Positions 1 through 64,000 of a DNA stretch of 64,000 bases are shown one piece after another. The DNA is from Collinsella aerofaciens (GTDB lineage: Bacteria > Actinomycetota > Coriobacteriia > Coriobacteriales > Coriobacteriaceae): NCBI RefSeq assembly GCF_963360655.1, contig NZ_OY725717.1, positions 310,001 to 374,000 of the forward strand, in the 5' to 3' direction. Below the pieces are notes generated by a model that saw only the letters and a program-made list of their open reading frames with translations, did not search any database and had not been told where the DNA came from. Positions within the stretch are counted from its first letter, which is position 1. Each line of letters opens with the position of its first letter. A program made the translations under genes and the position numbers.

Positions 1-1
1 C

Positions 2-1414
2 GAGGCCGCCTCGACGTTTGTGCCCGGCGAGACCCCGGTTGCCGACCAGGGCAGCACCATGCCCTCGTTCCTGCAACTCGAGCACCCCACGATCGGCGCC
101 GACGCGGTCGACCCGCACGCAGCGGGCTTTTCCGTGATCGAAGGCGGCACCGGCAATATCGCCGCGCCGCAGACTGCCGATGCGAATGCCGCCAAGGCCG
201 CACACCCAACCACCTCGCATGCTCCCGCCACGAGCCGCGACCTGGGGAGCGCCGTCTCAAACACCGCTAACGCCGTGGGCACTTTTATCGCCCAGGGCGC
301 GTCGGCCATGCGCGAGATGAACGCCGCCAAGAAGGCACTCGCCGATGCCCGCGCCCATTTAGCCGAGCTTGAGCAGCGCATCGCCGACCAGGCAGAGGAG
401 CTCGAGACGCGCCAGGACATCGCAGACCGCTACGATCAGATCATCGCCGATCAACGCCAGGCGATTGCCGCGGCACAAAAGACCGCTGCGGCAGCTGAAA
501 TTAACCGTGATGCCCGTGCCGCCAAAGCGACTGAGCTCAAGGGCCAGCTCGAGCAAATGAAGGCAGAAGATGATGCGACCGAGCTCCGCCTGAAGGCTGC
601 ACTCGACGCCGTGGAAGCCCGCGAGGCGAGCTCGCGCGAGACCGGCAACCGCCTCGTTCGTCGCCTTGAGGATTCCAAGCGCATCCGCGACAAAGTGAAG
701 GCTGAGCGCGATGCCGGTGTCGCCGCCGCACGACAAACTGCCGATGCTACGCGCGCGCAGCTCGAGACCTTGCGTCGCGAGTATGCCGAGCTGCAGCGCA
801 ACCCTTCGGCAAATCCCGCCAATTACACCGTGCGCACCAGCGAGTTGTCTATGCAAATCTCCGACGCTGCCGACACCCTCCGCAAGGCCGAGGAAGATAT
901 TCCGCGCGTGACCGCCGATCTTGAGCATTCACTCGCCGCCGCCGAGCAGGCCGTCGAGCAGGCACAGGCCCCCATCGCTGACGCTAAACGAGCGCACCAG
1001 GCCGTAACGGCTGAGGCAGATGCCGCGCGCGACGAGTTGCAGTCCGCAAAAACTGCCGCCGCGACGCGCCAGCGCGAGCTGCGCGAAAAGATCGCCACAC
1101 AGGACAAGGCACGCCGCGAGCAAGAGCAGGCCATCGCAAACGCCCGGGCAGATGCCGCGCATGCGCAGTCGATTATCGAGCAGGCGACCGAGGTGCACGA
1201 CCATCCCGAGATCACCGAATCGCTCGCCGGGTCCTTGGCACGCGACAAGGCCGAGTATACCGAGACCGAGCGCGAAGTTGCCCAACTCGAGGCCGCCGAA
1301 GACGACGTACGCAAGCGAACCCGCGACTCACGCGTCAAATTCACCGGAGCCATCGCCTGCATTGTCGCCGTAATCCTCGTGATCGTCCTGATCTGGCTGT
1401 TCGCGAGCAAGTAA
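2..1414 (+). CDS. Coiled-coil protein with C-terminal membrane anchor (5' partial)
   Basis: The frame is open to the left window edge, so the true start lies outside; GTG at 20 and ATG at 59 are only internal candidates. The first 90 or so visible residues are Ala/Pro/Thr-rich and probably disordered. About 320 residues of heptad-like, Ala/Glu/Arg/Gln-rich sequence follow, which should form a long coiled coil. The last 23 residues hold a hydrophobic segment (IACIVAVILVIVLIWLF) ending in A-S-K, so the protein is tail-anchored or membrane-bound with a long soluble N-terminal side. No catalytic motif is visible. A zinc-ribbon head upstream of the window is possible but cannot be seen. Function unknown. 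Confidence 0.75.
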   Translation, partial: EAASTFVPGETPVADQGSTMPSFLQLEHPTIGADAVDPHAAGFSVIEGGTGNIAAPQTADANAAKAAHPTTSHAPATSRDLGSAVSNTANAVGTFIAQGASAMREMNAAKKALADARAHLAELEQRIADQAEELETRQDIADRYDQIIADQRQAIAAAQKTAAAAEINRDARAAKATELKGQLEQMKAEDDATELRLKAALDAVEAREASSRETGNRLVRRLEDSKRIRDKVKAERDAGVAAARQTADATRAQLETLRREYAELQRNPSANPANYTVRTSELSMQISDAADTLRKAEEDIPRVTADLEHSLAAAEQAVEQAQAPIADAKRAHQAVTAEADAARDELQSAKTAAATRQRELREKIATQDKARREQEQAIANARADAAHAQSIIEQATEVHDHPEITESLAGSLARDKAEYTETEREVAQLEAAEDDVRKRTRDSRVKFTGAIACIVAVILVIVLIWLFASK

Positions 1415-1440
1415 ACCAGCTGCCAAAAAACACTCAACGC

Positions 1441-1507
1441 AGTTGCGGTGAGATAGTTCCTGTTTAGCCTCAAAAAAGGCCAATTCAAGAACTATCTCAC
1501 CGCAACT
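1441..1507. repeat. Intergenic palindrome, TTGCGGTGA family, copy 1
   Basis: A perfect 19-bp inverted repeat (1441-1459 with 1489-1507) encloses a 29-nt loop that contains its own small GGCC-type pairing. It lies just downstream of the membrane coiled-coil gene and could act as a terminator, although no T-run follows. The arm beginning AGTTGCGGTGA recurs in the palindrome at 56810-56871, so this is a dispersed family and not a one-off terminator. Confidence 0.8.
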
Positions 1508-1535
1508 TATTAGATTGATGCAAGGTAGTCATTGA

Positions 1536-1571
1536 GGACGTTCTTAAACGACCAGTCGAACAAGAACGTCC
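1536..1571. repeat. Short hairpin GGACGTTCTT/AAGAACGTCC
   Basis: A perfect 10-bp inverted repeat (1536-1545 with 1562-1571) has a 16-nt loop. It sits between the 1441 palindrome and the left end of the outer transposon. It may be another dispersed palindrome; only one copy was noticed in this window. Confidence 0.55.
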
Positions 1572-1750
1572 CCAACGACCACATCGACAACCAAAGAAAT
1601 GCCGATGTTATGGCAGAGTCAGACACTATGACCCAATCCAGGGGCACGGAAACGACAGGAGCCCCCGCTCGTGACCGCGGGTCGGGGCTGCGACAATGTT
1701 GTTGAAGTGCCAGAGGCGCAGCCGCGCCGCAACGAGGTTGGGAGGCTCCC

Positions 1751-2018
1751 GTGCCTAGATATTCTACCGCCTTCGGAATGGACGTACACCTCAGGTCCAC
1801 CACCGTCTGCGCGCTCGACGCGGAGACGGGCGAGGCCGTGACGAGGAGGTTCCGCGGCAACCCCTGGGGCGAGGTCGCGGAGTGGATGTCGGGCTTCCCC
1901 GGCCCGTCGCTCGCCGCCTACGAGAGCGGCTACCTCGGCTTCGCCCCGCAGAGGGAGCTCTCCGGGCTCGGCGTCGACTGCGTCGTCGCGGCCGTCTCCA
2001 GGGTCCCGAGGTCGGCGG
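1751..2018 (+). pseudogene. IS110-family transposase, 5' half
   Basis: Starts at GTG 1751 behind GGGAGG (1739-1744). The fragment carries the RuvC-like N-terminal half of a DEDD transposase: the first Asp in GMDVH and the Glu in AAYESG. It is cut at 2018 by the IS21-type element. Joining 2018 to 6574 restores one 373-residue reading frame through the junction, adding the motif KNDRNDA that carries the last two acidic residues. The frame continues into the inserted element only as a meaningless chimera. No other lesion is visible, so the interruption looks recent. Confidence 0.9.
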
Positions 2019-2119
2019 TGTTAGCGTCAATCTATTTTTCACCAGTTTCGCTAAACAGGCGCGCCGTTCGCGCAAAGGCGGTTTCACCGGTTGCGCTAAC
2101 GTATTTTCACCGATTCCGG

Positions 2120-2893
2120 TCACGGCTTGACGGGGCCGTCCCTCGGCAGGTCCTTCAGCCTGTAGGACCTGCCGGTTATCTTGACCAGGTGGCAGTGGTG
2201 GCACACCCTGTCCGCGATCGCGCTCGCCGCCACGTCGTCCCCGAACACCCTGCCCCAGCCGCTGATCCCCACGTTGGTGGTGATGATCGTCGAGCGCTGC
2301 TCGTAGCGCGTCGATATCAGCTGGAACAGCAGGTCCGCGCCCGCGCTGCCGACGTCGAGGTAGCCGAGCTCGTCGATGATCAGCAGCCTCGAGTGGGCGT
2401 AGTACTTGAGCCTCTTCTTGAGGATGCCGCGCGACGAGGCGTCCTCCAGGTCCTCGACGAGCCGGGCGCAGTCCACGAACCTGACCTCGCGCCCCGCCCT
2501 GACGGCCTCGATGCCCAGCGCGACGGCGAGGTGCGTCTTGCCCACGCCGGGGCTCCCCACGAACAGGACGTTCTCGGCCCGCTCGACGAACCTCAGGGTC
2601 GCGAGCTCCTCGATCTCTGCGCGCGGGACCGACGGCTGGAAGTCCCAGTCGAAGTCCGCCAGCCCCTTGACGTAGGGGAACCCCGACGAACGTATGCGCT
2701 GGTTGGTGATCCTGACCTCCCGGGCGGCGACCTCGACGCGCGTCATCTCCTCGAGGGCGGAGGCGAAGCCCCGCTCGCCCGCGGCGACCATCCTCACGTA
2801 GTCGGGCAGGGACGCCGCCATCTCGTGCAGCCCGAGCGCGGAGAGGTTCGCCTGCGCCCTGATCGAGGGGCTGCCCTCCGCGACGGCGCCCAT
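2120..2893 (-). CDS. istB: IS21-family helper ATPase IstB (element B)
   Basis: A 257-residue DnaA/AAA-type ATPase that assists IstA in target capture during IS21 transposition. Walker A is GSPGVGKTH near residue 118 and Walker B is LLIIDELGYLD near 170. The C-terminal half shows the conserved SYRLKDL ending. The ATG at 2893 overlaps the istA TGA by one base (TGATG), so the two are translationally coupled. The sequence is clearly related to, but different from, the IstB at 3715-4503. It appears intact and could act in trans, although its partner istA is split. Confidence 0.95.
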   Translation of the reverse strand: MGAVAEGSPSIRAQANLSALGLHEMAASLPDYVRMVAAGERGFASALEEMTRVEVAAREVRITNQRIRSSGFPYVKGLADFDWDFQPSVPRAEIEELATLRFVERAENVLFVGSPGVGKTHLAVALGIEAVRAGREVRFVDCARLVEDLEDASSRGILKKRLKYYAHSRLLIIDELGYLDVGSAGADLLFQLISTRYEQRSTIITTNVGISGWGRVFGDDVAASAIADRVCHHCHLVKITGRSYRLKDLPRDGPVKP

Positions 2894-3609
2894 CACGCCC
2901 CTCCGAGCGAGTCGAGCAGCGCGAGGTTGGCGCGCGCGGCCTCGGCGATGTCCGCGTCGGCCAGGCCCCGCTTCCCCTCGAGGGCCTGCCCATAGTGGTC
3001 GGGGTCGTAGTTGATGGGCCTCGACGGCCCGGACGCGGCGTCGTGGACGGCGACCTCCTCGCCGGCCATCCTCACAACGACCTGGCCGCCGGGCATCGCT
3101 ATGACGCTCACGCGCCGGCCGATGCAGCGCCTGGGCACGGACCACTCCCTGCCGGCGGCCCTGACGAGCATGGTCGGCGGGACGGTCTGGACGCTCACGT
3201 CGCCCACCATCGACTCGAGGAGCCGGAGGTTCCCGATGGGCCGCAGGCTCTCCTTCTCCCGCATGAACAGCGCGTCGGGCGGCAGGCCGGTGGTGCGGTT
3301 CGGCTCCGAGTTGGCCTGGGCCTCGACCCGGGCCACCGCCTCGGCGAGGCCGCTCCACCCGGTGAACTCGCCGCCGTAGGCGAGCAGGCGGTTCAGGAAG
3401 CGGTTGGCCGACTCGTCCTTGCCCTTGGTCTGCGGCGAGCGCGGCGCGCAGAGTCTGAGCTCGAAGCCGGCCTCCCGCGCGAACCGCCACGCCCTCTCCT
3501 GCCTGGTCCTCCTGCGGCCCGAGACGGTCACCAGGCACGACATGTTGTCCGTGATGCACTCCTCCGGGACGCCGCCGAGGCGGGTGAAGGTGGCGAGCAG
3601 GCAGGACAG
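2893..3609 (-). pseudogene. istA: IS21-family transposase IstA, C-terminal part (element B)
   Basis: This is the downstream part of the DDE transposase of element B. It contains the second catalytic Asp (ITDNMS) and the catalytic Glu region (TKGKDESANRFL) and ends directly on the istB start. It was separated from its N-terminal part (5899-6419) by element C. Deleting 3610-5898 and one GACAG copy fuses the two parts into an uninterrupted 411-codon frame, with the junction reading RTLDDLLSCLLATFTR. An apparent start inside the inserted element's end is artificial. Confidence 0.92.
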
Positions 3610-3641
3610 TGTTAGCGTCAATATAATTTTCACCATTTCCA

Positions 3642-3710
3642 CCAACGCATTTTCGCCAATCGCGCCAACGCGGATACGCCGGATTCGCCAACGCGGATGT
3701 GCCGCTTTCG
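3642..3710. repeat. Three 23-bp terminal repeats, left end of element C
   Basis: Three tandem units of exactly 23 bp, each beginning CCAACGC (3642, 3665, 3688). They are the inverted counterpart of the right-end array at 5791. Such multiple terminal repeats are the expected IstA binding sites in IS21-family elements. Confidence 0.75.
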
Positions 3711-3714
3711 GCGC

Positions 3715-4503
3715 CTAGGCGCCCTCCTCCTTCCCGTCCTCACCGCCGATGGACACGTCCTTCAGGCGGTACGACCGGCCCGTTATCTTGATCATCGCGC
3801 AGTGGTGGCACAGCCTGTCGGCGACCGCCGAGGCCGTGACGTTGCTGCCGAACACGTCGCCCCACCTGCCGACCGGCACGTTGGTCGTGACGATCGTCGA
3901 CCGCTTGAGCGCGTAGCGCCTGTTCACCAGCTGGAACAGAAGGTCGGCGCCCTCCTTCCCGATATCGAGGTAGCCCAGCTCGTCTATTATCAGCAGGCTG
4001 CAGTGCTCGTAGAACCGCATCCTGCGCGCCAGCGCCTCCTTCGCCGAGGCGTGCTTGAGGTCCTCGACCAGCCTCGAGCAGTCGGCGAAGTACACCTGCT
4101 TGCGGGCCATCACCGCCTCGTGGCCTATGGCTATCGACAGGTGGGTCTTGCCGACGCCCGGGCTGCCGACGAGCACGACGTTGTCGCCGCGGTCGACGAA
4201 CTCGAGCGTGGCCAGCTGCTCGACCAGCCCGCGGGGCACGCTCGGCTGGAAACCCCAGTCGAAGTCGGCCAGCGTCTTTATGTAGGGGAAGTTGGCCATC
4301 CTCGTGCGGCGCTCGTCGTCGGCGCGCCGCTTGAGGGCTATCTGGGCGTCGGTGAGCTCGAGCATGGCGTCGACCAGGCTCTTCCTCCCGTCGGCGACGA
4401 GCCTGACGTACTCGGGCACCGACGACGCCATGCCCTCGAGCCCCAGCTCCTCGAGATTGGCCGCCAGGCGGTTGAGCGGGCTGGCCTGCACCGCGGCGCT
4501 CAC
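3715..4503 (-). CDS. istB: IS21-family helper ATPase IstB (element C)
   Basis: A 262-residue AAA-type helper ATPase with Walker A GSPGVGKTHLS and Walker B LLIIDELGYLD. Its GTG start (4503) overlaps the istA stop in a 4-bp GTGA overlap, the usual istA-istB coupling. The C-terminus ends in a charged tail (GGEDGKEEGA) absent from the IstB of element B. It is intact and presumably functional in regulating IstA strand transfer. Confidence 0.95.
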   Translation of the reverse strand: MSAAVQASPLNRLAANLEELGLEGMASSVPEYVRLVADGRKSLVDAMLELTDAQIALKRRADDERRTRMANFPYIKTLADFDWGFQPSVPRGLVEQLATLEFVDRGDNVVLVGSPGVGKTHLSIAIGHEAVMARKQVYFADCSRLVEDLKHASAKEALARRMRFYEHCSLLIIDELGYLDIGKEGADLLFQLVNRRYALKRSTIVTTNVPVGRWGDVFGSNVTASAVADRLCHHCAMIKITGRSYRLKDVSIGGEDGKEEGA

Positions 4504-5738
4504 AGCGAGCCCCCTATCGAGTCGAGCAGCCCGAGGTTGGCGGCGGCGGCCGCCTCGATGTCGCCGGCGGCGTCGCCGAACCAGCGCTTCCCGGCCATGG
4601 CCTCGGCGTAGTGCGCCGGGTCGTAGGCCGGCCCGCCCGCCACGTGCGTCGCCACCAGCTCGCCGCCGACGTAGCAGTCCATCGCGCCGCCGGGCATGCA
4701 GACGATGCGGGCGGGCCTGCCGATGCAGCGCCTGGGCACCGACATGGGCTCGCCGTGCGCGCTGACCAGCATCGTGGCCGGCACCCTGGCCACGCGCACC
4801 ACGTCGCCCATCGCCTCCTCGAGGGCGCGGAGGTTGCCGACGGGCAGCAGCGCGTCCTTCTCCTCCATGAACAGCGCGGAGGGCGGCAGCCCCGTGGTCT
4901 CGTTGGGCTCGGAGTTGCTGGCGTCCTCGATCCGCGCGATGATCTCGTCGATGTCGTCCCAGCCGTCGAAGTCGCCCTGGTAGGCCGCGAGCCGCGACAG
5001 GAAGCGGTTCGACGACTCGACCTTGCCCTTGGTCTGGGGGCTGCGCGGGCGGCACAGCTTCAGCTCGAAGCCGGCGGCCTTGGCGAACTCGTATGCGCGC
5101 TGGACCTTGAGGCGCCTGCCGCCCTTGACCGTCACCAGGGCGGACATGTTGTCCGTGACCCACTCGCGGGGCACGCCGCCGAGCCTCGCGATCGTGGCGT
5201 ACATGCACCTGACCAGGTCGTCGGTCGTCCTGGTCCCCGACCGGATGAATATGTGCCTGCGGGAATGGCCCAGCGTCGCCGCGAACACGTTGAACTCGAA
5301 CAGCTCGCCGTCGCGGTTCGCCATCCTGACCGACTCCTTCCAGTCGAACTGCAGCTGCAGCCCGGGCGGCGTCTCGAAGCGCGGGTGCGGTTCCGGGCCG
5401 ACGGAGGCCCCGACGGCGATACCGTTCTTGCGCATGAACTGGGTGAAGGCGTTGTAGCCGGCCAGGTTCTCGCCGGGATACCTGTGCAGCAGCCACTCGT
5501 GGATGCCCTTCTTGGTGACCCCCGGCAGCTGCGCCTTGGCGGCCACCTCCTCGATGTGCGCGTCGAAGGAGCCCGCCCTGTCGGCGCGCCCGTCGCGGGG
5601 CCGGCCGCCCTCGGCCCTCCAGTACGCCGCCACGGTGTGCCTGTCCTTGCCGTAGCGCTTCGCTATGTCGCTGAAGTTGGGCTTTATGCCCGCTTCCCTG
5701 TACATGTCCAACTCTCCGATCAGGTTCTTCTCCGCCAC
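4500..5738 (-). CDS. istA: IS21-family transposase IstA (element C)
   Basis: A 412-residue DDE transposase. The GTG at 5738 is preferred because GGGAGGAG lies 5-6 nt upstream and the resulting N-terminus aligns with the element B protein; an ATG at 5759 is an upstream alternative. An N-terminal helix-turn-helix (FSDIAKRYGKDRHTV, near residue 23) is followed by an rve integrase core with Asp in QFDWKE, Asp in VTDNMSALV and Glu in GKVESSNRFL. A C-terminal beta-rich region contains SVPRRCIGR. The protein cuts and joins the element ends together with IstB. No lesion seen. Confidence 0.95.
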   Translation of the reverse strand: MAEKNLIGELDMYREAGIKPNFSDIAKRYGKDRHTVAAYWRAEGGRPRDGRADRAGSFDAHIEEVAAKAQLPGVTKKGIHEWLLHRYPGENLAGYNAFTQFMRKNGIAVGASVGPEPHPRFETPPGLQLQFDWKESVRMANRDGELFEFNVFAATLGHSRRHIFIRSGTRTTDDLVRCMYATIARLGGVPREWVTDNMSALVTVKGGRRLKVQRAYEFAKAAGFELKLCRPRSPQTKGKVESSNRFLSRLAAYQGDFDGWDDIDEIIARIEDASNSEPNETTGLPPSALFMEEKDALLPVGNLRALEEAMGDVVRVARVPATMLVSAHGEPMSVPRRCIGRPARIVCMPGGAMDCYVGGELVATHVAGGPAYDPAHYAEAMAGKRWFGDAAGDIEAAAAANLGLLDSIGGSL

Positions 5739-5790
5739 GGTCGCTCCTCCCGAAAGCATCGTCCGCTTGTCGGTCGAAGCGTAAGCCCCG

Positions 5791-5882
5791 GCGTTGGTGG
5801 AAATGGTGAAAATGCGTTGGCGCGATTGGGGAAATTGCGTTGGCGGAATCGGCTAAAGTGCGATGGCGAAATTGGTTGTTTT
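5791..5882. repeat. Four 23-bp terminal repeats, right end of element C
   Basis: Four tandem units with exact 23-bp spacing, beginning GCGTTGG or GCGATGG at 5791, 5814, 5837 and 5860. They end just before the terminal CGCTAACA. They are likely transposase-binding repeats and lie between istA and the element end. Confidence 0.8.
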
Positions 5883-5898
5883 TACAGTAGCGCTAACA

Positions 5899-6419
5899 GA
5901 CAGCAGGTCGTCGAGCGTGCGGCTCCTGACCGGTATGAAGCGGTGCTTCCGGGAGTAGCCGAGCGTCGCGGTGAACACGCTGAACTCGAAGACCTCGCCC
6001 TCCGAGTCGACGAGCCTCATGCCCTCCTTCCAGTCGAACTGCAGCTGCCTGCCCGGGGGCGTCTCGAACCGCGGGTGCGGCTCGCGGCCGCCCGCGCCCC
6101 CGAAGGGCACGTCGCGGGCCCGGCACCACGCGGTGAAGGCGCCGTACCCGGGCAGCCCCTCCCCGCGGCCCTCGCGCAGGAACGCGTAGACTGCCATCTT
6201 GGTCATCCCGGGCAGCTGGGCCTTCGCGCGGATCACCTCCTCGAGCGGGTCGAAGGCGCTGCCCCTCGCGGACCTCCCGTCGGCGGCGGACTCGCCCTCC
6301 CGCCAGTACTTGGCGACCGTGTGCCGGTCCATGCCGTGCCTCCTCGCGATCTCGCTGAAGTTCGGCTTCGCGCCGGACCCCCTGTAGACGTTCAGCTCTC
6401 CCATTACGTTTCGCTCCAT
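5899..6419 (-). pseudogene. istA: IS21-family transposase IstA, N-terminal part (element B)
   Basis: Begins at ATG 6419 behind GGGAGGAGCG and contains the helix-turn-helix (FSEIARRHGMDRHTV) and the first catalytic Asp (LQFDWKEG). It stops at element C after about 173 native residues. The next 15 residues that can be read come from the end of element C. The remainder of the gene lies at 2893-3604. Together they encode a 410-residue transposase. Confidence 0.92.
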
Positions 6420-6463
6420 ATCCCGCTCCTCCCGGGTCGGATACCCGATCGGAGCATAGTTCC

Positions 6464-6555
6464 GTTAGCGCAGTTGGTGAAAGTACGTTAGCGGGGTCGG
6501 CGAAAGCGCGTTAGCGCATTCGGCGAGATGCGTTTGCGAAAGTGGTCAATTTTAG
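6464..6555. repeat. Four 23-bp terminal repeats, right end of element B
   Basis: Units start at 6464, 6487, 6510 and 6533. Three begin GTTAGCG, and the last is degenerate (TTTGCG). The 23-bp period matches element C, which supports membership in the same IS21 subgroup despite divergent proteins. Confidence 0.8.
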
Positions 6556-6573
6556 ATTAGCGCTAACAGGCGG

Positions 6574-7427
6574 CAGACCTCTCGTCCAAGAACGACCGCA
6601 ACGACGCGGCCAGGATGGCCAAGGCGATACTGTCGCACGATATCTCCCCGGTATGGGTGCCGTCCCCCGAGATCGAGGGGCTCAGGGACCTCGCCGGGGC
6701 CCACGACGCGGCGACCGCGAGGCTCGCGGCGGCGAAGCAGCGGCTCCTGGCGTTCCTAGCCCGCCGTGGCTACGCCTACGGCGGCACGACGCCGGCCGGA
6801 AACCCCCGGAGGTACTGGACGTACGACTTCCTCAGGTGGCTCGACAAGGTCCGGCCCGCCGACGACGGCGGCATCCGGGCGCTGGCGGCGCTGAGGAACG
6901 AGGTCGAGGCGGCCGCCGAGACGCGCGACGACCTCCTCGCCGAGTACAGGGCCGCCGTCGCGGCGGGCCCCCTCTCGGCGGAGGTCGAGGCGCTCCAGTC
7001 GATCAAGGGGTGCGGCTTCGCGCTCGCCGCCGCCTTCGCGTCCGAGGTCGGCGACTTCTCGAGGTTCCGCTCCGGCAGGCAGGTGACGGCCTACTTCGGC
7101 CTCGCCCCGAAGCAGAGGTCGAGCGCGGACTCCGTGCGCCTCGGCGGGATCAGCGGGGCCGGCAACGCCCTCGTCAGGAGGCTGGCCGTCGAGGGGTCCT
7201 GGAGCTACGTCCAGGCGAGCCACCAACCGAAGCTGATGCCCAAGGGCAGCGGCGTCCCGCTCGAGGTGAGGATGCACGGGAGGAAGGGTTCCGAGCGCCT
7301 GCTCCGGCGCCGCGAGGAGATGCTCGCCAGGGGCATGCCCCAGGCGAAGGCGAACGCCGCCACCGCCGCCGAGCTCGTGAGGTGGCTGTGGGCCCTCGGC
7401 GCGATGTGCCGGGAGGCAACCGAATAG
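6574..7427 (+). pseudogene. IS110-family transposase, 3' part
   Basis: Continues the frame of 1751-2018 once the IS21 element and one GGCGG copy are removed. It opens with the DEDD motif KNDRNDA, followed by a coiled middle region and a C-terminal transposase_20 domain (SIKGCGFALAAAFASEVGD, then GRQVTAYFGLAP). That domain supplies the catalytic serine region of IS110-family recombinases. Read alone, translation could begin at ATG 6615, but such a product lacks the RuvC-like half and would be inactive. Confidence 0.9.
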
Positions 7428-7691
7428 ACATAGCCCCCGTCCCGGCGAGCCGGGCAGCCTTCGGGGATACCCCCGCTTTCGCTGGGCGCGCGGCAGCGGC
7501 CGCATGCGCGTAGTCAGACTTGGGGAGCCCCGCCGAAGGAGAGGATTGCGGGCCGCCGGAGCGGTATCCGCGGATATGAGACTGAGCCGAAGGCGTCGAC
7601 GACATGCCGGGGGCGGACCGGGACGGGTTCAACGGCAGGCCCCGCCGACCGATTGCAAGCGGTCGGCGGGGCCATTGTGGCTCTTGACAGC
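7428..7691 (+). ncRNA. Candidate guide (bridge/seek) RNA region of the IS110/IS1111-type element
   Basis: 264 bp of non-coding DNA between the transposase stop and the right inverted repeat. It is GC-rich and contains many short inverted pairings. The strongest is a 14-bp perfect stem (7638-7651 with 7660-7673, 8-nt loop). In IS1111-group elements the guide RNA is encoded after the transposase. The location and structure fit, but no donor or target loop was assigned, so this is an inference from family knowledge. Confidence 0.4.
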
Positions 7692-7746
7692 GGATTGGGT
7701 CATATGAGCGAGCGGGTCGCATTTGAGGCAAGGTGACGTGAAACGA

Positions 7747-7775
7747 AAGGGCGCTGACCTTCTGGTCGCGCCCTT
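7747..7775. other. Hairpin downstream of queA
   Basis: An 8-bp stem AAGGGCGC/GCGCCCTT (7747-7754 with 7768-7775) is extended by GACC/GGTC across a one-base bulge. It could terminate queA transcription on the minus strand, although only CTTT follows on that strand. The rest of 7705-7822 shows no gene. Confidence 0.45.
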
Positions 7776-7822
7776 GAAGTTGAACGTCAGATTGTCCAAA
7801 TGCGGCCCGCGCAGCGTCGAGT

Positions 7823-7851
7823 AGTTACGCGGTTCGTAGAACCGCGTAACT
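7823..7851. terminator. Perfect palindrome overlapping the queA stop
   Basis: A 13-bp stem (7823-7835 with 7839-7851) with a 3-nt loop. The distal arm overlaps the queA TAG codon (7850-7852). There is no T-run, so it is a possible 3'-end stabiliser or terminator and not a textbook intrinsic terminator. Confidence 0.5.
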
Positions 7852-9067
7852 AACAAATGAGCATCGCGTCGCCAAAGCTGAAGAAGCGATAACGTTCTTC
7901 GATGGCAGCGGCGTAGGCATCCATGATCTGGTCGCGGGTGGCAAGCGCGCTCACGAGCATCATGAGCGTGGAGCGCGGCACATGGAAGTTCGTGATCAGC
8001 GCGTCGACCACGTGATAGGTCGAGCCGGGCATGAGGTAAAGCTGCGTCGTGGCGTTCTCGCGCACCACGATGTCACCGCGGCCAAGCGTATCGGCCCCGT
8101 CCTCGCGGCCTTCAAAATAGCGCGCCGTCACGGCCGGATCGGACACCGGCGCGTCCGTGTCAAACGCGCTCTCGAGCGAGCGCACCGCGGTAGTGCCGAC
8201 GGCGATCACACGATGACCCTCGGCCTTGGCCTTATGCACGGCGTCGACAACCTCCTGCGACACGTGGTAGCGCTCGGTGTGCATGACGTGCTGCGTGGGG
8301 TCGTCCTCCTCCACCAAGCGGAAGGTATCGATGCCCACCTCGAGCTCGACGGCGGCAAACTTGGCACCCTTGGCCTCGATAGCGGCCATGAGCTCAGGAG
8401 TAAAATGCAGGCCCGCCGTGGGAGCGGCAGCCGAGTGCTCCTCCTTCATGGCGTACACGGTCTGATATTTCTCGGGATCGCCCTCGTAATCGGTAATGTA
8501 GGGCGGCAGCGGCACGTGACCGGCAGCATGGATGGCCTCGTCAAGCGTGCGCGGCTCGCCGGCGGCATTGCAACCGGCCGGCTCAAAACGCACCAGGCGG
8601 CCGCCGCGACTATCGGTGACAAAGTCGACGACCTCGGCCGTCAGCACCACGGGAGCCCCCTCGGGCGCATGAGCGCCACCGGCGCGATACTCAATCTGAG
8701 CACCGGGCTTCAGGCGCTTACCCGGCTTGACCAAGCACTCCCAAACATGGCCCAGCGGGTCAACATCCTCGCGGCGCTTGAGCAGCAACGTCTCGACCAC
8801 GCCGCCCGAGCCCGTCTTGCGACCGATAAGACGGGCCGGCATCACGCGCGTCTGGTTGATGACGAGCACGTCGCCCGGCTCGATATAGTCGATGATGTCA
8901 CGGAAGATGCGGTGCTCGACGGTGCCGCCATGCCCTAACGGCGTTCCTGTCTCGGAGCCTTTGCGATCAACCACCAGCAGGCGGCAGGAGTCGCGCGGCT
9001 CGGCAGGCGCCTGGGCGATGAGCTCTTCGGGCAGGTTATAGTCAAAATCATCGGTACGCATAGACAC
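7850..9067 (-). CDS. queA: S-adenosylmethionine:tRNA ribosyltransferase-isomerase QueA
   Basis: A 405-residue protein that transfers and isomerises the ribosyl group of SAM onto preQ1-tRNA to give epoxyqueuosine at the wobble position. The N-terminus (DDFDYNLPEELIAQAP) and the regions GDVLVINQTRVMPARL, TAGLHFTPEL and FHVPRSTLMMLVSA are the family signatures. It is slightly longer than usual because of acidic insertions near residue 35. The GTG start is placed 8 nt after AAGGAG. It lies 65 bp downstream of queH on the same strand, and the two enzymes catalyse consecutive late steps of queuosine synthesis. Confidence 0.96.
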   Translation of the reverse strand: MSMRTDDFDYNLPEELIAQAPAEPRDSCRLLVVDRKGSETGTPLGHGGTVEHRIFRDIIDYIEPGDVLVINQTRVMPARLIGRKTGSGGVVETLLLKRREDVDPLGHVWECLVKPGKRLKPGAQIEYRAGGAHAPEGAPVVLTAEVVDFVTDSRGGRLVRFEPAGCNAAGEPRTLDEAIHAAGHVPLPPYITDYEGDPEKYQTVYAMKEEHSAAAPTAGLHFTPELMAAIEAKGAKFAAVELEVGIDTFRLVEEDDPTQHVMHTERYHVSQEVVDAVHKAKAEGHRVIAVGTTAVRSLESAFDTDAPVSDPAVTARYFEGREDGADTLGRGDIVVRENATTQLYLMPGSTYHVVDALITNFHVPRSTLMMLVSALATRDQIMDAYAAAIEERYRFFSFGDAMLIC

Positions 9068-9131
9068 GTCGGATTCTCCTTATATAGCTAAAGTCCGCTC
9101 TACATCCTAGCAGGCTGACGTCCCAAGTGAA

Positions 9132-9707
9132 CTACTTTTTGGCGGCTTTGCGCTCGTCGCGGATGCGGGCGCGGTCCATGGCCGCCTCGACGGCCGAGAA
9201 ACGGCAGCCGCAGTAGTTCTGCCGATACATGCCCAGCTCGCGCGAACGACGTGTCGCCTCGGGGTAATACGTGCGAAAATCGCGAATCACCGGAGTGAGA
9301 CCGCGGGCAGCAGCCAGACGCTCCAACACATCATTGCAGGTTTCGAACAACTGGTACGGCGAGACGGCGAGCGTCGTGCCCACAAACTCAAACCCGCGCT
9401 CCTGGGCCACACGGCACGCCTCGGCCAGACGCAGGGCATAGCATGAGCGACAGCGACGGGCTCGATCGGCGCCCAGCGGGGCCACGCCGGCCTCCCAGCG
9501 CTCCCGGTCCTCCCCCGCCTCGATAAGCTCGATGTCGCCATCGGCACACCACCGGCGCAGCTCGTCCAAACGCCGCTGCCATTCATCGTGCGGCTGAATA
9601 TTGGGGTTTGTCCAGCAGATTGTGGGCTCAAACCCTTCCTCGCGCAGCAGGCGGACCGGCTCAAGAGAGCACGGCGCACAGCACGCATGCAGCAACAACG
9701 GCTTCAT
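9132..9707 (-). CDS. queH: Epoxyqueuosine reductase QueH
   Basis: A 191-residue DUF208 protein that reduces epoxyqueuosine in tRNA to queuosine, a QueG analogue. The metal-ligand cysteines are visible in LHACCAPCSLEP at the N-terminus, CRSCYALRL in the middle and QNYCGCRFS near the end. ATG 9707 is chosen because GAGGAG lies at correct spacing; the ATG two codons upstream sits on top of that site. The RBS overlaps the stop of the upstream DUF3267 gene, so all three (DUF3267, queH, queA) are probably one transcript. Confidence 0.95.
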   Translation of the reverse strand: MKPLLLHACCAPCSLEPVRLLREEGFEPTICWTNPNIQPHDEWQRRLDELRRWCADGDIELIEAGEDRERWEAGVAPLGADRARRCRSCYALRLAEACRVAQERGFEFVGTTLAVSPYQLFETCNDVLERLAAARGLTPVIRDFRTYYPEATRRSRELGMYRQNYCGCRFSAVEAAMDRARIRDERKAAKK

Positions 9708-9717
9708 CGACATCTCC

Positions 9718-10284
9718 TCACCCGAAAAAGCGCACGCCAAAGGACGTATCCTCGCAGGCGACAATGCGGCGGTCGCGCAAAATGGTCCGCACGTAATACC
9801 AGTCGCCCACACAGCCCGACAAATGCAAGCCGGCCGCCAGGTAGCACAGCAGCGGATAGCCCGAAAACGCAAACCCCAGGGCAAGCGCCGCCGTCACAAC
9901 AACCGTCGGCGCCAGGCAAACCGCCATGTACCGCCGGCGCGAATACACAACGCCCTCGGCGCAGGCATAGATCATCGCCGTCTCGCGATTCGCCCCAAAG
10001 GTCACCTTCGCGCCCGCAGGCGCCAGCAGCTTAAAAAACACACCGTGCACCAGCTCGTGCACGGCGAACGACGCCATTGAGATCGCAGCCAAGCCGACTA
10101 TCCAGCCCACGACAGCCATCCAGCCGCCCGCGTCAGCCGCATCCAAGTCTGCAGGCCCACCCAGCAACATAAACACCGGCACCAAGCACACGGCAAACAC
10201 GCCGACTACGACCATCCCCCACACAAAGCAAGCGTGCAGAAAATCCTCGTCTTCAAACGCATGTATGTTGGAAATCTCATTCAT
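9718..10284 (-). CDS. DUF3267 membrane metalloprotease-like protein
   Basis: 188 residues with about four hydrophobic segments. A zinc-protease-like HELVH motif lies at residues 76-80 inside a membrane segment, followed by GVFFKLLAP, the hallmark of the DUF3267 family. The arrangement resembles M50/M48-like intramembrane peptidases, but substrates are unknown. It ends 10 bp before queH and looks like the first gene of the queH-queA transcript. A link to queuosine is not implied by the family and may be only positional. Confidence 0.85.
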   Translation of the reverse strand: MNEISNIHAFEDEDFLHACFVWGMVVVGVFAVCLVPVFMLLGGPADLDAADAGGWMAVVGWIVGLAAISMASFAVHELVHGVFFKLLAPAGAKVTFGANRETAMIYACAEGVVYSRRRYMAVCLAPTVVVTAALALGFAFSGYPLLCYLAAGLHLSGCVGDWYYVRTILRDRRIVACEDTSFGVRFFG

Positions 10285-10416
10285 AGCATCTTAGGATAGC
10301 GCCCCTGCCACGTACCCGTCCGCATGTGCGATAATGTCGAACGATATGCACGAATTGACCACCGCGTCGCCAGGCCTTGCGCCCGGCCGCGCTCTCACCA
10401 TATGCGAAGGAGTCCC

Positions 10417-12567
10417 ATGGCATCCAAATACTCCATGAACGACCGTCCCAGCTGGCCTCGCCGCGCCATCGTTACCGCCGGCGAGCCCTACGGCAACAAG
10501 GGCCTTCACTTTGGCCACGTCGGCGGCGTCTTTGTCCCTGCCGACTTCTTCGCCCGCTTCCTGCGCGACCGTCTGGGCCGCGAGAACGTCATCTTCACCT
10601 CGGGCACCGACTGCTACGGCTCGCCCATCATGGAGAGCTACCGCAAGCTCAAGGAGAACGAGGGCTACGACAAGTCCATTAACGAGTACGTCGAGTCCAA
10701 TCACTCCCGCCAGGCCGCGACCCTCAACAACTACAACATCAGCTGCGATATCTACGGCGGCTCGGGCCTTGAGCCGGCTGCGCAGATTCACAACGAAGTG
10801 ACCGCCGAGATTATCGAGCGCCTGCATGAGCAGGGCACCATCTCCAAGCGCTCCACGCTGCAGTTCTACGACGCCAAGGCCGGCACGTTCCTCAACGGCC
10901 GCCAAGTGATCGGCCGCTGCCCCATCCAGGGCTGCAAGTCCGAGAAGGCTTATGCCGACGAGTGCGACCTGGGTCACCAGTTTGAGCCCGAGGAGCTCAT
11001 CGCACCCAAGAGCCAGCTCACCGGCGAGGTGCCCGAGCTGCGCCCGGTCGACAACCTCTACTTCGACCTGCCGGCCTACCTCGACTTTATGAAGACCTAC
11101 ACCGCCAAGCTCGCCCAGAACCCGCAGGTTCGTTCCGTGGTCTCCAAGACCATGGAGGAGTGGCTGCTGCCGGCCCAGCTCTATATCCAAAACAAGTTCC
11201 GCGAGGCCTTCGATGCCGTCGAGGACCAGCTGCCCGAGCACACCGTGCTGGAGCCCGAGGGAAACAAGAGCAGCTTTACCGTCACCTTCCCCAGCTGGAA
11301 GGAGCGCGACGACGCCCATGCGGTGCTCGCCAACGGCGGCGTGCGCTTCCGCAGCGGCAAAGCGCTCGTGCCTTTCCGCATCACCGGCAACATCGACTGG
11401 GGCGTTCCGGTGCCCCAGGTCGACGGCGTTTCCGACGTCACCTGCTGGTGCTGGCCAGAGAGCCTGTGGGCGCCCATCAGCTATACGCGTACCGTGCTCG
11501 CGCGCGATGCCAAGGCCGCCGGCGTGACCGAGGGCGTCGCCGCCCAGGATGCCGCCCTCATGGGCGAGCCCGCTGCCGACTCCACACAGGTGCCCGCGCC
11601 CACCTACCAGCACAGCTCGCTCGACTGGCGCGACTGGTGGTGCTCGGACGACGCACAGATCTACCAGTTTATCGGTCAGGACAACATCTACTTCTACTGC
11701 ATCGCGCAGACCGCCATGTGGGAGGCCCTGGGCTGGGACCTCACGCAGAGCACCGTCAGCGCCTGCTACCACCTGCTCTACATGGGCAAAAAGGCCAGCT
11801 CGTCCTCGCAGACGCCTCCCCCGCCGGCAGACGACCTACTCAACCACTACACCTGCGAGCAGATGCGCGCGCACTGGCTGTCGCTCGGCCTGTCCGAAAA
11901 GCCGGTGAGCTTTAGCCCCAAGGCATACGACACGCGTGTGACCGGCAAGGACAAGGACGGCAACGAGGTGCGCGCCTGCGACGACAAGCGCGTTATCGAT
12001 CCGGCCCTTAAGGAGAGCGCCCTTTTGACCGGCGTATTCAACCGTCTGGCCCGCAGCTGCTTCTACGGCGTCGCCGTCAAGGAAGGCGACGAGAGCCCCT
12101 ATCGCAACGGCTGCATCCCCGCCGGTGCCGCCTCTGCCGCCGTGGTCGAGGCTGCCGAGCAGGCAGCTCTTGCCTTTGAGCAGGCCATGTACAAGTTCGA
12201 GACGCACCGCGCGCTTGCCGTGTGCGACGACTACCTGCGCGCCGCCAACAAGCGCTGGAGCGACGCCTCCAAGGCCGCCAACAAGCTCGAGGGCGACGAA
12301 GCAAACGCAGCGATGACGCAGGCCCTGGTTGATGCCTTTACCGAGCTGCGCGTGGCGACCGTCCTGATGCACGGTATCGTCCCGGCCGGCTGCGAACTCA
12401 TCTGCGAGTACTTCGACGTCGATCCGGTCGCCTTCTTTAGCTGGGATAACATCTTTGCCTCCACGGACGAGTTCGTGGAGAGCCTGGGCGAGAAGCCCGG
12501 CGACCACCGCGTGAAGCCGCTGCCCCCGCGCTTCGACTTCTTCAGCAAGCACGAGAGCCAGTACTAA
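10417..12567 (+). CDS. metG: Methionyl-tRNA synthetase, divergent form
   Basis: A 716-residue class I aminoacyl-tRNA synthetase. ATG 10417 follows AAGGAG at 10407-10412. The HIGH-type motif is HFGHVGG inside TAGEPYGNKGLHFGHVGG. A zinc-binding knuckle reads CPIQGC...CDLGH. The KMSKS loop is degenerate (KKASSSS), lacking the usual second lysine. An acidic-residue-rich insertion (about residues 360-400) and an anticodon-binding helical domain follow. No T-box leader is visible upstream. It could be the only MetRS or a second, divergent copy; the window cannot decide. Annotation as methionine-specific rests on overall pattern. Confidence 0.8.
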   Translation: MASKYSMNDRPSWPRRAIVTAGEPYGNKGLHFGHVGGVFVPADFFARFLRDRLGRENVIFTSGTDCYGSPIMESYRKLKENEGYDKSINEYVESNHSRQAATLNNYNISCDIYGGSGLEPAAQIHNEVTAEIIERLHEQGTISKRSTLQFYDAKAGTFLNGRQVIGRCPIQGCKSEKAYADECDLGHQFEPEELIAPKSQLTGEVPELRPVDNLYFDLPAYLDFMKTYTAKLAQNPQVRSVVSKTMEEWLLPAQLYIQNKFREAFDAVEDQLPEHTVLEPEGNKSSFTVTFPSWKERDDAHAVLANGGVRFRSGKALVPFRITGNIDWGVPVPQVDGVSDVTCWCWPESLWAPISYTRTVLARDAKAAGVTEGVAAQDAALMGEPAADSTQVPAPTYQHSSLDWRDWWCSDDAQIYQFIGQDNIYFYCIAQTAMWEALGWDLTQSTVSACYHLLYMGKKASSSSQTPPPPADDLLNHYTCEQMRAHWLSLGLSEKPVSFSPKAYDTRVTGKDKDGNEVRACDDKRVIDPALKESALLTGVFNRLARSCFYGVAVKEGDESPYRNGCIPAGAASAAVVEAAEQAALAFEQAMYKFETHRALAVCDDYLRAANKRWSDASKAANKLEGDEANAAMTQALVDAFTELRVATVLMHGIVPAGCELICEYFDVDPVAFFSWDNIFASTDEFVESLGEKPGDHRVKPLPPRFDFFSKHESQY

Positions 12568-12584
12568 AGCACGCTAGTAGCAAC

Positions 12585-12705
12585 GCGCCCGGGAATGATT
12601 ATTCTGGGACGGGGATTAAAAAATCATTCCCGGGCGCCACAGTACAGTCTTTTTGTGACGGGAGTCATGGAATGATTATTTAATCCCCGTCCCAGAATAA
12701 TCATT
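12585..12705. repeat. Overlapping palindromes able to form alternative hairpins
   Basis: Arm 12585-12600 pairs perfectly over 16 bp with 12622-12637. An overlapping segment 12594-12620 pairs perfectly over 27 bp with 12679-12705. The two hairpins share 12594-12600 and are mutually exclusive. The whole unit lies between the metG stop and the RBS of the methyltransferase gene (start 12725). Confidence 0.85.
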
Positions 12706-12724
12706 TAGGTGGAAGGAAAGACGG

Positions 12725-13828
12725 ATGTCCAAGCAGCGTCGTCGTAAGCAGAAAAAGCAGGTTAAGCCCGAGCTCAAGCTCAGGCAGTTTGCCGCTACCG
12801 AGCTTTCCGACCAGCTTGCCGCCCTTCCCTGCGCCGCCGACCTGCCGCGCTTTATGGTCGACACGGTCGCCGGCGCCTATGCGCCCGCCGATGCCGAGCT
12901 CATGATCGAGGGCTTCGGCGCCGCGGCCACACGCCCGGTCACGCTGCGCGCCAACACGCTCAAGGCGACCGCCGAGGACATCGCTGCGGCGCTCGGTGCC
13001 GCCGGCATCGCCCACAACCCCGTCGCTTGGTATCCGGACGCCTTTATCCTGCCCGAGGCCCAGGTTTCCGACCTATGGGACCTCGACATCTACCGCGACG
13101 GCAAGATCTACCTACAGAGCCTGTCGTCCATGATGCCGCCTTTGGTGTTGGGCGCCCAGGCAGGCGAGGACATCCTGGACATGTGCGCAGCCCCTGGCGG
13201 CAAGACGACGCAGATCGCCGCCCTCACCCAGGGCCAGGCACACCTCACGGCCTGCGAGATGAGCATTCCCCGCGCCGAAAAGCTTGAGTCCAACCTCCAC
13301 CGCCAAGGTGCCAAAAACGTGCCCGTCATGCGCATCGACGCACGCGAGCTCGACGAGTTCTTCCGCTTTGACCGCATCCTGCTCGACGCTCCCTGCACCG
13401 GCACGGGCACCGTCATCAGTGGCAACGAGAAAAGCCTGCGCGGCCTCACCGAGCAGCTGCTCGTCAAGTGCGCCCGCTCGCAGCGCGCGCTTCTGGACCG
13501 CGCCATGGGAGCCCTCAAACCGGGCGGCACGCTCGTCTATTCCACCTGTTCGATCATGCCGCAGGAAAACGAGGACGCCCTGCAAGAGGCCCTCGACAAG
13601 CACATGGATTGCGAGCTTATCCCCCTCGACGGCACACCGAGCGAAAGTGAAGCGCGTCGCGCCCAGGATGCCGGCGAGGAGCCGCATATCGAGTGCAACG
13701 CCCTCACCGAGGCCATCGCCGCCGGCCATGTCTCGGCCATCGCCAACGGTATGCCCGGCACGCTGACCATTCCGCCTAGCCGCGATTTTGAGGGCTTCTA
13801 CATTGCCCTGATCCGAAAACGCAGCTAG
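12725..13828 (+). CDS. RsmB/RsmF-type RNA (cytosine-5) methyltransferase
   Basis: A 367-residue NOL1/NOP2/Sun-family SAM-dependent methyltransferase. A lysine/arginine-rich start (MSKQRRRKQKKQ) suggests RNA binding. The SAM-binding motif is DMCAAPGGKTTQ near residue 155. The two conserved cysteines of the family are in LDAPCTGTGT and YSTCSI. The RBS GGAAGGAAAG precedes ATG 12725 and directly follows the alternative-hairpin palindrome, which could affect expression. The likely substrate is 16S rRNA, but the exact cytosine cannot be assigned. Confidence 0.93.
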   Translation: MSKQRRRKQKKQVKPELKLRQFAATELSDQLAALPCAADLPRFMVDTVAGAYAPADAELMIEGFGAAATRPVTLRANTLKATAEDIAAALGAAGIAHNPVAWYPDAFILPEAQVSDLWDLDIYRDGKIYLQSLSSMMPPLVLGAQAGEDILDMCAAPGGKTTQIAALTQGQAHLTACEMSIPRAEKLESNLHRQGAKNVPVMRIDARELDEFFRFDRILLDAPCTGTGTVISGNEKSLRGLTEQLLVKCARSQRALLDRAMGALKPGGTLVYSTCSIMPQENEDALQEALDKHMDCELIPLDGTPSESEARRAQDAGEEPHIECNALTEAIAAGHVSAIANGMPGTLTIPPSRDFEGFYIALIRKRS

Positions 13829-13852
13829 CGCACGGATCAAAAACTCAACAAG

Positions 13853-14023
13853 CTATCTCTGTGCGCGTTTGCCCTGCTGGTCGCGATGCTGTTTAAGCAT
13901 CGCGCGCTCCTTGCGTTCGGCCCTTTTGCCCTTAATGGCCGTGACCACAAAGTAGATGACCGCGGCGGCAACGATTGCGCCCACGCACAGGCCAATCGAG
14001 CCAAACATTGCTGTCAATTCCAT
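13853..14023 (-). CDS. Small membrane protein, 56 residues
   Basis: Begins MELTAMFGSIGLCVGAIV behind AGAGGTG and ends at TAG 13855-13853. One transmembrane segment (about residues 8-29) is followed by a strongly basic cytoplasmic tail (KGKRAERKERAMLKQ). It fills an otherwise empty gap between the convergent methyltransferase gene and the next gene. The reading frame, RBS and membrane-then-basic layout support a real small protein. No family recognised. Confidence 0.7.
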   Translation of the reverse strand: MELTAMFGSIGLCVGAIVAAAVIYFVVTAIKGKRAERKERAMLKQHRDQQGKRAQR

Positions 14024-14214
14024 ACCGCGTCACCTCTCTTTTAAACGGGACTTTCAAGATAGCACCTCGATCCTCGCCACCACAGCTCCTTCACGTTCTC
14101 CCGCCCTTCGGTCTAACGGATGGTGCGGCGGGGAAAAATCAACTCGTCAAACGATTTAGCATTCGCAATTCCGGCTGCATCGCGCCGGCCACCATCGCAT
14201 AGAATCGAGCCTCC

Positions 14215-15306
14215 ATGGATACCCTCAACGACCTAAACGAACGCGTCGACGCCTTTGTCGGCACCAGCTCCTTCGACACGCCTGCCGCGGCAAACGACCA
14301 AGCTCCCATCGATGTACCCGCCGAGGTTCACGAGGACATCGTCGCCTCGGTCGATTTCTCCGAGGTCGAGCTCGCAGACGAGTTCACCGAGCCCCAGGTA
14401 GCCGTGACCCCCAACGGACTGCTCCCCATGGAGCCCCTGCCCATCGACGGACGTCTGCGCAAGGCTGCTCTTCGCATGCCCGACGAGATCGAGGAGGCCA
14501 GCGGCTTCACGCTCTTCGGCCGCCGCATCAAGTCGCTCATTTACACCACCGATGTCGCGGTTATCCGCAACTCCAACGCCGATGCCGTTTTTGCGGTCTA
14601 CCCTTTCACGCCGCAGCCCGCCATTACGCAAGCGCTGCTGACCGTCGCCGAGTGCCCGGTCTTTGTAGGCGTGGGCGGCGGAACTACGACCGGTAAGCGC
14701 TCCGTGCAGATGGCAGCCGTCTCCGAGATGCAGGGCGCGGCGGGCTGCGTGGTCAACTCCCCCGCCACTGCCGAGATGGTCGAGCACATCACCAACATCG
14801 CCGACATCCCCGTCATCGCCACGGTCGTTCGCTGCGACGACGATGCTCACGCCAAGGTGCGCGCCGGAGCCAAGATTCTCAACATCGCCGCCGGCAAGAA
14901 CACGCCCCAGGTCCTACGCGAGCTGCGCGAGCACTATCCCAACCTGCCGCTCATCGCACCGGGCGGCAAGACGCCCGAGAGCATCCGTGAAACCATCGCC
15001 GCCGGAGCCAACGCCATCATCTGGACGCCGCCTTCGGCCCAGCAGCTACAGGCCGACATGATGCAGCGTTATCGCAAGATGAAGGAAGACGCCACACCTG
15101 TCATCTCGCGCGACGATGTGCCCATTATCGACCAGGTCGCCGCCGCCGAAGTCAGCCAGGTCGAGAACATGAATCCCGACGTGCCGATTCCCGACGAAGT
15201 CATCGAGCGCGTCGCTTCGATCCACGAGCGCGTCGAGGAGCATCGCGCCAATCGCGGCCTCAAGCCATCACTGCACGGCTTCTTCTTCCGCGGAAAGAAA
15301 CGCTAG
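14215..15306 (+). CDS. Uncharacterised TIM-barrel-like protein
   Basis: 363 residues. The first 75 residues are acidic and probably disordered. A barrel-like region follows with alternating strands and helices: CPVFVGVGGGTTTGKRSVQ, AGCVVNSPATAEMV, IPVIATVVRCDDDAHAK and LIAPGGKTPESIRETI. The last of these resembles the phosphate-binding end of KDPG-aldolase or phosphate-binding TIM barrels. No catalytic residue can be named with confidence. It ends with a basic FFFRGKKR tail and is followed by a good terminator. I do not recognise a specific family. Confidence 0.8.
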   Translation: MDTLNDLNERVDAFVGTSSFDTPAAANDQAPIDVPAEVHEDIVASVDFSEVELADEFTEPQVAVTPNGLLPMEPLPIDGRLRKAALRMPDEIEEASGFTLFGRRIKSLIYTTDVAVIRNSNADAVFAVYPFTPQPAITQALLTVAECPVFVGVGGGTTTGKRSVQMAAVSEMQGAAGCVVNSPATAEMVEHITNIADIPVIATVVRCDDDAHAKVRAGAKILNIAAGKNTPQVLRELREHYPNLPLIAPGGKTPESIRETIAAGANAIIWTPPSAQQLQADMMQRYRKMKEDATPVISRDDVPIIDQVAAAEVSQVENMNPDVPIPDEVIERVASIHERVEEHRANRGLKPSLHGFFFRGKKR

Positions 15307-15317
15307 CAAAACATCTT

Positions 15318-15350
15318 GGCCCGCCCCACAAACGTGAGGCGGGCCGTTTT
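15318..15350 (+). terminator. Rho-independent terminator
   Basis: An 8-bp stem GGCCCGCC/GGCGGGCC (15318-15325 with 15338-15345) is followed by GTTTT. It terminates the TIM-barrel-like gene. Confidence 0.85.
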
Positions 15351-15386
15351 CGCTTGAACAAACATGCAGCGACGTGATGGGGCAAA

Positions 15387-16277
15387 TTAATCCACGCGCT
15401 TGTCGCCCATAAAGAAGAGCGCCACCGTACCAGGTCCGGTATGCGAGCCAATCAGAGTACCGATGTCATTGATCTCAATCTTGCCTTTAAGCTGCGGAAC
15501 CTGTTCCTCAATCAGCGCCGCAACTGCCTCGGCATCCTCGCGGCACGCCGAGTGCGACATGATGCACTTACCCGAATAATCTGCACCGTCCTGTACGTGT
15601 GCCATCATGGTCTTAGCCATCTCGGAAATCGCGCGCTTCTTAGTGCGAATCTTCTCACGTGGCGACAGCTTACCTTCGCAATCGACCGTCATAAGCGGGC
15701 AAATCTTAAGCGCCGTGCCGATGATCGCGCTCGCGGCCGAAATGCGACCGCCGCGCAGGTAGCTCGACAGATCGGTCGAGAAGAACCAGTGGTGCAGGTT
15801 GAGCTTGTGCTCCTCGATCCAGGCAGCCGTCTCGTCGAGTGAAGCCCCGCTATCGCGCACATCGGCGGCATATTCCAACAACAGGCCAAAGCCCGAAGAC
15901 GCCGCCAGCGAATCTATGACGCGCACCTTGCCGCCCTCGGGATAGCGATCCGCAAGCATCTGCGCCGCGACGCAGGCCGATCCATACGTGCCCGAAATAC
16001 CCGACGACAACGTCAGGTGCAGCACGTCTTTACCCTCGGCAACAAACGGCTCCCAAAACTCCTCGTACTCACCCACGCTCACCTGAGACGTCTTGGGCAT
16101 GGCGCCCGCGGCAATCTGGGCAAAAAACTTGTCCGGCGTAATCGACTGATACAGATCGTCCGTATAGACAACATCGTCGATCTCGTAATGAAAATACGCG
16201 ACAGGAATATTGCGCGAGTCAAAGAACTCCCGAGTTCGGTCGGCGGCAGATTCACAGGTCAGGACAAAATCACTCAT
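15387..16277 (-). CDS. DegV family fatty-acid-binding protein
   Basis: A 296-residue DegV protein. Family members bind a fatty acid and act as the lipid-presenting subunit (FakB) for fatty acid kinase. Signatures: LTCESAADRT at the N-terminus, the TSQVS motif near residue 70 and LTLSSGISGTYGSA near 100. Start ATG 16277 is chosen because AAGGAG is 6 nt upstream; an ATG at 16295 lies upstream of that RBS. It stands alone on the minus strand, divergent from fbp. Confidence 0.92.
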   Translation of the reverse strand: MSDFVLTCESAADRTREFFDSRNIPVAYFHYEIDDVVYTDDLYQSITPDKFFAQIAAGAMPKTSQVSVGEYEEFWEPFVAEGKDVLHLTLSSGISGTYGSACVAAQMLADRYPEGGKVRVIDSLAASSGFGLLLEYAADVRDSGASLDETAAWIEEHKLNLHHWFFSTDLSSYLRGGRISAASAIIGTALKICPLMTVDCEGKLSPREKIRTKKRAISEMAKTMMAHVQDGADYSGKCIMSHSACREDAEAVAALIEEQVPQLKGKIEINDIGTLIGSHTGPGTVALFFMGDKRVD

Positions 16278-16597
16278 ATGAGGCTCCTTACTCATTGCTG
16301 CGCAAATTATCGCACAGTGAGCCTACATGCGGTACATATGTCCACTATTTACCAAATCGAACCAAAAATAGTGAACATCTTTACCACCATCGTCTCCACC
16401 GACCCGACGCATAAATATCTGAGAAAACACCCTCTGTCGTCTCCACCCGACCAACACATCTACCTTCACTAAATCGATTTACCAAACCGTTCAGCCGACA
16501 ATTCAGCCGCTGGCGCAAAATCGAAACAAAAGCGGCGCATACTGGTAAACGTTTGACGCTGTTTATCAGTTTTACCAGCCCCATCGGAAGGTGTTTC
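16278..16597. promoter_or_regulatory. Divergent intergenic region, degV/fbp
   Basis: 320 bp without a gene. It holds an imperfect direct repeat CGTCTCCACC (16391 and 16438, 47 bp apart). An 8-bp inverted repeat CTGGTAAA/TTTACCAG (16542-16549 and 16571-16578) lies just upstream of the fbp RBS and could be an operator or leader hairpin. No convincing sigma-70 promoter was assigned. Confidence 0.4.
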
Positions 16598-18514
16598 ATG
16601 GTCGCATTCGATCGCAACCCGCAAGACTTCAAGTATCTGCGCCTGCTGTCGAGACAGTTCCCCACCGAACAATCCGCATTTACCGAAATTATCAACCTCT
16701 CGGCCATCCTCAACCTACCCAAGGGCACCGAGCATTTTATGAGCGACGTGCATGGTGAGTACGAAGCCTTTATGCACATCCTCAACAACTGCTCGGGCGT
16801 CGTGCGCGAACATGTCGACGAGATCTTTGGCGACACGCTCTCCTTTGACGAAAAGGGCGAGCTGTGTACGCTCATCTACTACCCGCGCGAGAAGATCGAC
16901 CTGGTCCGCAGCCGGCGCGAGGACTCGCCAACCTGGTACAAGACGATGCTTGACCAGCTCATCATGGTCGCTCGCTCACTTTCAAGCCGCTACACGCGCT
17001 CCAAGGTGCGTAAGGCCATCCCGCGCGACTACGCCTACATCATCGACGAGTTGTTGCACACGCACCCGGACGAGAACAACTATCGCGTGCGCTATCACGA
17101 GCGCATCGTGGAGTCCATCCTAGAGACCGCCAGCGCCGACGACTTTATCGAGTCGCTCGCCTCGCTCATCAAGCGCCTGGCCGTCGACCACTTGCACCTG
17201 GTGGGCGACATCTTCGACCGCGGCGGCGGCGCGGCCAAAATTATGGACCGTCTGCTCACCTACCATTCACTCGACATCCAGTGGGGCAACCACGACCTGC
17301 TGTGGATGGGCGCTGCGGCCGGTGAGCCCGCCTGCATCGCCACGGTGTTGCGCAACAACCTACGCTACGACAACTACGAGATCCTGGAGAACGACTACGG
17401 CATCTCGCTGCGTGAGCTTGTCGCCTTTGCCGATGCCACCTACACCGCCGGTGAGTCCATCACCCCGCTGATCAAGGCCATCAACGTGCTGCTCTTTAAG
17501 CTCGAGGGCCAGATTATCCAGCGCCACCCCGAGTTCGATATGACCGACCGCCTGTTACTCGACAAGATCGACCACGACACCGGCACGGTCACGCTCGCCG
17601 ACGGCAGCGTGTGGCCGCTCACGACCAACGACTTCCCCACCGTCGACCCGGCGGACCCCTACACGCTCACGTCTCAGGAGCAGCACATCATCGACAAGCT
17701 CGTGTCAGAGTTTGTCACCGCCGATCACCTGCATCGCCATATCGATTTCCTCTATTCCCACGGCTCGATGTACAAGGTCGCCAACGGCAACCTGCTCTTC
17801 CACGGCTGCGTTCCGCTCAACGAAGACGGCACCTTTAGCAGCATGAACTGCCTGGGCACCTGGCACGCTGGCCGCGATTATCTCGATTTTTGCGACCACA
17901 TCGCCCGCCGCGCGTGGCGCGTGGGCGACCGCGATGCCCTCGACTGGATGTGGTACCTGTGGATTGGCTTCAATTCACCCGCCAGCGGACGCCTGGTGCG
18001 TACCTTTGAGCGCGCCTATATCGCCGATAAGAGCACCTGGGTCGAGCCGATGGACCCGTACTTTACGCTTACCAAGTCGCCCTCGGTCTGCGACGACATC
18101 ATGCGCGAGTTTGGCGTCGCGCCCATGGCATGTTCACCGACCGGCCACATCATCAACGGCCACACGCCCGTTAAAACCACCAAGGGCGAGCAGCCCATCC
18201 GCGCCGAGGGCAAGCTGTTGGTCATCGACGGCGGCTTCTGCCGCGCTTACCATCCCAAGACGGGTATCGCCGGCTATACGCTCATCTCGAGCTCGCGCGG
18301 CTGCCGCCTCAAGTCGCACCGGGCCTTTACGACGGTTGCCGAGGCACTTACGCGCAACGTGGACATCGAAAGCGAGACCAACCGTTTTGACCAAGCAGAC
18401 CGTCGCCGCATGGTGAGCGACACCGATACTGGCGCCAAGATTCGCAGCCAGATCCAGGATCTGCGCCAGCTGCTCGATGCATATAGAAACGGTGCTATCG
18501 AAGAGCGCGTCTAG
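16598..18514 (+). CDS. fbp: Fructose-1,6-bisphosphatase, class III
   Basis: A 638-residue Firmicutes-type FBPase converting fructose-1,6-bisphosphate to fructose-6-phosphate in gluconeogenesis. The metallophosphoesterase signatures are SDVHGEY near residue 49, GDIFDRGG near 206 and GNHD near 230, with NGHTPVK near the end of the core. Start ATG 16598 has GGAAGGTG upstream. Length and motifs are typical for class III, and it is distinct from class I/II enzymes. It is followed by two small GtrA genes on the same strand. Confidence 0.96.
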   Translation: MVAFDRNPQDFKYLRLLSRQFPTEQSAFTEIINLSAILNLPKGTEHFMSDVHGEYEAFMHILNNCSGVVREHVDEIFGDTLSFDEKGELCTLIYYPREKIDLVRSRREDSPTWYKTMLDQLIMVARSLSSRYTRSKVRKAIPRDYAYIIDELLHTHPDENNYRVRYHERIVESILETASADDFIESLASLIKRLAVDHLHLVGDIFDRGGGAAKIMDRLLTYHSLDIQWGNHDLLWMGAAAGEPACIATVLRNNLRYDNYEILENDYGISLRELVAFADATYTAGESITPLIKAINVLLFKLEGQIIQRHPEFDMTDRLLLDKIDHDTGTVTLADGSVWPLTTNDFPTVDPADPYTLTSQEQHIIDKLVSEFVTADHLHRHIDFLYSHGSMYKVANGNLLFHGCVPLNEDGTFSSMNCLGTWHAGRDYLDFCDHIARRAWRVGDRDALDWMWYLWIGFNSPASGRLVRTFERAYIADKSTWVEPMDPYFTLTKSPSVCDDIMREFGVAPMACSPTGHIINGHTPVKTTKGEQPIRAEGKLLVIDGGFCRAYHPKTGIAGYTLISSSRGCRLKSHRAFTTVAEALTRNVDIESETNRFDQADRRRMVSDTDTGAKIRSQIQDLRQLLDAYRNGAIEERV

Positions 18515-18592
18515 CCCCACCCGCGGGGATTGGCTAAACTTGCTGAGTTTGTCATCCCCACGGCGTCCCCGCGCCACCCTAAGGCAGGTACC

Positions 18593-18988
18593 ATGCAAAA
18601 GCTCCTTGCGCAGATCATGAAATTTGGCGTCGTCGGTGTCATTGCCACGGTTATCGACTTTGGCATTATGAATCTGCTCCACTACGGTCTGGGCCTCAAC
18701 ATCCTAATCGCCAACACCAGCGGCTTTATCATCTCACTCATCTTTAACTACCTCGCAAGCATGAAGTACGTGTTTGCGCACAAGGAAGGCATGAGCCGCC
18801 GCCGCGAGTTCATCATCTTTGTCGTGCTGTCCGTGATCGGTTTGGTGCTCAACGACGGCATCGTGCTGGCGCTCAACGCCGGTCTGGGGCTCGAGGCCAA
18901 TATCGCCAAGATCTGCGCCACCGCGCTTGTCATGGTCTACAACTTTGTGACCCGAAAAATCTTCCTGGAGGGCGACGAGACAAAATAG
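18593..18988 (+). CDS. GtrA family membrane protein, copy 1
   Basis: 131 residues with four transmembrane helices and the family pattern KFGVVGVIATVIDFGI at the N-terminus, FNYLASMKYVF in the second loop and NFVTRKIFLEG at the end. GtrA proteins are thought to help move lipid-linked sugars across the membrane. The second copy follows 219 bp downstream with the same layout, indicating tandem duplication. ATG 18593 lies behind AAGGCAGG. Confidence 0.9.
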   Translation: MQKLLAQIMKFGVVGVIATVIDFGIMNLLHYGLGLNILIANTSGFIISLIFNYLASMKYVFAHKEGMSRRREFIIFVVLSVIGLVLNDGIVLALNAGLGLEANIAKICATALVMVYNFVTRKIFLEGDETK

Positions 18989-19014
18989 CTCGAAACCCCT
19001 GTAGCATTACGGCG

Positions 19015-19054
19015 CCCACGGACGACGCGCACTCAGCGCAGTATCGTCCGTGGG
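19015..19054 (+). terminator. Hairpin after GtrA copy 1
   Basis: An 11-bp stem CCCACGGACGA/TCGTCCGTGGG (19015-19025 with 19044-19054) has an 18-nt loop containing GCGC pairs. No T-run follows, so it is a weaker terminator candidate. Confidence 0.5.
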
Positions 19055-19207
19055 TGTCGCTCGTTTACGGGCAAATTTTCAACGTTTGCGGATTAGCTCT
19101 TGAAAATTTGGCGAGTTCATATAGTTCTTGGCAAAGACCTTACGTTTCCCTTGTAAAAGCTCTAAAGTATCCTCTGCTCGATTCATCAACGCATTGGATG
19201 TGATTAC

Positions 19208-19615
19208 GTGCGCAAGGCGCTGGCACAACCTCATACCAAGCAGTTCCTCAAGTTTGCCGTCGTGGGTCTTATCTCCTTTGGCATCGACTGGGGCATGCTC
19301 ATTGCGCTCGTCGAGCTGTTCCACCTCGACTTTTTGATGAGCACCACGGTTTCGTTTATCACGTCCGTCGTGGTCAACTACTGGCTCAGCATGAAGTACG
19401 TGTTCGACCACCGCGAAGGCATGAGCCGCAAGCGCGAGTTCACGATCTTCACCATCCTGTCGGTGATCGGCCTGGGCCTCAACGACCTGTACATGTTTGT
19501 GGGCGTCACGTTTTTGAGCATCGGCTACCAGGCCATGAAGGCCATCGCCACATTCCTCGTCACCTGGTACAACTACTTCAGCCGCCGCTTCTTCCTCGAG
19601 GGCGCACGGTCGTAG
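19208..19615 (+). CDS. GtrA family membrane protein, copy 2
   Basis: 135 residues with four predicted helices and the same landmarks as copy 1 (KFAVVGLISFGIDWGM, VNYWLSMKYVFDHREGMSR, YFSRRFFLEG). It starts at GTG 19208 with only a weak upstream RBS. The two paralogues share the block MKYVF-H-EGMSR-REF but differ elsewhere, so the duplication is not recent. The AT-rich stretch 19070-19207 probably holds its promoter. Possible sugar-lipid flippase accessory role. Confidence 0.88.
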   Translation: MRKALAQPHTKQFLKFAVVGLISFGIDWGMLIALVELFHLDFLMSTTVSFITSVVVNYWLSMKYVFDHREGMSRKREFTIFTILSVIGLGLNDLYMFVGVTFLSIGYQAMKAIATFLVTWYNYFSRRFFLEGARS

Positions 19616-19641
19616 TCGATTCACTATTTGCTTGAATGTAT

Positions 19642-19677
19642 AACCGGTTGGAATTCCCGTTCCAACCGGTTTTTTTG
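19642..19677 (+). terminator. Strong rho-independent terminator
   Basis: A 12-bp perfect stem (19642-19653 with 19660-19671) with a 6-nt loop, followed by TTTTTGT. It ends the GtrA transcript. Confidence 0.92.
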
Positions 19678-19715
19678 TTTGCCGAGAGACCCGGCGATCC
19701 AGTCCCATTCGCATG

Positions 19716-19752
19716 AAAAACGGGCGGCTCGGATGTTGGTCCGAACCGCCCG
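19716..19752 (-). terminator. Terminator of the cobalamin-regulated operon
   Basis: On the minus strand a 12-bp stem (19741-19752 with 19721-19732, one G-T pair) is followed by five T. It lies 24 bp after the stop of the DUF4430 gene at 19776. Confidence 0.9.
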
Positions 19753-19775
19753 TCTGGCGCGCTATGTCGAGGCCT

Positions 19776-20687
19776 CTAGTCTGTAACGTAATACCAGACT
19801 ACGTTGTCGCCGTTTGAGAGAACGTAGTTACTACAGGCCGTCATGGGCGTTGTGCCGTTGACGGAATACATCCAGCCGCTCGTGCCGCCGTACTGTTTCT
19901 CGGCCAAACCACCAATCGCAGAAACATACGTGCCGTACGATGAGCCGTGTGCGTTGACAGAAAGGCCCAGCGCGCACAGGGCATCGTAAACGGTAGCGCC
20001 TTCGTTAAAGGTAAAGGTGCCGCCAGAGGACACAGGATTGCCCACAGCGCTCGATGTGACCGAAACCGTCACCGTAACGTAGCTGGACTCCTGTGAGCCG
20101 CCCTGTCCGCCCGAGGGAGCACTTCCGCCATAGGAGCTGGAGGCTCCATCAGACGACTGACCGCCTCCCGAAGAAGCACCGCCAGACACATTGGAAGTAT
20201 CACCGGCTCCCGTATTTTGGGCAGCGGATTTATCGCCAGACTTCTTGCCGCCCCGGTCCTCGGACTTCTTGCTATCCGAGTTTTTGTCCGATTCCTTGTT
20301 TGAAGACTCGGAATCGTCCTTGGCGTCGTTCGAACCCTTGGGCTCGTCTTTTGCATCATTCGAAGATTTGGAATCCTTGGAACTAGCCTCGCCCGAAGCG
20401 GCAGACGAGCCAGACCCCTTGGTGTCCTTGGCGACGACGCTCTCCCCCGTCACGGTCTGAACGATCCAGTCAATGGACCAGGCGCCGCTCTCGGAAGGAT
20501 GAACGAAGCCCAGCGAGACGACGATCAGAATGGTGCACGCGGCAGCAAGAACGCCAAGGAGCGCCTTGCGACGAGAGGCGGACGCCGCCAAAGCGGCGCC
20601 CTGTTGCTTTGCATCGTCGAACTGAATGAACGAGGAATCTGGTTGCTTGGGGTCAGCGTCCTTGGATTTATTGGACACAACCCTCAC
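19776..20687 (-). CDS. Membrane-anchored DUF4430 (transcobalamin-like) protein
   Basis: 303 residues. A cytoplasmic N-terminus of about 40 residues precedes one transmembrane segment (LLGVLAAACTILIVVSLGF). Next comes a roughly 120-residue linker rich in Ser, Lys, Asp and Gly that should span the cell wall, and a C-terminal DUF4430 domain (about 205-303) with the typical ending SGWMYSVNGTTP...NGDNVVWYYVTD. The start (GTG 20687) abuts the stop of the 1264-residue gene, so the pair is co-translated. It shares the upstream cobalamin riboswitch. DUF4430 resembles the C-terminal domain of transcobalamin and intrinsic factor, so corrinoid binding at the surface is the likely role (inference). Confidence 0.88.
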   Translation of the reverse strand: MRVVSNKSKDADPKQPDSSFIQFDDAKQQGAALAASASRRKALLGVLAAACTILIVVSLGFVHPSESGAWSIDWIVQTVTGESVVAKDTKGSGSSAASGEASSKDSKSSNDAKDEPKGSNDAKDDSESSNKESDKNSDSKKSEDRGGKKSGDKSAAQNTGAGDTSNVSGGASSGGGQSSDGASSSYGGSAPSGGQGGSQESSYVTVTVSVTSSAVGNPVSSGGTFTFNEGATVYDALCALGLSVNAHGSSYGTYVSAIGGLAEKQYGGTSGWMYSVNGTTPMTACSNYVLSNGDNVVWYYVTD

Positions 20688-23600
20688 CTACCGACGTTTG
20701 GTGAACACGAACACGCCGACGATGGCGAGGCCAATCACGCCGGCGGCGATGCCAACGATGGCGAGCGGATTGGTGCCAGTCTCCTGCTCGGAAGCACTAG
20801 AGGACTTCTTAGCAGTGGTCGTGGAAACAGCACCCGTATCGGACTTGGAATCGGACTTCTTGTCGGACTTGCCGTCCTTCCTGTCAGACTTCTTGTCAGA
20901 CTTCTTCTCGTCCTTCTTATCGGACTTATCGGAGTCCTTCTTGCTGGGCTTGTTGTCCTTGGTCTCGGTCTTGGTCGACACCGTCGTCTTGGTCATCGGC
21001 TTATGACCCGGAGCGACAGCGCCGCCAGCCTGCTGGCCCTTCGTGCCGGAGCCGGAACCCGTGCCCGTGCCAGCGCCAGCACCGGAACCGTTGCCAGCGC
21101 CACCATTGCCGCCATTGGAGCCAGAACCGCCATTGCCGCCAGGGTTAACAGCATTCTTGGTCCACTTGGCATACAGCGTCAGATCGGCCGTCACCGGCGT
21201 ACTGAAGTCATACGCCTGCGCGCAAGTCTCATCGGTATACCAACCGCCGAAAGTGTAGCCATCGCGCGTCGGATCGGCTGGCTTGACCAGCTTGCCATCG
21301 GCCGTAGCAACAAACTTAGTATTGCAAGCAGACCCGCCGTTGGAATTAAAGACAACCGTCCAAGACTCAACGGCCCCAAGCTTGAACAGCGTGCCCGAGT
21401 CATTGATGTAGTACAGGTTGCCAGATGCATCGGCAATGACCGGAGAGTCACAGTGCTGGTAATGGCCAGCCGCATCATAAATCTGCGTCGCCTCTGCATC
21501 ACCGAGCGTATAGCGATACACGCCACCACCAGCAGAGTAGTTGACGTAATCCTTGCTATCCGCGCTGTTAACGGTGAAGTACACATAGGTCTTGCCACCC
21601 TGAACACTCACCAGCGGAGTAGCAGCAATACCGTTAAATCCGGCCGGCAGTTCTTTACCGTCAGCAGCGGTGACCATCGTGGTCTTACCGGTCTTCAGAT
21701 TATAGAGAGCCAGAGCAGAGCCAGTAGCCGTCTGTCCGCCGACAATCAAGTTTTCGCCAGCCACCGCCGGTGCGCTCATGTTATTAGTAAGACCCAGGTC
21801 GACCGTCTTCTGCTCGCTCAGTACGCCCTTCGCCGAAAGCGAAATCACATGGAGCTTTCCATCGTGCGTCATCTGATAGAAGGTGGAACCATTGGACGGA
21901 TCGGCGACACAGTCGGCGTTCGCGAGAGCGCCGAGCTTCATGGTCGAAACGACATCGCCCGTCGTCTTATCAATGCACTTAAGCGTGCCCGCGCTCGTAG
22001 GAACGATGGCATACTTATCCGTCAAAGCCGCACCAGTCCAGTAATAACCCTCGGAAGCGTCAATGTTCTGCCAAGAAACTTCGCCCGTGGCAATCTTAAT
22101 GCGCATAAAGGAGCCGTTGCCGTAGGTCGCGTTGTAATTCTCGTCATACGAAATATCGACCGTACCAACATAGACGTACTCGCCGTCCGAAACGACGGTG
22201 CAGGAGCTCTGCGTCAAGTCCGTCAAACCGGGCGTCAGCCACTTGCAGATCAGCTTGTCTGCAGTAATCGCCTGGACCGCACCGCCGTTGAGCGGAACGA
22301 TGATAAGGCCATTGGTGTAGATCGGACGAGAGGTATAACTCACCTTGGAGGCAAGCGGCGCAGAGGCAACCTTTTTGCCCGTGGACGAATCGATCTTAAT
22401 GAGCTCGTTCTCGGTCGCGATGTACACAAAGCCGTTAGCGATGACAGGCTCGCTGCAGTTGGCATACTGCTGACCAGACTCGGCCTTCCAATCGAAGGCC
22501 CACTTAAGACCGGCGGCCTGCGCAGGCGTCTTGGCATCCGTTACGGTCGAACCGTTGCCACTGTTGCCGTAGCCGGCCCACTCGGCATCCCAATCAGGAG
22601 TCGTCGCGCTCGGGTCCACGACAATCTTGTCGGGATCGGGCATGGCCGAATCGTCGGTGGTATAGGCAAGCGTAACCTTATCGCCGCTCTTGAGCGTAAT
22701 CTGATTGGCGCAGAGTAAGGAGGGCTCTCCGTTGATATACAGGTGCCAATATTTATTGGTCGCAGCATCCCAGGCATACGGCTTGTGATCGAACGGCGAG
22801 TTGATGGAATTGAGGAACCAGTACTCACCACTCTGGGAGCCGTTGTACGTAACGCCCTTGGCCTTCAGGACCGTCTCAATAAGGTTCTGAGCCGTAGAGC
22901 CCTCGGGCAGGGAAACATTGCTTGCCGAGCCCCAGCGAGTATTGTTGCCGTTGACATCGGGACCGATAACATCGACAGACCCAAGAACCTGGCCAGGAAG
23001 GGCATCGGCGTCAGCACCATACATAAAGGTGACGGCATCGCCCTCTTGGAGCTCATAGGCACCGGCGCCAACGTCGGCGAACTTGCCATTTACATAGAAG
23101 CGCCAATAGCTATTAGTCGCAGCATCCCAGCCATAGGACTTACTATCGAACGGCGAAGTAATGCCGTTGAGGAACCAGCCCCAAGACGATTCGCCAGCAT
23201 CGAGAGTAAGACCGGTCTGCTCAAGGAGATCCTTGGCAGTAGAGCCCGCCTTGAGACTCGTCTGGCCCGTCGAAGCCCAAACCTGCTGCTTGCCGTCCTT
23301 GTCCTTACCAAGGACCTGAACGGAAGCATGGACGGAATCGGACGGCAACTTATCGCCCCAGCCACCGTAGAACCACGTAACGGTATCGCCAGCATGAATG
23401 GTGACATTGTCTGCCGTGTAGTCGCTCGACTTGCCGTTGATGAACAGCTGCCAATAGGTCGAATAATCTTGGGGCGTACCCAGCTCAACACCGTTGTACT
23501 TAAGGCTCAGAATGAAGGAGCCAGCAGCAACGGCGTCGATGTCATTCGCCTCAAGCGCGACCTTCGTAAGGTCAAGTGCGCTCGAACCGGACGTCACCAC

Positions 23601-24482
23601 ATACTGCGCGTTATCGACCCAAGTCTGAGTCTTGCCCTGGGCATCGCGACCAATGACGGTCACATTTGCGGCAACCTGGTCCTTAACGACAGGGGACGAG
23701 CTACCAGCCGTATAGGCAAACTCAACCTTCTGCCCCTGGGTGAGCTTAACGCTGCTCGCGCCAACCGAGGAAGACGCACCGTCGACGAACAGCTGCCAGA
23801 AGGCATAAGTCGTCGGATCGAAGGCAAGCGTACGGCCATCGCTCGGGGATGTGATGCTTTTGAGGTAGAAACCGTATGCCGTGTTCGGATCGTAGTCTGC
23901 CTTGAAGCCCGTCTTCTGCTGCAGCTTAACGAAGGCATCCGCAGCCGTCGCGCCCTCGTCGAGCTTGAGCTGCGTGGGTGCCACCCAGGTCTGAGCCTTG
24001 CCGTCGGCATCGGTGCCGATAATCGAGAACGAGACCTCGACTTGCTTCTTGGCGACATCGCCGGTTTCTGTCGGGTTCTCTGTCTGAACGGCAGCCGCGG
24101 CGGCAGATCCTGCTTGGCCAGCGGATGCCGCTGAAGACTGCTCGCTCGCGGCAGGGCTCTCCCCCGTCGCCGAGCCTTCGTCGCCAGTTGCTGCCTTTGA
24201 TGCGGCGGCACTAGCTGCAGGCGCGCTCCCAGAATCCGAAACCTCGGCGCCGCTCTGCTCAGCGGCACCGCCCGCAAGCGCTGCGTCCTCGCCCGGCGTC
24301 GTAGCCTGAGCCACAGCCTCGGCAATGCCCTCGGCGCCCTCGGCCCACAGCTGAGCCGGCGTGGTGCTGAAGGCCATCGCGAAGGCCAGGAATGCCACCA
24401 GGCAGCGCTTTGCCACGCCGCGCGCGATTACGCCACGGCGACGAAGCGAGGCACGCTGGCACTCGTCCTCAAACATATCCAT
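20688..24482 (-). CDS. Large surface protein: four DUF4430 domains, PQQ-type propeller, InlB repeat
   Basis: 1264 residues. ATG 24482 lies 5 nt after TAGGAG. A basic region and hydrophobic core (CLVAFLAFAMAFSTTPAQLWA, 27-47) form a long signal peptide, and an Ala/Ser/Glu linker runs to about 140. Four DUF4430-like units follow (about 147-262, 270-380, 385-495, 499-612), each ending with a Y/W-W-x-x-x-[IV]-[ND]-G element and then GDxVTxxY. A PQQ-binding-like beta-propeller spans about 625-1045, then an InlB/Flg_new repeat (DGYTFGGWYTDETC), a Gly-rich and a Lys/Asp/Ser-rich linker, and a C-terminal membrane helix ending KRR. No clear LPXTG. The cobalamin riboswitch upstream supports a role in B12 capture. 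Confidence 0.9.
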   Translation of the reverse strand: MDMFEDECQRASLRRRGVIARGVAKRCLVAFLAFAMAFSTTPAQLWAEGAEGIAEAVAQATTPGEDAALAGGAAEQSGAEVSDSGSAPAASAAASKAATGDEGSATGESPAASEQSSAASAGQAGSAAAAAVQTENPTETGDVAKKQVEVSFSIIGTDADGKAQTWVAPTQLKLDEGATAADAFVKLQQKTGFKADYDPNTAYGFYLKSITSPSDGRTLAFDPTTYAFWQLFVDGASSSVGASSVKLTQGQKVEFAYTAGSSSPVVKDQVAANVTVIGRDAQGKTQTWVDNAQYVVTSGSSALDLTKVALEANDIDAVAAGSFILSLKYNGVELGTPQDYSTYWQLFINGKSSDYTADNVTIHAGDTVTWFYGGWGDKLPSDSVHASVQVLGKDKDGKQQVWASTGQTSLKAGSTAKDLLEQTGLTLDAGESSWGWFLNGITSPFDSKSYGWDAATNSYWRFYVNGKFADVGAGAYELQEGDAVTFMYGADADALPGQVLGSVDVIGPDVNGNNTRWGSASNVSLPEGSTAQNLIETVLKAKGVTYNGSQSGEYWFLNSINSPFDHKPYAWDAATNKYWHLYINGEPSLLCANQITLKSGDKVTLAYTTDDSAMPDPDKIVVDPSATTPDWDAEWAGYGNSGNGSTVTDAKTPAQAAGLKWAFDWKAESGQQYANCSEPVIANGFVYIATENELIKIDSSTGKKVASAPLASKVSYTSRPIYTNGLIIVPLNGGAVQAITADKLICKWLTPGLTDLTQSSCTVVSDGEYVYVGTVDISYDENYNATYGNGSFMRIKIATGEVSWQNIDASEGYYWTGAALTDKYAIVPTSAGTLKCIDKTTGDVVSTMKLGALANADCVADPSNGSTFYQMTHDGKLHVISLSAKGVLSEQKTVDLGLTNNMSAPAVAGENLIVGGQTATGSALALYNLKTGKTTMVTAADGKELPAGFNGIAATPLVSVQGGKTYVYFTVNSADSKDYVNYSAGGGVYRYTLGDAEATQIYDAAGHYQHCDSPVIADASGNLYYINDSGTLFKLGAVESWTVVFNSNGGSACNTKFVATADGKLVKPADPTRDGYTFGGWYTDETCAQAYDFSTPVTADLTLYAKWTKNAVNPGGNGGSGSNGGNGGAGNGSGAGAGTGTGSGSGTKGQQAGGAVAPGHKPMTKTTVSTKTETKDNKPSKKDSDKSDKKDEKKSDKKSDRKDGKSDKKSDSKSDTGAVSTTTAKKSSSASEQETGTNPLAIVGIAAGVIGLAIVGVFVFTKRR

Positions 24483-24627
24483 TTGTCTCCTATTGTCTGT
24501 ACTTGGAGCGTTGCCTTGAAGCTGCCCCACGTCATCGCGCATGTTGCGCCCGAGTTCCCCCATCGGGGTCCCCCTTCCCTCCAGAGCCCTATGCACACCG
24601 GCGGCATACGCCGCAGCCGCATGCAAG

Positions 24628-24797
24628 ATGGGAGGCGATCCGACTTAACCTTAACGGCTCAGGCGCGCCGTCCGATCTGCGACGCGAACATCCCGAGCCA
24701 AGAGGAATTACGGTTACTGGTACAGCCGGGGACTTGCACCCCGATTCCCCCAAACGCGCAGGAAAACCGCGCATTCGTGCGTCTCCGCACCACCATC
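24628..24797 (-). promoter_or_regulatory. Cobalamin (B12) riboswitch
   Basis: The minus strand contains the conserved cobalamin core GGGGGAATCGGGGTGCAAG, then TCCCCGGCTGTACC and AGTAACCGTAA, matching the family pattern GGGAA-GGTG-A-TCC-GCTG-CC-GC-ACTGTA. The 3' B12-box-like segment AAGTCGGATCGCCTCCC lies at 24631-24647. Outer arms GATGG and CCATC (24793-24797 with 24628-24632) can close P1. It sits about 145 nt upstream of the 1264-residue surface protein. The element is expected to repress expression when B12 is abundant. Confidence 0.88.
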
Positions 24798-24807
24798 TAG
24801 GCCATCG

Positions 24808-24836
24808 ATTAAAACCGTCAATATGCTATCACGCAA
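24808..24836 (-). promoter_or_regulatory. Candidate promoter of the riboswitch transcript
   Basis: TTGCGT (-35, 24831-24836) and TTTAAT (-10, 24808-24813) are separated by 17 bp on the minus strand. Initiation here would start the RNA just before the riboswitch P1 stem. An alternative TTGACG...TAGATG pair lies inside and would truncate P1. Confidence 0.4.
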
Positions 24837-24913
24837 AAGGGCCTCGCACGCAGGCGAAGCCCAAGGTAAAAGCTATTGTTTGCGAAAGGAAAATGCGGTG
24901 ACGGTCGCAGCCT

Positions 24914-26677
24914 CTAGCGCTTGCCGCCGTGGCTGTTGAGCCAGATATTGCGGCCCAGCATAAGCGCCAGCACCAGCGCGCTCACGTAGCCCATAAAGCC
25001 AATGACCGGGATACCAAACACAACCGGCTCGATGCGCGCGTAGTACACCACCGACGAACCGATAAACAAGCCGGCGATAACAATAGCCATCGACATGCGG
25101 TCGATAATTCCACCCAGCTGTCGCAGCGCCTTATCGCTGCTCATGATCTGCGTGTTCACCTTAAGCTGGCCGCGTGTGAGCATGCGCGAAGCCAAGCCCA
25201 GATACTCGGCCGCCTCGAGCGAGCCTTTTGCCGCGCGATAGCTGCTCGCGGCAAGATCGCGGCTCATCTCGCGCATGCGGGCGTAGGTGCTCTTCTCGTT
25301 TTTGATGTGCGTCTGGATGATCTGGATCATGTTGACGTTGGGCATGTACTCGGTCAGCAGACCCTCGAGCGTCACCATGCCGCGCGCGAACATCGTCACC
25401 ACGCTCGGCAGCTCAACGTCGTTTTTGCGCGCCAAGTTTAGCAGCGAGGTCAAAAACTCGCCGATATCCAGATCCTTCAGGTCAAGGCCCGCAAAGTCAG
25501 CCACGATAAAGTCAAGATCGGACAAAAAGGCCGAATGATCGAGCTCAGCCGAGTCGCCACGCGTCACGGCGAAGCGCATGAGCGAATCCTTGAGCTTGGG
25601 CACGTCACCCTCGGCCACGGCGAAAATCATGTCCTTGACGATACCGCGATCGTGGCTCGACATGCGTCCGACCATGCCCAAGTCGATAAAGTAGACAATG
25701 CCGTCCTTGAGGATGATGTTTCCCGCATGCGGGTCAGCATGGAAAAAGCCGTCGTCGAGCACCTGCGTCGAGTAGTCCTCGACGATTGCAGCACCGATCT
25801 TTTCCAAGTCATAGCCCTCGGCCACCAAGTGTTCAGGATCGGCGATCGAAATGCCGTCGACGTAGTCCATAACCACCACGTGCTCGGTGCACAGGTCCAG
25901 ATAGGATTTAGGGCACGTCACGCCATGAACGCTCTTATGGAACTCGTAGAAGTCGTTGAGGTTTTTGGCCTCGGCCAAAAAGTTGGTCTCCTCGCGAAAC
26001 GAGGTCCACAACTCCTCGACTACGCCGTGCAGGTCAACGAATTGATCGGTGTTGACGAACTTGGAAACAATGCGCACCACCGAGCGGATGATATCGATGT
26101 CCTGCGCCATAACCTGCTGCGCACCGGGGCGCTGCACCTTGACGGCTACGTCATCGCCCGTCACCAGACGAGCGCGGTGCACCTGCGCGAGCGATGCGCT
26201 ACCAAGCGGATTGGGGTCGATCGCATCGAACATCTCCCCCAGGCGCAGGCCGTATTCCTCTTCCAAGCAGCGGAGCACTACCTCGTACGGCACCGGCTCC
26301 ACGTCGGAACGCAGACGGCGCAGCTCATCGCAAAAGCGCTGCGGCAGAATCTCGGACCGGTTGGCCAGAATCTGCCCCATCTTGACGAACATGGGGCCGA
26401 GCTCCTCGAGCAGGCGGCGCAAGCGAACCGGCGTGAGGTTATCCCACACACGGTACTTTTTGACCAAGCGAACAATCTGCCCGATGCGTTCGCGACGACC
26501 CGCCGGCGTGAGCTGGTATTCCTCGTCCGGCGCCATCGCGTCGGGCTCTTCGGGCACCATATCGACAGCGCGCGGCTTTTTGCGAGCGCCCGAGACGGCG
26601 GCATCGACCTCATCGACAACCGCCGCCTCGTCACCCAAAGGATCTAGATTGTTGTAATCGGTGGTGGAATCTGCCAT
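24914..26677 (-). CDS. ABC1/UbiB family atypical kinase
   Basis: 587 residues. A 60-residue acidic N-terminus is followed by the UbiB kinase-like fold. The signature GPMFVKMGQILANRSEILP carries the KxGQ motif, ASLAQVHRA is the Ala-rich loop, and DPHAGNI plus YFIDLGMVGR give the catalytic and metal-binding region. Two C-terminal transmembrane helices (about 530-580) end in SHGGKR. UbiB proteins are membrane-linked ATPases that aid isoprenoid-quinone or lipid handling; the partner here is unknown. It lies 8 bp downstream of a phasin-like gene and is probably co-transcribed with it. Confidence 0.92.
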   Translation of the reverse strand: MADSTTDYNNLDPLGDEAAVVDEVDAAVSGARKKPRAVDMVPEEPDAMAPDEEYQLTPAGRRERIGQIVRLVKKYRVWDNLTPVRLRRLLEELGPMFVKMGQILANRSEILPQRFCDELRRLRSDVEPVPYEVVLRCLEEEYGLRLGEMFDAIDPNPLGSASLAQVHRARLVTGDDVAVKVQRPGAQQVMAQDIDIIRSVVRIVSKFVNTDQFVDLHGVVEELWTSFREETNFLAEAKNLNDFYEFHKSVHGVTCPKSYLDLCTEHVVVMDYVDGISIADPEHLVAEGYDLEKIGAAIVEDYSTQVLDDGFFHADPHAGNIILKDGIVYFIDLGMVGRMSSHDRGIVKDMIFAVAEGDVPKLKDSLMRFAVTRGDSAELDHSAFLSDLDFIVADFAGLDLKDLDIGEFLTSLLNLARKNDVELPSVVTMFARGMVTLEGLLTEYMPNVNMIQIIQTHIKNEKSTYARMREMSRDLAASSYRAAKGSLEAAEYLGLASRMLTRGQLKVNTQIMSSDKALRQLGGIIDRMSMAIVIAGLFIGSSVVYYARIEPVVFGIPVIGFMGYVSALVLALMLGRNIWLNSHGGKR

Positions 26678-26685
26678 CTGCGCTG

Positions 26686-27102
26686 CTACTCGGCCTCTTC
26701 GGTATCCTTCGCATCGTCGGGCTCAACGGACTCGACGGGCACCGAGGTCACGTTGTCCTCGACCGAATCGACGATGTCGCGCACATGGGCTAGGAAGGCC
26801 GTGCGCTCAGGGGCGGTCATAACGCGGACGCGGGCAAGGATGAGCTCGTCGAGCACGCGCTGGGCCGCAGTCTCGCCCTGTATGCCCAAGCGCTCGGTCA
26901 GATCGGAGATGGTGCCACCGGCCTGCTCGAACATGTCGGACACGCTGCGGGCGATATCGGGGGTGGCGGTGTCCTTGCGGACCTGCTCGCCTTTGGTGTT
27001 AAGGTCGTCGAGGACCTTCTTGCCGCCTTCGACAGCAACGGCGGCAGCGCCAAAGCCCACGTTAATGGCGCCGTTAACAAGCTGATCGAGTTTCATAACC
27101 AT
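26686..27102 (-). CDS. Phasin-like helical protein, upstream partner of UbiB
   Basis: 138 residues from ATG 27102 (GGAG 6 nt upstream). It begins MVMKLDQLVNGAINVGFGAA and is mostly amphipathic helix (KKVLDDLNTKGEQVRKD, VSDMFEQAGGTISDLTERL) with an acidic tail. The pattern resembles the polyhydroxyalkanoate-granule/phasin-like proteins often placed beside UbiB kinases. The adjacent ubiB-type gene starts 8 bp downstream. Function unproven. Confidence 0.75.
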   Translation of the reverse strand: MVMKLDQLVNGAINVGFGAAAVAVEGGKKVLDDLNTKGEQVRKDTATPDIARSVSDMFEQAGGTISDLTERLGIQGETAAQRVLDELILARVRVMTAPERTAFLAHVRDIVDSVEDNVTSVPVESVEPDDAKDTEEAE

Positions 27103-27201
27103 GGTTGTCTCCAATCACAAACAACTGCATTGGCGTTCTTGTACCCAAGATTGAGCGAAAGCGACAAAGCGTTTTAGCGCTATTCGATCGACGGGAAATC
27201 C

Positions 27202-28725
27202 CTACCTCACGTTGTCATTCATCGCGAAAGAGTTCTTCATGGCGCAGCTCGTGGTGTAAAGCACCTTGCCCAGCAGGGCATCGGTCTCCACGCGAACACG
27301 CTCGGCAAAGGCCTCGTTGGCGCGTGCAAGCTCGGCAGGCACCTCGACCTCGGGCAGAGCGGCTACGGCAGCGTCGACGTCATGGATCTGCTTGTGGCCC
27401 ATGCCACCGATCTTCTCCTGATAATCCTCGACCGCGCGGCCGCACTCATGGAAGCGGACGTCAGCCAGCGCGCCGATCAGGCGGTTGGCCCAGTAGAAGT
27501 TTTCGGACGTCACGCGAGCCTGCGTGTCGGCATAGTACTCGGGCATAGTCTCGACGTTGGCGTACAGCGGAACCAGCGCGTTAAACGAGTTGGAACCAAA
27601 GGCCATCCACTGCACGGCGCGGTAGGCCGGCTGCGCATAGGGGCGCAGCTGCAACACGGCAAGCTGGCTGTTGCGGTTGATGCCGATGGGGCGATAGGCA
27701 CCACGCGTAGCGGGCGTGCCCCTGCTGCCGTAGCAGTCGTACTCCGTGCCCTGGTAGTGGCTCGAGAGCACGTACTTGATGTCCTCGATGGTCACCTTGC
27801 GCTCGGGCACGCGGCTCCAGGGGATATCGTCGCTCTCGGGCGTGTAGTCGGCGTCGGGGCCATCCCACACGTCGCTGGGGTTGAGGCAGCGCTGCATGTA
27901 CCAGGCGCGCGGCGTGTTGTAGACATGGTCGCTGTCGCTGTGCGAGCCAAAGGCCTCGCGCGGGTTAAAGACGGCAGCCGGGCCGTCGCTCTCGACGCCC
28001 AGCGTCAGGTCCAGATGCCACTCGGCCATCCAGACGCGCAGGTCGGCGGAGCACATATGGTCGGCCTGGGCGCCCTCGGCGTCATCCAGGTCAAAGCTGT
28101 CGATGCCCAGCTGGTTGGGCATGGTCACATAGGCGTCGTCAGGCACGCGCTTGGCGATCCAGTGGTGACCGCCGATGGTCTCGAGCCACCAGATCTCGTC
28201 CACGTCGCTAAAGGCGATGCCGTTGTTCTCGTAAGTGCCGTAGCGCTCGAGCAGGTCGCCCAAGATACGCACGCCGTCGCGGGCGGACTTGGCATACGGC
28301 AGCACCAGGGTCACCATGTCCTCCTCGCCCAGGCCACCGGGCTGCGCCGGCACATAGCCGTCCTCACCCTCGTTGCCCTTGGCGGGCACGTAGTCCACGA
28401 GCGGATCGGCGCCGCGGACGCGCTCGTTGGTGGTAAGCGTCTCGGTTGCGGACATGCCAACATTGAGCTCGTTGAAACCGGCCTCGGCCCAGATACCGTG
28501 GCCCGGAACAACATCGGGGACGCTCGTATAGCGCATGGGGTTATCGGGCAGCTCAACGGTCAGGTGGCTCAGGACGCTCGTGTAGACGCGCGGCTGCTCG
28601 TCGGGATGCACTACGCGCATGCGCTTGGGCTCAAATACCCCGTTGGACGAGTCCTCGTTACGCGCGACCAGGGTCGACCCGTCGTAGCTTGCGTTTTTAC
28701 CGACCAGAATCGTTGTGCACGGCAT
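27202..28725 (-). CDS. C69 family dipeptidase
   Basis: A 507-residue N-terminal-nucleophile hydrolase. The start is ATG 28725 (AAGGAGG six bases upstream), giving MPCTTILVGKNAS with the putative nucleophile Cys at position 3; autoprocessing would be minimal. Further family features are the early ARNEDS motif, GIWAEAGFNELNVGMSAT and WWLETIGGHHW. These PepD-type enzymes cleave a broad range of dipeptides in the cytoplasm or at the surface. No signal peptide is seen. It stands alone, with about 90 bp before the phasin-like gene. Confidence 0.93.
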   Translation of the reverse strand: MPCTTILVGKNASYDGSTLVARNEDSSNGVFEPKRMRVVHPDEQPRVYTSVLSHLTVELPDNPMRYTSVPDVVPGHGIWAEAGFNELNVGMSATETLTTNERVRGADPLVDYVPAKGNEGEDGYVPAQPGGLGEEDMVTLVLPYAKSARDGVRILGDLLERYGTYENNGIAFSDVDEIWWLETIGGHHWIAKRVPDDAYVTMPNQLGIDSFDLDDAEGAQADHMCSADLRVWMAEWHLDLTLGVESDGPAAVFNPREAFGSHSDSDHVYNTPRAWYMQRCLNPSDVWDGPDADYTPESDDIPWSRVPERKVTIEDIKYVLSSHYQGTEYDCYGSRGTPATRGAYRPIGINRNSQLAVLQLRPYAQPAYRAVQWMAFGSNSFNALVPLYANVETMPEYYADTQARVTSENFYWANRLIGALADVRFHECGRAVEDYQEKIGGMGHKQIHDVDAAVAALPEVEVPAELARANEAFAERVRVETDALLGKVLYTTSCAMKNSFAMNDNVR

Positions 28726-28811
28726 GCGCATCCTCCTTGAGCGAAAAAATCAAACGGCAACAGTGTATCGCTTCGGCGCAGAAAGGGCGAAACCACGGCC
28801 TCGGCAGCCCC

Positions 28812-28849
28812 CGTGGTCAAAAAATGCCAAATATGAGTACTGTCACCAA
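28812..28849. repeat. Dispersed repeat, left copy flanking the IS256-type element
   Basis: A 38-bp block (CGTGGTCAAAAAATGCCAAA onward) matches 30520-30557 in inverted orientation at 35 of 38 positions. It lies outside the transposon ends. Confidence 0.8.
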
Positions 28850-28987
28850 TTTAGTGGCAGCAAATTTCCCTGTAACGAGTGCCGAAAATCCCCATTTGCC
28901 CAAAAGCAAGACAACGTTATTCCCCATAAGTTCAATAAAATAGGCTTCCTAACGATAATGGATGGTAGCGCGCAGAGATGTGGTGTA

Positions 28988-29013
28988 AGAGGCGGGGCAT
29001 GCCCCGCCTCTTC
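28988..29013. terminator. Perfect palindrome inside the IS256 left end
   Basis: A 26-bp perfect palindrome centred on GGGGCATGCCCC. A second small hairpin CCCTTTC/GAAAGGG follows (29014-29029). The likely role is to shield the transposase gene from external transcription. Confidence 0.65.
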
Positions 29014-29089
29014 CCTTTCTTGAAAGGGAGGGGACACCGCCTAGAATTCGTCGTTGGAGTAATGAAGGTGACGAATGGAAGGAAAGGCG

Positions 29090-30409
29090 ATGCCCCAAGA
29101 AGAGAGTGTACTGCGCCTCGGCCGCGACGAGGCCCTCGAGGCGGCGAGGCTTTGGCAGGAGTGCGGCGACGCGCGCGAGTTCGCGTGCAGGGTGCTGGGC
29201 GGCGTGATGAACGCGCTGATGGACTCCGAGGCCCAGCAGATGTGCGGCGCGGGCCGCAACGAGCGCAGCGACGGCAGGGAGAACAGCCGCAACGGCTACC
29301 GCCCCAGGTCGCTCAAGACCGCCGTGGGCGACGTGGAGCTCGAGATACCCAAGCTCAGGCACGGCACCTACTACCCCGAGGGCATGCTCGCGCGATGGTC
29401 GCGCGTCGACACCTCGGTGGCCGCCATCGTGCAGGAGATGTACGTGTGCGGCGTGTCCACCCGCAAGGTCGAGCGCGTGGCGTCCAAGCTGGGCATATCC
29501 TCGCTGTCGAGCTCGGAGGTCTCGAGCCTCTGCTCCGACCTCGACGCCGAGGTGGCGGAGTTCCGCCGCCGCGACCTGTCGGGCACGCCGTGCTGCTACC
29601 TGTGGCTCGACGCCACCTACATGAGCTGCAGGGTCGGCTCGTCGGTCGTCTCGCAGGGCGTCGTGACCGCGATCGGGCTGGGCGCCGACGGGCGCAAGCA
29701 CTTCCTGGGCTGCGACGTGGTCGACACCGAGAGCGAGGACTCCTGGGCGGCGTTCCTCGGCGGGCTGCGCGAGCGCGGGCTGGCCGGCGTTCGCCTCGTG
29801 GTCTCCGACAGCCACGCCGGGCTCGTGGCCGCCGTCTCGCGCCTGTTCCAGGGCTGCGCCTGGCAGCGCTGCGTGACGCACCTGCAGCGCAACCTCCAGA
29901 GCGCCTGCTCGGGCAGGCCCGAGGACTCCAAGGCGGCCGTCAGGGACCTCGTGCACGCCGCGGTCTACCAGGACGACCCCGACCTCGCGCGCTGCGTGTG
30001 GGCCGAGGCGGCGCCCTGGGTGGCGTCGGTGTCCGCCAGGGCCGGCGAGGTCTTCGAGCAGGCCGAGGACTCCGCGCTGGCGTTCACGGCCTTCCCCAGG
30101 GCGCACTGGGCCAAGCTCCGCACCAACAACGTCCAGGAGCGCGCCAACCGCGAGATCAAGCGCCGCTACAGGGTCGTGCAGTCCTTCCCCTCGAGGGAGT
30201 CGATGCTGCGCCTGACGTGCGCGAGCCTCATGGAGACCGAGGGGCAGTGGTCCCAGCAGCGCATGTTCTCCGAGGCCTCGGCCGCCGAGGGCTTCGCCGA
30301 GCCCGCGGACAGGCCGGCCCCGACAGAGGGGAGGCGCCGCGCGCTCGGGCGGCGCGCCAGGGAGATAGTGGACGAGATAGTCGAGAAGCACGGCCTCAAG
30401 AAGGAGTAA
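29090..30409 (+). CDS. IS256-family (mutator-type) transposase
   Basis: A 439-residue DDE transposase. Start ATG 29090 is 3-9 bases after AAGGAAAGG; an in-frame ATG at 29075 would add five residues. Catalytic residues are visible as Asp in YLWLDATYMS, Asp in LVVSDSHAGL and Glu in NNVQERANREIKRR, with the family C-x2-H region CVTHLQRNL between them. The C-terminus is basic and helical. Intact, so the element may still be mobile. Confidence 0.95.
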   Translation: MPQEESVLRLGRDEALEAARLWQECGDAREFACRVLGGVMNALMDSEAQQMCGAGRNERSDGRENSRNGYRPRSLKTAVGDVELEIPKLRHGTYYPEGMLARWSRVDTSVAAIVQEMYVCGVSTRKVERVASKLGISSLSSSEVSSLCSDLDAEVAEFRRRDLSGTPCCYLWLDATYMSCRVGSSVVSQGVVTAIGLGADGRKHFLGCDVVDTESEDSWAAFLGGLRERGLAGVRLVVSDSHAGLVAAVSRLFQGCAWQRCVTHLQRNLQSACSGRPEDSKAAVRDLVHAAVYQDDPDLARCVWAEAAPWVASVSARAGEVFEQAEDSALAFTAFPRAHWAKLRTNNVQERANREIKRRYRVVQSFPSRESMLRLTCASLMETEGQWSQQRMFSEASAAEGFAEPADRPAPTEGRRRALGRRAREIVDEIVEKHGLKKE

Positions 30410-30519
30410 CATCGGGACTTGCAGCGACGGACCTCAGGACACTCTTACACCACGTCTGCGCGCGCGACCTAATGGATACCGTTAGGAAGCCAAAAAGACG
30501 TAAGACATATGTGACTATC

Positions 30520-30557
30520 TTGGCAACAGTACTCATATTTGGCATTGTTTGACCACG
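30520..30557. repeat. Dispersed repeat, right copy flanking the IS256-type element
   Basis: Inverted match to 28812-28849 (35/38). Together the two copies form a split palindrome around the transposon. Confidence 0.8.
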
Positions 30558-30594
30558 TGGTATATAGCTAACCCCCTCAAACAGCCCAAAACGC

Positions 30595-31449
30595 CTATTT
30601 CGATGCGCGCTCCGCCGCCTCAATCACGTGTTTGGCGAGAATCGCGGTGGTCACAGCTCCCACGCCGCCCGGCACAGGCGTGATGGTGTCAACAACCGGC
30701 TCTGCAGCATCAAAATCAACGTCCCCGACCAACTTGCCAGCGGCCTCGTCCCAATTAATGCCAACATCGATGATTGTCTGGCCCTCGCGAACCGCGTCCA
30801 CACCAATCGTGTGCGCGCGCCCAACGGCCGCAACCACAATATCAGCCGCACGGCACTCGGCAGCAAGGTCGCGCGTATGCGTATGGCACGTCGTCACGGT
30901 GGCATTGCGCGCCGTAAGCATGGCGGCAACGGGACGCCCGATCACCAGCGAGCGCCCGACCACAGCAACCTTAGCTCCATCCAGCTCAACGCCGTAATGA
31001 TCCAGCAAAGCAAGCACAGCTTCGGCTGTGCAGGGGGCAAAACCCTCGCCGCGCCCCGAAAGCGTGGTGAGCAGCGAAGCCGGCGTCATGGAGTCAACAT
31101 CCTTGGCGGGATCGAGCGCTGCGGCGACGGCGTTCTCGTCAAGGCCGGCGGGCAGCGGGCGGAACATCAGACAGCCATGAACAGCCGAATCGGCATTGAT
31201 GTCCTCGATAGCCGTCAACAGCTCGTCCTGCGAAACATCGGCAGAAAGCAAAACGCGACGAGCCTCAATCCCCACTTTTTCGCAGCGCTTGAGCGCACCG
31301 CGCTCGTAGGATAGGTCGTCCTCGCGTTCACCTACACGCACAATAGCCAACGTCGGAACAACGCCCCGCTCGCGCAGGGCTGCGCAGCGAGCAGCAAGTT
31401 CCTCAGTCAAAGCGCGAGCAACGGGAGCACCCTTCAGCAGTTCAGCCAT
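30595..31449 (-). CDS. folD: Methylene-tetrahydrofolate dehydrogenase/cyclohydrolase FolD
   Basis: 284 residues. Bifunctional: oxidises 5,10-methylene-THF and hydrolyses 5,10-methenyl-THF. The active-site region reads YERGALKRCEKVGIEA; the usual YxxxK Tyr and Lys are present with altered neighbours. Rossmann elements are VVGRSLVIGRPVAAML and CHTHT, and the end is TPVPGGVGAVTTAIL. Start ATG 31449 lies behind AGAGG and is 2 bp after the stop of the cyclohydrolase gene, so the pair is coupled. With fhs at 42.6 kb this covers formate to methylene-THF interconversion. Confidence 0.93.
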   Translation of the reverse strand: MAELLKGAPVARALTEELAARCAALRERGVVPTLAIVRVGEREDDLSYERGALKRCEKVGIEARRVLLSADVSQDELLTAIEDINADSAVHGCLMFRPLPAGLDENAVAAALDPAKDVDSMTPASLLTTLSGRGEGFAPCTAEAVLALLDHYGVELDGAKVAVVGRSLVIGRPVAAMLTARNATVTTCHTHTRDLAAECRAADIVVAAVGRAHTIGVDAVREGQTIIDVGINWDEAAGKLVGDVDFDAAEPVVDTITPVPGGVGAVTTAILAKHVIEAAERASK

Positions 31450-31451
31450 GG

Positions 31452-32084
31452 CTATCCTCTCTTCCTTGCAGCGTCGGAGGCGCGGCGCGCCAGCGCCTCG
31501 GCGCGCGGCAACCATGTGTCGAGCAGCTCATCACACGCCGTCTCGAGCTCCTCGGCACGAACGCGATCCTTCATAGACGTGGTGTTCGCAAAGAGCGTCA
31601 GACTCGCGCCTTGCATAGCGGCACGGCAGAACACGGCGCCGCACGCCACATCGGACAGCAGCTGACGCGAACCCTTGTCGGCCATGTCCTCGAGCAGCGC
31701 CAGCGCACGCCCGCAGGCATCCATAATGCGATACGGCGGCAGAGCGGCCACATGCAGCGCATCCTGAATCGCGGTCGCTCGAGCCGGATCGTCACGCGGA
31801 ATACCGTACGCCGCGGACACCTGCCCGTAGGCACGAACGTCCTCGGCAACCAGACCCACAAGTTCCTGCGCCAACTCATCCGCCTGGGCAAACGCGCGCG
31901 TCAGATCGTCTGCGCGATCGGCAAGCGCGGGGTTTGTCGCCCCATAGCGGGCAACCATTCCGCAAAGCGAGGCGCCCAGCGCACCTACAAAGGCGCTCGC
32001 GCTGCCACCACCGGGAACCGGCTCGCGCGCGGCCAGCGCCTCGGCAAAACCGCGACAGGTTTTATCCATCATCTCTTGGCTCAT
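31452..32084 (-). CDS. fchA: Methenyl-THF cyclohydrolase / cyclodeaminase family protein
   Basis: 210 residues of the FTCD_C fold, the same family as FchA of acetogens and the cyclodeaminase half of FTCD. The signature PVPGGGSASAFVGALGASL near residue 22 is the folate-binding glycine loop, and the rest is all-helical. It overlaps in function with the cyclohydrolase activity of the downstream FolD, a combination common in anaerobic one-carbon metabolism. ATG 32084 is preferred (AAGGTG upstream); GTG codons just upstream are alternatives. A hairpin at 32114-32141 lies in the leader. Confidence 0.85.
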   Translation of the reverse strand: MSQEMMDKTCRGFAEALAAREPVPGGGSASAFVGALGASLCGMVARYGATNPALADRADDLTRAFAQADELAQELVGLVAEDVRAYGQVSAAYGIPRDDPARATAIQDALHVAALPPYRIMDACGRALALLEDMADKGSRQLLSDVACGAVFCRAAMQGASLTLFANTTSMKDRVRAEELETACDELLDTWLPRAEALARRASDAARKRG

Positions 32085-32463
32085 ACGCACACGCACCTTC
32101 AAGTCATATATATCGGTCGGGCGGCCGACGCCGGCCGACCGCATCGATCACGTAATGGTGCTAAGTCTAGCCCATAAGTACGCGAGCGTCAGCGCACCTG
32201 GCCATCGCGGATTTCTATGGCACACGATAGGCCATGCCAACGCAAACATGGGACACATGGCCCACCTTTCGAGACTCCCGAGCAGCACAAGCTGGGGCAT
32301 ATCTATAAGTAAGGAACCCGTTGGGGAACGGCCGCGCAACGGCCACAAGCGATGAACGGAGGCATAAGTCGCACAGTACACAGAGACATCCGCCGCCAGC
32401 GCAATCAGTACCCCAACAGCATGCGGCGCCGTGATGTCATCAGCAGACAAGGAGGACGCCACC
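32085..32463. promoter_or_regulatory. Divergent intergenic region fchA/lipoprotein
   Basis: 379 bp without a gene. A hairpin (32114-32124 with 32131-32141, one mismatch) lies in the fchA leader. The 19-bp block ATGGGACACATGGCCCACC (32248-32266) is repeated exactly at 33214-33232 upstream of the second lipoprotein. It has the partly palindromic form TGGG-N8-CCCA, so it could be an operator. Confidence 0.5.
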
Positions 32464-33063
32464 ATGATGAAAAAGACCCTATCAATCCTTTCCCTTTGCA
32501 TCGCCCTCTTTGCCGCGCTCGCCCTTGTGGGCTGCGGCGGGAGCGCATCGGGCGGCGGCAGCGCCCCCAAGAGCGAGAGCAAGGAAAAGGCCCCCGTCGC
32601 CAAGAAGACCGACTACATCTGGTTTAAGGTCGAGATGCCCGAGGGCGTCGGCGTAAGCGACTCTGCCGGCAAGAATGCCGACAGGGTCCAGCTCACCTTC
32701 CCCGAAGACGAGAACGCCTCGGCCGATCGCTTTATCCCCGTTTGGAAAAAAGCGCTGACGGCCGAGGAATCCCACGCCGACCAGGCGGAAAAGAAGGGGG
32801 ATACGTTCCAGTGGAAGGATGGCGGGTCCGTCGAGTATAACGGCAGGACGTGGCTCGTCGGAACATACGAGGACAACAGCGGCATCTCAACCATGCTTTT
32901 TACCGATGTTGAGCCGGGAAGCGTCTACGTCCTCATCTCGAACTTCGACCAGCACAAGAAAGAAGCCGAGGCACTCCTCAACTCCATCGAGTTCCCCGAT
33001 GACATGGAAGAGGCAGTTTCCGAGGCACGCGAAGTCGAGATTTCGAGCATCGAGATCAAGTAA
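32464..33063 (+). CDS. Lipoprotein, tandem copy 1
   Basis: 199 residues. Signal peptide MMKKTLSILSLCIALFAALA with lipobox LVGC gives a lipidated Cys. A short Gly/Ser/Lys linker leads to a single domain of about 150 residues beginning DYIWFKVEMPEGV and ending EVEISSIEIK. The domain is mostly beta, with FIPVWKKALTAEE in the middle. ATG 32464 follows AAGGAGG. The second copy lies 241 bp downstream. No known domain recognised; probably a surface substrate-binding or envelope protein. Confidence 0.88.
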   Translation: MMKKTLSILSLCIALFAALALVGCGGSASGGGSAPKSESKEKAPVAKKTDYIWFKVEMPEGVGVSDSAGKNADRVQLTFPEDENASADRFIPVWKKALTAEESHADQAEKKGDTFQWKDGGSVEYNGRTWLVGTYEDNSGISTMLFTDVEPGSVYVLISNFDQHKKEAEALLNSIEFPDDMEEAVSEAREVEISSIEIK

Positions 33064-33132
33064 CGGGACACCCGCACGCGCCTACGCGCACCCGCGCACA
33101 TGCGCCCCATTAAAACAACGGGCGCCCAACCC

Positions 33133-33167
33133 GGGGAGGGCCGACAGCACCGGCCCTCCCCTCTTTT
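33133..33167 (+). terminator. Rho-independent terminator after lipoprotein copy 1
   Basis: An 11-bp stem GGGGAGGGCCG/CGGCCCTCCCC (33133-33143 with 33151-33161) is followed by CTCTTTT. Confidence 0.9.
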
Positions 33168-33213
33168 GGACCCGTGCATATTGCCACTTAACGGCGCAAA
33201 TCCGGCCCTCAGA

Positions 33214-33232
33214 ATGGGACACATGGCCCACC
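33214..33232 (+). promoter_or_regulatory. Repeated 19-bp upstream block, second copy
   Basis: Exact copy of 32248-32266, located 73 bp upstream of the copy 2 start, whereas copy 1 lies 198 bp upstream of its gene. A candidate common operator of the two lipoprotein genes. Confidence 0.45.
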
Positions 33233-33304
33233 CTAGCGAGCCGTCCACGCGTACAGTAAAGGCAGGTAATCCATGGGCGGTTACAGATCGAGGAGGACAC
33301 GACC

Positions 33305-33898
33305 ATGAAAAAGAAGGCCTTTGCGATTCTCACCCTCTGCATCAGTCTCTTTGCCGCGGTTGCCCTGGTGGGCTGCGGTGGCAGCGGCGGCGCTACCGGC
33401 AGTGGAGGTGGCGGCGGAGCAGAAAAGCCAGCCGTGGATATGAGGACCGACTTCATTTGGTTTAAGGTCGAGGTCCCCGAGGGCGTCGAGATCACCGACG
33501 TCGCAGGCGACACCGCCGACAGGGCCCAGTTTAAGTTCACCGAGAGCGAGCACGCCAGCGATCGCTTCATCCCCGTCTTCGACTCTGACAAGAACGCCGA
33601 TGAACTGTTCGACTACGAGGCAAAGTGGAATGCCAGCTTTGAGTGGACCGAGAATGACCCCGTCAAGTACAACGGCAAGACTTGGCGCAACGCTTCCTAT
33701 ACACACTCGGGCGGCGTAACGACCGAATACTTCACCGACGTTGACGGCGGCAGTGTGTATGTGCGTATCGACAACGTCGAGGAGCACAAGGACGCCGTCG
33801 AGACCATGATGAAGTCTCTGGAATTTGCCGACGACATCGCCGAGGCCAAGACCGAGGCCATGGACGTCAAGCTCGACGATATCGAGATCAAGCGCTAA
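33305..33898 (+). CDS. Lipoprotein, tandem copy 2
   Basis: 197 residues, paralogous to copy 1. Signal peptide MKKKAFAILTLCISLFAAVA, lipobox LVGC, Gly-rich linker, then a domain opening DFIWFKVEVPEGVEITD and ending DVKLDDIEIKR. The shared frame F-I-W-F-K-V-E-[MV]-P-E-G-V and the C-terminal [DE]-I-E-I-K are clear, while the middle differs substantially. GAGGA lies just upstream of ATG 33305. It has its own terminator and a copy of the 19-bp upstream block, so the duplication included the control region. Confidence 0.88.
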   Translation: MKKKAFAILTLCISLFAAVALVGCGGSGGATGSGGGGGAEKPAVDMRTDFIWFKVEVPEGVEITDVAGDTADRAQFKFTESEHASDRFIPVFDSDKNADELFDYEAKWNASFEWTENDPVKYNGKTWRNASYTHSGGVTTEYFTDVDGGSVYVRIDNVEEHKDAVETMMKSLEFADDIAEAKTEAMDVKLDDIEIKR

Positions 33899-33970
33899 GC
33901 GACTGGCGAGCGCAACGGGAAACACGGTCGCAGTGCAAACAAGCGACGGTACCCCAGCGCTTCGTACCCA

Positions 33971-34001
33971 GGGAGGGCCGGTAAACCGACCCTCCCTTTC
34001 T
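33971..34001 (+). terminator. Rho-independent terminator after lipoprotein copy 2
   Basis: GGGAGGG-C-CGG pairs with CCG-A-CCCTCCC (33971-33981 with 33986-33996), followed by TTTCTT. It resembles the terminator after copy 1. Confidence 0.85.
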
Positions 34002-34203
34002 TATGCCTGTAGCCGACGAACGCGAGGATGCCGGACGCCGGAACCGCCCCAAATGTGGCAACAGTACGAAAACGACAAACACCCCAACACGTCCGCCCAC
34101 CGATTTATTGCGCCGCGCAGACAATTAAACCAGCATCTTTAAACATCTGGGCAGTATAGTGACCAAAACTATCGCATAACCGCACTCTGCGAATGGAGAA
34201 GTT

Positions 34204-36693
34204 ATGACCGAACACCATGCCATCAGCCGCCGAGCGTTTACGCTGGGCCTAGGGCTTGCGGCGTTGTCACCACTTGCAAGCCTGCCCGAAACCGCAGCGC
34301 CGGGCATTCCCCTGCGAGCGGCATTTGCAGACAACACACCCGCACCGTCGGACAGCCTCCACAATTTCGTCATTCGCCTTCGCCCCGCGGGCTATTTTCG
34401 CACCGCGAGCGTCAACCAAGACGGCAACGTTCGCGGCAACGTCTGTCACCTGTTTAATGACGGCACGTCCAGCAAGCTCATCCTTGAGAACGTAACGACC
34501 AAGAATGACGATACAAACTGGTACGCCATCCGCACCTTGCTCAATTTCGAAGAGCATAAAAAGACGGGCTACAGCATTTGGTCGGTCGACGACGACTCGG
34601 ACAAAGATGGAAAGGTCATCCACGTATGGGGCGGCGAGTATGACAACAAGCCCAGCCGCGCTTTTGCGTTCGAGCGTCAATCAAACGGAACCTACATCAT
34701 CCGAGACCGCACGGTCGAGAAAGAAACCGAGAAAAAAGACATTAAGTACCTGGCAATAGAATCGAACGGCAAAGACCAGGACAACAATAAGATCTGCCAT
34801 AAGAGTAAGAGCATTCCGTGGGAGCTCGAACTTATCGGTTACGACATGAAAAAGAACGATGCCACGGTTAGCAGCCTCGACTGGATCACGTACAGCAGCT
34901 ACGTCGACGGACCATGTTGGATGAAATACGTCGACGACAACAAGTTCCTCGACGAGCTGAGCATCCCGGGTACGCACGATTCGGGCACCTGCAGCGTGGA
35001 CAACGACACTGAGCCCCAATCCTCGCAAGTAAAATGCCAGCAGGATTACATTCCCACGCAGTTGCTCGAAGGCATTCGCTATTTCGATATCCGGCTCGGA
35101 AAGGGCGATGACCCCGGCATCGACCACGGGATTTTCTACCTACTCAAAAAAGACGGGAACTATCTGCATCTCTCCGATGTCATAGGCTACTTCAAAACGT
35201 TTTTGAACGAAAACCCGACAGAAGCGCTCATCATGTTTGTATCACGAGGCAACGACGAGGCTACCGACGAAAGTGTTACGACGGCTTTCGCCAAGGTTTT
35301 GGACGACAACCCCAAACTGTTCTATACGTCGAGCCGCGTTCCCACACTGGGCGAGGTGCGCGGAAAGATCGTCCTGCTACGTCGATTTGGACTCGACGGC
35401 GACAGCGTAAGCGGCCACACGTGGGGACTCGACCTCACCGAATGGGATAACAAAATCGCAGTGCACACCGACAGCAGTTCCATGTGTCTCGTCCAAGACG
35501 CGCGGGGCTTTGAAGCCGCGGGGGAAACAGGCGACAAAGAGCCCTATTGCACCAAGGTATACGCCCAGGACAAGTACAAACTCACGGGAACCGACAAGCT
35601 CAGCTGGGTCGATAATGCGCTGAAGGAAACGACCGGGCGCACGCGCAACGAGGTAGATGTCGAGGACGATAACGGGGCCAAGGAGAAAGTCCTGGAGCGT
35701 TGCTGGTCTATCAACTACACCAGCTGCACGGGCTTGTCGCACGGAGGCAATCCTTTTACCTCGGCACGAGTAGTCAACGAGCATCTGTATAAGAGCCCGT
35801 ACATCAATCCCAGCGGCATCGAGGATACAAAGTCAGATTACCTCAAGCACATTGGCATCATCGCATCCGACTTTGTTGATGCGGCGCTGGCCCGGAGCAT
35901 CTACCAGCGCAATTACAATTACGATACGAAGCACACGCAGTCGGCTTCGTGCTGCCTCCCGACCCGCATGCGCATGACGTACGGCGACTCGCTGAGCGAT
36001 GCCTCGCTCCAGGATGGCAAGACCGTTGGCGAGGGCCATTTCCGCCTTGTCGACAGCAGCAACGTACTCAACGTGGCGGCTTCGGGCCATGCGTTTACCA
36101 TCGAATACGTGGATGTCGACGCCTTGGGCAACGAGACCGTTACGGGGCTGCAGGGATCCGTGCCCATCGATATCGATCCGCGCGCACTGACACCCCACTT
36201 TGAGGGGCTCGAAGGCCTTAAGGCCGGCGAGGATGTGCGCACAAAGGTCGCGGCGCTGCTCGAGGGCAAACTCGAAAACGATGCCTGCACGGCTCAGCTC
36301 GAGTTTGTGCACGACGCGGACGGCGCTCCGGGCACGGCAATGGTCGAGGGCGAGGCATTTACCGCGGGAACGTACTGGGTGCGCGCGAACGGTCTTTTGG
36401 GCGACGCGGCGCAAAACTACAAGCTTGCTAATGACGGAGCCGCGAGCTTTACCGTAGCGGCCTCGAGCAGTGCAGGCGGCACCGGCACCGACGGTGGCAC
36501 GGGTTCCAACGCAGGCAGCGCTGATAAGAACGGTAAGGGCAACAAGGGCAAGAACTCGGGCGGAAAACTCGCCGACACGGGCGACGGCTCCGGCATTGCC
36601 GCCGGGCTCGCTGCCGCCGCCGTAGCGACAACGGTCGCCGGCGCGGCAATGCTTGCCAACGACCGCGAAAACGCTGGGGACGGTAGCGAATAG
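34204..36693 (+). CDS. PI-PLC-like surface protein with Tat signal
   Basis: 829 residues. The N-terminus carries a twin-arginine motif (SRRAFTLGL) and a hydrophobic stretch, so Tat export is likely. Residues 35-215 form a beta-rich domain of unknown family. A phosphatidylinositol-specific phospholipase C X domain (about 238-440) contains the two catalytic His regions SIPGTHDSGTC (near 258) and GIDHGIF (near 306), plus YFDIRLG. A long C-terminal region follows, then a Gly/Asn/Lys linker, a sortase-like motif LADTGD (near 790), a hydrophobic segment and a charged tail. It should hydrolyse PI or GPI-type lipids at the cell surface (inference). MEGAGAAG-type RBS: GGAGAAGTT precedes ATG 34204. Confidence 0.88.
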   Translation: MTEHHAISRRAFTLGLGLAALSPLASLPETAAPGIPLRAAFADNTPAPSDSLHNFVIRLRPAGYFRTASVNQDGNVRGNVCHLFNDGTSSKLILENVTTKNDDTNWYAIRTLLNFEEHKKTGYSIWSVDDDSDKDGKVIHVWGGEYDNKPSRAFAFERQSNGTYIIRDRTVEKETEKKDIKYLAIESNGKDQDNNKICHKSKSIPWELELIGYDMKKNDATVSSLDWITYSSYVDGPCWMKYVDDNKFLDELSIPGTHDSGTCSVDNDTEPQSSQVKCQQDYIPTQLLEGIRYFDIRLGKGDDPGIDHGIFYLLKKDGNYLHLSDVIGYFKTFLNENPTEALIMFVSRGNDEATDESVTTAFAKVLDDNPKLFYTSSRVPTLGEVRGKIVLLRRFGLDGDSVSGHTWGLDLTEWDNKIAVHTDSSSMCLVQDARGFEAAGETGDKEPYCTKVYAQDKYKLTGTDKLSWVDNALKETTGRTRNEVDVEDDNGAKEKVLERCWSINYTSCTGLSHGGNPFTSARVVNEHLYKSPYINPSGIEDTKSDYLKHIGIIASDFVDAALARSIYQRNYNYDTKHTQSASCCLPTRMRMTYGDSLSDASLQDGKTVGEGHFRLVDSSNVLNVAASGHAFTIEYVDVDALGNETVTGLQGSVPIDIDPRALTPHFEGLEGLKAGEDVRTKVAALLEGKLENDACTAQLEFVHDADGAPGTAMVEGEAFTAGTYWVRANGLLGDAAQNYKLANDGAASFTVAASSSAGGTGTDGGTGSNAGSADKNGKGNKGKNSGGKLADTGDGSGIAAGLAAAAVATTVAGAAMLANDRENAGDGSE

Positions 36694-36787
36694 GCAAGCC
36701 GGCCTTTTAGACACATCGACTCAATGGGGGGCGCAGGACACCGTTCTGTGCCCCCGATTTTTACCTTGGCCCAAACGCCGCCATAGG

Positions 36788-37057
36788 CTACATCACCATG
36801 TTCAGCGCGTTAACAAACTCCTGGGCCTTCGCACGGCTGCTCAGGCTAAAAACACAAGCAGTCAACAGCCTGTTACGCAGAAAAACATCGCGGCCCTTGA
36901 TCCTGTTGACCCCCGTAATGTCCTTAAGATAGACAATCTCGGTGTGCTTGCCACCAAAAGTGCCCTTCTTGAGCACCTCAATACGGTTGGGGTAGATCTT
37001 GACGTCTTTATACCTACCCGAACCTTTGTCCTGGAATAGCAGCGTGTTATTGTCCAT
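36788..37057 (-). CDS. Small PH-like domain protein
   Basis: 89 residues from ATG 37057 (GGGAG 8 nt upstream). The pattern of short beta strands (NTLLFQDKGSGRYKDVKIYP, IEVLKKGTFGGKHTEIVYL) followed by a C-terminal helix (SRAKAQEFVNALNMV) matches bacterial PH-like folds. No signal peptide or membrane segment. It lies between the convergent PI-PLC-like gene and the divergent DUF1016 gene. Function unknown. Confidence 0.8.
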   Translation of the reverse strand: MDNNTLLFQDKGSGRYKDVKIYPNRIEVLKKGTFGGKHTEIVYLKDITGVNRIKGRDVFLRNRLLTACVFSLSSRAKAQEFVNALNMVM

Positions 37058-37221
37058 ACGCGTCACTCCCGTGGGATTCGCTAAAACTGCCTCTATGGTC
37101 ACATTTTAGTCACCGCAAGGCCCCATGCGAAGATGTCAGACAGCACAGCAATTCGTGTCCGCGCGAGGCTTTAAACTAAATGCGATAAAGACGCATTCCA
37201 CAAAAGGAAAGTGGGGCGACA

Positions 37222-38274
37222 GTGATGGGCGAACTGGTAAACCGTGGAGAATCGGCAATCGTGCCCGAAGGTTTTTACAAGCAGGTCTCCTCGATTCTCA
37301 ACGCCGCTCGCGACAAGGCCTATACCGCCGTTAACTTTGCGATGGTTGAGGCATATTGGGAGATCGGCAAGAGTATTGTTGATGAACAGGGCGGAGAGGG
37401 GCGCGCCAAGTATGGCGATGCACTGATCGACGAACTTGCCGTTAGATTGACTAAGGATTTTGGCAGAGGCTTCAACGCCAGAAGCTTAAGATACATGCGT
37501 CAGTTTTATCTTGCGTTCCCAATCCGGAACGCGCTGCGTTCCGAATTGAATTGGACACATTACCGCAGGTTATCGCGTATAACCGACCCTGATGCTCGAA
37601 CATGGTACATGAACGAATGCGCCGATTCTCGTTGGAGCACGCGTCAGCTCGAACGCCAGATCAACACCATGTTCCGCGAGCGCCTACTTGCCAGCAAGGA
37701 CAAGGAGGCCGTCACCCAGGAAATCCAAAAGAGCGCCCCGGCTCGTCGCCCCGAGGATATCATCCGCGACCCATATGTACTGGAGTTTTTAGGTTTCTCG
37801 GACGATACTGCGTTTCGCGAGAGCGATCTAGAGCAGGCGCTCATCACGCATCTTCAGAAGTTCCTGCTGGAGCTTGGCCGTGGTTTCGCTTTCGAGGCGC
37901 GCCAAAAGCGCATCACCTTTGATGGGCGCCATTTCTATATTGACCTTGTTTTTTACAACTATCTGATGCGCTGCTTCGTGCTCATCGACCTTAAGACGGA
38001 CGACCTTACGCATCAGGACCTGGGCCAGATGCAAATGTATGTGAACTACTACACGCGCGAGCTCATGAACGAAGGCGACAATCCGCCCATAGGCATCGTG
38101 CTCTGCGCGGACAAAAGCGATTCGATTGTCGAGTACACGCTGCCCGAAGACAACGACCAAGTGTTTACCGCCAAATACCTGCCGTATCTTCCAAGCAAGG
38201 AAGAGCTGGCGCGCGAGCTGAGTGCCGAGTACCGCGCCATCAACGAAGCGACTAATGGCGAAACGCAAGGGTAG
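37222..38274 (+). CDS. DUF1016/YhcG family PDDEXK nuclease
   Basis: 350 residues. An N-terminal helical DUF1016_N region (AYWEIGKSIVDEQGG, GRGFNARSLRYMRQFY) is followed by a C-terminal PD-(D/E)XK nuclease domain with Asp in YIDLVFYN and D-x-K in VLIDLKTDD. GTG 37222 and ATG 37225 are both possible starts behind AAAGGAAAG. Homologues often accompany restriction-modification genes. Here it stands alone, with no methylase or specificity subunit nearby, so a solitary nuclease of unknown role is the safest call. Confidence 0.93.
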   Translation: MMGELVNRGESAIVPEGFYKQVSSILNAARDKAYTAVNFAMVEAYWEIGKSIVDEQGGEGRAKYGDALIDELAVRLTKDFGRGFNARSLRYMRQFYLAFPIRNALRSELNWTHYRRLSRITDPDARTWYMNECADSRWSTRQLERQINTMFRERLLASKDKEAVTQEIQKSAPARRPEDIIRDPYVLEFLGFSDDTAFRESDLEQALITHLQKFLLELGRGFAFEARQKRITFDGRHFYIDLVFYNYLMRCFVLIDLKTDDLTHQDLGQMQMYVNYYTRELMNEGDNPPIGIVLCADKSDSIVEYTLPEDNDQVFTAKYLPYLPSKEELARELSAEYRAINEATNGETQG

Positions 38275-38699
38275 CAGCACGTTGCGACCGAAGCCACCGC
38301 AGCCGTCGCAGGCGCACTCGCGGTTGCGACGCACGCTACGAAACAATACCGGTCATGGACGCCGGCAACGACATTCTAGCCGTGGCTGGCGAGCGTGACC
38401 TGACAGGCAAAGACGCGGCCTTCGTCTGATGTGGGTCCATTGGCTGCCACAGAAAAGGGCCGGTTGCAGCCGGCCCTTTAGACGATAATACCTGCGTTGC
38501 CCGCGCTTCCGAAGTGTGACTAGCTGAGGAGCGGGTTCCGCGGCACAACCTGATTTTACCCAGTGAGGAGGCTCTTTTGCAGCCGCTCCACTGTTTATTT
38601 ACATCTGGCACCCTCAAACAATCAGACGGCAGCCCGCACTCCTGAGAGCTGCCCCGCACCCCCGGCCATCACCTTACGGCAACAACCGGTGCTACTCCC
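38275..38699. other. Non-coding convergent gap with hairpins
   Basis: 425 bp between convergent genes. It contains one clear terminator (38454-38479) and an imperfect hairpin around 38556-38592. No gene, tRNA or recognised structured RNA was found. Confidence 0.5.
38454..38479. terminator. Bidirectional terminator
   Basis: A 10-bp perfect stem AAAGGGCCGG/CCGGCCCTTT with a 6-nt loop. It gives TTTT on the minus strand and TTT on the plus strand. It probably serves both the DUF1016 gene and the convergent zinc-ribbon gene. Confidence 0.75.
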
Positions 38700-40037
38700 C
38701 TACTTCCCAAATAGCGCACCCAGCAGACCGCGGCGTTTGGGCTTCTCCTCTCGGTAGGAACCCTCGACGGCGGCTGCAACCTGGCGCGGTTGCTCGCCGC
38801 CTCCACGGCGCACGATCTGGTACAGGAAGGGCGATTTAACGTATTTGACCTCGAAGGGCGTGGCGTGCACGGTGCTCTCACCGGACAGATGCAGGCTCGG
38901 GCTGAGCGGCGCCACGATATGCGTTTCGCGCTTGTCGCTAAACACCACCGCGGCCGCGCGGCCCGTCTGGCCGTTTACGGCAATGCGCACCTGCTCGCCA
39001 TCGCGGCCGTCTGTCGCCGGACGATCGACAAAGTAGACCGGCACCATCACCAGGCCGTCCTTATGTTTGCGGGCCTTGCGCGCCCACATGCGAATGCTCT
39101 TTTTATTGAGCCCCAGTACAGCCTCGGCGTCGTTGCCCGCAACGTCGAGCGCCAACTTATCAATGACCACCTGGTCCTTGGTAGACGCATCGACTGAGAC
39201 AACGCGAAAGTCACCTTCCTGCATGGCGGGATCGAACGGACCGACCTTGGCAAAGTCCCACGGCTCCAAAATGCCCATGAGGCGAACGTCCAGGTAGTTT
39301 GCCCTGGGGTATGCCCAGTCGAGCACCTCGTAGTACACCAAGGCCTCCTTGCTCAGGCCCTTGCCCGGGAAGCTCGCCATCATGCGCAAGTCCGCCAGCG
39401 CCATGGGGAAATAGAAGAGCATCATGTCGTTTTGGATCGCGTCTTCCACGTCGTGCCCGGCAAAGGCATCCGGATACTGGCGCACCAGCTGCAGCGCGTT
39501 GGCACGTGCCTGCTGCGGCGAGATTTCGCAGGGAATACCCTGCTCGGGCACATACTCCGCACCAACGCCCATGGTCAGGCGCTTGCTAAACGTCCCCGGC
39601 TTGAGCAGGTCCGCAATGCCGATCTTATTGCCGCAGGACGGGCACTCAAACACACGCTGCGTTGACTCGCCCTCAAAGGACGCTCCGCAGAAGGGGCAAG
39701 GAATGCTCACATGCGTGGCCTCTTGGAACTCCTGCGCCGTGCCGCGATCCTCCCACAGCAGATGTTCCAGGACCGACTGATTGCGCCAGTGCGCATTGAA
39801 GAAATACCAGTCCGGGTCCTGCGGGCGCTCGAGTTGCGACACATGCGTGAGTTTGAGCAGTCCATCCACCACCGTCAACGGCGTATGGCGAATACCCAAA
39901 GCGCTCTTGGGCTCTCCGGCGTCCGCCTGCCACGGAACCACCGTGCCGCAATAGGCGCACTCAAAGCTGCGCTTAGCCTGGTGCGAGTACATAGGGCCGC
40001 CGCAGTTTTGACATTTTATGGCAAACATCTCGTCCAT
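38700..40037 (-). CDS. Protein with two zinc ribbons, function unknown
   Basis: 445 residues from ATG 40037 (AAAGGAGG upstream). Two C-x2-C pairs near the N-terminus (CQNCGG, CAYCGT) form one zinc ribbon, and CPFCGA with CPSCGN near residue 110 form a second. The middle and C-terminal parts are soluble mixed alpha/beta with no recognised enzyme motif. A basic C-terminus (KPKRRGLLGALFGK) ends in a possible amphipathic helix. Proteins annotated as TFIIB-type zinc-ribbon proteins share this layout. It is divergent from the CDF transporter gene, but no functional link is visible. Confidence 0.82.
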   Translation of the reverse strand: MDEMFAIKCQNCGGPMYSHQAKRSFECAYCGTVVPWQADAGEPKSALGIRHTPLTVVDGLLKLTHVSQLERPQDPDWYFFNAHWRNQSVLEHLLWEDRGTAQEFQEATHVSIPCPFCGASFEGESTQRVFECPSCGNKIGIADLLKPGTFSKRLTMGVGAEYVPEQGIPCEISPQQARANALQLVRQYPDAFAGHDVEDAIQNDMMLFYFPMALADLRMMASFPGKGLSKEALVYYEVLDWAYPRANYLDVRLMGILEPWDFAKVGPFDPAMQEGDFRVVSVDASTKDQVVIDKLALDVAGNDAEAVLGLNKKSIRMWARKARKHKDGLVMVPVYFVDRPATDGRDGEQVRIAVNGQTGRAAAVVFSDKRETHIVAPLSPSLHLSGESTVHATPFEVKYVKSPFLYQIVRRGGGEQPRQVAAAVEGSYREEKPKRRGLLGALFGK

Positions 40038-40255
40038 GGAAACGTCCTCCTTTGCACAGGGGCTGTCGACATTAAGTATGTCGAGCAAGCAGGCACATGC
40101 CCATACCCATGTGGCCCAAAATGGACCACCCAGGCAGACGAGAAGGCTCGCTCGTTAGCACCGGCAGACTATTGCTGCATTTTCTGAGCATCGGCGCACG
40201 ACGCCCCCGCGCGAGCTACACTATCCCCTTAAACATGATTGTGAGGACGACCGCT

Positions 40256-41437
40256 ATGCTATTTGTTAATCGGCTGGTACATACACTTGTTCCCGGCAGC
40301 GAGGGCGAGCCGGTCGATACATCTTGCCGTACCAACGCGGGCTTTGCCGCAAGCCTCATCTGCATTGGCCTCAACATTACCCTGTGCCTAGCCAAGGGCA
40401 TCGCGGGTCTGCTCGCCGGCTCGGTCTCGCTTATCGCCGACGCCTTCAACAACCTCTCCGACGCCTCGAGCAACATTGTGAGCCTGCTCGGGTTCCGCCT
40501 TGCCAGCCGCCCGGCCGACGAAGGTCACCCCTATGGCCATGGCCGCTACGAGTACCTCGCCGGTTTGTTTGTCGCCGTCCTCGTTTGCGCCGTCGGCATC
40601 AACCTGGCGCTCGAGTCCATCGCCAAGATCATCAAGCCCTCGCCCACCGCTTACACGTTTATTTCCCTTGCGGCACTGGCTACGTCCATGCTCGTTAAGC
40701 TCTGGATGGCAGCGTTCAACCGCACGCTGGGCGATCGCATCGACTCGGAGACGCTCATCGCCACGGCGCAGGACTCCAAAAACGACGTCATCACCTCGGG
40801 CTCGGTCTTGGTGGCGGCGCTTATTTCGCAGACGACCGGCTTTGATCTCGATGGCTGGGCAGGCCTGGGTGTGGGCATCTTCATCTGCATCAGCGGTCTG
40901 GGCCTGGTGCGCGACGCCATCAGCCCGTTGCTGGGGCAAGCGCCCGACCCCAAGCTCGTCCAGGCAATCCGCGACAAGATCATGTCCTATCCGCAGGTCT
41001 TGGGCACACACGACCTCATGGTGCACGACTACGGCCCCGGTCGTCAGTTTGCCAGCGCCCACGTGGAGATGCCCGGCGAGGGCGACGCGTTTGAGCACCA
41101 CGAGATTCTGGACACCATCGAGCACGACATCAAGCGCCAGATGGGCATTGGTATCACGCTGCACTGCGACCTCATCGCGACAACCGGCGATGACTTGCGC
41201 GGCTGGGTCAAGCGCGGCGTCATGCAGATCGATCCCGCGCTCTCCATCCACGATCTGCACGAGCACAACGGGTTCGTTTCGTTTGACCTGGTGCGTCCCG
41301 ACGGCTTTGACATATCCGACGAGGAGCTGCTGGAGCTCGTCACGCGCATCGTGCACGAGCGCCGACCCGATGCCTCATGCGTCGTTACGTTTGACTCGGG
41401 CTTTAGCTCGCCCGAGCGTCCGGCCGAGCAGCTGTAG
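40256..41437 (+). CDS. Cation diffusion facilitator (CDF) family transporter
   Basis: 393 residues. Six transmembrane helices with the metal-site motifs SLIADAFNNLSDASSN (helix II) and TAQDSKNDVITSG (helix V), plus HPYGHGRYEY after helix II. These are hallmarks of proton-coupled Zn/Mn/Fe export. The cytoplasmic C-terminal domain (from about 215) has a His-containing dimer fold (HVEMPGEGDAFEHHEILD) extended by about 80 residues relative to minimal CDFs. Start ATG 40256 is chosen for GAGG upstream; ATG 40235 is an alternative. Metal specificity is not assignable. Confidence 0.93.
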   Translation: MLFVNRLVHTLVPGSEGEPVDTSCRTNAGFAASLICIGLNITLCLAKGIAGLLAGSVSLIADAFNNLSDASSNIVSLLGFRLASRPADEGHPYGHGRYEYLAGLFVAVLVCAVGINLALESIAKIIKPSPTAYTFISLAALATSMLVKLWMAAFNRTLGDRIDSETLIATAQDSKNDVITSGSVLVAALISQTTGFDLDGWAGLGVGIFICISGLGLVRDAISPLLGQAPDPKLVQAIRDKIMSYPQVLGTHDLMVHDYGPGRQFASAHVEMPGEGDAFEHHEILDTIEHDIKRQMGIGITLHCDLIATTGDDLRGWVKRGVMQIDPALSIHDLHEHNGFVSFDLVRPDGFDISDEELLELVTRIVHERRPDASCVVTFDSGFSSPERPAEQL

Positions 41438-41455
41438 CCCCGCTCCGCTCGTCCG

Positions 41456-42445
41456 CTAGTTTCCCTGCGCGCCCGAGATGCCGTTTTGCAGTGCGTTCCA
41501 GGCATCCGTCGCCATGTCGCCCAAGTTCTGCGCGGTATCGCCCAGATTTTGTGCCGTATCGCCCAGCTCTTGCGCCTTGTCTCCCAACTCCTGCGCCTTG
41601 TTGCTCAAGTCCTCCAGCGTATTGGAGCTCGAGCTGTCGGTACCGCTTTGGCCGTCGGACGAGTTGCCCGAACTGTTCTTGTGCGTGAGTTGAATTTCGA
41701 GGTTGCCGTTGTCGTTATAGTAGGCAGAAGTAACGACCCAGTTGGCATCGACGACGGGCGTTGAGCCATCATCAGTCAGGACCACGGCATTCGAAAGATC
41801 GGCGCCGCGCGACTTGAGGATCTTCTTGGCGTTGGACCAGTACTGCCCCGGGATATCGCTCAGATCGACGGTGCCAGACGAGGCAGACTCGGTTTGCTCG
41901 GCAGTGGTATCGGCCGTTGAACTCCCCCGCTTGTTGAGCATGCCCGACACGATGGCAAACACAATCGACAGCGCAAAGAAGATCGCCAGCACGATGAGGA
42001 TCTTCTTGATCACGCTCGACGAACGCGACGGCGTCTCTTCCTCGTCCTCGCCATATTGCGGAATCGACTTGGGGTACTCGCGATACGGCTCGCGCGACTC
42101 GTAGCGAGGCTGCGCCGTGCGAGGCAAATACGTCGTCTGCTGAGGCTGCGGAATGGGATTCTGCGGCAGGCTGTCATAGGAATTCGGCGTCGAGGCAGCA
42201 TAAGAATCCTGCGGCGCGTAATCAAACGGATCCGGAGCTGCGTTGCCATAGGGGCCTTGCGAAGATGCAGCGTAAGAATCCTGCGCCGTGTCGCCATAGC
42301 CCATAACCCGGGTGGGCTCGGCAGAAGGCTGCGTCGCGGCGGGGTCGGTATAACCGGGGTTGGGAACAACGCGGGTCGCATCGGCGCTATCGCCAGCCTG
42401 CGCGGAACCGTAGCCGCCCATCACGGTTGTCTTGTCCTGATCCAT
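41456..42445 (-). CDS. Single-pass membrane protein with Thr motifs and heptad tail
   Basis: 329 residues. The N-terminal 140 residues are Gln/Pro/Tyr/Ser-rich and disordered, with repeated T-x-V motifs (KTTVMGGYG, ATRVVPNPG, PTRVMGYG) that resemble phospho-Thr/FHA-binding sites. One transmembrane helix (ILIVLAIFFALSIVFAIV) follows. The outer part carries a folded region of about 70 residues and a C-terminal repeat of AQELGDK/AQNLGDT heptads. A role downstream of a Ser/Thr kinase is conceivable, but no kinase is in the window. It is convergent with the CDF gene. Confidence 0.82.
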   Translation of the reverse strand: MDQDKTTVMGGYGSAQAGDSADATRVVPNPGYTDPAATQPSAEPTRVMGYGDTAQDSYAASSQGPYGNAAPDPFDYAPQDSYAASTPNSYDSLPQNPIPQPQQTTYLPRTAQPRYESREPYREYPKSIPQYGEDEEETPSRSSSVIKKILIVLAIFFALSIVFAIVSGMLNKRGSSTADTTAEQTESASSGTVDLSDIPGQYWSNAKKILKSRGADLSNAVVLTDDGSTPVVDANWVVTSAYYNDNGNLEIQLTHKNSSGNSSDGQSGTDSSSSNTLEDLSNKAQELGDKAQELGDTAQNLGDTAQNLGDMATDAWNALQNGISGAQGN

Positions 42446-42563
42446 GCAACGATTCCTTTCCGTCGCGCGTGAGCCTCAAGTTATCCATGCATTCTACCCG
42501 CGCAAAAGCCTATGACGGGCAGAGTCCGTCGGTATCTACAAGACATGCGCGGGCCTAAGGATC

Positions 42564-42599
42564 AAAAAGCCCCGCCGTGCCTTGTGGGCGCGGCGGGGC
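42564..42599 (-). terminator. Terminator of fhs
   Basis: On the minus strand GCCCCGCCG/CGGCGGGGC (9-bp stem, 42591-42599 with 42569-42577) is followed by five T. Confidence 0.88.
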
Positions 42600-42624
42600 G
42601 GGCTAGCAGCTATGGACAGCAGGC

Positions 42625-44292
42625 TTAGAACAGGCCGGTGATGTTGCCGTCGTTGTCGACGTCGATGTTTTCGGCCGCGGGCACCTTGGGCAGGCCCGGC
42701 ATGGTCAGAACGCTGCCGGTCAGCGCGACCACAAAGTGGGCGCCGGCAGAAACCTTGAGCTCACGCACGGTGATGCGGAAGTTCTCGGGAGCGCCCAGGA
42801 CCTTGGCGTTGTCGCTAAAGCTGTACTGCGTCTTGGCGACGCACACCGGCAGGTTGCCAAAGCCGTTCTCGCGCAGCTCGGCGAGCTGGCGCTTGGCGGC
42901 CGGCGTAAAGTCAACGCCGTCGGCGCGGTAGACCTTGGTGGCAACGGCCTCGAGGGCATCAGCGACATCAGCGCCGTCCTCATAGGCAAACTTGAGCTCG
43001 CTCGGCTGCTCAATCAGACGCATGACCTCATCGGCCAGCTCGAGCGCGCCCTCGCCGCCCTTGGCCCAGACCTCGGAAAGCTTAACGTTGACGCCGAGCT
43101 TCTGGCACTCGGACTCGATGAGTGCAAGCTCAGCCTCGGTGTCCGTCGGGAAGCGGTTGATGGCGACCACGCAGGGCAGACCATAAACGTTCTGGATGTT
43201 GTCGACATGACGCAGCAAGTTGGGCATGCCAGCCTTGAGTGCCTCGAGGTTCTCCTCGTTGAGGTCGGCCTTGGCGACGCCACCGTTGTACTTCAGCGCA
43301 CGAGCGGTCGCGACGACCACGACGGCGCTGGGGCGAACGCCCGTCATGCGGCACTTAATGTCGAGGAACTTCTCGGCACCCAGATCGGCACCGAAGCCGG
43401 CCTCGGTAATGGCGACATCGCCAAAGCGCATCGCCATACGCGTGGCCATGATAGAGTTGCAGCCGTGGGCAATGTTGGCGAAGGGGCCGCCGTGGACAAA
43501 CGCGGGCGTGCCCTCGAGTGTTTGCACCAAGTTGGGCTTGAGCGCATCCTTAAGCAGCGCAGCCATGGCGCCCTGAGCCTTGAGGTCGCGGGCGCGGACG
43601 GGCTCGCCGGCATAGCTGTAGCCGACGACGATCTCGCCCAAGCGCTCCTTGAGATCGTTGATGCTCGTGGACAGGCACAGGATTGCCATGACCTCGGAGG
43701 CAACGGTGATATCGAAGCCGTCCTCGCGCGGCACGCCCTGGGCCTTACCGCCAATGCCGTCGATGACGTGGCGCAGCTGACGGTCGTTCATATCGACGAC
43801 GCGCTTCCAAGTGATGCGCTTAACGTCAATACCGAGCTGATTGCCCTGCTGGATGTGGTTGTCGAGCATGGCGGCCAGCAGGTTGTTGGCAGCACCGATG
43901 GCATGGAAGTCACCGGTAAAGTGCAGGTTGATATCCTCCATGGGGATGACCTGAGCCCAGCCGCCGCCGGCAGCACCGCCCTTAACGCCAAAGACGGGGC
44001 CGAGCGAAGGCTCGCGCAGGGCCACGGCACTCTTGACGCCGCGACGACGCAGGCCATCGGCCAGACCGATGGTCGTGGTGGTCTTGCCCTCGCCCGCAGG
44101 CGTTGGGTTGATAGCGGTCACGAGGACGAGCTTGGCCTGGTGATCGGTCGGCTCGTTGAGCAGTGAATAGTCAACCTTAGCCTTGTCGAAGCCGTACGGA
44201 ATCAGGTGCTTTACGTCGACGCCGGCGTTCTTAGCCACCTCGGTAATGGGCAGCGGCGTGACGGAACGTGCGATTTCGATGTCAGTAGGCAT
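42625..44292 (-). CDS. fhs: Formate-tetrahydrofolate ligase
   Basis: 555 residues. ATP-dependent ligation of formate to THF giving 10-formyl-THF. Motifs: P-loop-like [14 protein letters not shown] near residue 65, [19 protein letters not shown] near 95 and [14 protein letters not shown] near 285. Start ATG 44292 follows AAAGGA. Together with fchA and folD at 30.6-32.1 kb it supplies the formate branch of one-carbon metabolism. It appears monocistronic with its own terminator. Confidence 0.97.
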
Positions 44293-44436
44293 GGGCGGTC
44301 CTTTCGTTACCGAATGAGAAAAAGACCAATTCAGCATAGCACGGGCGCGCAATAGTAAAACACCCGTAACCGATGAATGGCGATATGTTTATCCAATGCT
44401 CAGTGATAGCCTACAGACTAGCCAAAACAAAGCGCC

Positions 44437-45504
44437 CTAAACGGTAGGTTCAATCCCCAGGTGCTCAAAGGTGCGGAGGGTTGCCTGACGGCCCTGCGGC
44501 GTACGAATCATCAATCCGCACTGCAGCAAATAGGGCTCATAGACATCCTCGAGCGTGCCCGGGTCCTCGCCCACCGCGCTGGCAAGGGTCGTAAGTCCCA
44601 CGGCACGACCGGAGAACGTCTTGGCGAGCGTCTCCAAGATACGAATATCCATCCAGTCCAGACCGAGCTCGTCGATCTCGAAGAACTCGAGCGCCTGGCG
44701 GCAGATATCGAGCTCGATGGGGCCGTTGCCGCACACCTGTGCGTAATCGCGCACGCGCTTGAGAAGGCGGTTGGCAAGACGTGGCGTGCCGCGCGAACGC
44801 GAGCCGATCTCGAGTGCACTGGGATGATCGATCGTCACGCCCAGGATAGTCGCCGAGCGCGTCACAATCTGGGCGAGCTCCTCGACCGTGTAGTAGTCCA
44901 AGCGATACGAGATACCAAAGCGATCGCGCAGCGGGCCGGTCAGCATGCCCGAACGGGTCGTGGCCGCCACCAGCGTAAACTTGGGGATATCCAGGCGAAT
45001 AGAACGTGCGGCCGGGCCTTTACCGATCACAATATCGAGCGCAAAGTCCTCCATCGCGGGATACAGGACTTCCTCGACCGAACGGTTAAGACGGTGGATC
45101 TCGTCGATAAACAGCACGTCACCCGGCTGCAGGTTGGTAAGGATAGCCGCCAGGTCGCCGGTGCGCGCGATGGCAGGGCCACTCGTCGTCTTGATCTGAG
45201 CGCCCAGCTCGTTGGCGATAACGGTGGCCAGCGTGGTCTTGCCCAGGCCCGGAGGACCCGAGAAAATCACGTGGTCGAGCGTCTCGCCACGGCTCTGCGC
45301 CGCTTCGATCAACACGCGTAGGCTCTGCTTGATGTGCTCCTGGCCACAGTAATCGTCCAGGCGCTGGGGGCGCAAAGTGCGGTCGACATCGAGATCCTCG
45401 GCCGTCAGCTCCGAGCCCACCATGCGCTCGCCGTGCGCCATGGATGCCGCCGGCGAGTTGCCGGGCGTCGCCCACAGGTCCTGAGAGTCATCGGCTTCCC
45501 ACAT
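44437..45504 (-). CDS. ruvB: Holliday junction branch migration motor RuvB
   Basis: 355-residue AAA+ ATPase driving Holliday junction branch migration with RuvA. Walker [12 protein letters not shown], Walker [11 protein letters not shown], sensor AATTRSGML and a C-terminal winged helix (RTPQGRQAT) are all present. A 40-residue acidic N-terminal extension precedes the core. ATG 45504 overlaps the ruvA TGA (TGATG); a GTG one codon upstream is an alternative. Last gene of a ruvC-ruvA-ruvB set. Confidence 0.97.
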
Positions 45505-46124
45505 CACGCATCCATTCCGAGTCGCTTAAGCGCCGCGCCGAGCAGATCCTCGACACGCATATTCTGCCCATCATACCCGCTCAGGGCAACATCGGTCTCC
45601 TGCGGGCTAAAGCCCATGGAAAGGAGCGCCGCACGGGCATCATCGATGGCCGAAGGAGCAGCAGCGGGCACGGGTATCGCAACCTGGCCGGGAATCACGT
45701 CGACCGGCACAAAGCCCTTATCCTTGGCAAAGGTGCTCTTGAGTTCCAGGATCAGGCGCTGAGCTGTCTTTTTGCCCACACCGGGTACCTTGGCCATGCC
45801 CTTGTCGTCCTCGGCCATCACCAGCGAATACAGCTGCCCCACGGTATAGGTGGAAAGCACGGCAAGCGCCAGGCGCGGGCCAACGCCCGAAACGGACACG
45901 AGCCGGTCGAACATCATGCGCTCATCCTTTGAGGAAAAACCGAAAAGTGTCATGGCGTCCTCGCGCACCTGCATACGCGTGTAGAGGCAGACCTCGCCAC
46001 CGGGCGTCGGCAACGTGGCCGCAGTGCTGCCCGAAATGCCGAGCTCAAAGCCAACGCCCGACACATCGACGACAGCAGAGCTCATCGTGGCCTCGACAAG
46101 CGTTCCGTGGAGCTGGGAAATCAT
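45504..46124 (-). CDS. ruvA: Holliday junction-binding protein RuvA
   Basis: 206 residues. An N-terminal OB fold ([12 protein letters not shown]), two helix-hairpin-helix motifs ([14 protein letters not shown] and [16 protein letters not shown]), a flexible linker and a C-terminal RuvB-binding domain ([16 protein letters not shown]). It forms the tetrameric platform for RuvB. Both ends overlap neighbours by one base (TGATG with ruvC and with ruvB), so the three genes are tightly coupled. Confidence 0.97.
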
Positions 46125-46645
46125 CAGTATCCGGTTCCTCTCTGTTGATAGAACTCGCCACCGGTGAGGGCGCGGGTGCGGCTGAGGTTTACGTGGCAGA
46201 TGGCGCAGGCCAGGGCATCGGCGGCATGGTCGGGATGCGGGTCGTGGTCGAGCTGTGTGAGCGTGCGTACCATGTAGGCAACCTGCCGCTTGTCCGCGGC
46301 GCCGGTGCCCACCACAGCCTGTTTGATCTGCATGGGCGTGTACTCGCCAATCTCGAGCGCGCATTCCGAAAGCGCGACGAGTGCAGCACCGCGGGCATGC
46401 GCCGTGGGGATGGCCGAGCGAACGTTGGCGCCAAAGTAGATGCTCTCGACAGCAGCCGTGTCGGGTCGATAACGCTCGACGACATCCTTAAGGCCATGGG
46501 CGATATGCGACAGGCGCACCGCGAGCGGACTTCCGGCACTGGTCTCGATGCAGCCATAGGCACGGCAGCGAACCTCGCCACGCCGCTCCTCGATAATCCC
46601 CCAACCCGTATGAGCCAAACCGGGGTCAATGCCCAAGATAACCAA
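46124..46645 (-). CDS. ruvC: Holliday junction resolvase RuvC
   Basis: 173 residues if translation starts at TTG 46645, which lies 5-6 nt after GGGGAGG; ATG 46666 would add seven residues but lacks a site. Catalytic acidic residues are in ILGIDPGLAHTGWG (first Asp), AAVESIYFG (Glu) and HDPHPDHAADALA (late Asp). Cleaves Holliday junctions symmetrically. First gene of the ruvCAB set. Confidence 0.94.
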   Translation of the reverse strand: MVILGIDPGLAHTGWGIIEERRGEVRCRAYGCIETSAGSPLAVRLSHIAHGLKDVVERYRPDTAAVESIYFGANVRSAIPTAHARGAALVALSECALEIGEYTPMQIKQAVVGTGAADKRQVAYMVRTLTQLDHDPHPDHAADALACAICHVNLSRTRALTGGEFYQQRGTGY

Positions 46646-46782
46646 GCCGACCTCCCCTCGCCACAAGCACAGCGCAAGACAAGGCCCCGCGCATCATTCA
46701 CGAACGTCTGTTCTAGAATAACACAATGGGGCCAAGATGCTTAGTTGAAGTATCGGGGTTGAGAGCGAATCCTATCCCATAA

Positions 46783-48768
46783 TTAGTTCTGCGAGAAAAA
46801 GGGGAACTGCCTCGGATCCACTGGCGGGTGCGACATCGGTCCGCTCTGGGGCCCACCCTGCGAGCCGCCCTGACCGCCCATCATCTTATCGATGGCGTCC
46901 TGAACTTCGCCCTCGAACTTTTTCATTCCCTCGTGCAAACGACGCTGACCGTCCTCAGAGCGCAGCTCCTCCATTTGCTCGGGCGAAATACCCAGTAGCT
47001 CGCCCAGCACGCCCATCATCTCGTTTCGCACGCGCTCGCTCGTATCCTCGTCGGCAAAGCGGCGCACCTCGGCGCGCGCCAGCGAATCGACCGTCATACG
47101 CTCCTTGCCGTTAAGCCCCAGGTCGGACCACGCGAGCATATACGGCCAGGCACGCTCGGCAAACGAACGGGCCGAGACGATCGGCGTCGTCGGCAGCATG
47201 CGACGGGAAGCCTCACCCTGTCGAACGAGCATCAGCAGCAGCGAGCAAGCCTCGGGCTTGCCGGCGGCCATTGGGATGTCGTCAAAAGATCGATTGCGGT
47301 CCACGTGCGCCTCGAGCGCGCCATCGACCTCACCCGGCTCAAGCCCGCCGAGCAGCTGTGCCGCGCGGTCGAGCATATCAACCGGGCCGTCGAGCGTCGA
47401 GAGCGCCTGCGCCAGCACGCGCTCCATACAATCTTCCACTGCGTTGAGCGTCACGAGCTCTTGGGGCACCACGGCAGACGTGCGGTTGCGCACACGCGCC
47501 ACAAACTCAAGCGTCGACAGGTACACATCGCCAAAGGGCGCAAAGTCGCCCTGGTAGCCGCCGCAAAGCGCCGGCGCCGCCAGCGCGTACTCGGTTTTGG
47601 ACAGCGGGCTCAGCGCCATCGCACCCAGCTCGAGCGCCGTATCCTCCAGCATGAGGCCCAGCGTGCGCGAGCGCAGGCGCTCGGCATCGCCCGCCGACAC
47701 GTCGCGATCGAGCACGCGCGCCGCATCCGGTGCATCGCGCTCGACGGTGCGAATGTGCAGACGCTCGGCGATGGCGCGGACGGCGGCACAGCGGGCAGCC
47801 TCGGCTTCTTCCTGCGCCGGCGTAAAGATACGGTTGCGCCCCAGCACCAGGCCAATCACATTGCGCGGGCCCAGAGCGTCGACGGCCAGCGCCGCCAGCA
47901 GGGACGACGGCAAGTCACCCTCGAGTGCCACCACAGCACGCGACGCACCGTGGGCTCGGGCGTTGTCGCGCACGGCGAGCACCAGCGCCTGCCACAGCCA
48001 CTCCTCGGAACGGAACTCGGGCAGTTCGTGATCCTCCAGGGCATCGAGCATCACGCCGCGCTGAATCTCCTGAACCAGCAGGCTCTCCTCAAAGCACGGT
48101 GCCTGGGCCACCACGCGACCGCAGTCGTCGAGCACAAACGAACCGCCGGTATACACCGACTCGTCATAGGCACCGACCGGCGCCATGCAGGCAAACCACA
48201 CGCTGCGCTTGGATGCGATCTTGCGGTAGGCGCCGCTGCGAACGGCAGCAATGGCGGCAGTCTCGCGGTCGGTCATGTCAAACGCGTTGAATTGGAAATA
48301 CGCAATGAGGTCAACACCGGTCGGCAGCATCTCGAGTTCGCGGTCCAAGTCAAAAATCACGGCAATGCGCACGCCGTCCACGTCGAACACCGGCGGCGCC
48401 CAACGTGTGTCGTTGTTCTCGCCACGCTGCAGGGCAATGCTCGAACGCGCCGGCACCACATGACCGTCCTTGAGCATCATGTAGTCGAGCAGCGGCTGGC
48501 CCTCAAACGAAACCGCCGCGGGCACGATGCAGATCATGTCAAGCTCCTGGATACGCTCGGCGACACCAGTCAAACCGGCAAGCACGTCGTGCTCAAAGTC
48601 GGCAGCGCCCACCAGGCCACCGGGCATGGCGCCCATAAAGAGCGGAGCCGGAACGCACAGCACGCGCGCCCCGCGCTCGTGGGCCAGACGAGCCTGGTCC
48701 TCGATGCGGCCGCAAATGCCCTCAATATCACCCAGGCGCATATCGATCTGTGCAAGTGCGAGCTTCAT
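46783..48768 (-). CDS. NAD synthetase-like protein with both active sites lost
   Basis: 661 residues with the two-domain layout of glutamine-dependent NAD synthetase: nitrilase-like (1-245) and NadE-like (about 255-560). The fold landmarks are kept (LALAQIDMRLGDIEG; SKTEYALAAPALCGG; FAPFGDVYLSTLEFVARV). The nitrilase triad is gone: the FPEL Glu position reads VPAP (near 41), the Lys region reads ARSSIALQ (near 110), and the ICED Cys position reads IFDLD (near 140). The PP-loop SGGxDS reads EGDLPSS (near 283). A Gln/Gly/Pro-rich tail follows. It is probably a pseudoenzyme, and a true NadE should be elsewhere. Confidence 0.8.
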   Translation of the reverse strand: MKLALAQIDMRLGDIEGICGRIEDQARLAHERGARVLCVPAPLFMGAMPGGLVGAADFEHDVLAGLTGVAERIQELDMICIVPAAVSFEGQPLLDYMMLKDGHVVPARSSIALQRGENNDTRWAPPVFDVDGVRIAVIFDLDRELEMLPTGVDLIAYFQFNAFDMTDRETAAIAAVRSGAYRKIASKRSVWFACMAPVGAYDESVYTGGSFVLDDCGRVVAQAPCFEESLLVQEIQRGVMLDALEDHELPEFRSEEWLWQALVLAVRDNARAHGASRAVVALEGDLPSSLLAALAVDALGPRNVIGLVLGRNRIFTPAQEEAEAARCAAVRAIAERLHIRTVERDAPDAARVLDRDVSAGDAERLRSRTLGLMLEDTALELGAMALSPLSKTEYALAAPALCGGYQGDFAPFGDVYLSTLEFVARVRNRTSAVVPQELVTLNAVEDCMERVLAQALSTLDGPVDMLDRAAQLLGGLEPGEVDGALEAHVDRNRSFDDIPMAAGKPEACSLLLMLVRQGEASRRMLPTTPIVSARSFAERAWPYMLAWSDLGLNGKERMTVDSLARAEVRRFADEDTSERVRNEMMGVLGELLGISPEQMEELRSEDGQRRLHEGMKKFEGEVQDAIDKMMGGQGGSQGGPQSGPMSHPPVDPRQFPFFSQN

Positions 48769-48885
48769 GGCCCAGCCCTTTCCGTCGTAAACCATCGAAA
48801 TCGTAGTAAAAGCGCCGGCCGCATAATGCAGTCGGCGCTTGCATGTGCATATGCTAGCTATGATACCCCGAGCGGGGGCGCGCTC

Positions 48886-49248
48886 CTAGAATGTCGCGGA
48901 CCACAGCCCGTGCAGGTTGCAGTAGGCATAGACGGTACCGGTCTTGGAGCCGCCCGCGAAAAACGTCGCGGGTTTCATGCCGGGTTCAAGGTAATGAACC
49001 TCTAAGCGGCCCTCGGCCTCAAGGGCGATCCACTCAATGTAGTGCTCGGGCAGGCTGGGGTGCTCGACCGAGCCAACGCGTGCGCGAATCACGTGACCGT
49101 CACGCTCGGTCTCGACAACAGGCACGTGCTTCTCGTGCGCCGCGTCCTCTGTGTTTGCAGTCAGTTCCGTGCAACCGGCAGGGGTCGCAACGTCGTCGCC
49201 AAGGGCGGCGATGAGCTTGCCGTCGGGGTCCTTAAAGAATTTCGCCAT
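48886..49248 (-). CDS. Superoxide reductase (desulfoferrodoxin C-terminal type)
   Basis: 120 residues. Reduces superoxide to peroxide at a non-haem iron site. The ligands are visible: His in EKHVPVV, His in VEHPSLPEHYIEW (two), and Cys and His in YCNLHGLW. The N-terminal 40 residues align in position with the desulforedoxin domain of class I enzymes but lack its cysteines (DPDG in place of C-x2-C, a single Cys later). This gives a one-iron enzyme derived from the two-iron form. AAAGGAG precedes ATG 49248. It fits an anaerobe with oxygen defence. Confidence 0.9.
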   Translation of the reverse strand: MAKFFKDPDGKLIAALGDDVATPAGCTELTANTEDAAHEKHVPVVETERDGHVIRARVGSVEHPSLPEHYIEWIALEAEGRLEVHYLEPGMKPATFFAGGSKTGTVYAYCNLHGLWSATF

Positions 49249-49411
49249 GATGTTCTCCTTTGCTGATGTGCCAATGTTCTTGATGGTTCTTATGCCCAAA
49301 GGCAGACAAACCATCCACGGCATTGCAAATGAACACATAACGGATTAGGCAAGCGGTCGAGCCAAAATGCGTCGACCGTCCTGCCTACCCCAGCAGCCCC
49401 ACCCGAGCGGG

Positions 49412-52400
49412 TTAGCGCCCGTCGCCGCCGAGCAGCGCCAGAACGTCCTCGCGGGTAAACAGCGCCGACGAGATGCCGTCGCCGCCGAGCACGCTGTTGA
49501 CCAGGTCGCGCTTGGACTCCTGCATCTGCATAATGCGTTCCTCGATCGTGTCCTTGGCGATGAGCTTGTACACGGTCACGGTATGTTGCTGGCCAATACG
49601 ATGCGCGCGGTCAGTCGCTTGGTCCTGCGCCGCCACGTTCCACCACGGGTCGTAGTGAATGACCACGTCGGCCGCCGTCAGGTTAAGGCCCACGCCGCCC
49701 GCCTTGAGCGAAATCAAAAAGATCGGAACCTTGCCCGCTTGGAACTGCGCGACCATCTTGGCGCGGCTCTCCTTAGACGAAGCGCCCGTGAGCTTAAGGA
49801 AGGCGATGTCCTCCTTGGCCAAGCGCTTACCAATGATATCGAGCATACCCGTAAACTGGCTGAACAGCAGGATGCGATGCCCGCCGTCGAGTGCGCCGTG
49901 CACGAGCTCCATGCACGTATCGAGTTTGGCGCTCCCCGCCTTGTAATCCTCGTAGTGCAGACGCGGGTCGCAGCAGATCTGGCGCAGCTTGGTGAGCTCG
50001 GCGAGCACCTTGAGCTTGTCTTTCTTAAACTCGGATGACTCGCGGTGCTGCACCTGTTGGGCGATGCGGTCCTGGTTGGCCAGGTAGAGCTTGCGCTGCT
50101 CGCCGGTGAGCTGCGCCATGACCGTATCCTCGATCTTCTCGGGCAGGTCTGCCACCACGTCTTCCTTTACGCGGCGCAGCACAAACGGCGACACGAGCGC
50201 CTGCAGGCGAGCGGCGCTGTCGCCCTCGGCGTGCTCGACCGGGCTTTCGAAGCGCTTGGCAAACGACTCGCGCGTGCCAAGTAGGCCCGGCATCAAAAAG
50301 TCGAAGATGCTCCAGAGCTCGGACAAGCGGTTTTCGATGGGCGTGCCCGTCAAGGCAAAGCGCACGCCGGCAGGCAGGCGCTTGGCGGCACGCGCTACCT
50401 GCGTGAGCGGGTTTTTAATGTACTGGGCCTCGTCGAGCACCACACGGGCAAAGTCCTGCTCGACATACTCGTCGATATCGCGCCGCATAAGGTCATACGA
50501 CGTCACGACCACGTTATGCTCGGCCACGCCGGCGATCTGCACGCGACGCTGCGCCTTGGTGCCCACAATGGCGCACACATCGAGCGAGGGCGCAAAGCGC
50601 TCCAGCTCGGCGGTCCAGTTGTACACAAGCGACGCGGGACACACCACAAGCGTGGGTTTAGTGTCCCCCGCCTCCACGCGCGCCAGGATATGCGCGATCA
50701 TCTGGAGCGTTTTACCCAGGCCCATATCGTCGGCCAAGATGCCGCCAAGGCTCAGGTGTTCGAGCGAGCCGAGCCACTGGTAGCCGTCGACCTGATAGCC
50801 GCGCAGTGTGGCCTTGAGCGAGACCGGCACCGTAAAGTCCATCTTGCCGAGCGTATCCAAGCGCTCGACGGTGCGGCGGAACGCGGCGTCACGATCGGCC
50901 TCGAGCGCGGGTGTGCGCGCGAGCATGCTATCGACGAACAGGGTGCTCGATGCGGGAAGCAACACGCCGTCGAGCAGGTCGACGGCATCGACGCCCAGGT
51001 CCTCGGCGAGGCCAAACGCGGCTCGAGCGCCCTCGTCCAGGCGAATGATGTCGCCGGACGTAAGGCGCGCAAACGTTTGATGGCGCTTGTACGAATCGAG
51101 ATAGACGGCAAGGTCCGCGGCCGAAAGCCCGCTCACGCCCAGCTCGACATCGAGCAGATTGCTCTTGACAGTCGCACGAACCGAGAGCTTGGGCGCGGGG
51201 CGCACCGAAATCTGGCGCAGGCGGTCGCTGAGCATGACCTCACCCAGCTCGGACAGGGCGGACAGGCCCTCGGTCAGCAGGCAGAACAAGCTCTCGTCAT
51301 CGCGCTCCTCAAACGCCAGACCGCCCTCGTAAAAGTCGAAATACAGGGCCGCCGTGTCCATAACACGAAACTCTGCCACCTCGTCGCGGGGCGGCACGCC
51401 GGGGCGTTGCTCTTCGAAGAGACTGCCCGGAGCGCCTAGACTAAAGAGGTCTGCCGACCAGTCGCCGTAGGTAACCGTAATTTTGCAGGTCACAAGCCCA
51501 TCGTCGACGCCGATCGCCATAGCAAAGCTCGGCTCGGGCGCCACGGTATCGAGCGCGGCGGGCGCGGTAAGGTCGGTGTAGTCGCGCAAAATGGGCAGCG
51601 CCATACGACAGAACTCCCCCACCTGGTCGACAGCGATATGAATCGGCGTGCGACAGGGCAGTAAGCGCGATAGGAACGGCGCCGCATGCTGGGCAAACGC
51701 TACATCGGCGCGGCGCGCACGGCGGGTGTCGACCAGATAGGCAACGTCGCCCGAAGCAAAGCAGTATGCATCGGCCGGCAGGCGTAGATCGTAGCTGCCA
51801 CCAGCCGCCGGCGCGATTTTGGCGGCAAGGAGCGGTGGGCGCTTAGACAGCGCCTCGTCCTCCCCTTCCGGAGGCATCTCAACCGCCACGTCATAGGTGC
51901 GATGCGTCGTCGTCCCCCGCGACCAGGCGGGCTCAAAAGAGATGCTCTGGCCGCGCAACAGGTCCAGCACATATACGATGCTATGCTCGGACAGCGGCAA
52001 CTGACGCTCGGCGACAAAACCGCTGCGGACAAAGTCGTACGACGCCGAACGCGAGCTTGTGATGTCATCGAGATAGGCAACTGTCGTCACGACAAGGTTG
52101 AGCAGCTTTGTCGACACGTCTTCGAAGGCTTCGGGCGTATGGACAAACGTGAGTTTCTTGCCATAAGAGAACGTGCCGCCGCGCACGTAGGCATCGGCCA
52201 TGCCGTCGATGTCCTTGACCACGTAGGACACCGAACCGCAGCGAATGCGGAACTCGAGCGCCCAGCTAAAGCGGTCGGCGAACAGCGGATTGTAGTACGG
52301 CACCAACGAAGGCTCCAACGCCGCCTTGGGGGCATCGGGATCCACACTGCCAGCGAGCTTGCGGCGCATGCTCGCCAGCTCATCCATGCGTGCGTCCGAA

Positions 52401-52876
52401 AGATCGGAGAGCGCCGCCATGAGGCTGGGACTCGTGGGGACGGGCGCCGGAAAGGGAAAGTTGGGATTGACGGCCGGCGCTTTGAGCGCGGTGCGCGCGG
52501 GCTGTTTCGGCTGCGCCGTAAACGTGCGGACCGGCGTGCGCAAACCTTCGACGGGCTCGGCGCCACTGGCATCCAGATACGCCAGCGCCGTGGCGATGGC
52601 GTGCTTGCACATGCCGGAATAGCGGAAGGCGGCGGGGCAATCGCAGTCGTAGTCGATAACCTCGTGCTCGTCCATGTCGAGCGCCACGTGCGTCTTGTAC
52701 AGGTCGCCGCGCGAGCCGCGCACCGAGCCCTCAACCGTCACGTTTTTGGAGAAGCGCGAGCCGCTGTCCTCGATCGACAGAACGGCGCCGTTGAGCATGA
52801 GCGAACGCCCCTTCATAAAGGTTCCGCTCAACGCCGCCTCTTTGCGAAGCGCCTGCACAAACGTCCCCTGCGCCAT
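49412..52876 (-). CDS. SWIM zinc-finger SNF2-family helicase
   Basis: 1154 residues from ATG 52876 (GGAGG upstream). An N-terminal SWIM zinc finger (DCDCPAAFRYSGMCKHAIA, about 53-73) precedes a long middle region. A C-terminal Swi2/Snf2 ATPase follows: Walker A LADDMGLGKTLQM, DEAQ box VVLDEAQYIKN, GTPIENRL, and helicase C motif DRAHRIGQ. The family remodels or translocates along DNA. It ends 163 bp from the superoxide reductase start and follows dnaE by 28 bp, so co-transcription with dnaE is likely. Specific role unknown. Confidence 0.94.
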   Translation of the reverse strand: MAQGTFVQALRKEAALSGTFMKGRSLMLNGAVLSIEDSGSRFSKNVTVEGSVRGSRGDLYKTHVALDMDEHEVIDYDCDCPAAFRYSGMCKHAIATALAYLDASGAEPVEGLRTPVRTFTAQPKQPARTALKAPAVNPNFPFPAPVPTSPSLMAALSDLSDARMDELASMRRKLAGSVDPDAPKAALEPSLVPYYNPLFADRFSWALEFRIRCGSVSYVVKDIDGMADAYVRGGTFSYGKKLTFVHTPEAFEDVSTKLLNLVVTTVAYLDDITSSRSASYDFVRSGFVAERQLPLSEHSIVYVLDLLRGQSISFEPAWSRGTTTHRTYDVAVEMPPEGEDEALSKRPPLLAAKIAPAAGGSYDLRLPADAYCFASGDVAYLVDTRRARRADVAFAQHAAPFLSRLLPCRTPIHIAVDQVGEFCRMALPILRDYTDLTAPAALDTVAPEPSFAMAIGVDDGLVTCKITVTYGDWSADLFSLGAPGSLFEEQRPGVPPRDEVAEFRVMDTAALYFDFYEGGLAFEERDDESLFCLLTEGLSALSELGEVMLSDRLRQISVRPAPKLSVRATVKSNLLDVELGVSGLSAADLAVYLDSYKRHQTFARLTSGDIIRLDEGARAAFGLAEDLGVDAVDLLDGVLLPASSTLFVDSMLARTPALEADRDAAFRRTVERLDTLGKMDFTVPVSLKATLRGYQVDGYQWLGSLEHLSLGGILADDMGLGKTLQMIAHILARVEAGDTKPTLVVCPASLVYNWTAELERFAPSLDVCAIVGTKAQRRVQIAGVAEHNVVVTSYDLMRRDIDEYVEQDFARVVLDEAQYIKNPLTQVARAAKRLPAGVRFALTGTPIENRLSELWSIFDFLMPGLLGTRESFAKRFESPVEHAEGDSAARLQALVSPFVLRRVKEDVVADLPEKIEDTVMAQLTGEQRKLYLANQDRIAQQVQHRESSEFKKDKLKVLAELTKLRQICCDPRLHYEDYKAGSAKLDTCMELVHGALDGGHRILLFSQFTGMLDIIGKRLAKEDIAFLKLTGASSKESRAKMVAQFQAGKVPIFLISLKAGGVGLNLTAADVVIHYDPWWNVAAQDQATDRAHRIGQQHTVTVYKLIAKDTIEERIMQMQESKRDLVNSVLGGDGISSALFTREDVLALLGGDGR

Positions 52877-52904
52877 CACTTCCTCCAATCTCACCCGGGG
52901 TAGC

Positions 52905-55900
52905 TTAGATAACCGTCACGCGGCCTTGGTTGCCGACGATGGCCTTTGCCTCTGCCAGCAGCGGAATCGAGCGTGCATTGACCTTGGCCGGCACCTCAGC
53001 GCGCAGCACGCGCCCGTCGACTTGCTCAATAAAGATCTCCACGCGGTCGCCGCCCGGGTTGGTGGTGAGCACCGTGGCCAGGCGCGCCATATTGCCCTGG
53101 CTAAAGCGGCTGTTGGGCACCATGACCTCAAAGACCTTGGGCTTGTTTTTCTCCTCGCTAAGCTCCAGCGGCACAATCTCCTGCGCGATGATCTGGTCGC
53201 CGCGGTCCGAGCGCTCGAGCTTGCCCTTAATGCGCACAAACGCGTCGGACAGCTGCGCGCCGGTCTCGGGATCGACCTCGCCGTACAGATACCCCTCGGC
53301 CTCCTTGTAGGTCTTGGGGAACACCACGACCGTGGCCTCGCCTTCCATGTCCTCGAGCTGCACGATGCCCATGGGGTCGCCGTTTTTGGTCACGCGCTTG
53401 GACACGCTCGAGACCATGCCGGCCCACCACAGCGCCTTGCCCTCGGGAATCTCCTGGTTGATGGTACCGCCCGTGGGGTTTTGCACCTCATAGCCGGTGT
53501 CGATCTGCGAGAACGAGAAGTCGCGCGCTTTGCTAAGTGCATACTCAAACGGGCGCAACGGGTGGTCCGAGACATAGATGCCCAGAACCTCCTTCTCCTG
53601 GCTCAGCTTAAGGTGGCGGTCCCACTCCTGGCCGTCCGGATCGGGCACGCTCACCTCAAAGCCCGAGCCCTCAACGTCGCCGAACATATCGAAGAACGAC
53701 GTCTGGCCGCTCGCGCGATCCTTTTGGCGCTTCACGGCGGCATCGATGATGTTCTCGGGGTTGTTCTTATCCACAAAGTGCATCATCTGGCGACGCGGAT
53801 ACCCCGTGGAGTCGAAGGCGCCTGCCTTGATGAGCGATTCGATCACGCGACGGTTGGCCTGGCTCGAGTCCACGCGCTCGACAAAGTCGTGCAGCGTCTT
53901 AAACGGGCCGCCCGCCTCGCGCTCGGCGATAATCGCCTGCGCCACGCCAGTGCCCACGCCGCGGATGCCGGCCAGACCAAAGCGCACGCCCTCCTTGGTA
54001 GCCGTGAACTCGGTACCGGACTCGTTGACATCTGGCGACAGCACGGGGATGCCGTCGTGGCGGCACGCCGAGACGTAATGAACGATCTTGTCGGTCTTGC
54101 CCGTGTAGGACGTCAGAACGGCCGCCATGTACTCGTGCGGATAGTGCGCCTTGAGCCACGCCGTCTGCATAACCAGGATGGCGTAGCCGGCGGAGTGCGA
54201 CTTGTTAAAGGCGTAAGACGCGAACTCGAGAACATCGTCCCAAATCTTCTGGGCGACCTCGCGCGTGTAGTTGTTCTTGATAGCACCGTTCATCCAGTGG
54301 TCGTAGGTGGTCTCGTCCGAGCCATCCTCCCAGTGGAGCACCGTCGACGTGAGCAGCTTGATCTTTTTCTTAGCCACGGGCTTACGGATACGCGAGTCCG
54401 ATTCGCCCTTGGAGAAGCCGCACATCTCGACGGAGATGAGCATAACCTGCTCCTGGTAGACCATGGTGCCGTAGGTTTCGCCCAGGATGTCGTCCAGGCG
54501 GTCGTCGTAGGAGACGGCCGGCTCCTTGCCGTTCATACGGTTGATGTAGGACGAAACCATGCCGGCGCCCAGCGGGCCCGGGCGGTACAGAGCGATCAAT
54601 GCCACGACGTGCTTGTATTCGGTGGGTTTCATGTTCTTGATCGTGGCCGTCATGCCGGCGGACTCGACCTGGAAGACGCCGGCGGTGTGGCCGGAGCCCA
54701 TGAGCTTAAAGATCTCGGGATCGTCAAAGGGAATCTCTTCCTCTTTGATGTCGATGCCGAAGTTCTTTTTGATGTTTGCCTTGGCCTTGGAGATAACCGT
54801 CAGCGTGCGCAGGCCAAGGAAGTCCATCTTGAGCAGGCCCATGTCGGCAACGGTATGGCCCTCGTACTGGGTAATCTCGACGCCGCCCTTGGTGTCGAGC
54901 TTGGTGGGCACATGCTCGTTGACGGGGTCGCGGCAGATCAGAACGGCGCACGCGTGCACGCCCTCGCCACGGGTGAGGCCCTCAATCGAGAGCGCCGTGT
55001 CGATGATGCGGCGGGCGTCGTCGTCCTTTTTATAGGCCTCGGCAAAGTCGGGGTTAAACAGATCCTCTTTGCCGGGTTGTTTTTCGAGCACCTGCTTGAG
55101 CTTGACCTTGGGGTCGCTCGAGACCATCTTGGACAGGCGCTGGCCCATGTAGACCGGGTAGTCCAGGACGCGCGCGGCGTCGTTGATGGCCTGCTTGGCC
55201 TTAATGGTCGAGTAGGTGATGACGTGGGTGACCTTCTCGGGGCCGTAGAGCTGGCGAACGTGCTCCACGACCTCGAGGCGCCGCTCATCGTCGAAGTCCA
55301 TATCGATATCGGGCATCTCGGTACGCTGCGGGGACAGGAACCTCTCGAACATCAGGCCGTTCTCGAGCGGGTCAAACGCGGTGATGTTCATGGCGTAGGC
55401 GACGATAGCGCCGGCGGCCGAGCCACGGCCGGGGCCGACGCCGATGCCGTTGTCCTTAGCCCATTGCACGTACTCGGCGACGATCAAAAAGTAGGCGGCA
55501 AAGCCCTTGTCGCAGATGACCTTGTATTCGTACTCAAAGCGCTCTTTGATGTTGACGCCGCCGATCTCGCGCGTGGCCCAGTCGTCACCGTAGTGCTGGC
55601 GCAGGCCTTTCTCGCACTCGCGGCGGAACTGGCTCTCGTGCGTCTCGCCGGGATCGAGCAACGGGAATCGCGGCAATATGATGGAGTCCCAGTCCAGCTC
55701 AACGTAGCACTTGTCAGCAATCTCGAGCGTGTTGTCGCAGGCCTCGGGGCAATACGGGAACATCGCCCGCATCTCCTCCTCGGTCTTCATGTAAAACTCC
55801 GAGCCGGTCATGCGCATGCGGTTGGGGTCGTCGACCTTGGCATTCATACCAATGCACATGATGACGTCCTGCACGGGCGCATCCTCGCGGCGCAGGTAGT

Positions 55901-56708
55901 GGAAGTCGTTGGTGGCGATGACCTTGACGCCCACCTGCTTGGCGATGTCGATGAGCGTGCGGTCCATCTGCTCGTCAGTCAGGCCGTTGTCGGTGGTGAT
56001 GCCGTGTTCCTGGATCTCGATGTAGAAGTCACCGGGCTCGAAGGTATCACGGAAGGTCTCGGCCCACTTGATGGCGCCTTCCATGTCGCCGCGGTCGATG
56101 TATTTGGGGATGATGCCCGCGATACAGGCGCTCGTGCAGATCATGCCCTTGGCATGGCGGCGCAGGTTGTCGAGCGTCACGCGCGGCTTGTAGTAAAAGC
56201 CCTGCACGGCGGCCTCGGAGACCGTCTGCATTAGGTTGACGTAGCCCTCCTGATCCTTGGCCAGAAGGATCATGTGGTAGAGCTCGGGCTTGTGGTCGCG
56301 GGCAAGGGTCTCGTCCGGCGTAAAGTAGACCTCGCAGCCAAAGATGGGCTTGATGACCAGGGGCGGTTTGAGCTCGTCGATGTTGCCCTTCTCGTCCCAC
56401 ATGGCCATGTCTTTGACGTACTGGGCATGCTCGCGCGGGTTTTCCTCGGGATCGGGCTCCACCAGCTCGTCGCGGCGGTCCTTTTCCAAGAAGGCCTTGT
56501 CGTGGCTCCAGGTTTTGTACTCGGGCGTGTTGTGATTGACGGCGTCGCAGGCCAGCGCCAGGTCGGGCACGCCATACATGTAGCCGTGGTCGGTAATGGC
56601 CACGGCGGGCATGCCAAGTTCAACGGCACGATTGACCATATCCTGGATACGGGTTGCGCCGTCGAGCATGGAGAAAACAGTGTGATTGTGCAGATGGACG
56701 AATGCCAT
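52905..56708 (-). CDS. dnaE: DNA polymerase III alpha subunit DnaE
   Basis: 1267 residues. The PHP domain starts the protein (HLHNHTVFSMLDG). The catalytic aspartates are in MPDIDMDFDDERR near residue 470, with GPGRGSAAGA just before. Helix-hairpin-helix and OB-fold regions occupy the C-terminus. Replicative polymerase of the DnaE1 type, slightly longer than average through acidic insertions. ATG 56708 lies behind GGAG. Confidence 0.97.
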   Translation of the reverse strand: MAFVHLHNHTVFSMLDGATRIQDMVNRAVELGMPAVAITDHGYMYGVPDLALACDAVNHNTPEYKTWSHDKAFLEKDRRDELVEPDPEENPREHAQYVKDMAMWDEKGNIDELKPPLVIKPIFGCEVYFTPDETLARDHKPELYHMILLAKDQEGYVNLMQTVSEAAVQGFYYKPRVTLDNLRRHAKGMICTSACIAGIIPKYIDRGDMEGAIKWAETFRDTFEPGDFYIEIQEHGITTDNGLTDEQMDRTLIDIAKQVGVKVIATNDFHYLRREDAPVQDVIMCIGMNAKVDDPNRMRMTGSEFYMKTEEEMRAMFPYCPEACDNTLEIADKCYVELDWDSIILPRFPLLDPGETHESQFRRECEKGLRQHYGDDWATREIGGVNIKERFEYEYKVICDKGFAAYFLIVAEYVQWAKDNGIGVGPGRGSAAGAIVAYAMNITAFDPLENGLMFERFLSPQRTEMPDIDMDFDDERRLEVVEHVRQLYGPEKVTHVITYSTIKAKQAINDAARVLDYPVYMGQRLSKMVSSDPKVKLKQVLEKQPGKEDLFNPDFAEAYKKDDDARRIIDTALSIEGLTRGEGVHACAVLICRDPVNEHVPTKLDTKGGVEITQYEGHTVADMGLLKMDFLGLRTLTVISKAKANIKKNFGIDIKEEEIPFDDPEIFKLMGSGHTAGVFQVESAGMTATIKNMKPTEYKHVVALIALYRPGPLGAGMVSSYINRMNGKEPAVSYDDRLDDILGETYGTMVYQEQVMLISVEMCGFSKGESDSRIRKPVAKKKIKLLTSTVLHWEDGSDETTYDHWMNGAIKNNYTREVAQKIWDDVLEFASYAFNKSHSAGYAILVMQTAWLKAHYPHEYMAAVLTSYTGKTDKIVHYVSACRHDGIPVLSPDVNESGTEFTATKEGVRFGLAGIRGVGTGVAQAIIAEREAGGPFKTLHDFVERVDSSQANRRVIESLIKAGAFDSTGYPRRQMMHFVDKNNPENIIDAAVKRQKDRASGQTSFFDMFGDVEGSGFEVSVPDPDGQEWDRHLKLSQEKEVLGIYVSDHPLRPFEYALSKARDFSFSQIDTGYEVQNPTGGTINQEIPEGKALWWAGMVSSVSKRVTKNGDPMGIVQLEDMEGEATVVVFPKTYKEAEGYLYGEVDPETGAQLSDAFVRIKGKLERSDRGDQIIAQEIVPLELSEEKNKPKVFEVMVPNSRFSQGNMARLATVLTTNPGGDRVEIFIEQVDGRVLRAEVPAKVNARSIPLLAEAKAIVGNQGRVTVI

Positions 56709-56809
56709 GTGATGAGCTCCGATGCGGGTTCGTGTTCTGACTGAACGATTTTACCGCACGGCACGGACAGCACCCGAACCTAGCCAAACCAACACGGCTC
56801 CTCTTGCAG

Positions 56810-56871
56810 TTGCGGTGAAATGCGGACTGTTTGGCGGCTTTTTGGCCAAAACAGTCCGTATTCCACCGCAA
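56810..56871. repeat. Intergenic palindrome, TTGCGGTGA family, copy 2
   Basis: 23-bp arms (56810-56832 with 56849-56871) with two G-T-compatible mismatches and a 16-nt loop. The outer part TTGCGGTGA matches the palindrome at 1441-1507, while the inner parts differ. It lies between dnaE and the stop of the AddA-like gene. Confidence 0.8.
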
Positions 56872-56883
56872 GTTATCTGAGGG

Positions 56884-59800
56884 CTAGAAGTTGTAGGTGA
56901 CCACTTGAGGTTCGGCGGGTTCGACGAAGAGGGTCGGATCCGGCTGCTCCACGCGGACGAACTTGACGGTCACGGCCTCAAAGCCCGCCTTGTGCAACAC
57001 GTCGGCGTAAACGCGCGCCTGCAGGGCGTGCTTCTCGAGCAGCTGGTCCGGCGTCTCGTCCGGCGTGCCGCCCGTCTTGTAATCAATGACCAGGGCGCGC
57101 GACGGATCGGCCGGGTCGGTGGCCAGTGCATCGATGGCGCCCTCGGCATAGGCACCGTAGCGAGCGATGTCCTCGTCCTCGCAGCCCAGCGAAAAGAACG
57201 GCACCTCGGCGCGAACGCACGGCCACGCGAGCAGATCGGCACGAACAGCCGACTTGAGCCAGCGGTTCAGGGCAACGTCGAAGCGTTCGCGCTGCTCCGG
57301 CGTCAGGCGCCACAGGCGCGCCAGAGCATCGGCACGCTCAGCGGGCAGCGCATCGGAACCCATCTCGATCAGCCACTGGCAGGCGGCATGGAACGCCGAG
57401 CCCAGCGCCATGGGGTTGCCGGCGGGCTCGACAGCGGCCACGTCCGCATCCGTCATCTCGGAACCATCCGACTCCGCATCATCGCCAGCCTCGTCCATGG
57501 GCACACGCGCCTCGGCGGCACGGTCCTCTGTCTCGGCATGGAGCGCCGCGGCGATTGACGAGTAGCTATACGAGTCACGCACCGGAAATGGACAGATGCC
57601 CATGCGCACGCCCACTGCCTGGGAATACACAAGCTCAAACGAATCGGGCTTGGGGTCGGCAGGACCAGGGACGATTGTACTGGCCGAATCGTCGGCAGCA
57701 TCTGCATCGGCATCGCCGCGGACAAGCCTGCCCTCGACATCCAGCGAAGCGTTGGCCTCAAACGCCTGCTCGCCAAAGGTAAAGCCCGCGAGCGAGATGA
57801 GCTCGTAGTCGCCCGGCTTGGAGTTGTCGAACACCAAACGGTCGCTATCGAGCTGCGGCATGTCCAGAGCGTCCGTCGGCAGAATGCGGCGCAGGACATC
57901 GTAGGTCAGATCCGTCTCGACATCGAAGGTCGGCGCCGCCACCTTGCCGCGGCTCACGCCGGCATCCATCGCCAAGATCACCAGCTCGCGCGCACGCGTC
58001 ATGGCGACATAGAGCAGACGAGCCCGCTCCTCGAGCGAAAGCTGCAGGTCGTCGTTGCGCAGGCGAACGAATGCCTCGGCGGGAGAACCCGTCGCGCAGA
58101 CATCCTCCATGAGCTCCGGCGGTAGCCACAGCGACGTGCCCTTGCCCTTAAACGCGTGCTCAAACTGCTTTTTGACGTCGTCGCCCTTCACAAAGGTTCC
58201 GTCGGTGAGCTTAACGCCGTCGAAGCGTGCCGGCAGCGCCACGACCTGCGCTCCTCCCTCGACGCGACCCATCTGTGCCGCACCCGAGGGCTTACGCACG
58301 CCAAAGCACTCGGCGACCGCCACGACCGGATATTCCAGACCCTTAGAGGCGTGAACCGTCATGATGCGCACCGCGCCGTCGCCCTCCTCGTTGAGGGCAC
58401 CCGGGGCTTCCTTGCCCGCCAAGAAGCGGTCGAAGGCCAGCGCGATGGAACGCGGCGAGTTACCGAACTCGGCCTCCGCCTCGGCCACGGCGTCGAGCGC
58501 CTTGAGCACGTTGGCGGCAATGGCCTTGCCTTCGGGACCGCGCTGTGCCAGACGCACAAACCAGCCGGAGGCGTTGACCACGTCGCGCGCGATGGCGGCG
58601 AACGAATCGCGGCCCACGCGACGAAGCGCATACCGCAGCACCTCGCGGGCGCGCGTCACCAGCGGCAAGTCTTGCAAACCCGGCACGTCGAAATCACTCA
58701 TGATGCCCGCATCGATGTTGCGGCGCGACGTCTCGCCTGTCTGCTCGTCGAGTTTGGTCGCCAGCGCCAGGAACTCCTGGGCGCCGAGCGCAAACATCGG
58801 CGAGGCGAGCAGCGGCATAAGGCCCTGCGCCGTATCGGCCGGATTGGCGAGCGCGCAGACCAGGGCACGCACCGTCTGCACCTCGGCAGCCTGGGCAAAG
58901 ACCGAGCCGCCCGCGATGACGCAGTCGAGCCCCTGATCGCGGAAAGCCTGCGCGTAGACATCTGCGTTGGTCATGCGGCCCAGCAGCAGCACCATGCCGC
59001 CCTGGGGCTGGCCGGCATCGGCAAGTGCGCGGAAGCGTTCGGCGATCGCACGGGCCTTGGCCTGCGTGCGCTCCTGCGTACTGCCGCCGGCAACAAAGAG
59101 GGCCTGGCGACGCGAGGCGTCCGCCACCAGCGTGTCCTTGCGGCCGTCGCTCGCCTCAAGATCCAAAAAGCCCTGCATCAGGCCGCCATCGTCGCCATCA
59201 AAGACGCGCGCCACGTAACGCAGCACCTCGTCATGGCTGCGGAAGTTGCGCACAAGCTTAACGAGCTCGCCAGCAGGGGCGTCGGCCGCGGCAGTCGCCT
59301 CGGGCGCGGTAGACGAGCCCACCTTGCGCTCCTGGCGACGGAAGACCTCGACCTCGGCGCCGCGGAAGCGGTAGATCGACTGCTGCGCATCGCCCACGGT
59401 ACAAAGCGCACGCTCCCCCGCGCCGGTCAGGTAACGGATCAGGTCGACCTGCATCTGGTCGGTATCCTGGAACTCGTCGATCATGACCATCTTAAAGCGG
59501 CCCTCGTAGGCGGCTCGGATGGCGGGATAATCGCGCAGCGCCTCATATGCCATGCGCAGCAGATCGTTATTGTCGAGCGCGGACTGGTCGGCCTTGAGCG
59601 CACGGTACTCCGCCTCCACGGAACGGGCCAGGCCCACCAGCGCATCGAGCGCCGGGCCACCGCAGGCAAGCACGATATTGATAAACGCATCGGCGGCCTC
59701 GGCCTTGAGCAGCTCGGCTTGCTCCTTAGGGAATGCCTTGCTCGCGCGCGGCATGGTGCACGACATCATGAGTCGCGCCGCATCGGCCATGGTCTTGCCG

Positions 59801-60516
59801 CTCGCCTCGAACGCGTCGATGGCATCGAGCGCCGCCTGCGCCTTCTCGGTCGAGGCCTTGCTCGCACCCAGCGCCGCGCGATAGGCATCGGCGAGTGCCG
59901 AGGTATCGGCCTGGCCGCGCGCCACGCGCACGTCGTCCATACCGCCCGGCAACTGGCTCGACAGCTCCAGCAGGTCGCGCACCAGACCCTTGATGGTCGT
60001 ACCGCCGCCAAAGGAACCGCCCTCGCCCGCCATGGGATACCAGGCATAGAGGGCCTTGAGCGATGCCGCGAGCTCGGGGGCGGCATCGGGTGCCGTCGCG
60101 CGACCCAGCACATGCTCAACAGCCTGATCCATGAGCTCGTCGGTATCGGTGAGCACCGTGAACTCGGGGTCGATGCCCAGCTCCAGCGCGTGCGCGCGCA
60201 GGATACGCGAGCACATGCCGTGAATGGTCGAAATCCACGCGTCGTCGACGGTCAGTGCTTCCTCGTCCATACCCTCGTCGATAAGCGCACGGCGCACGCG
60301 GTCGCGGATCTCGGCCGCGGCATCCTTGGTAAAGGTGATGGCGAGTACCTGGTCCAGATGCTCGACGAACGGACCGGATTCGGGCGAGAGCGCATAGACG
60401 ATGCGGCGCGTGAGGGTAAAGGTCTTACCCGAACCGGCGCCCGCCGAGACAAACAGCGGGCGGTCGAGCGTTTTGACAATCTGCAGCTGTTGCGGCATCA
60501 AAGTCGAAAGATCCAT
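56884..60516 (-). CDS. addA: AddA-type UvrD-like helicase-nuclease
   Basis: 1210 residues. Walker A SAGAGSGKTFTLTRR near residue 25, motif II MIDEFQDTDQMQ, and UvrD-type motifs (TVHASKGLEYPV, LYVAMTRARELV). A C-terminal RecB-like nuclease carries ALVIDYKTGG near residue 1150. With the gene ending 3 bp upstream it forms an AddAB/RecBCD-like double-strand-break end-processing complex. The RBS lies in the tail of the upstream gene. Confidence 0.92.
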   Translation of the reverse strand: MDLSTLMPQQLQIVKTLDRPLFVSAGAGSGKTFTLTRRIVYALSPESGPFVEHLDQVLAITFTKDAAAEIRDRVRRALIDEGMDEEALTVDDAWISTIHGMCSRILRAHALELGIDPEFTVLTDTDELMDQAVEHVLGRATAPDAAPELAASLKALYAWYPMAGEGGSFGGGTTIKGLVRDLLELSSQLPGGMDDVRVARGQADTSALADAYRAALGASKASTEKAQAALDAIDAFEASGKTMADAARLMMSCTMPRASKAFPKEQAELLKAEAADAFINIVLACGGPALDALVGLARSVEAEYRALKADQSALDNNDLLRMAYEALRDYPAIRAAYEGRFKMVMIDEFQDTDQMQVDLIRYLTGAGERALCTVGDAQQSIYRFRGAEVEVFRRQERKVGSSTAPEATAAADAPAGELVKLVRNFRSHDEVLRYVARVFDGDDGGLMQGFLDLEASDGRKDTLVADASRRQALFVAGGSTQERTQAKARAIAERFRALADAGQPQGGMVLLLGRMTNADVYAQAFRDQGLDCVIAGGSVFAQAAEVQTVRALVCALANPADTAQGLMPLLASPMFALGAQEFLALATKLDEQTGETSRRNIDAGIMSDFDVPGLQDLPLVTRAREVLRYALRRVGRDSFAAIARDVVNASGWFVRLAQRGPEGKAIAANVLKALDAVAEAEAEFGNSPRSIALAFDRFLAGKEAPGALNEEGDGAVRIMTVHASKGLEYPVVAVAECFGVRKPSGAAQMGRVEGGAQVVALPARFDGVKLTDGTFVKGDDVKKQFEHAFKGKGTSLWLPPELMEDVCATGSPAEAFVRLRNDDLQLSLEERARLLYVAMTRARELVILAMDAGVSRGKVAAPTFDVETDLTYDVLRRILPTDALDMPQLDSDRLVFDNSKPGDYELISLAGFTFGEQAFEANASLDVEGRLVRGDADADAADDSASTIVPGPADPKPDSFELVYSQAVGVRMGICPFPVRDSYSYSSIAAALHAETEDRAAEARVPMDEAGDDAESDGSEMTDADVAAVEPAGNPMALGSAFHAACQWLIEMGSDALPAERADALARLWRLTPEQRERFDVALNRWLKSAVRADLLAWPCVRAEVPFFSLGCEDEDIARYGAYAEGAIDALATDPADPSRALVIDYKTGGTPDETPDQLLEKHALQARVYADVLHKAGFEAVTVKFVRVEQPDPTLFVEPAEPQVVTYNF

Positions 60517-60519
60517 GGT

Positions 60520-63500
60520 CTACACGTCCCTCCTTACAAACGTTCCTTCGTGGTTATACGAGCAGCGGGCATGCGCGGCCTGCGTCGACGCCGGGTCGAC
60601 AGCAGCGACGTTGCCCGCCTCGAGTTCGCGCAAGCGCTCGGCGATGCCGGCCTCCACGCGATCGAGCAGGGCGTCGAAGTCCATGCTGCCACCCTCGCCG
60701 GGGAAACCTATCTTAAGGCCCGGGATGCGGCCGTCGCCGCGCTCTTCCTCGAGCAGCTCGGCGCTCGCGGCACCGCGCAACGCCGGCTTGCCGCCCTTGG
60801 TCGAAAAGTAGAGCGCCGCGCGGGTGTCCAAATCCAGCGCCCGGCGCATGGCCTGGGCGTAGATAAGCGTTTGGGTATGTGGTGGCAACCAGCGCGGATC
60901 GTCGATGGGTGCCGTGCCCGATTCCTCGTCGCGCACCGTAGGGTCGGCGAGCTTAAACTCCTCAACGCCCGTGCGATGCTTGTAGTCGATCACCACGGCA
61001 CGATTCTCGGCGTCCACGTCCACGCGGTCGATGCGCCCGCCAAGCGGCCAACCGGCATACTCGACCTTGAGCTCGTTGAAGGCGAACTCCAGGTAGCGCG
61101 GGGCAAAGGGGGCAAGTGCCTCGGACTCGTAGGCAAGCACACCCTCCAGCTGCGGCAAGATCTCGGCCACCTGGCGCTCCTCCACCGGGGAGAGCGGCAC
61201 CAGCGGGCCCTCCGTGCCGCGCTTGCCAGCGTGCTCGGCCAACGTCTCGTCAAAGACCTCGTGCAGCAGCTCCTGTGCACGCGGCAGATTCTCGGGCGTC
61301 ACGCGCTCCATGCCTTCTTGGGGCAGACGGGCATGCAGATGCTCCAGCACGTCGTGGACAAAGTTGCCCTTCTCCATGTTGTCAAAGCCCGCGTCGATAG
61401 ACTGGGGCTTGACGCGATACGACACGAACCAGCACAGTGGACAGGTAGAATAGGCCTCGATCTGCGAGGCGGACGTCAGACGCGGCACGAGCGGCGCGTT
61501 CTCGCCCTCGCCATCGCGACGGCGCAGAACCAGATACGGAATGGCTTCATCGCTCAGGTGCTGAGGGGCTTCGCAGGTCACGCGCTCGCGCTTGAGGCCT
61601 TCACCTGCCGCGGGATCAAAGTCGGCGATGATATCGCCCTCGCCCACGCACGTGGGCTTGGCAGCGCCAGCGGCCTCGGCATGTGCCCGCAGCTCGGTCC
61701 ATACGGCTGCCGGGTAGCACTCTCGCGCCTGGCGATCGTGTGTCACGCGGGCAAGCGCGACCGGACCGCTCGTCGCCTGCATTGCACGGCCAAAGCGCAC
61801 GCGCAGCAGGGCGGCGGGCTCCAAAGACACGCCGTCGCGGCGCAGCTCGGCCATCAACGTGGCAAGCGGGCCCTCTTCGTGCGAAAGCGGATAGCTGTCC
61901 AGGTCGACATCGGCAAACAGCACGGCATCGTAGCCGCCAGGACGCAAAACCGACGCATCGGCAAGCGACACGAAGCGCACTTGTGCCCGTGGCGTGCGAT
62001 CGACCTCGTAGGTCGCGTAATCGTAAGCGGTACTGCGCTTGTCCACCTTGGTTCGAACGCCGTCGAGAACCGGCACGGTCGCGGCCTGCGACACGTCGAG
62101 TGCGCGAGCATCGTTCATAAGGATGTCGATGGCATGGCGCAGCAAAGCCGTCTCTGCCTGGCGACGGGCCTGGCCGTCAAGGCCGCCTAGAGCGCGATCG
62201 GGCAGCGCCTCGGCAACGGCGAGCATGGCCTTGAGCGCCGTCACGGGTTTGTCGCGCCACAGCGCCTGGAACACGTCCGAGACCACACACGGCACGTTCT
62301 TAAACCAGTTTTCGTCGCTCGCCGCCTTGCGCGCGCCCCTCACCTGACCCTGGACGCTCTGCAGCAGGCTCTTAACGCCCGCAGTGGTCTTGTTGCGCGA
62401 CAGGCGTATGTTCTTGTCGAAGCCGCGGGCGCTCGCGGCGTCGGCACCCGAAAGCGGACTGTAGATCCAGTCGGTAAGCTCCGGCGCGGGCCACCACTCG
62501 GTCTTTGACGCCATGCCCTCATCGGCGGCCTTCATGCACTCGATCAGGCCGGCAAGCGCCGCAAACTGCCTGCCCGCAATGGATTGAGAAAACGCCGTGA
62601 ACTCAGTCGTCTCGGCCGCAATGTGACGCGCCGCCAGACGAGAGGCGAGTTCGCCGAACAGCTGGGGTGCCCGGGCAGAAACAACGAGCACGCGCACGGG
62701 GTCGGCAGAAGCGCCGTCGACCTCGGAACCCCGGCACGTTTTTACCAGATCATCAATTGCGTCCGCATAAGCATGAGCACGGGCATGGGGGCCAGCGACC
62801 TCAATAAAGGCAGGCTGAGCGGCGGTCCCGTAAGCGGCATCAGACGCGCCGACACCCTCCCCTAGCGGCGCGATCTCAAACAACACATCGCGGGCATCAA
62901 ATGCCGTGGCAAGCTCCTCGCGCATCGCCGCCTGCTCGCGGGCAAGCAGCACGACGACCTCTCCCCCATTGTTCGCCACGGCAGACAGCAGCTCGAGCAG
63001 ACCGTGCGTAAACGACGTGATACCGCGCACGCATACGGCGCGAGTGCACGCCGGCAGGCTATCGGCCAGGACACTGGTCATAATGTCAGCTGCCTCGCAG
63101 GGCTCAACCATATCTCGACGGTCCAAACCGCCCGCGTAGGCGCGCAAAAGCTCGAACACACGAGCCTCGGCATCGCTTTTTGGCTCAGGCTGGCAGTTGT
63201 CGCCACGGCATCGTTCGGCACCCGTCCCCGCAACGCCCGGCAACACGTCGCGGGCCATGCGCGCGAGCATGCGCACTGTGCCCTGGCTGCGCGAAAGCGG
63301 CTGCAGGTCGGCATCGTCGAGACGCGTGACCATGTCCGAGAACAGCATCTGGCGCTGCAGGTTGTCGACGAAACCGCGCCCGTCGCCCAAAAGCTCCCAA
63401 AGCGAGCGAAGCCACGATGTAGACGTCTTGTAGTCGATACCCAGCGAAACGCCGGCTTCCGCCGCATCATGACGGCACAGGTCGAGCTCGGCAAACGTAG

Positions 63501-63609
63501 GTGCCAGCAACACGGCACGCCCGTGGCGGACAATAAGGTCGGCAAGCAGCGCCGACTCGGCATCGCTCAAATCCGTGCCGGCATTGGTGGTATAGATTCG
63601 AACAGGCAT
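60520..63609 (-). CDS. addB: AddB-like PD-(D/E)XK nuclease family protein
   Basis: 1029 residues. The C-terminal nuclease has RIDRVDVDAENRAVVIDYKH (about 830-850). The N-terminal helicase-like part lacks a Walker A motif: where AddB has GxxGxGKT this protein reads YTTNAGTDLSDAES. The cysteines expected for the AddB iron-sulphur cluster are reduced: TCPLC is present near 760 but only one Cys (HARCSYN) near the C-terminus. It is therefore a divergent AddB partner without motor function. ATG 63609 behind GGAGG. Confidence 0.85.
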   Translation of the reverse strand: MPVRIYTTNAGTDLSDAESALLADLIVRHGRAVLLAPTFAELDLCRHDAAEAGVSLGIDYKTSTSWLRSLWELLGDGRGFVDNLQRQMLFSDMVTRLDDADLQPLSRSQGTVRMLARMARDVLPGVAGTGAERCRGDNCQPEPKSDAEARVFELLRAYAGGLDRRDMVEPCEAADIMTSVLADSLPACTRAVCVRGITSFTHGLLELLSAVANNGGEVVVLLAREQAAMREELATAFDARDVLFEIAPLGEGVGASDAAYGTAAQPAFIEVAGPHARAHAYADAIDDLVKTCRGSEVDGASADPVRVLVVSARAPQLFGELASRLAARHIAAETTEFTAFSQSIAGRQFAALAGLIECMKAADEGMASKTEWWPAPELTDWIYSPLSGADAASARGFDKNIRLSRNKTTAGVKSLLQSVQGQVRGARKAASDENWFKNVPCVVSDVFQALWRDKPVTALKAMLAVAEALPDRALGGLDGQARRQAETALLRHAIDILMNDARALDVSQAATVPVLDGVRTKVDKRSTAYDYATYEVDRTPRAQVRFVSLADASVLRPGGYDAVLFADVDLDSYPLSHEEGPLATLMAELRRDGVSLEPAALLRVRFGRAMQATSGPVALARVTHDRQARECYPAAVWTELRAHAEAAGAAKPTCVGEGDIIADFDPAAGEGLKRERVTCEAPQHLSDEAIPYLVLRRRDGEGENAPLVPRLTSASQIEAYSTCPLCWFVSYRVKPQSIDAGFDNMEKGNFVHDVLEHLHARLPQEGMERVTPENLPRAQELLHEVFDETLAEHAGKRGTEGPLVPLSPVEERQVAEILPQLEGVLAYESEALAPFAPRYLEFAFNELKVEYAGWPLGGRIDRVDVDAENRAVVIDYKHRTGVEEFKLADPTVRDEESGTAPIDDPRWLPPHTQTLIYAQAMRRALDLDTRAALYFSTKGGKPALRGAASAELLEEERGDGRIPGLKIGFPGEGGSMDFDALLDRVEAGIAERLRELEAGNVAAVDPASTQAAHARCSYNHEGTFVRRDV

Positions 63610-63691
63610 GGTCCTCCGCTCAAACTGTTCGCAATAATCAATGCATCCATCCTACCCGCCCACGCGGACAGATTTGCCCCACGCCAACAGA

Positions 63692-63780
63692 TTTGATCCC
63701 TTGAGGACGGAGGAAAATGGATCACAGAGGGGGTCAGTCTAACCCGGTGATCCGTTTTCCTCCGTCCCCAAGGGATCAAA
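63692..63780. repeat. Long palindrome with 34-bp arms
   Basis: Arms 63692-63725 and 63747-63780 match in 32 of 34 positions. The loop contains a GGGT/ACCC pair. It contains GGACGG as in the 12585 palindrome (GGGACGGGG). Located between addB and the terminator of the YerC-like gene. Confidence 0.85.
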
Positions 63781-63803
63781 AAACCGCCCCCGGAGGGACG
63801 GTT
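63778..63803 (-). terminator. Terminator of the YerC-like gene
   Basis: On the minus strand AACCGTCCC/GGGGCGGTT (9-bp stem with one G-T pair) is followed by six T (63778-63783). Confidence 0.85.
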
Positions 63804-63829
63804 CTTCGTAATTCAATGTTGTCGCCGGC

Positions 63830-64000
63830 CTACTCGCCATCCTCCAACTTAATGAGGATCTTGCGGTAGCCACCGTACTCGCCGTTCAGCGCCTTTGAAA
63901 CGCGGCTCACCGTGGTGGACGAAGCGCCGGTACGGGCCTGAACCTCAACATAAGGCTCGCCCTCGTCCAAATAGCGCGCAACCTGCAAACGCTGAGAAAG
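63830..64000 (-). CDS. YerC/YecD-type TrpR-like regulator (5' partial)
   Basis: The last 56 residues and stop are in the window; the start lies beyond the right edge. A helix-turn-helix (YVEVQARTGASSTTVSRVSK) followed by ALNGEYGGYRKIL is the signature of the YerC/YecD TrpR-related family. These are small DNA-binding proteins of unclear regulon. An acidic tail KLEDGE ends the protein. Confidence 0.9.
   Translation of the reverse strand, partial: LSQRLQVARYLDEGEPYVEVQARTGASSTTVSRVSKALNGEYGGYRKILIKLEDGE

Follow-up and report, generated by a model that had tools for sequence, protein, structure and literature searches.

What do two exported DUF4430 proteins, encoded side by side on the minus strand of a Collinsella aerofaciens contig, do at the surface of this gut bacterium? 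Capture of B12 outside the membrane by monoderm gut bacteria is poorly known, and identifying B12 transporters in gut genomes was described as an open problem by Rodionov et al. 2019 (PMC6593275). We analyzed a window of 64,000 nucleotides (the whole stretch of DNA studied) and compared its locus, here called A-B after its two genes, with related genomes, known structures, and earlier predictions. We consider it probable (roughly 0.7) that A-B is a B12-repressed system for surface corrinoid capture feeding a CbrT-type ECF importer, with binding, expression, and transport all predicted.

Organization of the A-B locus and its leader

The locus is read from the minus strand in the order cobalamin (AdoCbl-II-type) riboswitch, gene A, gene B, and a single terminator, with the following features:

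24483..24829, minus strand: conserved 5' leader made up of aptamer and expression platform (13-sequence alignment, consensus fold)
24662..24750, minus strand: cobalamin (AdoCbl-II-type) riboswitch aptamer core (RF01689, 32.9 bits, E 6.5e-6 genome-wide)
20688..24482, minus strand: gene A, exported and C-terminally anchored, 1264 aa (open frame, Pfam, orthologues)
23709..23954, minus strand: gene A DUF4430 unit 1 (PF14478 above curated cut-off; beta-grasp in AlphaFold2 model)
23367..23588, minus strand: gene A DUF4430 unit 2 (PF14478 above curated cut-off)
23016..23243, minus strand: gene A DUF4430 unit 3 (PF14478 above curated cut-off)
22659..22901, minus strand: gene A DUF4430 unit 4 (PF14478 above curated cut-off)
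21369..22526, minus strand: gene A eight-bladed PQQ/BamB-type beta-propeller (AlphaFold2 model and VIA matches)
21165..21359, minus strand: gene A Flg_new/List_Bact (InlB-type) repeat (PF09479, E 9e-22; internalin B matches in PDB)
20691..20771, minus strand: gene A membrane anchor, a hydrophobic C-terminal segment with a basic tail, NPLAIVGIAAGVIGLAIVGVFVFTKRR (sequence reading)
19776..20687, minus strand: gene B, 303 aa (anchored in the membrane by its N-terminus, with DUF4430 at the C-terminus behind a low-complexity linker)
20499..20567, minus strand: gene B N-terminal transmembrane anchor (sequence reading)
19785..20000, minus strand: gene B DUF4430 domain with transcobalamin beta-domain fold (PF14478, 71 bits; pLDDT 93.7)
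19714..19755, minus strand: intrinsic terminator closing the operon (hairpin of 16 pairs followed by a U run; -35.2 kcal/mol, z -5.35)

This layout bears out the sequence-only reading, which had described two adjoining genes, the first with four DUF4430 units, a propeller, and an InlB-type repeat and the second with one DUF4430 domain, behind a cobalamin riboswitch and closed by one terminator. The start codon of gene B directly follows the stop of gene A, whose claimed length of 1264 residues is correct given translation from 24482; an alternative in-frame upstream ATG at 24564 is possible and would give 1291 aa. Gene A has a signal sequence that, as read from its residues, carries no lipobox, and the gene B counterparts at loci L124 and L135 have a lipobox in place of the transmembrane anchor. 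A whole-genome search identified five DUF4430 units, all at the A-B locus, scoring 43-71 bits against a PF14478 cut-off of 23.8, and the propeller was a weak match in Pfam. Orthologues of gene A (E<=0.001) were identified in 58 of 65 family genomes, many of them partial.

The RF01689 match (89 nt, core GGGGTGCAAGTCCCCGGCTGTACCAGTAACCGTAA) scored under the Rfam gathering score of 36.5 in the window, yet it is the sole significant cobalamin-type match in this genome, and relatives (G045, G040, G030, G058, G003, and G060) exceed the gathering score at the same position, with the same aptamer core on the 5' side of the orthologous gene. The leader is 96% identical across 13 genomes, with two pairs of the consensus fold changed on both sides; its single-sequence fold showed no extra stability over shuffles (z -0.87). 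A predicted pairing joins CGCCTCCC (24631-24638) to GGAGGGAA (24576-24583), the latter a Shine-Dalgarno-like run 5' of the in-frame ATG at 24564, which suggests that the leader may act on translation.

Across 64 Coriobacteriaceae genomes we found 51 AdoCbl-II matches, one per genome, and every one of them sits immediately upstream of a DUF4430 gene. Four loci in Clostridia that also carry this gene have RF00174, which shares a clan with RF01689, above its gathering score at 75-89 bits (E 2e-16 to 2e-20). The core motif was present 5' of 43 of 75 intact loci, a lower bound since the strict motif scan misses divergent switches, including those of Clostridia, with 9 occurrences in the rest of the 3.08 Mb scanned.

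Transcobalamin-like domains and an eight-bladed propeller

For the DUF4430 domain of gene B, the proposal of a transcobalamin-like fold was confirmed by structure prediction and comparison. The gene B domain (model pLDDT 93.7) found transcobalamin, intrinsic factor, haptocorrin, and one bacterial DUF4430 structure as its best solved matches, at VIA Z 13.6-15.1, followed by an unrelated structure at Z 7.7, and the top 19 Foldseek matches were all B12 carriers or 3u7z. Against 5no0, 100 residues aligned at 1.8 A (Z 14.2). The transcobalamin link rests on structure because sequence searches alone failed to reach transcobalamin: phmmer with gene B found no match in the PDB, and the family profile reached only 3u7z (E 0.001). 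In the transcobalamin-like SLBB clade the helix is followed by an inserted beta-hairpin bearing a hydrophobic residue that stacks on the base; in the gene B model, strands 49-54 and 57-63 come after the helix, and residue 56, a candidate for the stacking residue, is Y/F/M/L in 45 of 50 ungapped relatives.

The domain shares the fold of the C-terminal beta-domain of the animal carriers (Z about 14), whereas A and B lack their alpha/alpha toroid half, and the bacterial domains are anchored and arrayed. Pfam scans identified no toroid half in A or B, and residues 140-1112 of the gene A model, which comprises four beta-grasp domains and the propeller, are all-beta, helix being confined to two brief turns and the short helices of the beta-grasps. 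As a candidate alpha-like partner we considered a toroid-like region of sister Collinsella, which had no match in this genome (G000) and none in a PDB sequence search. A 1558-aa riboswitch-linked protein (L167:4441-9117) carries a toroid-like region. The full sub-picomolar affinity of transcobalamin depends on its alpha-domain. Isolated human TC-beta bound Cbl with its structure unchanged (PMC5599065).

The propeller was modeled mostly at pLDDT 90-97 and matched YxaL (VIA Z 39.9), the designed eight-bladed Cake8 (37.4), and BamB (about 34-35). Its strand pattern gives eight blades, and Cake8/Tako8 matched over 314-317 of about 320 residues. An analogy drawn earlier with BtuG of Bacteroides does not hold for this domain, as BtuG2 has a seven-bladed propeller (PMC6143338) and this one is eight-bladed and BamB/YxaL-like; BtuG was ruled out as a relative on blade number. 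BtuG was also missing from the structural matches listed for the propeller, which proves nothing by itself. With its likeness to scaffolds such as BamB and YxaL, the gene A propeller is best regarded as only a putative B12 binder.

The fusion of propeller and B12-associated domain, thought unusual from the sequence, is found again at about 70 loci of Coriobacteriia and in some Clostridia, and a case from Clostridium had been described by 2007 (PMC1796856). In Bacteroides BtuG1, a propeller is fused to the B12-binding BtuH domain (PMC8941943), as gene A joins one to a B12-associated domain for which binding is predicted. Like BtuG/BtuH, A-B would be riboswitch-linked B12 capture at the surface (PMC6143338, PMC8941943); BtuH2 has Ig-like stalks, as do relatives of gene A, and a Eubacterium siraeum BtuH homologue is encoded close to an ECF-like cobamide transporter (PMC6143338, PMC8941943). 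The binding domains differ, DUF4430 being a beta-grasp and the BtuH domain reported with low homology to known structures. Unlike the BtuG setting, Collinsella is monoderm and without BtuB, with no BtuB-like gene listed adjacent to A-B in the stretch, and gene A is C-terminally anchored rather than an outer-membrane lipoprotein.

An InlB-type repeat, the Ig-like stalks of relatives, a scaffold-type propeller, and a length varying from about 630 to 2900 aa would also suit adhesins or wall proteins binding host or glycan, with B12 as a cue of gut location. We regard this as very improbable, given that the short DUF4430 protein and ECF genes travel with gene A and that cobalamin riboswitches as a rule regulate genes of B12 synthesis or transport, or isoenzymes that do without B12.

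Candidate importer partners and the proposed route

Corrinoid capture remains the preferred reading, and gene neighborhoods point to a candidate importer. EcfT-EcfAA'-S genes follow A-B in about 30 loci outside Collinsella (Slackia, Olsenella, Gordonibacter, Atopobium, Eggerthellaceae, and two Clostridia), with a minimal version in Cuneatibacter caecimuris (676 aa, 262 aa, and ECF genes), and sister Collinsella carry a riboswitch, a short DUF4430 lipoprotein, EcfT, and EcfAA'S in that order. The only strong match of the S-component family profile was ECF-CbrT (6fnp, E 6e-15), which is proven to transport Cbl and Cbi (PMC5997447). The S component encoded in the genome studied here (G000:C1:1112208-1112882), a CbrT homologue, matched 6fnp_A at 4.1e-6 when searched alone. 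The characterized CbrT of L. delbrueckii works with an ECF module that other S components also use (PMC5997447, PDB 6FNP), whereas here T, AA', and S make up a dedicated set associated with the proposed surface-capture proteins. The importer of this genome is unlinked from A-B (contig C1, about 1,112,205-1,115,624) and 57% identical to the riboswitch-linked version, and no riboswitch was detected at its genes. SEED lists a further lipoprotein among the parts of predicted cobalamin ECF transporters, and it may correspond to the DUF4430 protein described here.

The sequence-only reading had looked to a btuFCD-type partner, and such a set is present elsewhere in the genome: C1:79185-83118 encodes a Peripla_BP_2 lipoprotein, a FecCD permease with BtuC as best match, and an ATPase with a corrinoid ATPase as best match, next to a gene for CbiK and a weak riboswitch-like hit. 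Delivery of captured corrinoid to this ABC importer would also fit genome G059, which has gene A and BtuF and in which no S component was found. It is nevertheless an unlikely route, and the ECF importer is the better candidate: 44 of 45 genomes with gene A have the S component, a BtuF homologue was found in 21 of the 45 (undetected in 24 of those 44), and the fetched loci join A-B to ECF genes in about 30 cases and to BtuFCD in 0. A DUF4430-like N-terminal part in the BtuF-like protein found no support. The genome encodes one protein with a B12-binding domain, MetH-like, and C. aerofaciens is listed as B12-requiring in culture although cbi genes are present (PMC6593275).

The ligand could instead be a different tetrapyrrole, a lower-ligand base, or some other vitamin; the riboswitch would then only report a related shortage. 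DUF4430 is not tied to B12 in all lineages: at 13 loci of distant Actinomycetota it is paired with an EcfT-like gene and no cobalamin riboswitch was found, an observation that counts against the corrinoid reading, and it also occurs in Lactococcus lactis. Reviewers of the 2007 paper warned that B12 may be one ligand among others of the clade (PMC1796856). The riboswitch association is, however, complete in the family and strong in Clostridia, and the S component matches CbrT, which makes a different ligand improbable.

The reading first proposed from the sequence, in which a monoderm gut bacterium captures corrinoid at its surface and a shorter anchored protein acts as partner, is well supported by the 51/51 riboswitch co-location, the Clostridia loci, the fold, and the conserved CbrT-type ECF linkage. 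Points counted against it are the lack of an alpha-domain in A and B, the scaffold-like propeller, the BtuFCD-like set in the same genome, and the unlinked ECF genes. When cobalamin is plentiful, the leader riboswitch would lower expression of A and B, as its co-location suggests for the predicted ligand, so that A-B would be made when corrinoid is scarce. Anchored and exported, gene A would then display its transcobalamin-beta-like array, a fold seen in the models, and its eight-bladed propeller at the cell wall or beyond, where they are predicted to bind corrinoid. Gene B, tethered to the membrane N-terminally on a flexible linker, may use its single transcobalamin-beta-like domain to receive corrinoid from A and, judging from the conserved operons, may pass it to the S component of the CbrT-type ECF importer (EcfT-EcfAA'-S), which in most relatives outside Collinsella shares one operon with A and B. 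More tentatively, and at somewhat less than even odds, we propose a monoderm relay in which a wall-spanning array and propeller would concentrate corrinoid and pass it through a tethered transcobalamin-beta domain straight to the CbrT S component. Such a relay would be the bacterial analogue of the beta half of the animal carriers, and possibly where that half came from, and would operate without the alpha half.

Earlier prediction and biological meaning

The general arrangement was already predicted in 2007. Under a name other than DUF4430, Burroughs et al. describe a transcobalamin-like clade of bacterial SLBB beta-grasp proteins fused to Ig-like, FIVAR, and beta-propeller domains, with predicted scavenging of B12 or its precursors, and an arrangement of such a domain, a propeller, a second paralogous exported copy, and CbiO/CbiQ-like operon genes (PMC1796856). 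A-B shares the beta-grasp of transcobalamin C-terminal type, the propeller fusion, and the second copy in the operon, and differs in that the Collinsella pair stands apart from the importer and gene A has four units; riboswitch control, CbrT-type S components, and Coriobacteriia are not described in the sections consulted (PMC1796856). Our literature search found no paper naming DUF4430 that dealt with bacterial B12 uptake and no experimental test of the systems predicted in 2007. To that prediction the present analysis adds the riboswitch linkage, the CbrT link, the match in structure, and, for Collinsella, the split arrangement.

The 2007 prediction is now directly testable, since genes can be named together with their riboswitch and a candidate partner importer that has a solved homologue. 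If true, the proposed system would give DUF4430 a function in this group, would bear on the source from which animals acquired transcobalamin, and would form part of how Collinsella competes with Bacteroides and the host for B12.

Layout of the locus and folds of its domains

The order of the genes and their co-location with a riboswitch are established:

window 19714-24829 (-), whole locus: leader and riboswitch, gene A, gene B, strong terminator
window 20688-24482 (-), gene A
window 19776-20687 (-), gene B

Gene A (1264 aa) combines 4 DUF4430 units with a propeller and an InlB-type repeat and ends in a hydrophobic anchor at its C terminus. Gene B (303 aa), whose start codon abuts the gene A stop, is anchored in the membrane at its N terminus and bears a single DUF4430 domain as well as a long low-complexity linker; both anchors were read from sequence. 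A genome search identified DUF4430 units in these 2 genes only. A second in-frame start candidate with its own SD-like run lies at 24564, 27 codons 5' of the assumed gene A start, and because window 24483-24564 is kept without frame shifts across 13 genomes, gene A may be 1291 aa long. Elsewhere in the window, we identified a Collinsella-1 structured RNA (38457-38653 (-), 221.9 bits), for which Rfam records no function, and an intact open frame (29075-30409 (+)) resembling, from its translation, a mutator-type (IS256-like) transposase. The structured RNA fits a Collinsella-like genome, and the closest loci with a species name are those of Collinsella aerofaciens.

The proposal that DUF4430 is transcobalamin-like held up. 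The AlphaFold2 model of the gene B domain (pLDDT 93.7) matched 19 solved structures at Foldseek E < 0.001, all being transcobalamin, intrinsic factor, haptocorrin, or the bacterial DUF4430 protein 3u7z, with the first match beyond these at E 0.03; VIA-align gave Z 13.6-15.1 against the B12 carriers and 3u7z versus 7.7 against the best other beta-grasp protein. The modeled domain thus shows the transcobalamin-beta fold. Since the isolated human transcobalamin beta-domain binds cobalamin, hardly altered by binding (PMC5599065), a lone DUF4430 domain could, by analogy, capture ligand in principle. In sister Collinsella, a 1558-aa riboswitch-linked protein (within L167:4299-9117 on G035:C19; also G034:C13 and G037:C2) has a toroid-like region that had no PDB sequence match and was absent from the window's genome when searched for.

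The gene A model (pLDDT 83.6) has 4 beta-grasp domains and an eight-bladed propeller, with YxaL, designed eight-bladed proteins, and BamB as closest solved relatives of the latter. The sequence-only reading had likened this propeller to BtuG, a comparison that fails at the fold level because BtuG2 has seven blades (PMC6143338). B12 binding by the modeled propeller is a possibility.

Riboswitch and leader

The AdoCbl-II match in the window scored 32.9 bits, under the Rfam gathering line of 36.5 bits, with a genome-wide E of 6.5e-6, and was the only significant cobalamin-type match in the genome; the second-ranked RF00174 candidate, 5' of a CbiK gene, reached 15 bits. AdoCbl-II matches were identified in 51 of 64 Coriobacteriaceae genomes, one per genome, every one directly 5' of a same-strand DUF4430 gene. 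Placement was scripted for 47 of these (limits -200 to 600 nt) and made by coordinate comparison in G031, G060, and G064; the G044 riboswitch, counted among the 51, fell 2 nt outside the limit because the gene's frame was over-extended upstream. Four Clostridia loci with a homologous gene had RF00174 switches of 75-89 bits. Further, a strict core motif stood 5' of 43 of 75 intact loci versus 9 occurrences in the remaining 3.08 Mb. This comparative sequence evidence is decisive for a real riboswitch in the window.

Across 13 genomes, the leader shows 96% identity and has 2 pairs changed on both sides. In its consensus fold, CGCCTCCC pairs with a GGAGGG run located upstream of an in-frame ATG, an arrangement that suggests translational control; the single-sequence fold is unremarkable.

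The window's genome encodes 1 PF02310 protein, methionine-synthase-like, and C. aerofaciens reportedly needs B12 in culture despite its cbi genes (PMC6593275). A cobalamin biosynthesis stretch (G000:C1:60000-83118, L039/L040) holds CbiK, CbiF/CobM-like, and CbiA-like genes and, after them, genes for a BtuF-like 523-aa lipoprotein, a FecCD permease, and an ATPase.

Distribution and linkage to an ECF importer

The gene A and gene B pair is widespread in Coriobacteriia and present in some Clostridia, with gene A homologues of about 630 to 2900 aa, varying in Ig-like stalk domains and in 1 to 5 DUF4430 units. EcfT, a double EcfA, and an S component come immediately after the pair at about 30 non-Collinsella loci, from Slackia, Olsenella, Tractidigestivibacter, Gordonibacter, Atopobium, Eggerthellaceae, Cuneatibacter, and another Clostridia genome. 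Sister Collinsella lacking gene A have their single riboswitch ahead of a short DUF4430 lipoprotein (39% identical to gene B, hhalign E 2e-25), EcfT, and an EcfA-EcfA'-S fusion. The window's genome has the same importer apart from the pair:

C1 about 1,112,205-1,115,624, ECF importer, unlinked to genes A and B

The S-component family matched ECF-CbrT (6FNP), a proven cobalamin and cobinamide transporter (PMC5997447), at E 6e-15, and the S component of the window's genome alone at E 4e-6. Among 45 gene A genomes, compiled by hand from the family-genome search, 44 had the S component and only 21 the BtuF homologue of the window's genome; 24 had the S component without that BtuF. At the sequence level, linkage of the pair with a CbrT-type importer is conserved.

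G048 carries a propeller pair with riboswitch on C13 and a DUF4430 gene beside an ECF operon on C15, showing that one genome can have both arrangements. In G052, gene B is separated from an EcfA/EcfT pair by an FMN riboswitch (L052:5418-5611 (-)), and these ECF genes are therefore probably for riboflavin and unrelated to genes A and B.

DUF4430 may be a general ECF accessory. In all 13 distant Actinomycetota loci examined (L195-L199, L201-L205, L207, L209, L210), the DUF4430 gene adjoins an EcfT-like gene, as read from sequence, and no cobalamin riboswitch lying within about 1.5 kb passed the gathering line; the domain is therefore not B12-specific everywhere. A repeat-rich protein of surface type, with VERPMYF repeats, is encoded ahead of the DUF4430 protein in most of these loci.

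Probable corrinoid capture and its precedents

For the window's locus, we favor corrinoid capture, at a probability of roughly 0.85. Cobalamin would repress the operon, and gene A would bind corrinoid at the cell surface and pass it to gene B, which would serve the ECF S component; this hand-over to the importer is likely, at somewhat lower confidence than capture.

For a bacterial transcobalamin-like SLBB clade, Burroughs et al. 2007 predicted B12 scavenging. They described members fused to a toroid, Ig-like, FIVAR, or propeller domain, a second, paralogous copy that is exported, and CbiO/CbiQ-like genes in the operons (PMC1796856). In Bacteroides BtuG1, a propeller is fused to a BtuH domain that binds B12, and in Eubacterium siraeum a BtuH homologue is encoded close to an ECF-like cobamide transporter (PMC8941943). 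The locus therefore belongs to a kind already predicted. New are an association with the riboswitch that holds throughout one family and extends to Clostridia, the identification of the partner importer as CbrT-type, the structural match of the DUF4430 domain, and the separation of the putative capture genes from the importer genes in Collinsella.
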